From: a virus
Strand: one strand, 5' to 3'
IMG/VR virus record: IMGVR_UViG_3300025109_000086
Location: 1-20,487 of that record
Length of the DNA stretch: 20,487 bases
Part shown: in pieces, positions 1 to 20,487 of the stretch
How positions within the stretch are numbered: position 1 is the stretch's first letter
Layout of the letters: every line of letters begins with the position of its first letter
The notes under the pieces: generated by a model
What the model saw: the letters and a program-made list of their open reading frames with translations, nothing else
Database searches by the model: none
Told to the model about the DNA's origin: nothing
Translations under genes and position numbers: made by a program

Positions 1-288
1 GGTGTTAGCAGAAAAAAACAAATAGCTTTTATGTGGGATAGATTAAGCCGAGCAAAAGAATTATTGAGTGTTGCCAAAACCGCAATCATTGAAATTAAAG
101 CCGACATTGTAAATATAAAGGCTCAAGGTTCAGCACTTCTCAACCTTGCCACAGGTAACCAAAACAGAATAGATGCACTGGAAACAGATAATGCAACGGC
201 AAACAATAAACTAAGGAATATTGAAAACCGATTGATAGCACTTGAAGCTGACAACGTAACGGCATGGAGCGCAATACGTAATTTGTAG
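1..288 (+). CDS. Coiled-coil phage protein, 5' end cut by window edge
   Basis: The frame is open from base 1 through a TAG stop at 286-288. An ATG at 31 would give 85 residues, but it has no clear ribosome binding site, so the gene may start outside the window. The protein is almost wholly alpha-helical with a roughly 21-residue repeat: NRIDALETD near residue 43 and NRLIALEAD near residue 64. The same frame continues after the TAG for nine sense codons (LRVTTLEKQ) to a second TAG at 316-318, and that peptide looks like the start of a third repeat. The next gene starts at 322 in the same frame. The position beside the tail gene suggests a virion-associated coiled coil, but the exact role is unknown. 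Confidence 0.6.
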   Translation, partial: GVSRKKQIAFMWDRLSRAKELLSVAKTAIIEIKADIVNIKAQGSALLNLATGNQNRIDALETDNATANNKLRNIENRLIALEADNVTAWSAIRNL

Positions 289-321
289 TTAAGAGTAACC
301 ACTTTAGAGAAGCAGTAGAAA

Positions 322-3090
322 ATGCCTTTTCCGTATACATTCACATTCCCATTTGATGAAAGCGTCTTTGTTGACCGCTACGGAGACAGTATGCTCAAAT
401 ATGGTAATGCAACACGGTTTTATGGCACTCGCACCACTTCACCAAGGGCTATACTCCCTGATACCCCATTTGAGTTCATAGTAAAGCTCTTGGACACGGA
501 CGACAATGTTACACAGATACTGACTGATGAGGTGGAAAGTGTTTCGTGGTCACTGGCTCGATATGGGGGACTTGCTGATTGCATTGTTAAGTGGCGAAAG
601 GATTATGAGAATATCCAGCTTGTGCAGGCGGACTATAGGATAGAGGTATTTATGAATAGGCAGAAGTCTGCTCAGTTTGATAAGGTATATGCCGGGTTTA
701 TAGTTGATAATGGTCCTCTATTTAACAGCCCTGATAGTTTTGGATTAAGGTGTAGTGGCTTCAGCACTCAATTAAACAGGGTTGTGGTTGGGACGTATGA
801 GCCATACAATATAACCACCACAGCGATTCATGATTCTATTGTTAATAATGGGGATGGGAATCCCCGTTCGATCCTCTACGATATATTTACAAAATATGTG
901 GTCAACCAGACGGATATACAGTGGAATGATTTTCTTGTTGACAAGGCAACCTTCAAACCGAACCATATCGAATTTGCACAGAAAGCGGATCAGGTGATTT
1001 CATACCTCGCCCAGATAGCGGGGGATTTTGTATGGGGGGTGGATCAGAATAGAGATTTTTATTTTCTTGACCCTACTGCAAGGGATCTGACGAGGCATTA
1101 TGTATACGGGAAAGATGTGACTCAGTTTAGTCCCCTGTATAGTTATGAGCAGATAAGGAATCGAATATTTATAAAGGATGGAAGGTTTTCAAGAACATTT
1201 GAGAGGGACACCGATCTTGCTCTTTCTGAATCACAACAAACAGAAGATGCCAATGTGAATGTGGGCACCACGACTTCATATAGATTAAAACAGACTTTGA
1301 CTACCACAAAGAAAAGTATTTCAAGGGTAAAACTGATGGTGGGACCAGATACCCTTCAGACCTCAAATCAGGTCAATGCTTTGAGTGGTGTCGGGTTTGC
1401 TGATCTTCTTATTGATGGAAACATGGAGAGGAGTTCCGTATCGGCATGGACAGCAGTTGGTAATAAAACAGCATTAACAAAGACCACTGATTTTCATCTG
1501 GCTACCTTTGGTACAAGATCAATGCAGATTGATACCCTGCAGCCGGGAAGTGGGATGTATCAGAGTGTGGGATTAGCAAACGGGCAATATTCTTTGGGGT
1601 ACTGGTTTCGAATGGATCGTGGTGATTTTAAAGTGCAAGTTGTACCCGTTACAGATGGTGTGGAGGGAACGGCATTTATTACTTCTGAACGTAGAACAGA
1701 AAGAACGGATGGACGTTATTTCGTCGAAGATTCTATTGGTTTTGAAGTTACCGACACACCAGATTCCGTTAGGATTTATTTTATATCGGATATTACATGG
1801 TTCTCAAAATTCTATATTGATGATGTATCACTATTATCTGAAACATCAGAATTAAAATTTACATTAATTGATAATAGTACAGGTAAACAAGTAGTGCCAT
1901 CAAATGCTCCAAAATTTCTCATATCTGAACTACCAACTTCTGATGGTACTACATTGGAGTTTGATATTGATTTTCATTATTTTAATAAAGATAATTCAGC
2001 CACGACTTTTGCCATTTTGATTGAACGGACGGGACCGGGAAACGATACCTCATATTTTCAGTTAAGAAAGAATACATCTGGTGGATATGGAAATGGTTCT
2101 TTATTTTATGCCGAAGAGCCAAGCCCCCCCGGTGCTGCTACAGCATGGAATGATACCGGGGATGATCTATGGTTTGAGGTTTATTATAACCAGTCACAGG
2201 AACTATATAAGCTAAGAGAAGACCAAGGACATCACCCACCTGTGTATAGTGGACCATTATTGTTAGAGTGGACACGAGGGACTTTGGCAAGGGTTGATAG
2301 ACCCCTGATGAGGGCTTCATTAGCGTTGAAAGGATTACGATCACCAGTTGAGAGTAATTTTATAGAAAGTGAATTTCCTGATTTTAGACTGAGGAAGGTA
2401 GTGTTCAGAGGACCGGGAAGTGGTACTCCTCCTCCTACTCAGACCACAAAAGATGATGCTGATTTCAAAGAGGTGGCAGTTGATTATTTCGTTGCCCAAT
2501 CGTTTAAGCATATCCACGATCTTGAAATAACAAGTATTACTATCAGGGGTATTAAAAATGGTTCACCTACCGGCACAATATGGGTTGAAATTCAGGAATA
2601 TGATTCAGGATCATTTCCGGGATCATTAGTTGTAAATGAATTGAGTGGAGTACTAACTACTACGGGAACATCAGATACAAAAGATGTGAGTGCTCAGGCT
2701 GGAGCAGCAACGGATATCGGATTCACTTTCACGAATAACCCGATAATAAAAGGCAACACAAAATACTGGTTGGTGGTGAAGGGCAGTTATGCCTTTAATG
2801 CTTCACATGGGTTTCAGGTTATTTATGATGATAGCGCAGACAATTACACGGACGGAAAGATGATTCAAAGTGTTGCCGGGACTGTTACTGATGTTGATTA
2901 TGATTTATATTTTGCGATCAGGGGCCAGGATTTCTTTAATGAGTATGATATGCATAATGTGTCTTATCAATTGGATGATGTGGGGTTGAGTGCAAACTTG
3001 ACCATTGGCGAGCCATTGCCAGATGCAGCAAGGATGCTTAAGCAGTTGATGAACAGGATACAGAATAACAATACTAATTTTGCGATATAG
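322..3090 (+). CDS. Tail-tip / host-specificity protein with appended beta-sandwich domains
   Basis: This 922-residue protein is the largest in the window. Roughly residues 1-300 resemble the hub or tail-associated part of siphovirus tail-tip proteins, including a stretch in which a helix (DQVISYLAQIAGDFVW, about residue 220) precedes a short strand pair (VDQNRDFYFLDP). From about 358 to 500 lies a CBM-like jelly roll: it opens with LIDGNMERSSVSAWT and later has GSGMYQSVGL and a W/Y-rich strand, as in carbohydrate-binding modules. About 509-700 looks like a concanavalin/LamG-type sandwich. About 707-880 resembles the choice-of-anchor type beta-sandwich (PTGTIWVEIQE, then TKYWLVVKGS). The build suggests a tail component that binds host surface sugars. 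It ends TAG and the fibre gene follows 12 bp later. Domain names come from sequence character, not a search. Confidence 0.7.
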   Translation: MPFPYTFTFPFDESVFVDRYGDSMLKYGNATRFYGTRTTSPRAILPDTPFEFIVKLLDTDDNVTQILTDEVESVSWSLARYGGLADCIVKWRKDYENIQLVQADYRIEVFMNRQKSAQFDKVYAGFIVDNGPLFNSPDSFGLRCSGFSTQLNRVVVGTYEPYNITTTAIHDSIVNNGDGNPRSILYDIFTKYVVNQTDIQWNDFLVDKATFKPNHIEFAQKADQVISYLAQIAGDFVWGVDQNRDFYFLDPTARDLTRHYVYGKDVTQFSPLYSYEQIRNRIFIKDGRFSRTFERDTDLALSESQQTEDANVNVGTTTSYRLKQTLTTTKKSISRVKLMVGPDTLQTSNQVNALSGVGFADLLIDGNMERSSVSAWTAVGNKTALTKTTDFHLATFGTRSMQIDTLQPGSGMYQSVGLANGQYSLGYWFRMDRGDFKVQVVPVTDGVEGTAFITSERRTERTDGRYFVEDSIGFEVTDTPDSVRIYFISDITWFSKFYIDDVSLLSETSELKFTLIDNSTGKQVVPSNAPKFLISELPTSDGTTLEFDIDFHYFNKDNSATTFAILIERTGPGNDTSYFQLRKNTSGGYGNGSLFYAEEPSPPGAATAWNDTGDDLWFEVYYNQSQELYKLREDQGHHPPVYSGPLLLEWTRGTLARVDRPLMRASLALKGLRSPVESNFIESEFPDFRLRKVVFRGPGSGTPPPTQTTKDDADFKEVAVDYFVAQSFKHIHDLEITSITIRGIKNGSPTGTIWVEIQEYDSGSFPGSLVVNELSGVLTTTGTSDTKDVSAQAGAATDIGFTFTNNPIIKGNTKYWLVVKGSYAFNASHGFQVIYDDSADNYTDGKMIQSVAGTVTDVDYDLYFAIRGQDFFNEYDMHNVSYQLDDVGLSANLTIGEPLPDAARMLKQLMNRIQNNNTNFAI

Positions 3091-3102
3091 GGAAAGAGGA
3101 TT

Positions 3103-4230
3103 ATGGCAGCAACATATCCAACAGGAGTTAAAACTTGGGTCAGCTTGATCGATGGGACTGATTATCCAAAAGCAGCAGATATCAATACTCTCTATGAGGA
3201 AGTGACTGCTATTGAGACTGAGCTTGGAACTTCTCCTTCCGGTTCATCTTCTACGGTAAAAGCCCGATTCGATAATTTTGATACGATACTTGCCCTTTAT
3301 ATAGCAGGACCAGATGAAGTCCCTGTGATTGGCGATGCGGTGGCAGTAGCTAACACAAAATTATGGAGTAGTGATAAAATTAATGGGTATATCACTGATA
3401 GGATTGATGTCAATACTACCAATGATAATTTGTGGGCAGGTGATGGTGCAGGAGCTGGACTTGCTGCCGGTACAGATAATACCCTACTTGGTAATAACGC
3501 AGGAAACGCTGTTTCCTCTGGTACTGATAATACCTTGATCGGAAGTGAAGCAGGGCTTGTTCTGACTGGATCAGATTTTAATACAATGGTAGGGAGTGAA
3601 GCAGGAAAGGCAAATACAACTGCTGCCTCAAATGTATTGATAGGATACCAAGCAGGTCTCGCCATTATTACTGGTGGTGAGAATGTTGTAATTGGAGCAC
3701 AGGCAGCAGACACCATGACCGCTGGTGTACAGAATGTAATAATAGGGAGAAGCGCAGCGGATAAAGCCAGTACTTCTTTTAATCATAATGTTGTGATTGG
3801 ATACCAAGCGGCATTCTCGGATACTTTTGGAGATGATAGTGTTTTTATTGGTCATCAGGCAGGATACACCAACGCGGGGGAAAGCTCAAACGTTTTTATT
3901 GGATACCAAGCAGGATATTTAAATAATGACAGTTCAAACGTTTTTATTGGATACCAAGCAGGGTATAATGAAACTGGTCAAGGCAGACTATATATCATGA
4001 ATGGAAATGAGGATGAAACCGATGCACTGATATATGGCGAATTCCAGAACGCTTTATTGAGATTCAATGGAGAAGTTTGGTTAAAAGAATTAAGTAGTAA
4101 TCCGACTCCTGATGAGGGGTATGGAATTGTTTGGATGGATAATGGTGGTGGTTCTGGTGCTGATGGGGATTTGATGTATACAGCACAGGCTGGCGGGGTA
4201 ACAAAAACTTATATTATACAGGTATTTTAA
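3103..4230 (+). CDS. Tail fibre / adhesin with YadA-head-like repeats
   Basis: This is a 375-residue protein with a good ribosome binding site (GAGG before ATG). Residues 1-60 carry the common phage structural leader: TYPTGVKTW, a segment AADINTLYEEVTAIE, then LGTSPSGSSSTVKAR. Residues about 115-300 hold repeats of the form N-x-hydrophobic-IG-x-x-AG. Examples are NTLLGNNAG, NTLIGSEAG, NVLIGYQAG and, nearly identical, SSNVFIGYQAGY, spaced 14-22 residues apart. These resemble the head repeats of trimeric autotransporter adhesins, which form left-handed parallel beta-rolls. The C-terminus is a short beta-rich tail. The likely role is a trimeric receptor-binding fibre or its tip, acting outside the cell on the virion. 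Confidence 0.75.
   Translation: MAATYPTGVKTWVSLIDGTDYPKAADINTLYEEVTAIETELGTSPSGSSSTVKARFDNFDTILALYIAGPDEVPVIGDAVAVANTKLWSSDKINGYITDRIDVNTTNDNLWAGDGAGAGLAAGTDNTLLGNNAGNAVSSGTDNTLIGSEAGLVLTGSDFNTMVGSEAGKANTTAASNVLIGYQAGLAIITGGENVVIGAQAADTMTAGVQNVIIGRSAADKASTSFNHNVVIGYQAAFSDTFGDDSVFIGHQAGYTNAGESSNVFIGYQAGYLNNDSSNVFIGYQAGYNETGQGRLYIMNGNEDETDALIYGEFQNALLRFNGEVWLKELSSNPTPDEGYGIVWMDNGGGSGADGDLMYTAQAGGVTKTYIIQVF
3886..3962 (+). repeat. 29-bp direct repeat inside the fibre gene
   Basis: Bases 3886-3914 and 3934-3962 are identical over 29 bp and lie 48 bp (16 codons) apart, encoding SNVFIGYQAG twice. Shorter matches to the same core occur near 3640 and 3800. The exact spacing in whole codons and the lack of silent change indicate a recent duplication of one YadA-head-like repeat unit. 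Confidence 0.85.
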
Positions 4231-4232
4231 TT

Positions 4233-4700
4233 ATGTCATTTACTGATTGTTGGAAAAATAACTGGACATGCCCAAAGAAGTGGAAGGATCTACCCGACAT
4301 AGATACTATGTTGGTTAATGGAGATGCAATTAAAATTACCACATCAGATGTTCAACAAAAAGTAAAACAACAGTTTGGGAATAATGTTGAATTTTCAAAG
4401 TTTGGGAAATGCAGGATTTTATTGCCTTCTTATGCTTTAAGGAAATTTATTGAACTCAGTAAACTCGACAAAAATGTTTATAGTTCATCTACTGGATATA
4501 TCTGTGGTGATTTTTCACTTGGATTTTACTCTGAAATAAATCTTTCCCCATATTGGGAAACAGTGGTTGGTATGGTCACAGTTCCGGGACATAGACTTAA
4601 TATAGCATGGTGTAGTGATTGGCAAGATATGTTTTTTATAGAACCACAGAATGATAAAATGTATGCTCCGGATAAAGAGGTGACACAAATACAATTTTAA
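4233..4700 (+). CDS. MOA-lectin-related cysteine-peptidase-like protein
   Basis: This 155-residue protein starts 2 bp after the fibre stop. The ribosome binding site is weak, so it is probably coupled to the fibre gene. Its second half follows the pattern of phage proteins annotated as lectin MOA-related (Agglutinin_C fold, papain-like). A Cys-x-Asp-Phe motif (YICGDFSLGF; Cys91, Asp93) is followed by VPGHRLNIAW (His120) and then FIEPQND (Glu137). Cys, His and Glu in this order and spacing fit a catalytic triad. The usual CD-x-FA is here CGDFS. The N-terminus has WTCPKKW. The role is unknown: it could be a virion-associated hydrolase or act on the host surface. The assignment rests on recalled family patterns. 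Confidence 0.55.
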   Translation: MSFTDCWKNNWTCPKKWKDLPDIDTMLVNGDAIKITTSDVQQKVKQQFGNNVEFSKFGKCRILLPSYALRKFIELSKLDKNVYSSSTGYICGDFSLGFYSEINLSPYWETVVGMVTVPGHRLNIAWCSDWQDMFFIEPQNDKMYAPDKEVTQIQF

Positions 4701-4726
4701 AATTTAACTAGGGAGGGCAAAATACT

Positions 4727-4960
4727 ATGAGTGAAGAACCGACGAAGGAAGAAGTTGAGAACAGAATTAATTTATTTAAAATCGAAGTGTACGATCTGAT
4801 CGAACGTAAGGATGCTTTGACCATAGCCATTAATGATTTAAACCAAGTTATTAAAGGCAAAGGTCTGGAGATAAGAAAATTGCAACAGTCCATAGCATCA
4901 AGGTTTGCTGACGGTATTAAGATACCAATAAAAAAAGACACTGCTGATAATAAGGAATAA
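4727..4960 (+). CDS. Small coiled-coil protein
   Basis: The protein has 77 residues and a strong ribosome binding site (GGGAGGG, about 9 bp before ATG). Residues 5-60 form a heptad-rich helix (KEEVENRINLF, then IAINDLNQVIKGKGLEIRKLQQSI), followed by a short basic tail. It has no signal or membrane segment. It lies between the MOA-like gene and the peptidase, so it could be a virion or lysis accessory. The function is not recognised. Confidence 0.75.
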   Translation: MSEEPTKEEVENRINLFKIEVYDLIERKDALTIAINDLNQVIKGKGLEIRKLQQSIASRFADGIKIPIKKDTADNKE

Positions 4961-4963
4961 AGA

Positions 4964-5515
4964 TTGTCATATTATCTTCTTTCTCATTTACAAGGAGATT
5001 TACAGGAAGCAAGAAACGCTATAAAGAGATCAGAAAAAGAATTAGATATATTATTGCAAAAAGCAGGCATTCAAAAAATGACCATTTGGGATCGATTAAG
5101 ATATTTTAACGAGGATGAGAATTGGGTCAATCCTGATAAGATGCAGGGATATGCTTTGCTTTTACTTGATGCGATCCGGCATGAAGTTGATAGCCCCTTC
5201 ATTATTCTTTGTGGTCAAGAGGAGAGGAAAAAAGGAGGAGAACATCCGAAGGGTCATGCGATAGATGGTTACTGTCCAGAGCTTGAACCGATAGAGATGT
5301 ACTTGAGGATAGAGCAGTCATTTAGATTCTTACGAATATCCGAACTCGTTGGGTTTGGAATTTATCCACTGTTGAAACCGACATGTGGTTGGCATATAGA
5401 TTTTAGAGGAATTCGTGCCCGTTGGGGGGCCATCGATACTATCAGGAATAAGAATGGTAGATTGATACGACACGAATACGGATCGATTGAACAAGCTGTG
5501 GAGATGATAAGATAA
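4964..5515 (+). CDS. M15-type peptidoglycan peptidase (likely endolysin)
   Basis: This 183-residue protein starts at TTG; AAGGA at 4952-4956 gives 7 bp spacing and supports that start. Residues 1-35 are helical. The catalytic domain (about 45-183) carries the M15 zinc-peptidase motif H-x2-G-x-A-x-D (His94, Gly97, Ala99, Asp101 in EHPKGHAIDGYC) and the second metal motif GWHIDFRG (His144, Asp146). Members of this family (peptidase M15_3/VanY-like) cut peptide crosslinks or stems in peptidoglycan. With membrane and holin-like genes directly downstream it is best read as the endolysin, although a virion role cannot be excluded. The stop overlaps the next start (TAATG). There is no signal peptide, consistent with holin-dependent release. 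Confidence 0.8.
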   Translation: MSYYLLSHLQGDLQEARNAIKRSEKELDILLQKAGIQKMTIWDRLRYFNEDENWVNPDKMQGYALLLLDAIRHEVDSPFIILCGQEERKKGGEHPKGHAIDGYCPELEPIEMYLRIEQSFRFLRISELVGFGIYPLLKPTCGWHIDFRGIRARWGAIDTIRNKNGRLIRHEYGSIEQAVEMIR

Positions 5516-5946
5516 TGGATTGCAAAGATTGTAATGCTCATTTAGCAGTTATCGGTAAACAGAAAACTCTCTGCCACGATGTAGAGAAGCTTGAAACAGA
5601 AACGAAAAGTGATGTAAATCTTATTTTTGAAGCCATTGAAAACAAAACAAAAGATAAGGTGAGCATGACAGCTTTAAAAGTTATTATTGGTATTGTGCTT
5701 GTTCCTCTTACCGCTATGAGCAGTATAATCGGAACTCAGTATGTGGAAGGTAAGGAAACTAATTCATTAGCCCATTCTCTTATTACGGAAATTAAAATTG
5801 CTCAAGTACAATTACAGAATACAAATAAAATAATGGAACAACATCTTAAGGATTCCACTAATGTATTTAAAGAGATAAGAGAGAATATGCAACGGCTAGA
5901 AAATAAAATTGATGGAACATACAAACTAAAACAAATGGAGGACTGA
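5515..5946 (+). CDS. Single-pass membrane protein, lysis block
   Basis: The protein has 143 residues and its ATG overlaps the endolysin stop by one base, so translation is probably coupled. The N-terminal 50 residues contain a Cys pair (CKDCNAH) and a helix. A hydrophobic segment at about 54-74 (ALKVIIGIVLVPLTAMSSII) is followed by a long charged coiled coil with heptads (RENMQRLENKI). This layout resembles XhlA-type haemolysin or holin-accessory proteins, or an inner-membrane spanin, but no family is firmly recognised. It ends TGA 4 bp before the holin-like gene. Confidence 0.7.
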   Translation: MDCKDCNAHLAVIGKQKTLCHDVEKLETETKSDVNLIFEAIENKTKDKVSMTALKVIIGIVLVPLTAMSSIIGTQYVEGKETNSLAHSLITEIKIAQVQLQNTNKIMEQHLKDSTNVFKEIRENMQRLENKIDGTYKLKQMED

Positions 5947-5950
5947 CATT

Positions 5951-6142
5951 ATGAAAAAATTACAAGAATTTTTACAAGGGAAAAAGACTTACATTATCGC
6001 CGGAGTCGGAGCAATTATTTATTTTTTGAGAGCAGCAGGGATTGCCGATATCCCACCGGAAACCGAGGAGAATATTTTCAGGATCCTTGCATTTCTGGGA
6101 TTGGGAACGGTTTCAGCCAAAATGAATAGGAATAATGGTTAA
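5951..6142 (+). CDS. Holin-like small membrane protein
   Basis: This 63-residue protein begins MKKLQEFLQGKKTYIIAGVG, a start typical of small phage holin-type proteins. Two hydrophobic helices (about 14-30 and 43-56) are joined by a short acidic loop (PPETEEN), and the C-terminus is basic (AKMNRNNG). The position right after the endolysin and XhlA-like gene supports a role in forming inner-membrane holes at lysis. GGAGG before the ATG (within TGGAGGACTGACATT) is the ribosome binding site. Confidence 0.7.
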   Translation: MKKLQEFLQGKKTYIIAGVGAIIYFLRAAGIADIPPETEENIFRILAFLGLGTVSAKMNRNNG

Positions 6143-6163
6143 ATTCTTAATTCTATCGCTCAA

Positions 6164-6235
6164 AATGGCTCTCCAATCAATTATTTTATCAAAAAGGTTA
6201 TATCCTATCACTTTAAAATTATAAGCCGTTAGAAC
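6164..6235. repeat. Dispersed 72-bp element, copy A
   Basis: This intergenic 72 bp aligns without gaps to 17912-17983 on the same strand, about 74% identical by hand count. Read on the minus strand it encodes a 24-residue peptide with core GYNLF-DK-IIDWRAI, lying in a minus frame that starts with ATG at 6256 and stops at 6113 (47 residues, no clear ribosome binding site). The plus strand has no gene here. Whether it is coding, a remnant or a nucleic-acid signal is open. Confidence 0.6.
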
Positions 6236-6254
6236 TAAAATATGAGGGTTTTTC

Positions 6255-6425
6255 ATGGGTACAATATCGAGTCTTGGAAATATCACTAAATTGATTTTGG
6301 AATTAAAAAAGGTTTGGGATAATATTGTCTCCAAGACTATCAAAAGGAATGATGAAAAAAAGAGGAAGGGAGTGCTTGAAGGTGAAAAAGATCCTACTGA
6401 TATTAGCCGTGATATTCTTAAATAA
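6255..6425 (+). CDS. Small basic protein overlapping a downstream lipoprotein-like gene
   Basis: This 56-residue frame starts at an ATG with GAGGG 6 bp upstream and stops at TAA 6423-6425. It begins MGTISSLGNITKLILELKKV and ends with a charged stretch (RNDEKKRKG, then DPTDISRDI). Small phage proteins of this shape, ending in charged residues with a D-P/D-I motif, are often found beside lysis genes. It overlaps the start of the next gene (GTG at 6382) in another frame by 44 bp, an Rz/Rz1-like arrangement, although this protein has no obvious membrane segment. Confidence 0.55.
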   Translation: MGTISSLGNITKLILELKKVWDNIVSKTIKRNDEKKRKGVLEGEKDPTDISRDILK

Positions 6426-6627
6426 TAATTGTGGATGGAATAAACCTTTAATCTTAAATGGAGATATCAGGGTCAAGAGAGTTGTTGTAACAGGCGAGTG
6501 CAAAACGGCTAATTGTTGTGAATCCGATAATTGTTCTTTTACTGAGAATGGATTCTGGATGAATGATAAAACATTTGGAGCTTATGTTGAAAAAATTCAA
6601 AGATGCAATAGAGAACTTTCTGATTAG
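6382..6627 (+). CDS. Small exported Cys-rich protein (possible lipoprotein)
   Basis: The GTG at 6382 is chosen over the far upstream TTG because it places a basic start and hydrophobic signal at the N-terminus (VKKILLILAVIFLNNNCGW). This gives 81 residues. The signal is followed by a cysteine, but the NNNC context is a poor lipobox, so lipid attachment is uncertain. The mature part holds further cysteines (GECKTANCCESDNC, and one near the end), suggesting disulphides in the periplasm. It is embedded partly in the preceding 56-residue frame, as outer-membrane spanin genes often are. The function is inferred only. Confidence 0.55.
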   Translation: MKKILLILAVIFLNNNCGWNKPLILNGDIRVKRVVVTGECKTANCCESDNCSFTENGFWMNDKTFGAYVEKIQRCNRELSD

Positions 6628-6739
6628 AGATGAAATCGAAATGTGGAAATCCCTTCCTCTTTTTTGTTTCTTGATATATGTGATTATTAAATTGTTAATT
6701 TACTTGATAGTACCAGAGGGAGTAACGGGAGGTTATTGA
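6584..6739 (+). CDS. 51-residue single-pass membrane protein
   Basis: The ATG at 6584 lies inside the 3' end of the preceding gene, and the TGA at 6737-6739 sits just before the next gene. The protein begins MLKKFKDAIENFLIRDEIEM and then has a strongly hydrophobic helix (LFCFLIYVIIKLLIYLIV) with a short polar tail. GGAG lies only 3 bp before the ATG, so expression is less certain. The membrane helix and tight overlap with both neighbours argue that it is real. The role is presumably in lysis or the membrane; not recognised. Confidence 0.5.
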   Translation: MLKKFKDAIENFLIRDEIEMWKSLPLFCFLIYVIIKLLIYLIVPEGVTGGY

Positions 6740-6741
6740 AA

Positions 6742-7071
6742 ATGAAACAACATTTCGTAGACAACGTTGGAACTTATGTGAAGACCATCATTGCAATATT
6801 TACCTTGTGTGGGATGACATTTGGTTTCTTTATTGGGATTGATGGTAGGTATGAGAAGGCTGTTGCAGCGGAAGAGTTCAAACAACAGATGACTGATGCT
6901 GTGAAATCACAAATGGACTATAATAAAAAACATGATCAACAACATAGGAAAGAATTATTACAGTCTAAGCTATGGGATCTTGAAATTGAGTACCCTGACA
7001 TTGCTAAGATGCCTCCTATGGTTAAGAGACTGTATAATGAGATTGAAGCAAAGTTGGGAGAACTTCAGTGA
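6742..7071 (+). CDS. Membrane protein with coiled-coil tail (possible i-spanin)
   Basis: The ATG at 6742 is chosen because GGGAGG lies 9 bp upstream; a TTG at 6736 would be too close. The 109-residue protein has one membrane segment (about 12-33, TIIAIFTLCGMTFGFFIGI), then a charged helical region (AEEFKQQMTDAVKS, HDQQHRKELLQSKLWDLEIEY). The stop overlaps the GTG start of a lipoprotein gene (GTGA). A membrane-anchored coiled coil directly coupled to a lipoprotein gene is the layout of two-component spanins, which fuse the inner and outer membranes at lysis. That is inference from order and shape. Confidence 0.6.
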   Translation: MKQHFVDNVGTYVKTIIAIFTLCGMTFGFFIGIDGRYEKAVAAEEFKQQMTDAVKSQMDYNKKHDQQHRKELLQSKLWDLEIEYPDIAKMPPMVKRLYNEIEAKLGELQ

Positions 7072-7379
7072 GATTTAAAATGACAACTTTATTCATTATA
7101 TTTGCTTTGGTTGGGTGTGCTAAGACTGTTGATTTTGAATTGATTAGCAACACTAAATTTCATGCCGATGCTAAGAGATGCGCACCCGATATTATCTTTA
7201 CTTATAATGATAATAGCACAAAGGTAAAAAAAATTGAGATCCTGATGCGAGAAGTTCAGAATGGGAATGGGTGGTGGAATGCTGCGAGACAATTTTTAGG
7301 TTATGGGGCACAGGCCGGGATATCTGCTGCCGGTGCCCCCACTACGGTTAACAAGAGTTATAATTCGGGAGGGGAATAG
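7068..7379 (+). CDS. Lipoprotein (possible o-spanin)
   Basis: The GTG at 7068 has GGGAG 7 bp upstream and overlaps the previous stop. The 103-residue product has a short signal (MRFKMTTLFIIFALVGC) with a good lipobox LVGC; Cys17 would be lipidated. The mature part is mixed and ends in a Gly/Ala-rich segment (YGAQAGISAAGAPTTV). It is longer and less proline-rich than classical Rz1 proteins, so the spanin call is tentative while the lipoprotein call is firm. It ends TAG, 2 bp from the convergent minus-strand gene. Confidence 0.65.
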   Translation: MRFKMTTLFIIFALVGCAKTVDFELISNTKFHADAKRCAPDIIFTYNDNSTKVKKIEILMREVQNGNGWWNAARQFLGYGAQAGISAAGAPTTVNKSYNSGGE

Positions 7380-7381
7380 TT

Positions 7382-7540
7382 TTAAGGTGCAAAAGCAATA
7401 AAGATAGTAACAATTATCAGCAAAGTTTCGATAAGGGTAGCTGGTAGACTAATAAGAGCAGCACCAGAATCGAAATAATACATAGAAGCAATGCTTGCCC
7501 ATATACTAAAGATCGCAATATCTTTCCATAAGTTTTTCAT
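7382..7540 (-). CDS. Small two-helix membrane protein
   Basis: The ATG at 7540 has AGGAG at good spacing, and only 2 bp separate it from the upstream stop. The 52-residue product begins MKNLWKDIAIFSIWASIASM and has a second hydrophobic stretch (LIETLLIIVTIFIAFAP) at its very end. It is last in its operon and convergent with the plus-strand lipoprotein gene. The function is unknown. Confidence 0.6.
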   Translation of the reverse strand: MKNLWKDIAIFSIWASIASMYYFDSGAALISLPATLIETLLIIVTIFIAFAP

Positions 7541-7542
7541 AA

Positions 7543-7740
7543 TTATTCTCCTGTAGTTAAATCGTATATCTTTGACTCTGGTAAAAATTCTTTCAATCGG
7601 ACGCATATGCTTATCGCATCAGCTTTATTTTCATATCCTTCTGACACCATTATGATCCTGCCGTTCGAAGCAACAATATGGGTATAATAGTCACCATTAC
7701 TACCTTTGAATATCTCAAATTTGAATTTTTGTTTTGGCAT
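7543..7740 (-). CDS. DUF1508/YegP-like protein
   Basis: This 65-residue protein uses the ATG at 7740, where AGGAGGG lies 8 bp upstream. An in-frame ATG at 7797 also has a GAGGA site and would add 19 residues, so two forms are possible. The sequence fits one DUF1508 (YegP) unit: KFEIFKGSNGDYYTHIVASN, then GRIIMVSEGYENKADAISIC. The family is a small alpha/beta fold of unclear function, often duplicated in bacterial YegP and single in phages. Confidence 0.75.
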   Translation of the reverse strand: MPKQKFKFEIFKGSNGDYYTHIVASNGRIIMVSEGYENKADAISICVRLKEFLPESKIYDLTTGE

Positions 7741-7822
7741 TGTTTCATCCCTCCTGTAATATAATATTTTTAGAAATCTTTTATTTTCATCCACCATTTT
7801 AGTTCCTCAAAATTATTTTGTT

Positions 7823-7831
7823 ATTATAGCA
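7823..7831 (-). promoter_or_regulatory. Extended -10 promoter for the DUF1508 gene
   Basis: On the minus strand this reads TGCTATAAT, an extended -10 box, about 26 bp upstream of the ATG at 7797. The -35 region is poor, as is usual for extended -10 promoters. It sits in the 65-bp gap between two minus-strand genes. Confidence 0.5.
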
Positions 7832-7862
7832 AATCCCTTACCATATTTTAGTTTTTCGGTCA

Positions 7863-8066
7863 TTAGAGAATCCCGGTTTTAAGACTTGTTTTTGAAAACT
7901 CGCTGTCAAGAACGACTTTGTCTTGCCGTACATAATCTCTGTCAGTCAATATCTGATGCCGTCCTACCCCGAGATGTGGTAATCTGATTAGTCTCAGAAT
8001 ACGAGCACCATCCTGAGTAATCCCACCAACCCTGTAGCCCTTTTCTTTTTTAAGCCGTGTAGTCAT
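7863..8066 (-). CDS. Small basic protein, unknown
   Basis: The ATG at 8066 overlaps the stop of the preceding gene (ATGA) and has GGAGGGG about 6 bp upstream, so it is preferred to the upstream TTG at 8081. The 67-residue product starts MTTRLKKEKGYRVGGITQDG. It is rich in Arg/Lys with a central GVGRHQILTDRDY segment. It has no membrane segment or known motif that I recognise. Confidence 0.65.
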   Translation of the reverse strand: MTTRLKKEKGYRVGGITQDGARILRLIRLPHLGVGRHQILTDRDYVRQDKVVLDSEFSKTSLKTGIL

Positions 8067-8560
8067 ATCTTCCCCTCCCAAAAATATTCGCCTTCAATCT
8101 CCACTACGTCAACACTCTTGAAAGTGATCGTATGGCGTGAGAATTCTTTTGGCATTGTTGAGGCTGATTGCCAGCATATTCTCACATATCTGTTTCCAAG
8201 TATCCTTGCTATTCTAACACCCTTTATTAGCGGATAAGGCAATGAAATGGTTTTTGTTTCATCAGTGCCTTTATAGGTGATTTCGTACTTATAATCGTGG
8301 TCAGGAAAGGCCCAACTATTCCATAGCCTCCACTCCTCCTGAACCCACAGGGGCGTGTTGAGGGGATGGAGAAAGTCAGCAGTCCATTCTGATCTCCATT
8401 CATTTTTATTGTAGGTATAAACTTGTATGCACCTTTTAAAAATTGCTTTACCGGCTCTTCTTTCTTTATATTCATACCCCTCCGACACATCAATAGGAAA
8501 CAGAATCTTCCCTGAAGGGATTTGTGATACTTGCTCTGTTGTGAGTTCTATTGAATTCAT
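8063..8560 (-). CDS. ASCH/PUA-like phage protein
   Basis: This 165-residue protein has the layout of a widespread phage family related to ASCH/PUA domains. An early PSGKILF motif is followed by PLWVQEEWRLW, then a tyrosine-rich strand with YEITYKGT, then the W-x-x-A-x-x-MP-x-x-x-SR-x-T motif (ICWQSASTMPKEFSRHTITF) and VDVVEIE. ASCH-like folds bind RNA or nucleotides; the phage role is unknown. The start overlaps the stop of the small gene upstream (ATGA). The ribosome binding site is weak, consistent with coupled translation. Confidence 0.6.
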   Translation of the reverse strand: MNSIELTTEQVSQIPSGKILFPIDVSEGYEYKERRAGKAIFKRCIQVYTYNKNEWRSEWTADFLHPLNTPLWVQEEWRLWNSWAFPDHDYKYEITYKGTDETKTISLPYPLIKGVRIARILGNRYVRICWQSASTMPKEFSRHTITFKSVDVVEIEGEYFWEGKI

Positions 8561-8682
8561 AACTTATATCTCACTTCAACCTTAATCTTGTTTTGTCTTC
8601 CCTGACCTCTTTTATTAAAAATGGAAACAGATAGAGAAAAATATTCTTTATGAAGATTAATCTGCTCCTTAAACCTGGCCAT
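8557..8682 (-). CDS. 41-residue small protein
   Basis: This frame starts at the ATG at 8682 and ends in a TGA that overlaps the ATG of the ASCH-like gene. The product begins MARFKEQINLHKEYFSLSVS and ends with a basic, strand-like segment (GRQNKIKVEVRYKL). The ribosome binding site is poor. An alternative frame in the same stretch, starting at an ATG near 8714, gives a 49-residue basic protein (MEGMKMPDKTIKIWPG...). The ATGA overlap favours the 41-residue frame. Confidence 0.5.
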   Translation of the reverse strand: MARFKEQINLHKEYFSLSVSIFNKRGQGRQNKIKVEVRYKL

Positions 8683-8776
8683 ATCTTTATTGTCTTATCA
8701 GGCATTTTCATCCCTTCCATATTTTACTTTCTCCTATTAATTTATTCATGTTTTATCACCCTTCCAGTAGATGTTG

Positions 8777-9250
8777 TCATTGTATTATTAATCTCCCTGC
8801 TCTTCGTCCGAAGTGGAGAGCGTCTTTTTCACTCCATAGGAATACATCAACAGAGTACCCTGTTATACGTGGACCCATGAGATCCTCCACATCGAACTCC
8901 AAACATAGTGTCACAGTGTCCCCGAATGTAATTCCATAATCCTTTTTCAAGTCCCGGGACACTGCCACTATGCCACTTCTCACCTCATTATTGGACGCAG
9001 TAATGGTAGGGGTATCATCTGTATATTTTTCAAGTGGTGGGTAGGCAGTCACCTCAACCGGGACTATGTTTTCTTTCTGTTTATCCAGTTTAAATACCAG
9101 AGCTTCATTCTGGCAGATAAGGGTATATATAGCTAGTAATTCAATTTGTTCAATTACCTTTAATCTTTTATTTTCATTCAACAGATCCCCTATCCAACCT
9201 ATAACAAAGGCTATTACCAAAAAATGAAGTATTACCGCTGTTCTAATCAT
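8777..9250 (-). CDS. Membrane-anchored 3D-domain protein (possible murein hydrolase)
   Basis: This 157-residue protein has an N-terminal membrane helix at 4-20, a short helical linker (21-60) and a 3D domain at about 64-152. The family features are visible: TAYPPLEKYTDDTPTITAS, then GIVAVSRDL (Asp100), VEDLMGPR (Asp123) and SVDVFLWS (Asp135), followed by ALHFGRR. The three aspartates give the fold its name. 3D domains occur in MltA-type lytic transglycosylases and in cell-wall proteins such as YabE/YocH. The anchor and domain suggest it acts on murein outside the inner membrane, yet the gene lies in the replication-strand operon. Confidence 0.75.
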   Translation of the reverse strand: MIRTAVILHFLVIAFVIGWIGDLLNENKRLKVIEQIELLAIYTLICQNEALVFKLDKQKENIVPVEVTAYPPLEKYTDDTPTITASNNEVRSGIVAVSRDLKKDYGITFGDTVTLCLEFDVEDLMGPRITGYSVDVFLWSEKDALHFGRRAGRLIIQ

Positions 9251-9274
9251 TTCAGAGTTCTTCCTTGTTATTGT

Positions 9275-9340
9275 TTAATGCCACAGAACCAGAGCCCCAG
9301 TTCCCATTCTTTCGGATACAATGATCGTATCTTTTGCTAT
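9275..9340 (-). other. 21-residue frame with ATA at the start position
   Basis: A strong ribosome binding site (AAGGAGGAG, 9347-9355) lies inside the last codons of the Rad50 C-half gene. Eight bases after its GGAGG core, where ATG is expected, stands ATA, followed by 20 sense codons (AKDTIIVSERMGTGALVLWH) and TAA. It could be an expressed peptide with a rare ATA start, a gene that lost its start, or chance. Confidence 0.35.
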
Positions 9341-9975
9341 CTCCCTCTCCTCCTTATTAATGTATTCTCTTCTCCTTCAACTTTCACGGTTGCTATCCCT
9401 CTTCGTTTTTTAACCACAAATATTTTATCTGCTTTAAAATTAATTGTTTCACTGTGAGACACCATTATTATTTGTAATCCCAATTTTTTACTTACATCTT
9501 TAATCATCTCTCCTGCTTTTTCGTGCAAATCTGGAGAAAGATTTCTCATTGGTTCATCGAGTACCAATACAGGACTATTTCTATTTAATGACCAGAAGGC
9601 AACCCGTAATGCGAATGAAGCAACATCCATCGGACCACCACCACTTCCCTCTATTGGCTTATACTCTTCCCCTTCTTCCCTAAATAAAAGATCACATTCG
9701 GTCTGCCCCCTTCTTAGTTCAAACTTGACCACGAACTCCGGGGGATCGGGGAAGACAGCATTGAGTGCCAGCGTGACCAGACTCCCAAGATGGTACTCCA
9801 GTTCTTTCTGGGTCTGTTTGGCAACGTCCTGAAGGATAATTGTCGCCTTTGCTATATGCTCTTTTCGCTCCTTCAGCTGAACCAGTTTTTTGGTGCTCCT
9901 GTCCAGTGATGAGGTCACAAGGTCACGTTGAGCAATCTGAGTGGTCACTCTGTTCTGATAATAATCTATGTTCAT
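9337..9975 (-). CDS. C-terminal half of split Rad50/gp46-type ATPase
   Basis: This 212-residue protein holds only the C-terminal part of an SMC/Rad50-type ATPase. Residues 1-60 are a short coiled coil. Next comes a domain typical of phage recombination ATPases (QKELEYHLGSLVTLALNAVF, 56-75), the ABC signature loop SGGGPMDVASFALRVAFW (111-128), Walker B with catalytic glutamate (PVLVLDEPMRNLS, Asp140 and Glu141) and the His switch (IIMVSHSE, His174). There is no Walker A; that lies in the gene at 13657-14592. Together they would make one working ATP site pair. With Mre11/gp47 it should process DNA ends during recombination-dependent replication. The stop is TAG. Confidence 0.85.
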   Translation of the reverse strand: MNIDYYQNRVTTQIAQRDLVTSSLDRSTKKLVQLKERKEHIAKATIILQDVAKQTQKELEYHLGSLVTLALNAVFPDPPEFVVKFELRRGQTECDLLFREEGEEYKPIEGSGGGPMDVASFALRVAFWSLNRNSPVLVLDEPMRNLSPDLHEKAGEMIKDVSKKLGLQIIMVSHSETINFKADKIFVVKKRRGIATVKVEGEENTLIRRRGR

Positions 9976-10091
9976 AATGCTTTAAATTCCTTTTGAATTA
10001 AGAATTGTTGAATAAGAGCAATTCCTTTTTTATTAACAGCCTGTCTTATTAACACAGGCCACCTTTCTTTATTAAGTAAGCCACACTCCAT
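9972..10091 (-). CDS. 39-residue small protein before Rad50 C-half
   Basis: The TGA overlaps the ATG of the Rad50 C-half gene, suggesting coupling. The frame starts at an ATG directly abutting AAAAGGA, so the spacing is poor. The product is helical and basic (KERWPVLIRQAVNKKGIALI, then QQFLIQKEFKAL). Its 5' end lies in the 26-bp repeat array, which is not a multiple of three, so the N-terminus may not be conserved as protein. Confidence 0.4.
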   Translation of the reverse strand: MECGLLNKERWPVLIRQAVNKKGIALIQQFLIQKEFKAL

Positions 10092-10154
10092 TCCTTTTAA
10101 ATTAAGCCACACAATCCTTTATGAAGAATAAGCCACATTCCTTTTTATTAAGAA
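10051..10154. repeat. Array of degenerate 26-bp direct repeats
   Basis: TAAGCCACA occurs at 10077, 10103 and 10129, exactly 26 bp apart, each followed by a T/C-rich CCTTT segment and A/T-rich sequence. A fourth, weaker unit (AGGCCACCTTTCTTTATTAAG) precedes them at about 10056. Related TTCCTTTT-ATTAA segments recur at 9985-10036. The regular spacing suggests an iteron-like array. Confidence 0.7.
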
Positions 10155-10187
10155 TCTTATTTTAAAAGAATCAAAAGGTTTTCCACC

Positions 10188-10209
10188 GTAACTTTTTTTA
10201 AAAAGTTAC
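10188..10209. terminator. Perfect A/T-rich inverted repeat
   Basis: GTAAC, seven T, five A, GTTAC forms a 10-bp inverted repeat around a two-base centre. It could act as a weak terminator hairpin between the winged-helix gene and the Rad50 C-half operon, or as an unwinding element of the presumed origin. No long T-run follows outside the stem. Confidence 0.4.
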
Positions 10210-10360
10210 TAATCAATATTTAAATTTTGACAAGATAAAACAATTTACGAAGTAAATAACTTGTTAATTAATTTAACATATTGCAGATACTTTAAATGAG
10301 GAAGTAGCTATTTAACTATTTTGCAAACTTATTAAAAATCAAGTAGTTAGCTATGTTCTC

Positions 10361-10447
10361 ACTATATCGATTAAAAATTACACCCAATAAAATCAATAGT
10401 TTCATATTTAATCGATATAGTAATCGATATAGTCACTATATCAATCA
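10361..10447. repeat. Iteron cluster around TAATCGATATAGT
   Basis: Four copies of a 13-bp motif are visible: ACTATATCGATTA at 10361 (inverted), TAATCGATATAGT at 10409 and again at 10421 (12-bp step, sharing one base) and ACTATATCAATCA at 10435 (inverted, two mismatches), the last overlapping the stop of the winged-helix gene. They look like binding sites for a DNA-binding protein, perhaps that gene's product. The stretch 10210-10360 between the repeat groups is A/T-rich, has imperfect palindromes (GTTAATTAATTTAAC at 10263) and shows no gene. Confidence 0.65.
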
Positions 10448-11077
10448 ATATGGTTTAAACTTCAAAAAATTCTTTATTGTTTTCTTGTTGAGAAATGGCA
10501 TCAATTTAGGACTCCTACCTGCATTATAACAATAACCGAAGCCGTACTCTCTTTCTCTTCTGTTAAAACCACCGTGACCAAGCTTCTTTAAAACACCCAC
10601 ATCACACAAAGCCTTTATGTATTTTTTAACTGTTATTTGTTTGCGTTTAATCACCTTTGACGCCACCCGATAGAATTCTTTATTCATAACGACCACAGCA
10701 AACCAGTGCTCGTCATTGTCTGGGCATTTACGGTCTCTCTGGTTGCGGTCTGACCTTATGTAAATCAGATTCAAAAGCAAAATAAGTTTCTCGTATGTTA
10801 TGAAAATTTTAAACATCTCAGGCTCATCCGGAAACCAAGCAGACCACCAGTATTTAAAATCACCATAGAGTTTATCCTTATTCTCTTCTTTAAATTCTTC
10901 ATGAACTTCCTTTATTGCTTTTTCAACAGCATTCAGGGTTTTTCTTTTACTAAGTTTTCTGGTCTCTTTGTTTTTTTGTTCCTGCTTTAGGAGTTGTCGG
11001 AGTTTTTCATTGCAATCGCAGGTTCTTGCATGATTAATTTTTAACTCTTTCCCACGTTCTAACTTTTGTTTATCCAT
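10445..11077 (-). CDS. Winged-helix DNA-binding protein (candidate replication initiator)
   Basis: This 210-residue protein has a GAGG site 7 bp before the ATG. The first 75 residues are highly charged and helical (Lys/Glu-rich, with a CDC pair near 20). About 75-130 contains a Trp-rich segment (YGDFKYWWSAWFPDEPE) and a helix. Residues about 130-190 look like a winged helix: VASKVIKRKQITVKKYIKAL, then DVGVLKKLGHGGFNRRE and a beta wing ending GFGYCYNAG. Its stop overlaps a cluster of 13-bp inverted and direct repeats, the classic arrangement of an initiator or repressor beside its sites. Function as initiator is inference; a transcription regulator is the alternative. Confidence 0.55.
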   Translation of the reverse strand: MDKQKLERGKELKINHARTCDCNEKLRQLLKQEQKNKETRKLSKRKTLNAVEKAIKEVHEEFKEENKDKLYGDFKYWWSAWFPDEPEMFKIFITYEKLILLLNLIYIRSDRNQRDRKCPDNDEHWFAVVVMNKEFYRVASKVIKRKQITVKKYIKALCDVGVLKKLGHGGFNRREREYGFGYCYNAGRSPKLMPFLNKKTIKNFLKFKPY

Positions 11078-11089
11078 AATAATCCTCTT

Positions 11090-11335
11090 TTACCATGTAA
11101 AGTCCTCTTGTAGCTGGAGGAATTTTCTTTCCGCAATCCTCTGTTTTTTGTCCCCCTTTTCCTGCAGGTCTTTTATCTTTTGTTTCCTCCCGCTCCGATC
11201 CACCACGTTATGCTCCTTCTTGAGCTGTTGTGTCAGAAGGTTCAGCTTGCCCTCATCCATAGCCGTATCCTCTTTTTCTTCATCAATTGAGACTCTTATC
11301 TTCTCAAGTTCTTTTAGTATTTGTATCTGAGACAT
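11090..11335 (-). CDS. Small coiled-coil protein
   Basis: This 81-residue protein is almost entirely a charged helix: MSQIQILKELEKIRVSIDEE, then KLNLLTQQLKKEHNVVD, then a Lys-rich helix RKQKIKDLQEKGDKKQRI. Its start lies within the end of the zinc-ribbon gene (32-bp overlap), with a GGGGGAAG purine-rich site upstream. It has no membrane or catalytic motif. Its place between Mre11 and the Rad50 C-half makes it a candidate partner of that complex, but this is inference. Confidence 0.65.
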   Translation of the reverse strand: MSQIQILKELEKIRVSIDEEKEDTAMDEGKLNLLTQQLKKEHNVVDRSGRKQKIKDLQEKGDKKQRIAERKFLQLQEDFTW

Positions 11336-11585
11336 ATTTCTTCTTCCCCCTTTCCTTGTACTCTTCTTTTAATTTGTCCGCCAGTGCATTTGCTTTCTCC
11401 AGATGAGAAACCAGATTCTCTAACTGGTGGACTTTCTTGTAATTTAAAAATGGTTTGGAGAGTGACTCATATGATGGAAAAATTATCCCACACTCCACAC
11501 ACTTCCTTTTATTAAACCAGATATGTCCACGTTTCAGTTCTGATCTTACTACATGGGTTTCCCCTTCACACTTTGGACAGATCAT
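11304..11585 (-). CDS. NrdR-like zinc ribbon with coiled-coil tail
   Basis: This 93-residue protein starts MICPKCEGETHVVRSELKRG and has the four-cysteine ribbon Cys3, Cys6, Cys29, Cys32, then IFPSYE. This matches the N-terminal zinc ribbon of NrdR (MxCPxC ... RRRxCxxCGxRFxTYE). The NrdR ATP cone is absent. Residues 50-85 instead form a coiled coil (VHQLENLVSHLEKANALADK). It probably binds DNA or a partner protein through the ribbon. It sits in the Mre11/Rad50 operon and overlaps the following coiled-coil gene. Confidence 0.7.
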   Translation of the reverse strand: MICPKCEGETHVVRSELKRGHIWFNKRKCVECGIIFPSYESLSKPFLNYKKVHQLENLVSHLEKANALADKLKEEYKERGKKKYVSDTNTKRT

Positions 11586-11588
11586 TTT

Positions 11589-11792
11589 TTATTCTTCTTT
11601 TTTATTATTATCCGTACCATTAAATTGTCTAAATGTTGCATTAAGGGTTATTATAGAAGGTCTATTTCCAATATATCCATAAAATAATTGAAATTCAGGA
11701 AGTGATTCAATATCTATTTCTAAATTATCTGCCAACCCTTCAAAAATAAATCCACCTGATTCAATAGTAACTTTACAATCTTTTTTTATCAT
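11589..11792 (-). CDS. Small protein of unknown function
   Basis: The ATG overlaps the stop of the Mre11-like gene (ATGA), with AAGGGG upstream. The 67-residue product is acidic and strand-rich (KKDCKVTIESGGFIFEG, NLEIDIESLPEFQLFYG), with a polar tail NGTDNNKKEE. No family is recognised. Confidence 0.65.
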   Translation of the reverse strand: MIKKDCKVTIESGGFIFEGLADNLEIDIESLPEFQLFYGYIGNRPSIITLNATFRQFNGTDNNKKEE

Positions 11793-12706
11793 ACCTTAAC
11801 CCCTTCCATCACCTCGTCTATGATGGCCCTCTCTGGTTTTTTGATCGCCGGATCTTTCAACCGTTTCTGCAGGTTTATTACGAAGGATAATTTCTTTGGC
11901 TTATTCACAATTTTTCCAAGCTCCTTGGTATATAGATCCAGATTCTTGTTTACCTTTTTTTCCTCTTTATCTTTGGCTACATCAAATACTTCATTAAAGG
12001 GGACTATGGGTATAAATATCTGTTCCTCATCTCCAGTATTAGTATCTATAATCCATATAGAGGGTCTGTGCTCAGATTGTCCTATATTGGATCGCATCAG
12101 GGAGCCACAGTTGATCAGTTTCCTCCCCTGATAGTCACAGGTGAACGATTGGTGGTTATCCCCCGTTATGATGTAATCAAATTTTGTTTTCTTTAGTAGA
12201 GTTAGTGCCGTATCATACTCCTCCTGTCCCTGCCATACCTTCTTGTTTTTAATCACCATTCTATGAGTGACAAGAATGTGTTTATAATTACTTTTAGATT
12301 TATAGTCAGGAATTGGTTCTCCCCATGAGGAGCCATAGAGTATAAGGGTTCCAAATTCTGTAATACCATTATGTAATATATCAATAGCATTAGCATTTTT
12401 CATTACTCTTAAGTGAGTATCATCATGATTGGCAGAATGGAATTTTAGATCATGCTGTCCATAAATGGTAAAGATTTGCGGATCATTATAGAGGTGAAGA
12501 AGTCTGAGATATTCAGCCTTCAGGTATTCTGACACCTTCCAGTAGTCGAAGAAATCTCCGGGCTGTATCAGACAATCACATTTATAGTCCTGATAGGTTT
12601 GTAGAATAAACTCCATTTTGTTTCGTTGAACTTCAGGATAATTATCCAGTCGTTTTTCTGGTTGTTTATCTGTAAGGTGAAGATCTCCTGCAGTAAGTAG
12701 TCTCAT
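11789..12706 (-). CDS. Mre11/SbcD/gp47-like nuclease
   Basis: The ATG at 12706 is preferred over one nine codons upstream because it overlaps the previous stop (ATGA) and has GGAG 7-8 bp before it, giving 305 residues. Calcineurin-type phosphoesterase motifs appear in order: GDLH (Asp8, His10), GDFFD (Asp51, Asp54), GQHD (83-86), VTHRM (His148) and GDNH (182-185). In Mre11 these bind two Mn ions and cut DNA ends. The usual GNHD is here GQHD, so a metal-ligand Asn is replaced by Gln. The last about 80 residues are a charged helical region, probably the Rad50-coil binding segment. It lies between the two Rad50 halves. Confidence 0.85.
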   Translation of the reverse strand: MRLLTAGDLHLTDKQPEKRLDNYPEVQRNKMEFILQTYQDYKCDCLIQPGDFFDYWKVSEYLKAEYLRLLHLYNDPQIFTIYGQHDLKFHSANHDDTHLRVMKNANAIDILHNGITEFGTLILYGSSWGEPIPDYKSKSNYKHILVTHRMVIKNKKVWQGQEEYDTALTLLKKTKFDYIITGDNHQSFTCDYQGRKLINCGSLMRSNIGQSEHRPSIWIIDTNTGDEEQIFIPIVPFNEVFDVAKDKEEKKVNKNLDLYTKELGKIVNKPKKLSFVINLQKRLKDPAIKKPERAIIDEVMEGVKV

Positions 12707-13113
12707 TCCACCTCTCCTATCACCTTTGTCCATTTACAGACATAACAGGATATAAATCTTATTCTTCTACCTTTTGTCCAAAAAGGATGTAAAATCTCCC
12801 ATTCCCCCTCTATATAAATTTCTCTACATAAAACTTTTAGTAAAACTAAATCCTTTATATATCTAAAACTTTTAAGAACTGTTTCTGCTTCCTCTTTGAT
12901 TTTTATGACATGGAATCCCGCTTTATAATCTATAGGCATGGCTCTTATGGTTTTTTCTTTAGATACCCAACATGCCAAAGTCCAAACCCCCATAGGTTTA
13001 ATTTTGTCCACATATAGACCCCAGTATTTACTATCTACTTTGTGGGCTATCTGATAGCACTCAGTTATCTTTTGGATACTTGGTCTGACCTTCTTAATCA
13101 TATGAAGACACAT
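12703..13113 (-). CDS. Protein of unknown function
   Basis: This 136-residue protein has AAGGA about 9-10 bp before its ATG. It starts MCLHMIKKVRPSIQKITECY and is rich in Trp, Cys and Ile. The central part (WGLYVDKIKPMGVWTLACWV) and the end (RRIRFISCYVCKWTKVIG) look like a compact alpha/beta domain, with two cysteines three apart near the C-terminus. The stop overlaps the Mre11 start, so both are translated together. No family is recognised. Confidence 0.65.
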   Translation of the reverse strand: MCLHMIKKVRPSIQKITECYQIAHKVDSKYWGLYVDKIKPMGVWTLACWVSKEKTIRAMPIDYKAGFHVIKIKEEAETVLKSFRYIKDLVLLKVLCREIYIEGEWEILHPFWTKGRRIRFISCYVCKWTKVIGEVE

Positions 13114-13117
13114 AATT

Positions 13118-13297
13118 TTAATCCTTTTTATTTAAGGCATTGTGAAAAGTTATAACTATTACCTCTGCTACTAATACATGTGATATTACTTCTACTGCAC
13201 TTTTGCACATAGCTATTTTTTCTTGTGGTGAATAATCAGTATGTTTTAAATGGGCTAGTATATCTTTTGCTCCACTACAGATTTTTTGTTCATCCAT
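13118..13297 (-). CDS. 59-residue helical protein
   Basis: The ATG at 13297 has GAGG about 9 bp upstream, and the frame stops at TAA 13118-13120, just before the next gene. The product is helical: MDEQKICSGAKDILAHLKHT, then YSPQEKIAMCKSAVEVISH and a hydrophobic end VLVAEVIVITFHNAL. It has two cysteines. The function is unknown. Confidence 0.6.
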   Translation of the reverse strand: MDEQKICSGAKDILAHLKHTDYSPQEKIAMCKSAVEVISHVLVAEVIVITFHNALNKKD

Positions 13298-13338
13298 AAT
13301 TTTTAGTCCTCTATATGGCAGTTATTCTTTTCTCGCCA

Positions 13339-13470
13339 TTACCACTCTTTGTCGGCCTCTTCACATATCTTCTTGTTTGTTAGGGAATCCTCATCCCAGT
13401 TCTCAGCCACCCATTTTAAATAAGCAGATGGGATGACCTCCATATCCTGATCTTTGAATTTACCATATGG
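13339..13470 (-). pseudogene. DUF3820-like frame lacking a normal start codon
   Basis: The frame reads PYGKFKDQDMEVIPSAYLKW, then VAENWDEDSLTNKKICEEAD, then KEW and TAA. This matches DUF3820 (M-P-F-G-K-Y-K-G ... P-x-x-YL-x-W). The codon just before the Pro, where Met is expected, is TAG (13471-13473), and a GAGGAG site lies 6 bp upstream of that TAG. The first in-frame ATG is at residue 10 (13443) and would lose the conserved start. It is either a decayed gene, a +1 frameshift product of the preceding gene, or a non-standard start. Confidence 0.6.
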
Positions 13471-13660
13471 CTATATTTTCTCCTCTCAAGATTATAGGAT
13501 CATTATTGATTTCTGTTTCAATAATCTTAGTCTCAGTACAACAAATAAGATCAAGCTCAATTTCATATTTTTCTTCTTCTGTTGGTTCATGATCTAATAC
13601 AGCTACAGACATCCTGTCACAATCACTACAACTCTGAGATATTATTATCCATATTTTCAT
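13460..13660 (-). CDS. Small Cys-rich protein of unknown function
   Basis: The ATG at 13660 overlaps the Rad50 N-half stop (ATGA) and has GGAGG 8-9 bp upstream, so it is chosen over one nine codons earlier. The 66-residue product starts MKIWIIISQSCSDCDRMSVA, then an acidic helix (EPTEEEKYEIELDL) and CCTETKI. The alternating strand-helix pattern suggests a small alpha/beta fold. Its 3' end overlaps the DUF3820-like frame by 11 bp. Confidence 0.6.
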   Translation of the reverse strand: MKIWIIISQSCSDCDRMSVAVLDHEPTEEEKYEIELDLICCTETKIIETEINNDPIILRGENIAIW

Positions 13661-14592
13661 TTCACCTTGCCTCCACATAGTGGGCATATCTTGTTGGCTT
13701 TCAGTTTTGCCTTAAGTTTCTTTTCCAAGTCCACAACCGTTTTGGACTTATACTTAATATCATGTTTCAGTTGCTCGATCTGTTGATCATAGTCCATAAG
13801 GCTCTTTAGGATTTTTTCATCATCCTGAATTTTATCCATTAATATATTTAATTCTGTATAATGATCTTCAATCTCCAGCCATTCCTTTGCCTTTTTAATA
13901 GACTGTTCCAGTTCCCCAATCTGTTTATCTGCTTCCTGTATCTGGTTCAGATCGGATTCTATAGATTCCACACAATCAAAAAGTTTTTTCACCTCATCAA
14001 CAGCTTCAATTTTTTTATCAAGATCCTTAAACTCCTCCAACTCTCTCTGATCATCGCTAACCTTCTGCTCGGTCTCTTTTATCTCGGATTTATTCCTGTT
14101 GGTTATACTCTTAATTTCACTTGTGACGTTATCAATGATCTGGAGTCCTATAATTTCATTCAGTCTTTTGGCGACCTCACCGGGGCTGGTGTTCTGGAGC
14201 AGGAAATGTCTTTCATGTTGGGTCTGGATATTGATAGAAGATAAATTTAGTTGCTTTGTCACATCATCTGGAACAGCCCCTCTGAGGGCTTCAAAAGAAA
14301 CAGAGTATTTTCCAGCTTTATATCTGTATCCATTTTCTTTTGTGGATCGGTGACGTATAATCTCTCTATCCTCATCAATATCAATAATGAATTTTGCCCC
14401 CTCTTTCTCAGTACCCCAACGGATCATGGACTTGTTGGTTGGCCTGTTCTGGGCCACCCACTCCGCTCCACGGACAATGGTTGTTTTCCCACCATGACTC
14501 CTACCCTTGATGACATTCACTCCCTTGTGGAACTCAAGAGTGGTGTCTTTATGTGCCTGTATATTTACCAGATGAAATTTTTCTATTATCAT
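13657..14592 (-). CDS. N-terminal half of split Rad50/gp46-type ATPase, ending at the zinc hook
   Basis: This 311-residue protein begins like Rad50/SbcC (MIIEKFHLVNIQAHKDTTLE) with Walker A G-RSHG-GKT at 30-37 and a Q-loop region near 120-130 (NIQTQHERHFLLQ). Residues about 150-300 are a continuous coiled coil. The chain ends at KICPLCGGKVK, so the CxxC hook (Cys303, Cys306) is followed by only five residues. In Rad50 this hook sits in the middle of the protein and pairs two molecules through zinc. The signature motif and Walker B are absent here and are found in the gene at 9337-9975. Two bp separate it from the upstream peptidase gene stop. Confidence 0.88.
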   Translation of the reverse strand: MIIEKFHLVNIQAHKDTTLEFHKGVNVIKGRSHGGKTTIVRGAEWVAQNRPTNKSMIRWGTEKEGAKFIIDIDEDREIIRHRSTKENGYRYKAGKYSVSFEALRGAVPDDVTKQLNLSSINIQTQHERHFLLQNTSPGEVAKRLNEIIGLQIIDNVTSEIKSITNRNKSEIKETEQKVSDDQRELEEFKDLDKKIEAVDEVKKLFDCVESIESDLNQIQEADKQIGELEQSIKKAKEWLEIEDHYTELNILMDKIQDDEKILKSLMDYDQQIEQLKHDIKYKSKTVVDLEKKLKAKLKANKICPLCGGKVK

Positions 14593-14594
14593 AT

Positions 14595-15134
14595 TTAAAT
14601 ACTCTTTATGATAAATGGTGGACGCACCCCAGCAGAAAATTCATGGGCTGCTTTAAGTGCTGCTGCTATTCTTTTTTCTGGATTCATTTTTATACTCTCA
14701 AGTGCATGAAATGATCCAAGTGCATAGGATTCTCCACATCCCACGGAATCATAGTTTTTAACTGATTGACCTATCTGGAAATCTTCATAAATGACATATA
14801 GGTTTCCACGATAACCAAAAAGGAAAGTTCCACCACTTATTTCATTATTATTTACTTCTGCATAACCTTTCTTTTTCAATACATCAATAACTGCTTGTAT
14901 AAAAGCATTATTGAGATATTCTAAATCAGTTTCTTTTGCAAATCTATCTGGAGGTGTGAAATTCCAGCGTAGTATCTGTCCCATTCTGAACGATGAAGTA
15001 AAACCGAATAAAAATTCCTTATTTACAAAAACTTTTTCATCCAATCTTACTTTTAAATTATAACCTTCAACTCCTGCCGAATCACCTCCCATATAAACCT
15101 TATTATTTTCTACCCATCCAACGATACAGGTCAT
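14595..15134 (-). CDS. HslV/proteasome-beta-like Ntn peptidase
   Basis: The ATG at 15134 overlaps the preceding stop (ATGA) and places a Thr at position 2. The 179-residue product starts MTCIVGWVENNKVYMGGDSA. After Met removal the catalytic residues fall at canonical numbers: Thr1, Asp17 (GGDSAG) and Lys33 (RLDEKVF). LFGFTSSFR and VGCGESYALGSFHAL match further proteasome/HslV signature segments. HslV works as a ring fed by the HslU unfoldase; no such partner is in this window. Location directly before the Rad50 N-half is shared context, not proof of a link. Possible roles are host-protein degradation or a retasked Ntn hydrolase. Confidence 0.8.
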   Translation of the reverse strand: MTCIVGWVENNKVYMGGDSAGVEGYNLKVRLDEKVFVNKEFLFGFTSSFRMGQILRWNFTPPDRFAKETDLEYLNNAFIQAVIDVLKKKGYAEVNNNEISGGTFLFGYRGNLYVIYEDFQIGQSVKNYDSVGCGESYALGSFHALESIKMNPEKRIAAALKAAHEFSAGVRPPFIIKSI

Positions 15135-15349
15135 ATTTTCTTTTTCCTTTCTTCTTTTAATATTCCCATCATGAAACAATGGCTTTCCAGTTGGCTTTCC
15201 TCCCTGCATGGAGTACATTTATAAATTTCTACTAAACCTTTAAATTTCAGTTCCAACTGGTCGCCATGCCATATACAATAGTGTTGATACAGAAAAACAC
15301 ACCCATGACATTCCATCCCGTCAGGTATTACCACATTTTTTATTATCAT
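15131..15349 (-). CDS. Cys-rich small protein, probably zinc binding
   Basis: This 72-residue protein has cysteines at 14, 17, 25, 45, 48 and 58 (ECHGCVFLYQHYC, then CTPCREE), typical of small phage zinc-binding proteins. The stop overlaps the peptidase start (ATGA). The ribosome binding site is weak. The function is not recognised. Confidence 0.65.
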   Translation of the reverse strand: MIIKNVVIPDGMECHGCVFLYQHYCIWHGDQLELKFKGLVEIYKCTPCREESQLESHCFMMGILKEERKKKI

Positions 15350-15350
15350 T

Positions 15351-15530
15351 TTACTTTACCAATCTATCAATAATTAATAAACAAATAGCCATTCCTATCA
15401 TACCAAAAAAGACATTAAATGCTATATGAGAGTTAGATAGAAATTGTAGTATGAAGTATCCAAGAAGTGCCCCACATAAAGCAGCGACGAACGACTCCCA
15501 TGATATATTTGCCAAAAGTTTATTTTTCAT
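15351..15530 (-). CDS. 59-residue membrane protein
   Basis: The ATG at 15530 overlaps the end of the RuvC-like gene, with AAGGA about 9 bp upstream. The product (MKNKLLANISWESFVAALCG...) has two hydrophobic helices (about 13-30 and 38-54) and ends IIDRLVK. TAA at 15351-15353 lies next to the following gene's start. The function is unknown. Confidence 0.6.
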   Translation of the reverse strand: MKNKLLANISWESFVAALCGALLGYFILQFLSNSHIAFNVFFGMIGMAICLLIIDRLVK

Positions 15531-16011
15531 TTTTTTCTTTCCTTCTTGGTAGGTATCTTTCGTCTAATAATTTTGCGTACCTTGCAATGTGCAGGGCATC
15601 AGCCATGCCATCACAATTTTTATAGTGTAAATCTATTTTGGGAAATAATCTCCTTGCCATGTTCAGGCTTCTCGCCTTTGTCTCCCCAGTACCGGAGTCC
15701 AACATTGTTTTCTGCCACATTCTCGGCATCACCATCTCATAAGGAATTTCAAGAATGGATAATGCCATCATCCACCCACCATAATTTTGCCCAAAAGCAA
15801 ATGAGGATTTACTGCTTGCTCCATAAAAGGCGTTTACTTTTTCAATACAGGCAAGAACTATTTCACCATATTCTGAGACAATTTCTTTTATCAATTTAGC
15901 AGAATTTGGAATGTCTTTTGGATATTTCCATGCCATAGCAAACTGTTTCCCGACTATGGCGATACCTCCCATCTTTCCCGGATCTATTCCCATGTAGAGT
16001 TGTCTGTTCAT
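15520..16011 (-). CDS. RuvC-like Holliday junction resolvase
   Basis: This 163-residue protein is the size of RuvC. The RNase-H-fold acidic residues are visible: Asp10 in YMGIDPGKMGGIAIV, Glu57 in ACIEKVNAF, and an Asp pair in NCDGMADALHIARYA (Asp134, Asp138). The segment FAFGQNYGGWMMALSI followed by VMPRMWQKTM is the pattern of phage RuvC-type enzymes. It resolves branched DNA made by the recombination genes of the operon, before packaging. The start overlaps the stop of a 20-residue frame (ATGA). Confidence 0.82.
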   Translation of the reverse strand: MNRQLYMGIDPGKMGGIAIVGKQFAMAWKYPKDIPNSAKLIKEIVSEYGEIVLACIEKVNAFYGASSKSSFAFGQNYGGWMMALSILEIPYEMVMPRMWQKTMLDSGTGETKARSLNMARRLFPKIDLHYKNCDGMADALHIARYAKLLDERYLPRRKEKNEK

Positions 16012-16070
16012 TGTTTTTTTATCTCTAAATTAAATACCTGTAAGAATGCTTCCAATGATTTATGCCTCAT
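16008..16070 (-). CDS. 20-residue micropeptide with ATGA overlaps at both ends
   Basis: The frame reads MRHKSLEAFLQVFNLEIKKQ. Its ATG overlaps the TGA of the upstream membrane-protein gene, and its own TGA overlaps the ATG of the RuvC-like gene. GAGGG lies about 4 bp upstream. The peptide could be an amphipathic helix, or the frame may serve only to couple translation. Confidence 0.4.
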   Translation of the reverse strand: MRHKSLEAFLQVFNLEIKKQ

Positions 16071-16279
16071 CTGCCCTCAATCTTATTATTTACAATTTTT
16101 AAAAAAGCCATTGTTTGTATCCATTGTTTATAGTGTTTAGTCTGTACTGCTGTTTGATATTCAAGGATGACTATCACCAGAAAGGAAAAGAAGGCAGTAT
16201 AGTTTCCGGTCTCACCGTGGATGCATAGTATCAGAAAACCATAACCGAATATTTTGAAAAGTAGGAGAAGTGATTTCAT
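16067..16279 (-). CDS. Small membrane protein
   Basis: This 70-residue protein starts MKSLLLLFKIFGYGFLILCI and has a second hydrophobic helix (AFFSFLVIVILEYQ), then a polar helical tail ending KIEGR. Its ATG overlaps a TGA of an upstream frame (ATGA) and its own site is weak, suggesting coupling. The function is unknown. Confidence 0.6.
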   Translation of the reverse strand: MKSLLLLFKIFGYGFLILCIHGETGNYTAFFSFLVIVILEYQTAVQTKHYKQWIQTMAFLKIVNNKIEGR

Positions 16280-16425
16280 TCTTTATTCTTAAAACTATTT
16301 GAGGAGCTTATAAGTTTAGGAACTAAAATCCCTTTTAAAATAGAGATAATAATAAAAAGCCAGACACAATCCCAAAATGGTTTCCTCTGTGATTTGTTTT
16401 GCAGTTTGCTCCTTGTCTGATTCAA
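16276..16425 (-). CDS. Overlapping membrane-peptide frame
   Basis: A second frame runs through the same DNA as the truncated KLHELLAVE gene. From a TTG at 16425 it encodes 49 residues: a basic start (MNQTRSKLQNKSQRKP), a hydrophobic helix (FWDCVWLFIIISILKGILV) and a polar tail. Its TGA overlaps the ATG of the next gene. No good ribosome binding site is seen, so it may be reached by coupling or +1 frameshift from the first frame. Confidence 0.4.
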   Translation of the reverse strand: MNQTRSKLQNKSQRKPFWDCVWLFIIISILKGILVPKLISSSNSFKNKE

Positions 16426-16456
16426 CGGCAAGAAGCTCGTGAAGTTTACCACCCAT
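16316..16456 (-). CDS. Truncated KLHELLAVE-type phage protein
   Basis: The ATG at 16456 has AGGAGG 9 bp upstream and follows a promoter. The 46-residue product starts MGGKLHELLAVESDKEQTAK and then QITEETI, which matches the first about 25 residues of a common phage protein family (KLHELLAVEGDL...) normally some 200 residues or more. Here the match ends and a short hydrophobic, aromatic tail follows before TAA. It is either a remnant or a new small protein made from the old start. The family match is from memory. Confidence 0.5.
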   Translation of the reverse strand: MGGKLHELLAVESDKEQTAKQITEETILGLCLAFYYYLYFKRDFSS

Positions 16457-16504
16457 AATTTTGCCCTCCTAAGTTTAAGTTATTAATTTAATTTTTATAC
16501 CTCT

Positions 16505-16533
16505 ATTATACTATACTTTCTCTCTGCCATGAA
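16505..16533 (-). promoter_or_regulatory. Sigma70-type promoter for the RuvC-like operon
   Basis: On the minus strand TATAAT (16505-16510) is preceded by 17 bp and a weak -35 TTCATG (16528-16533). The predicted transcript starts about 40 bp before the ATG at 16456, just after the hairpin that ends the exonuclease operon. Confidence 0.5.
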
Positions 16534-16546
16534 AAAATATTTTTAA

Positions 16547-16618
16547 AAGGAGGGTAGGAGAAGGAACAGGGACCATGAGCCTGCTGTCGATACCTCTATC
16601 GACAATCCTACCCTCCTT
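16547..16618. terminator. Large folded RNA element / terminator
   Basis: A perfect 13-bp stem (16547-16559 with 16606-16618, AAGGAGGGTAGGA and its complement) encloses a second perfect 7-bp hairpin (GTCGATA, loop CCTC, TATCGAC; 16586-16603). A possible third arm (CAGG 16567-16570 with CCTG 16580-16583) is also present. On the plus strand it is followed by AG and seven T. On the minus strand TTTT follows. It lies between the exonuclease stop and the next minus promoter, so terminating that operon is one role, but the internal branching is more than a simple terminator needs. Confidence 0.6.
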
Positions 16619-16628
16619 AGTTTTTTTG

Positions 16629-17492
16629 TCATTGTAGATCGAAAAATGTTTCCCAGTTGTCCCATGTTTTCCTCTGCAGGAAACTGTTCAGTCTGTACTT
16701 CTCAAATGTGTCGGAGAAATCTTTTTTTGTCAGACGATCTAATCCAATAGGAAAACTATTTGTTCCCTCTAATGGTAAACGAACTAAAGGAAAATTCCTG
16801 TTGAATATTTCTTTTCCTTCCTTTGACTCAATTCTTTGTTGTGTCATAGTTGTATTTTTCAACTGATTATTTAAATATTTGATTGCTGTCTTTTCCCCCA
16901 CTCTTTCAATGCCTTTTATATTGTCAGAACTACATCCTGCATAAGCTTTAATAACTGCCCACCTGTGAGGTCCTATTCCATATTCCTGTTCAAAATCTTT
17001 TTTTGTGTATAATGACTTTTTCTTTACATCAAATATAGATGATTCATAGGGAAGTAGTTGATAAAGGTCTTGATCACTTGAAACTATAATTTTATTTTTA
17101 TCATAAGATTCAAGCATCACTATACTTGCGATAATGTCATCAGCCTCATATCCCTTTTGAATAAATATGTTTTTAAAACCTATGCTCGGAAGGGTGTATA
17201 GTCGGAGTTCGGTGAACTGATCATAGGCTATTGATTCCAGTTCTTTCTCTTCACGGGTTTTCTTTTCCAACCTTTTCTTTTTATAATCAGGGTATATGGC
17301 TTTACGATTATTTACTCTGCTATCCCATGCAAACACCCATGTTTTTTCCTCCGGGAATTCCTGAGCCACAACCAGTATTTGCCGGAGAAATCCAAAGATG
17401 ATCTCTGTCTTGAACCCCTCTACGGAAAGAGGGGCATTGATAAGAGCGAACTTGATCTTATGGCAGATATAATTACAGTCTATGATTATCAT
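16629..17492 (-). CDS. FEN-type 5'-3' exonuclease (RNase H/flap nuclease)
   Basis: The ATG at 17492 overlaps the preceding stop (ATGA), giving 287 residues, the usual length of phage T5/T4 flap nucleases. Motifs in order: MIIIDCNYIC (Asp5), FAWD with RKAIYPDYKKKR (about 54-74, arch region), GYEADD (114-119), VSSDQDLYQLL (137-147) and the helix-hairpin-helix-like GCSSDNIKGIERVGEKTA (186-203). These bind the two metal ions and DNA. The enzyme removes RNA primers and flaps at the lagging strand. There is no polymerase domain attached. Confidence 0.85.
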   Translation of the reverse strand: MIIIDCNYICHKIKFALINAPLSVEGFKTEIIFGFLRQILVVAQEFPEEKTWVFAWDSRVNNRKAIYPDYKKKRLEKKTREEKELESIAYDQFTELRLYTLPSIGFKNIFIQKGYEADDIIASIVMLESYDKNKIIVSSDQDLYQLLPYESSIFDVKKKSLYTKKDFEQEYGIGPHRWAVIKAYAGCSSDNIKGIERVGEKTAIKYLNNQLKNTTMTQQRIESKEGKEIFNRNFPLVRLPLEGTNSFPIGLDRLTKKDFSDTFEKYRLNSFLQRKTWDNWETFFDLQ

Positions 17493-17668
17493 GATTTTTC
17501 CCATTCAAAAATTAACATAAGAAAATACATTGATAGACATGCTATAAATTGAAAGTATGATCTTTCACAACCTATTTCATAATTTGGAATAGTTTCTACA
17601 GATTGCCATAGAAAATTTCCTATTGATAATGCTATCCAAATTATAAAAGTACATATAAATTTTTTCAT
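17489..17668 (-). CDS. Small membrane protein
   Basis: The ATG at 17668 lies 2 bp after the upstream stop, with GAGG about 7 bp before it, and is chosen over a start nine codons upstream. The 59-residue product starts MKKFICTFIIWIALSIGNFL and has a second hydrophobic helix near the end (FQFIACLSMYFLMLIF). The stop overlaps the exonuclease start. The function is unknown. Confidence 0.6.
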   Translation of the reverse strand: MKKFICTFIIWIALSIGNFLWQSVETIPNYEIGCERSYFQFIACLSMYFLMLIFEWEKS

Positions 17669-17670
17669 AA

Positions 17671-17853
17671 TTATCCTCTCATCCTTCTTTCCCATTCCCT
17701 GAGTTTCTTTTCCAGAATAGTAGTAGCATGTTCAATATCATCCTCGACGTTTTTTGATGGGGATATTGTCATTTTCACCTCCATAACATCCGGCTCAAAC
17801 TGGACTATCTGGATCGTTCTTTTTCGTGTTACTTCAATTATATCTATTTTCAT
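17671..17853 (-). CDS. Small phage protein with RxRTIQIxQFEP motif
   Basis: This 60-residue protein has a strong AGGAGG site 6 bp before the ATG. The first half forms beta strands (MKIDIIEVTRKRTIQIVQFE, then PDVMEVKMTIS), and the second an acidic then basic helix (EDDIEHATTILEKKLREWER). Small phage proteins with an R-TVQVRQFEP-like strand are common beside recombination genes, but their function is not known to me. Confidence 0.65.
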   Translation of the reverse strand: MKIDIIEVTRKRTIQIVQFEPDVMEVKMTISPSKNVEDDIEHATTILEKKLREWERRMRG

Positions 17854-17911
17854 GATCTCCTCCTTGAAATAAGGTCATGATATATCTTAAAATCCCTGTT
17901 TTGGCCACCCA

Positions 17912-17983
17912 GATCGCTCTGTAATCGATTATTTCTCTGAAAAGGTTATATCCTACGGCTCTGAGATTAAAAGCCCTTAGAAA
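17912..17983. repeat. Dispersed 72-bp element, copy B
   Basis: This copy aligns without gaps to 6164-6235. It begins two codons after the recA-like stop and is in the same frame: core GYNLF-RE-IIDYRAI. The in-frame reading continues to a TGA at 17834-17836. Bases 17854-17989 otherwise hold no gene and only the ribosome binding site of the next one. Confidence 0.6.
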
Positions 17984-17989
17984 CGATTT

Positions 17990-19108
17990 CTAGGTATATC
18001 TGGGTTTTCTCCCAAGTTTGAGTTTTTCTTCAAATATCTGCCATGCTTCATGAACCATCACCTGCAGTTCCCGCTCCTTGTTTTCCTGCTCAATATAATC
18101 AATTAGCTTATTCCTTGATCCTTTGAAATCCCATTCCGTTACAATAATATTTCCTTTCTCTTTTTCTTCTCCTTTTTTCTTTTTCTGTTCTTTCTTTTTA
18201 TCTTTTTTCTTTACTTCTCTTTTCCAAAAATTCTGCTCCAACAGGTAATCAATATTCGCCCCTATGTCATCGATGCCATAGTCGTAGTAAATCGGGATGA
18301 GTACTTCGGGAACTTCTTTCCCTGTTAGTTTATTTTTACTGACTTTGCATTTGCCATTAATCCCGATTGTCCGTCCAAGGGATTTATGCCGTTTAACAAT
18401 GGACAGCCACATCTCATGAGTGGCAAAGAATTTGAGTGCTGTTCCCCCTGCTCTTGTCTTATCACTGAACCCCCATCCTACATTGACGGTTGCCTGAGAT
18501 ATAATAATTAATAATGAATTTGTTTTCTTTAAATTAAGGCATATTTGTCGGAGGGTTCTCCTTCCCATTTTTGCTCGTTCCATTCCCATACTCCCTGACA
18601 GCTCCTTATCTGTTCTATCTTTCTTTTTCTTCATGAAAACTTTATCTTTTTCCTGCTCCTCCTCTGAGGATAGGGCATCAAAGGAATCGATCACATAGAT
18701 AAAAGGAGTTTTATCAACACAAAGTTTTTGAAGGCTCCCACTTAAATCCTGAACGGTATCACTTACATCTTCCAAATCTTTTATCTCTACCCTTTCTTTA
18801 ACCCGCTTTCCAAATAGATACTCAATATTAAAAGAGAGTGCTGCCTCTGCATCATCAAATATAAGTTTATATTTATCAAACCTCTTATCTTGGCACACCT
18901 CTGCAAACATAGAGAGAGTGAGCAGGGTCTTTCCACTACTGCTATCTCCTATGAGGTTAATCATCCTTCCCAGTCCCCAACCACCAAAGGGGTTATCTGC
19001 ACATGCCAAGTTCAGAAGTGTTGATCCCGTTGGAACCAGCAGCTGTGATGTTTTGGTGGTCAGGGGCTTTTTCTCTTCAGTTTGTTTTCCTCTTCGTTGT
19101 AATGTCAT
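17990..19108 (-). CDS. RecA/UvsX-type recombinase
   Basis: This 372-residue protein has the RecA core. Walker A is GDSSSGKT (54-61), FDDAEAAL (84-91) carries the likely catalytic acidic residue, Walker B is FIYVIDSFDAL (Asp141), and ISQATVNVGWGF plus RAGGTALKFFATHEMW form the L2/C-terminal core. It catalyses ATP-dependent strand exchange on SSB-coated DNA. Unusual is a lysine-rich linker at about 299-319 (blocks of KKDKKK and KKKK) before a C-terminal helical piece (KLIDYIEQENKEREL). A Lys-rich insert also occurs near 159-163. The stop is TAG. The ribosome binding site (GGGAG) is distant. The SSB gene directly upstream supports the role. Confidence 0.87.
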   Translation of the reverse strand: MTLQRRGKQTEEKKPLTTKTSQLLVPTGSTLLNLACADNPFGGWGLGRMINLIGDSSSGKTLLTLSMFAEVCQDKRFDKYKLIFDDAEAALSFNIEYLFGKRVKERVEIKDLEDVSDTVQDLSGSLQKLCVDKTPFIYVIDSFDALSSEEEQEKDKVFMKKKKDRTDKELSGSMGMERAKMGRRTLRQICLNLKKTNSLLIIISQATVNVGWGFSDKTRAGGTALKFFATHEMWLSIVKRHKSLGRTIGINGKCKVSKNKLTGKEVPEVLIPIYYDYGIDDIGANIDYLLEQNFWKREVKKKDKKKEQKKKKGEEKEKGNIIVTEWDFKGSRNKLIDYIEQENKERELQVMVHEAWQIFEEKLKLGRKPRYT

Positions 19109-19117
19109 TGATAAATA

Positions 19118-20362
19118 TTATCTCCCTCTGTTGCTCAGTCGGTTACTGATTTTCTTCTTTTTCTTATCATCTTTTTTTGGAGCCGGTTTGTTCTTCTTTT
19201 TCTCTTTCTCCTTTTTCTTCTTTTTCTTTGCCGCTGCTTTGGCTTTTTCTATTTCCTCATTTTCCTCCTCACAGCTATCTCGGACATCGCAGTCCTCACA
19301 CTCCTCATGCTGGTCAAAATCATTTCCCCATTCTCCATCTTCATTCTCACATTCAGGAGGTCCTTCGCTTTCTTTCTCCTCTCCATTATTATCGGGGTTC
19401 CCGGATTCCTCTTTGCTCTTTTCATAGGCAGTTTTACACTCATCATAGAAGGAGCATTTCCGGCAGGTTCGGAGTTCATCAAAGTCCACTCCAAACTCTC
19501 CGTCCTCATCGGGGCATACATGATCATCAGGGATATCGGTATCAGAATTTCCATCATCATCAGGATCATCATCTATCTCAGCACTGCCCTTTTCATCTTT
19601 ATCATACTCATCCTTTGCAGGCTCCCCGTGGTAGTTCTCATATATTTCTTCGTAAGATGGTCGCATGTTGATAAGTTCCTCATCCACCGTGATATCTGCC
19701 TGATCAAGGATATGGTCAGGGATAACCGGATCGGATCTATCAGCAAATTTGTGTCCAAGATATTTTGTATTCTTTGCCTCTCCTTTTCGTGTCCATGCGA
19801 TGTGACAACCTTCCTCTATGTCATAGTAGGGGATAACCCCACCATCATCATCCAATTGCAATTCATCCAGTTTCTCCTTCATTAGAAAGAACGAACTGTT
19901 CCAAATCTGTACTCCCTTCTCCTCCTCCTCCGGAGTCGTGTGATCCCATATGAGAAAGATATTCCTGCTCTTTGCGAAAAGGGCTTTCCGGTCATCCTCA
20001 TCCATATCCGGTCGTGCCTTCAGATCTTCACAGATCGGACATGCTTTGTTGTATGTGAAACTTGGACATACATACTGCTTGTCCCCCGGACCGATACCCT
20101 GATGCACCCTCAATGAGAGTGTAAAGATAATGTTGCCCTCAGCTTCTGTTGGGTGGTTCTTTCCAGCGATAAACGGGATGATATCAATCTTGTGTTTCCC
20201 TGCAGGAGAGGTGAATGTTTCCATACCATCGGGGAAATTCTCTTTCAATAAGATAGTACCCCACTGCTGACCACCGGCATCCTCGGTATGCCTCTCCTGC
20301 CTATTGTGAATATCTTTTTTCTGTTTCTTGTACTTGTCTCTGAAACTATTCTTTTTTCCCAT
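19118..20362 (-). CDS. Single-stranded DNA-binding protein with tandem four-Cys modules
   Basis: The ATG at 20362 has AAGGAGGAG upstream at good spacing, giving 414 residues. The N-terminus is basic (KKNSFRDKYKKQKKD). About 35-225 is the DNA-binding core, with a T4 gp32-like zinc segment YVCPSFTYNKACPICEDL (Cys99, 108, 111). An acidic linker (250-282) follows. Two modules with identical spacing C-x16-C-x2-C-x5-C come next (Cys283/300/303/309 and Cys338/355/358/364), each with a G-x-x-D-F-D motif. The last about 40 residues are extremely Lys-rich, unlike the acidic tips of most SSBs. It protects ssDNA and loads the recombinase encoded next. Confidence 0.75.
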   Translation of the reverse strand: MGKKNSFRDKYKKQKKDIHNRQERHTEDAGGQQWGTILLKENFPDGMETFTSPAGKHKIDIIPFIAGKNHPTEAEGNIIFTLSLRVHQGIGPGDKQYVCPSFTYNKACPICEDLKARPDMDEDDRKALFAKSRNIFLIWDHTTPEEEEKGVQIWNSSFFLMKEKLDELQLDDDGGVIPYYDIEEGCHIAWTRKGEAKNTKYLGHKFADRSDPVIPDHILDQADITVDEELINMRPSYEEIYENYHGEPAKDEYDKDEKGSAEIDDDPDDDGNSDTDIPDDHVCPDEDGEFGVDFDELRTCRKCSFYDECKTAYEKSKEESGNPDNNGEEKESEGPPECENEDGEWGNDFDQHEECEDCDVRDSCEEENEEIEKAKAAAKKKKKKEKEKKKNKPAPKKDDKKKKKISNRLSNRGR

Positions 20363-20487
20363 CGGTAACTCCTCCTTGATTATTATTACTCTTATACTTT
20401 TGTTTAAAATCACCAATTGTTCTTATTACTGCCGCTCCACAAACCCTCACCATAAGATACAGCCCGAATAATGCAATAAAATAAAGA
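20346..20487 (-). CDS. Membrane protein, 5' end outside window
   Basis: A minus-strand frame open to the right edge ends at TAG 20346-20348. The visible part has a hydrophobic helix (LYFIALFGLYLMVRVCGAAV) then a polar tail (RTIGDFKQKYKSNNNQGGV). It overlaps the SSB start by 17 bp and carries the SSB ribosome binding site. The identity is unknown. Confidence 0.45.
   Translation of the reverse strand, partial: LYFIALFGLYLMVRVCGAAVIRTIGDFKQKYKSNNNQGGVTDGKKE

Follow-up and report, generated by a model that had tools for sequence, protein, structure and literature searches.

A Rad50-type ATPase encoded in separate genes

In the window analyzed here, the whole 20,487-nucleotide stretch, a Rad50-type ATPase is encoded in separate genes: an N gene for the N-terminal lobe, a long arm and a zinc-hook motif, and a C gene for the C-terminal lobe, 3681 nt away (between positions 13657 and 9975). 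Their products most probably (about 0.78) form a phage Mre11-Rad50 nuclease (SbcCD, T4 gp46/47-like) made from separate chains and dimerized through free-ended hooks. The first-pass annotation of this DNA had proposed such a division, with an Mre11-like gene between the halves, and both the separate genes and the position of the nuclease gene were borne out; the layout is repeated in 109 non-identical complete loci. The proposed division itself had to be corrected. It does not fall exactly at the hook, as the C gene begins some 66 residues ahead of the C-lobe core, and it has three parts instead of two, since a conserved hairpin protein of about 80 residues, K, belongs to the cassette. Because the ATPase is not one continuous chain joined at the hook, its parts lying in separate genes in 109/109 loci, it is a split variant of Rad50 and not an ordinary Rad50. 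No description of a split Rad50/SbcC was found in the open-licence PMC literature.

Table 1. Features of the split locus (positions in the window).
Feature	Position	Strand	Remarks
N gene: Rad50 N-lobe (Walker A, Q-loop), long arm to CPLC hook	13657..14592	-	311 aa
Walker A GRSHGGKT, N residues 30-37	14482..14505	-	G30, G35 and K36 in 102/102 full-length relatives
N arm, residues 151-299, predicted as one helix	13696..14142	-	AlphaFold2; three ~47-residue units here
CPLC zinc-hook motif, N residues 303-306	13675..13686	-	followed by five residues and stop
Mre11/SbcD-like metallophosphoesterase	11789..12733	-	314 aa; alternative start 9 codons later possible
K gene: third conserved component, helical hairpin	11090..11335	-	81 aa
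Remnant of ancestral C start, MVKEDYYG*	11070..11096	-	overlaps K end as in relatives; compared with C starts of L011 and L012
Left copy of 9-bp direct repeat flanking insert, GATTATTAT	11076..11084	-	
Inferred insert between K and C	9967..11075	-	210-aa ORF and A+T-rich repeat-bearing DNA
Right copy of 9-bp direct repeat, GATTATTAT	9958..9966	-	
C gene: ~66-residue coil stub and Rad50 C-lobe	9337..9975	-	212 aa
Signature region GSGGGPMD, C residues 110-117	9625..9648	-	SGGG replaces SGGE/Q
Walker B LVLDEP, C residues 137-142	9550..9567	-	D 102/102, E 101/102
His-switch MVSHS, C residues 171-175	9451..9465	-	H 91/102

Scans of viral contigs, seeded on N and on C separately, yielded 154 complete loci, which were reduced to 109 by removing exact duplicates. 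These loci were selected for the presence of all four genes. In 109/109 the genes follow each other on the same strand as N - Mre11 - K - C, and a CxxC is placed 2 to 28 residues before the C-terminus of N. Residue conservation was counted in 102 full-length loci, corresponding to 57 clusters at 50% C identity. Four N-seeded loci (L062, L073, L084 and L108) contained DNA past Mre11 and no C gene; in L062, 7 kb beyond Mre11 carried neither K nor C. Five complete named phage genomes each had one N gene and one separate C gene; LR745208 showed an additional weak C-profile match (E 0.005) with an internal stop. Cultured phages with the module include Bacillus phage vB_BboS-125 and Microcystis phage Mvi-JY20.

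The two lobes and the nuclease

Both lobes carry the features by which Rad50/SbcC proteins are recognized. Walker A and the Q-loop are located in the N-terminal lobe, the Q-loop glutamine being as invariant as the Walker A residues (102/102), and a predicted long helical arm terminates in the CxxC hook. As the first-pass annotation had it, the N chain ends five residues (GGKVK) after CPLC, so that the hook lies at a free C-terminus. The N protein scored above the Pfam cut-off for AAA_23 (E 1e-8) and matched phrog_16465 among the PHROGs (5e-29), and the top PDB match of its model in Foldseek was P. furiosus Rad50. AlphaFold2 predicts the N arm as one 149-residue helix. This model was built from 18 sequences and has a pTM of 0.44, and one straight helix may oversimplify the actual shape. 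A 47-residue periodicity of the N arm was found family-wide.

The signature (in the form SGGG), Walker B and His-switch were found in the C-terminal lobe where the first-pass annotation had placed them, and Walker A is indeed absent from the C gene. The signature serine was present in only 58/102 full-length loci. Pfam gave SMC_N, AAA_21 and AAA_15 for C, all only below cut-offs; among the PHROGs the match was phrog_15167 (3e-24). The C stub aligns with the descending coil of Rad50, and most of the descending arm is encoded in neither the N nor the C gene.

The linked nuclease gene supplies a further Rad50/SbcC feature, genetic linkage with Mre11/SbcD. Its product scored above the Pfam cut-off for Metallophos (PF00149, 5e-9) and contains the metal-binding motifs of metallophosphoesterases, with the variants [Q/N]HD and G[D/H]NH in motif columns. 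D17, the GD motif, H94, H157 and H194 were conserved in 102/102 full-length loci, and H19 in 101/102. The window also contains a 5'-3' exonuclease gene (16629-17504) and a RecA/UvsX-like gene (17990-19108), while tRNA and Rfam scans of it gave no matches.

Proposed assembly

We propose that N would adopt the Rad50 N-lobe fold with its long arm, that C would supply the C-lobe and a short descending coil, and that the two would form one ABC head with no covalent link, in which the C stub would rest against the base of the N arm in antiparallel orientation. Two such heads would close on ATP and hold a dimer of the Mre11-like protein. At its free tip the N arm carries the CPxC, which would pair via zinc with that of a second N arm, giving a hook made of N chains alone. 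The K hairpin would most likely pack on the arm above the C stub, replacing the missing descending strand. The complex would presumably prepare DNA ends for recombination-dependent replication of the phage. That a free-ended hook alters how two complexes are tethered, as the first-pass annotation had suggested, is a conjecture.

In discussions of Rad50 and the related SMC proteins, the chain is taken to leave the head, follow the arm outward and return. In a large group of viruses, many of them uncultured, this return link appears to be dispensed with, while the catalytic residues and a loose-end hook are kept. This group would thus offer a natural system in which to ask which jobs require a continuous coiled coil: zinc tethering, head-to-hook signalling or control of the nuclease.

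The K protein

K is a previously unnamed conserved subunit that the first-pass annotation had overlooked, and the copy in this window was found (E 5e-8) by a profile built without this sequence. AlphaFold2 (pLDDT 88.6) places its helices at residues 3-42 and 47-79. In view of this hairpin model we rejected a long single descending helix, which we had considered. Two other candidate explanations were rejected. Here the 150-residue N arm nearly equals K plus the C stub (81 + 66), but the median ratio is 1.30 family-wide with no correlation, and the length of K shows no relation to that of the N arm (rho -0.09, p 0.37). A duplication of the C stub as the origin of K was also set aside, the similarity being only weak (hhalign probability 62%).

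The most likely role of K is that of a stand-in for the missing descending strand. A possible but less probable account is that K is a separate regulator or assembly chaperone, co-transcribed by chance and outside the ATPase. The weak resemblance to the C stub would fit this account, as would the fixed length of K (median 81) against a variable N arm, and the complete phage Tunturi_5, in which K was not found. However, in all complete loci (selected for all four genes) the K gene sits between those for Mre11 and C, mostly overlapping C, and its product is predicted as a pure helical hairpin, in a position for which a descending arm is otherwise lacking. In Magritte, moreover, K still follows the nuclease gene although C sits elsewhere. 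Since K was not found in Tunturi_5 and the N protein of Magritte is without the terminal CxxC, neither K nor the terminal hook is universal.

A rather doubtful extension of the split-chain reading is a modular tether, in which N arms would gain or lose whole units of about 47 residues and separate K hairpins would clip onto the units in the middle as an exchangeable second strand. If so, the number of units and the supply of K would determine how long and how stiff the tether is, and a zinc hook would function without a covalent descending strand.

Probably one enzyme from separate chains

It is very improbable that N and C come from different proteins, as ATPase pieces with no relation to each other that happen to be near Mre11, even though the two genes are far apart in the records of Tunturi_5 and Magritte. 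The separate N and C profiles share their best solved match, M. jannaschii Rad50 (3aux; E 2.8e-14 for N and 1.4e-11 for C), and cover complementary parts of it, which also answers the concern of the first-pass annotation that the halves might be paralogues from different ATPases. Complete split genomes have one strong N match and one strong C match each. The mutual distances of N, C and Mre11 correlate as well (Spearman 0.58-0.68), though this is expected of linked genes in any case.

Equally improbable is a rejoining of the chains into a continuous protein after transcription, by K-C frameshifting, RNA splicing or protein splicing. The K and C genes usually overlap, frequently by a few bases, but the lengths and frames of the overlaps vary and gaps of 136 to 3949 nt separate the genes in about a third of the complete loci. 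N, for its part, is followed by other genes, and there is no room for an intein because N ends 2 to 28 residues past the CxxC.

Comparison with known systems

As in T4 gp46/gp47, a gene for a Rad50-type ATPase is found near one for an Mre11-type nuclease, among replication and recombination genes, and the arm bears a CxxC hook. In contrast, gp46 is a single chain with the hook in mid-chain (CxxC at 288 of 560) and its arm has no lag-47 signal (z 0.9). T4 46.1 and 46.2, which sit between 46 and 47, were considered as relatives of K and neither scored as such. Archaeal Rad50 proteins (M. jannaschii 3aux; P. furiosus 1f2t and 3qkr) gave the best solved matches to both halves. A two-chain head can form, because P. 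furiosus Rad50 heads have been deposited as two separate chains (1f2t A/B, 1ii8 A/B and 3qkr A/B). These are laboratory constructs of a protein that is naturally one chain.

Mre11/Rad50 fusions (Mimivirus R555 and others) also represent a rearranged gene layout of this complex, but there the genes are joined whereas in this virus they are split. Escherichia phage IME392 encodes such a fusion of 921 aa. The fusion of Bacillus phage 0305phi8-36 is described as being without one P-loop segment of SbcC (PMC3175470), and a separate C gene might explain the missing segment. The two halves are already represented by PHROG 16465 (exonuclease) and PHROG 15167 (ATPase), for example as gp32 and gp35 of Bacillus phage vB_BboS-125; these are annotated separately, by database labels only, with the halves not linked and no K. 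Two unconnected families, an "exonuclease" and an "ATPase", would thus be the halves of one enzyme.

An insert between K and C

The 3.7 kb spacing noted in the first-pass annotation is correct for this genome and is not the usual state, as an insert of about 1.1 kb appears to have moved C away from K. Coupling to neighbouring genes, which had been claimed as well, does not hold for the C gene: the stretch of about 470 nt before it is A+T-rich and non-coding (25% G+C vs 42% within C). The 210-aa ORF of the insert had no match among phages or plasmids and nothing above a Pfam cut-off. Although this insert uncouples C from its neighbours, the idea that N and C are remnants of a once fused Rad50, through decay or mis-assembly of this contig, is already refuted by the survey: as the first-pass annotation argued against decay, the genes are also separate in the 109 non-identical loci, from many assemblies, and in complete named phages, their catalytic residues are almost invariant, and among the loci from three scans there was no ORF with matches to N and C together, the fused form that the annotation had named as an objection. 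The insert is flanked by the two copies of the 9-bp direct repeat, both of which encode DYY in the C frame.

A Rad50-type ATPase encoded in separate genes

The window, which at 20,487 bases is the entire viral contig record, carries on its minus strand a gene with a Rad50 N-lobe and terminal hook (N), an Mre11-like nuclease gene (M) and a gene with a coil stub and a Rad50 C-lobe (C), and small ORFs occupy the spaces between them. The motifs that the first-pass annotation had assigned were all read in the predicted halves: Walker A and the CPLC near the end in N, and the signature, Walker B and His-switch, without a Walker A, in C. N matched AAA_23 above the Pfam cut-off, the Pfam scores of the C protein were all below the cut-offs, and the PHROGs family labels are 'exonuclease' for N and 'ATPase' for C.

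Features of the window
Feature	Position	Strand	Properties
N	13657-14592	minus	Rad50-type lobe at start; Walker A GRSHGGKT; C-terminal end CPLCGGKVK
Mre11-like gene (M)	11789-12733	minus	Pfam Metallophos above cut-off
C	9337-9975	minus	SGGGPMD, LVLDEP and VSH; no Walker A
K	11090-11335		E 5e-8 with a K profile built excluding the window
Inferred insert	9967-11075		9-bp direct repeat at flanks; 210-aa ORF, then A+T-rich DNA
93-aa zinc-ribbon protein	11304-11585		overlaps K start; NrdR-like N-terminal domain, below cut-off
PHROG peptidase HslV family match	14595-15131		E 7e-18; directly upstream of N
375-aa protein	3103-4230		NVLIGYQAG-form repeats; beta-helical tail fibre look (by eye)

Two separate profiles, one of 18 N sequences and one of 10 C sequences, were compared with solved structures. 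M. jannaschii Rad50 (3aux) was the top match for both, N covering construct residues 5-221 (E 2.8e-14) and C residues 170-368 (E 1.4e-11), so the stub of C falls on the descending coil of Rad50. This shared best structure of two independent profiles argues against an origin of the halves from different ATPases; judged from sequence, both are Rad50. Foldseek with the N model ranked P. furiosus Rad50 chains best. In several entries the P. furiosus head is deposited as two chains (1f2t A+B, 1ii8 A+B and 3qkr A+B), which are laboratory constructs; this speaks for a head that can work as two chains. Searches of open-licence PMC papers found no account of a Rad50 that is split by nature, although its separate pieces already exist as database families.

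Conservation of the module

Viral contigs were scanned three times: a first C-seeded scan gave 21 loci, and the best 80 of 140 loci and the best 80 of 106 loci were kept from an N-seeded and a second C-seeded scan. Profiles for N, M, C and a third conserved gene, K, all matched in 21/21, 57/80 and 75/80 of these loci, respectively. No single ORF in any of the three groups matched both the N and C profiles. In 17 of the 23 N-seeded loci without the full set the contig ends less than 900 bases past N, and in L040 and L094 the DNA stops at Mre11 or just beyond. C was not found in N-seeded loci L062, L073, L084 and L108 despite more DNA kept; L062 is the plainest case of a locus that has N and Mre11 but lacks both K and C. 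Two mutually similar, DWRLPTVDEL-like ORFs of L062 (9966-10367 and 12257-12676) bear a presumed likeness to the variable proteins that diversity-generating retroelements target.

Removal of incomplete loci and exact duplicates reduced 154 loci to 109, all of which have the order N, M, K, C on one strand and a CxxC 2-28 residues before the terminus of N. Seven with a short N or C were then removed, leaving 102 loci (101 clusters at 90% C identity, 57 at 50%). Their catalytic residues hardly vary: Walker A, the Q-loop and the Walker B aspartate are kept in 102/102, the Walker B glutamate in 101 and the His-switch in 91, the signature serine being less strict (58/102). A genome-contig scan found five MAG contigs, one of them (L028) with the full module.

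The same split, sought in phage genomes, is carried by Bacillus phage vB_BboS-125, Microcystis phage Mvi-JY20, Microbacterium phage Magritte, Tunturiibacter phage Tunturi_5 and uncultured phage LR745208. Each has one N and one C match per genome, LR745208 with an extra weak second C match containing a stop; the N of Magritte has no terminal CxxC. K is present in four of the five, the K profile search giving none in Tunturi_5. Three of these K sequences are part of the profile itself, and that of Magritte, outside the profile, matched with E 1.8e-6 and lies directly after a gene annotated 'nuclease'.

The arm of N

The arm between lobe and hook was modelled as one helix, residues 151-299 (pLDDT 84.5, pTM 0.44, from 18 sequences). 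Over 102 arms, similarity at lag 47 was 33 standard deviations above heptad-preserving shuffles, which ignore kinship, so that this figure is not a probability; lag 47 was the best among 40-60 in 64 arms. Among 57 representatives, arm lengths group near 148, 195 and 242, and a phase test at 47 gave R 0.85 against a maximum of 0.39 over 2000 jittered sets, periods of about 44-50 scoring almost equally. The closest likeness between the repeat units was that of 2 and 3 (0.73), with lower values for end units. The arms of T4 gp46 and E. coli SbcC show no lag-47 peak. The peak is present in vB_BboS-125 gp32 and absent from the LR745208, Tunturi_5, Mvi-JY20 and Magritte arms. Escherichia phage vB_EcoM_IME392 (L036, 5092-7857) encodes a 921-aa protein, annotated hypothetical, that matches the Mre11-like and Rad50 N profiles as an Mre11-Rad50 fusion, and its arm likewise peaks at lag 47.

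The third gene and a probable insert

The coil ahead of the C lobe is only about 66 residues long; therefore, neither N nor C contains the remainder of the descending strand. In every complete locus a short gene, K, sits between Mre11 and C, and it would be the obvious candidate for that place. However, its predicted fold, in which helices 3-42 and 47-79 make a hairpin (mean pLDDT 88.6), and a length that does not track arm length count against a simple fill-in.

K and C overlap in most relatives. In the window the K end still overlaps a start reading MVKEDYYG*, close to the C starts MVKEY of loci L011 and L012, and the C start now lies 1.1 kb beyond it. The sequence GATTATTAT (three copies in the window versus 0.73 expected) stands at both insert edges, 11076-11084 and 9958-9966, with DYY in the C frame both times. 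The 210-aa ORF matched nothing in phages or plasmids and nothing above a Pfam cut-off, and the DNA after it (25% G+C) bears direct and inverted repeats, TAATCGATATAG and TAAGCCACA paired with ATTCCTTTT. The old-start remnant, the repeat at both edges and the ORF and repeat DNA between them thus indicate that an insertion widened the K-C gap here. GATTATTAT may be a target duplication, and the insert could be a mobile element or else an origin of replication together with its initiator.

Proposed working and neighbouring genes

We infer an assembly in which N and C would form a single ATPase head, two such heads would close on ATP together with an Mre11-like dimer, and zinc would join two N arms through the hooks at their free ends. 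The hook of ordinary Rad50 has been described as a stable dimerisation site (PMC6969161). Genes for a RecA/UvsX-like protein and a 5'-3' exonuclease lie nearby in the window, and the same gene kinds occur in order, judged by eye, in locus L006; these neighbours fit a role in recombination-dependent replication, in which the split complex may act much as T4 gp46/47 does. Possible single-strand-binding-like proteins with a C-terminal acidic stretch were recognised by eye in the window (19118-20416, two cysteine clusters) and in L006 (1710-2963, one cysteine cluster).
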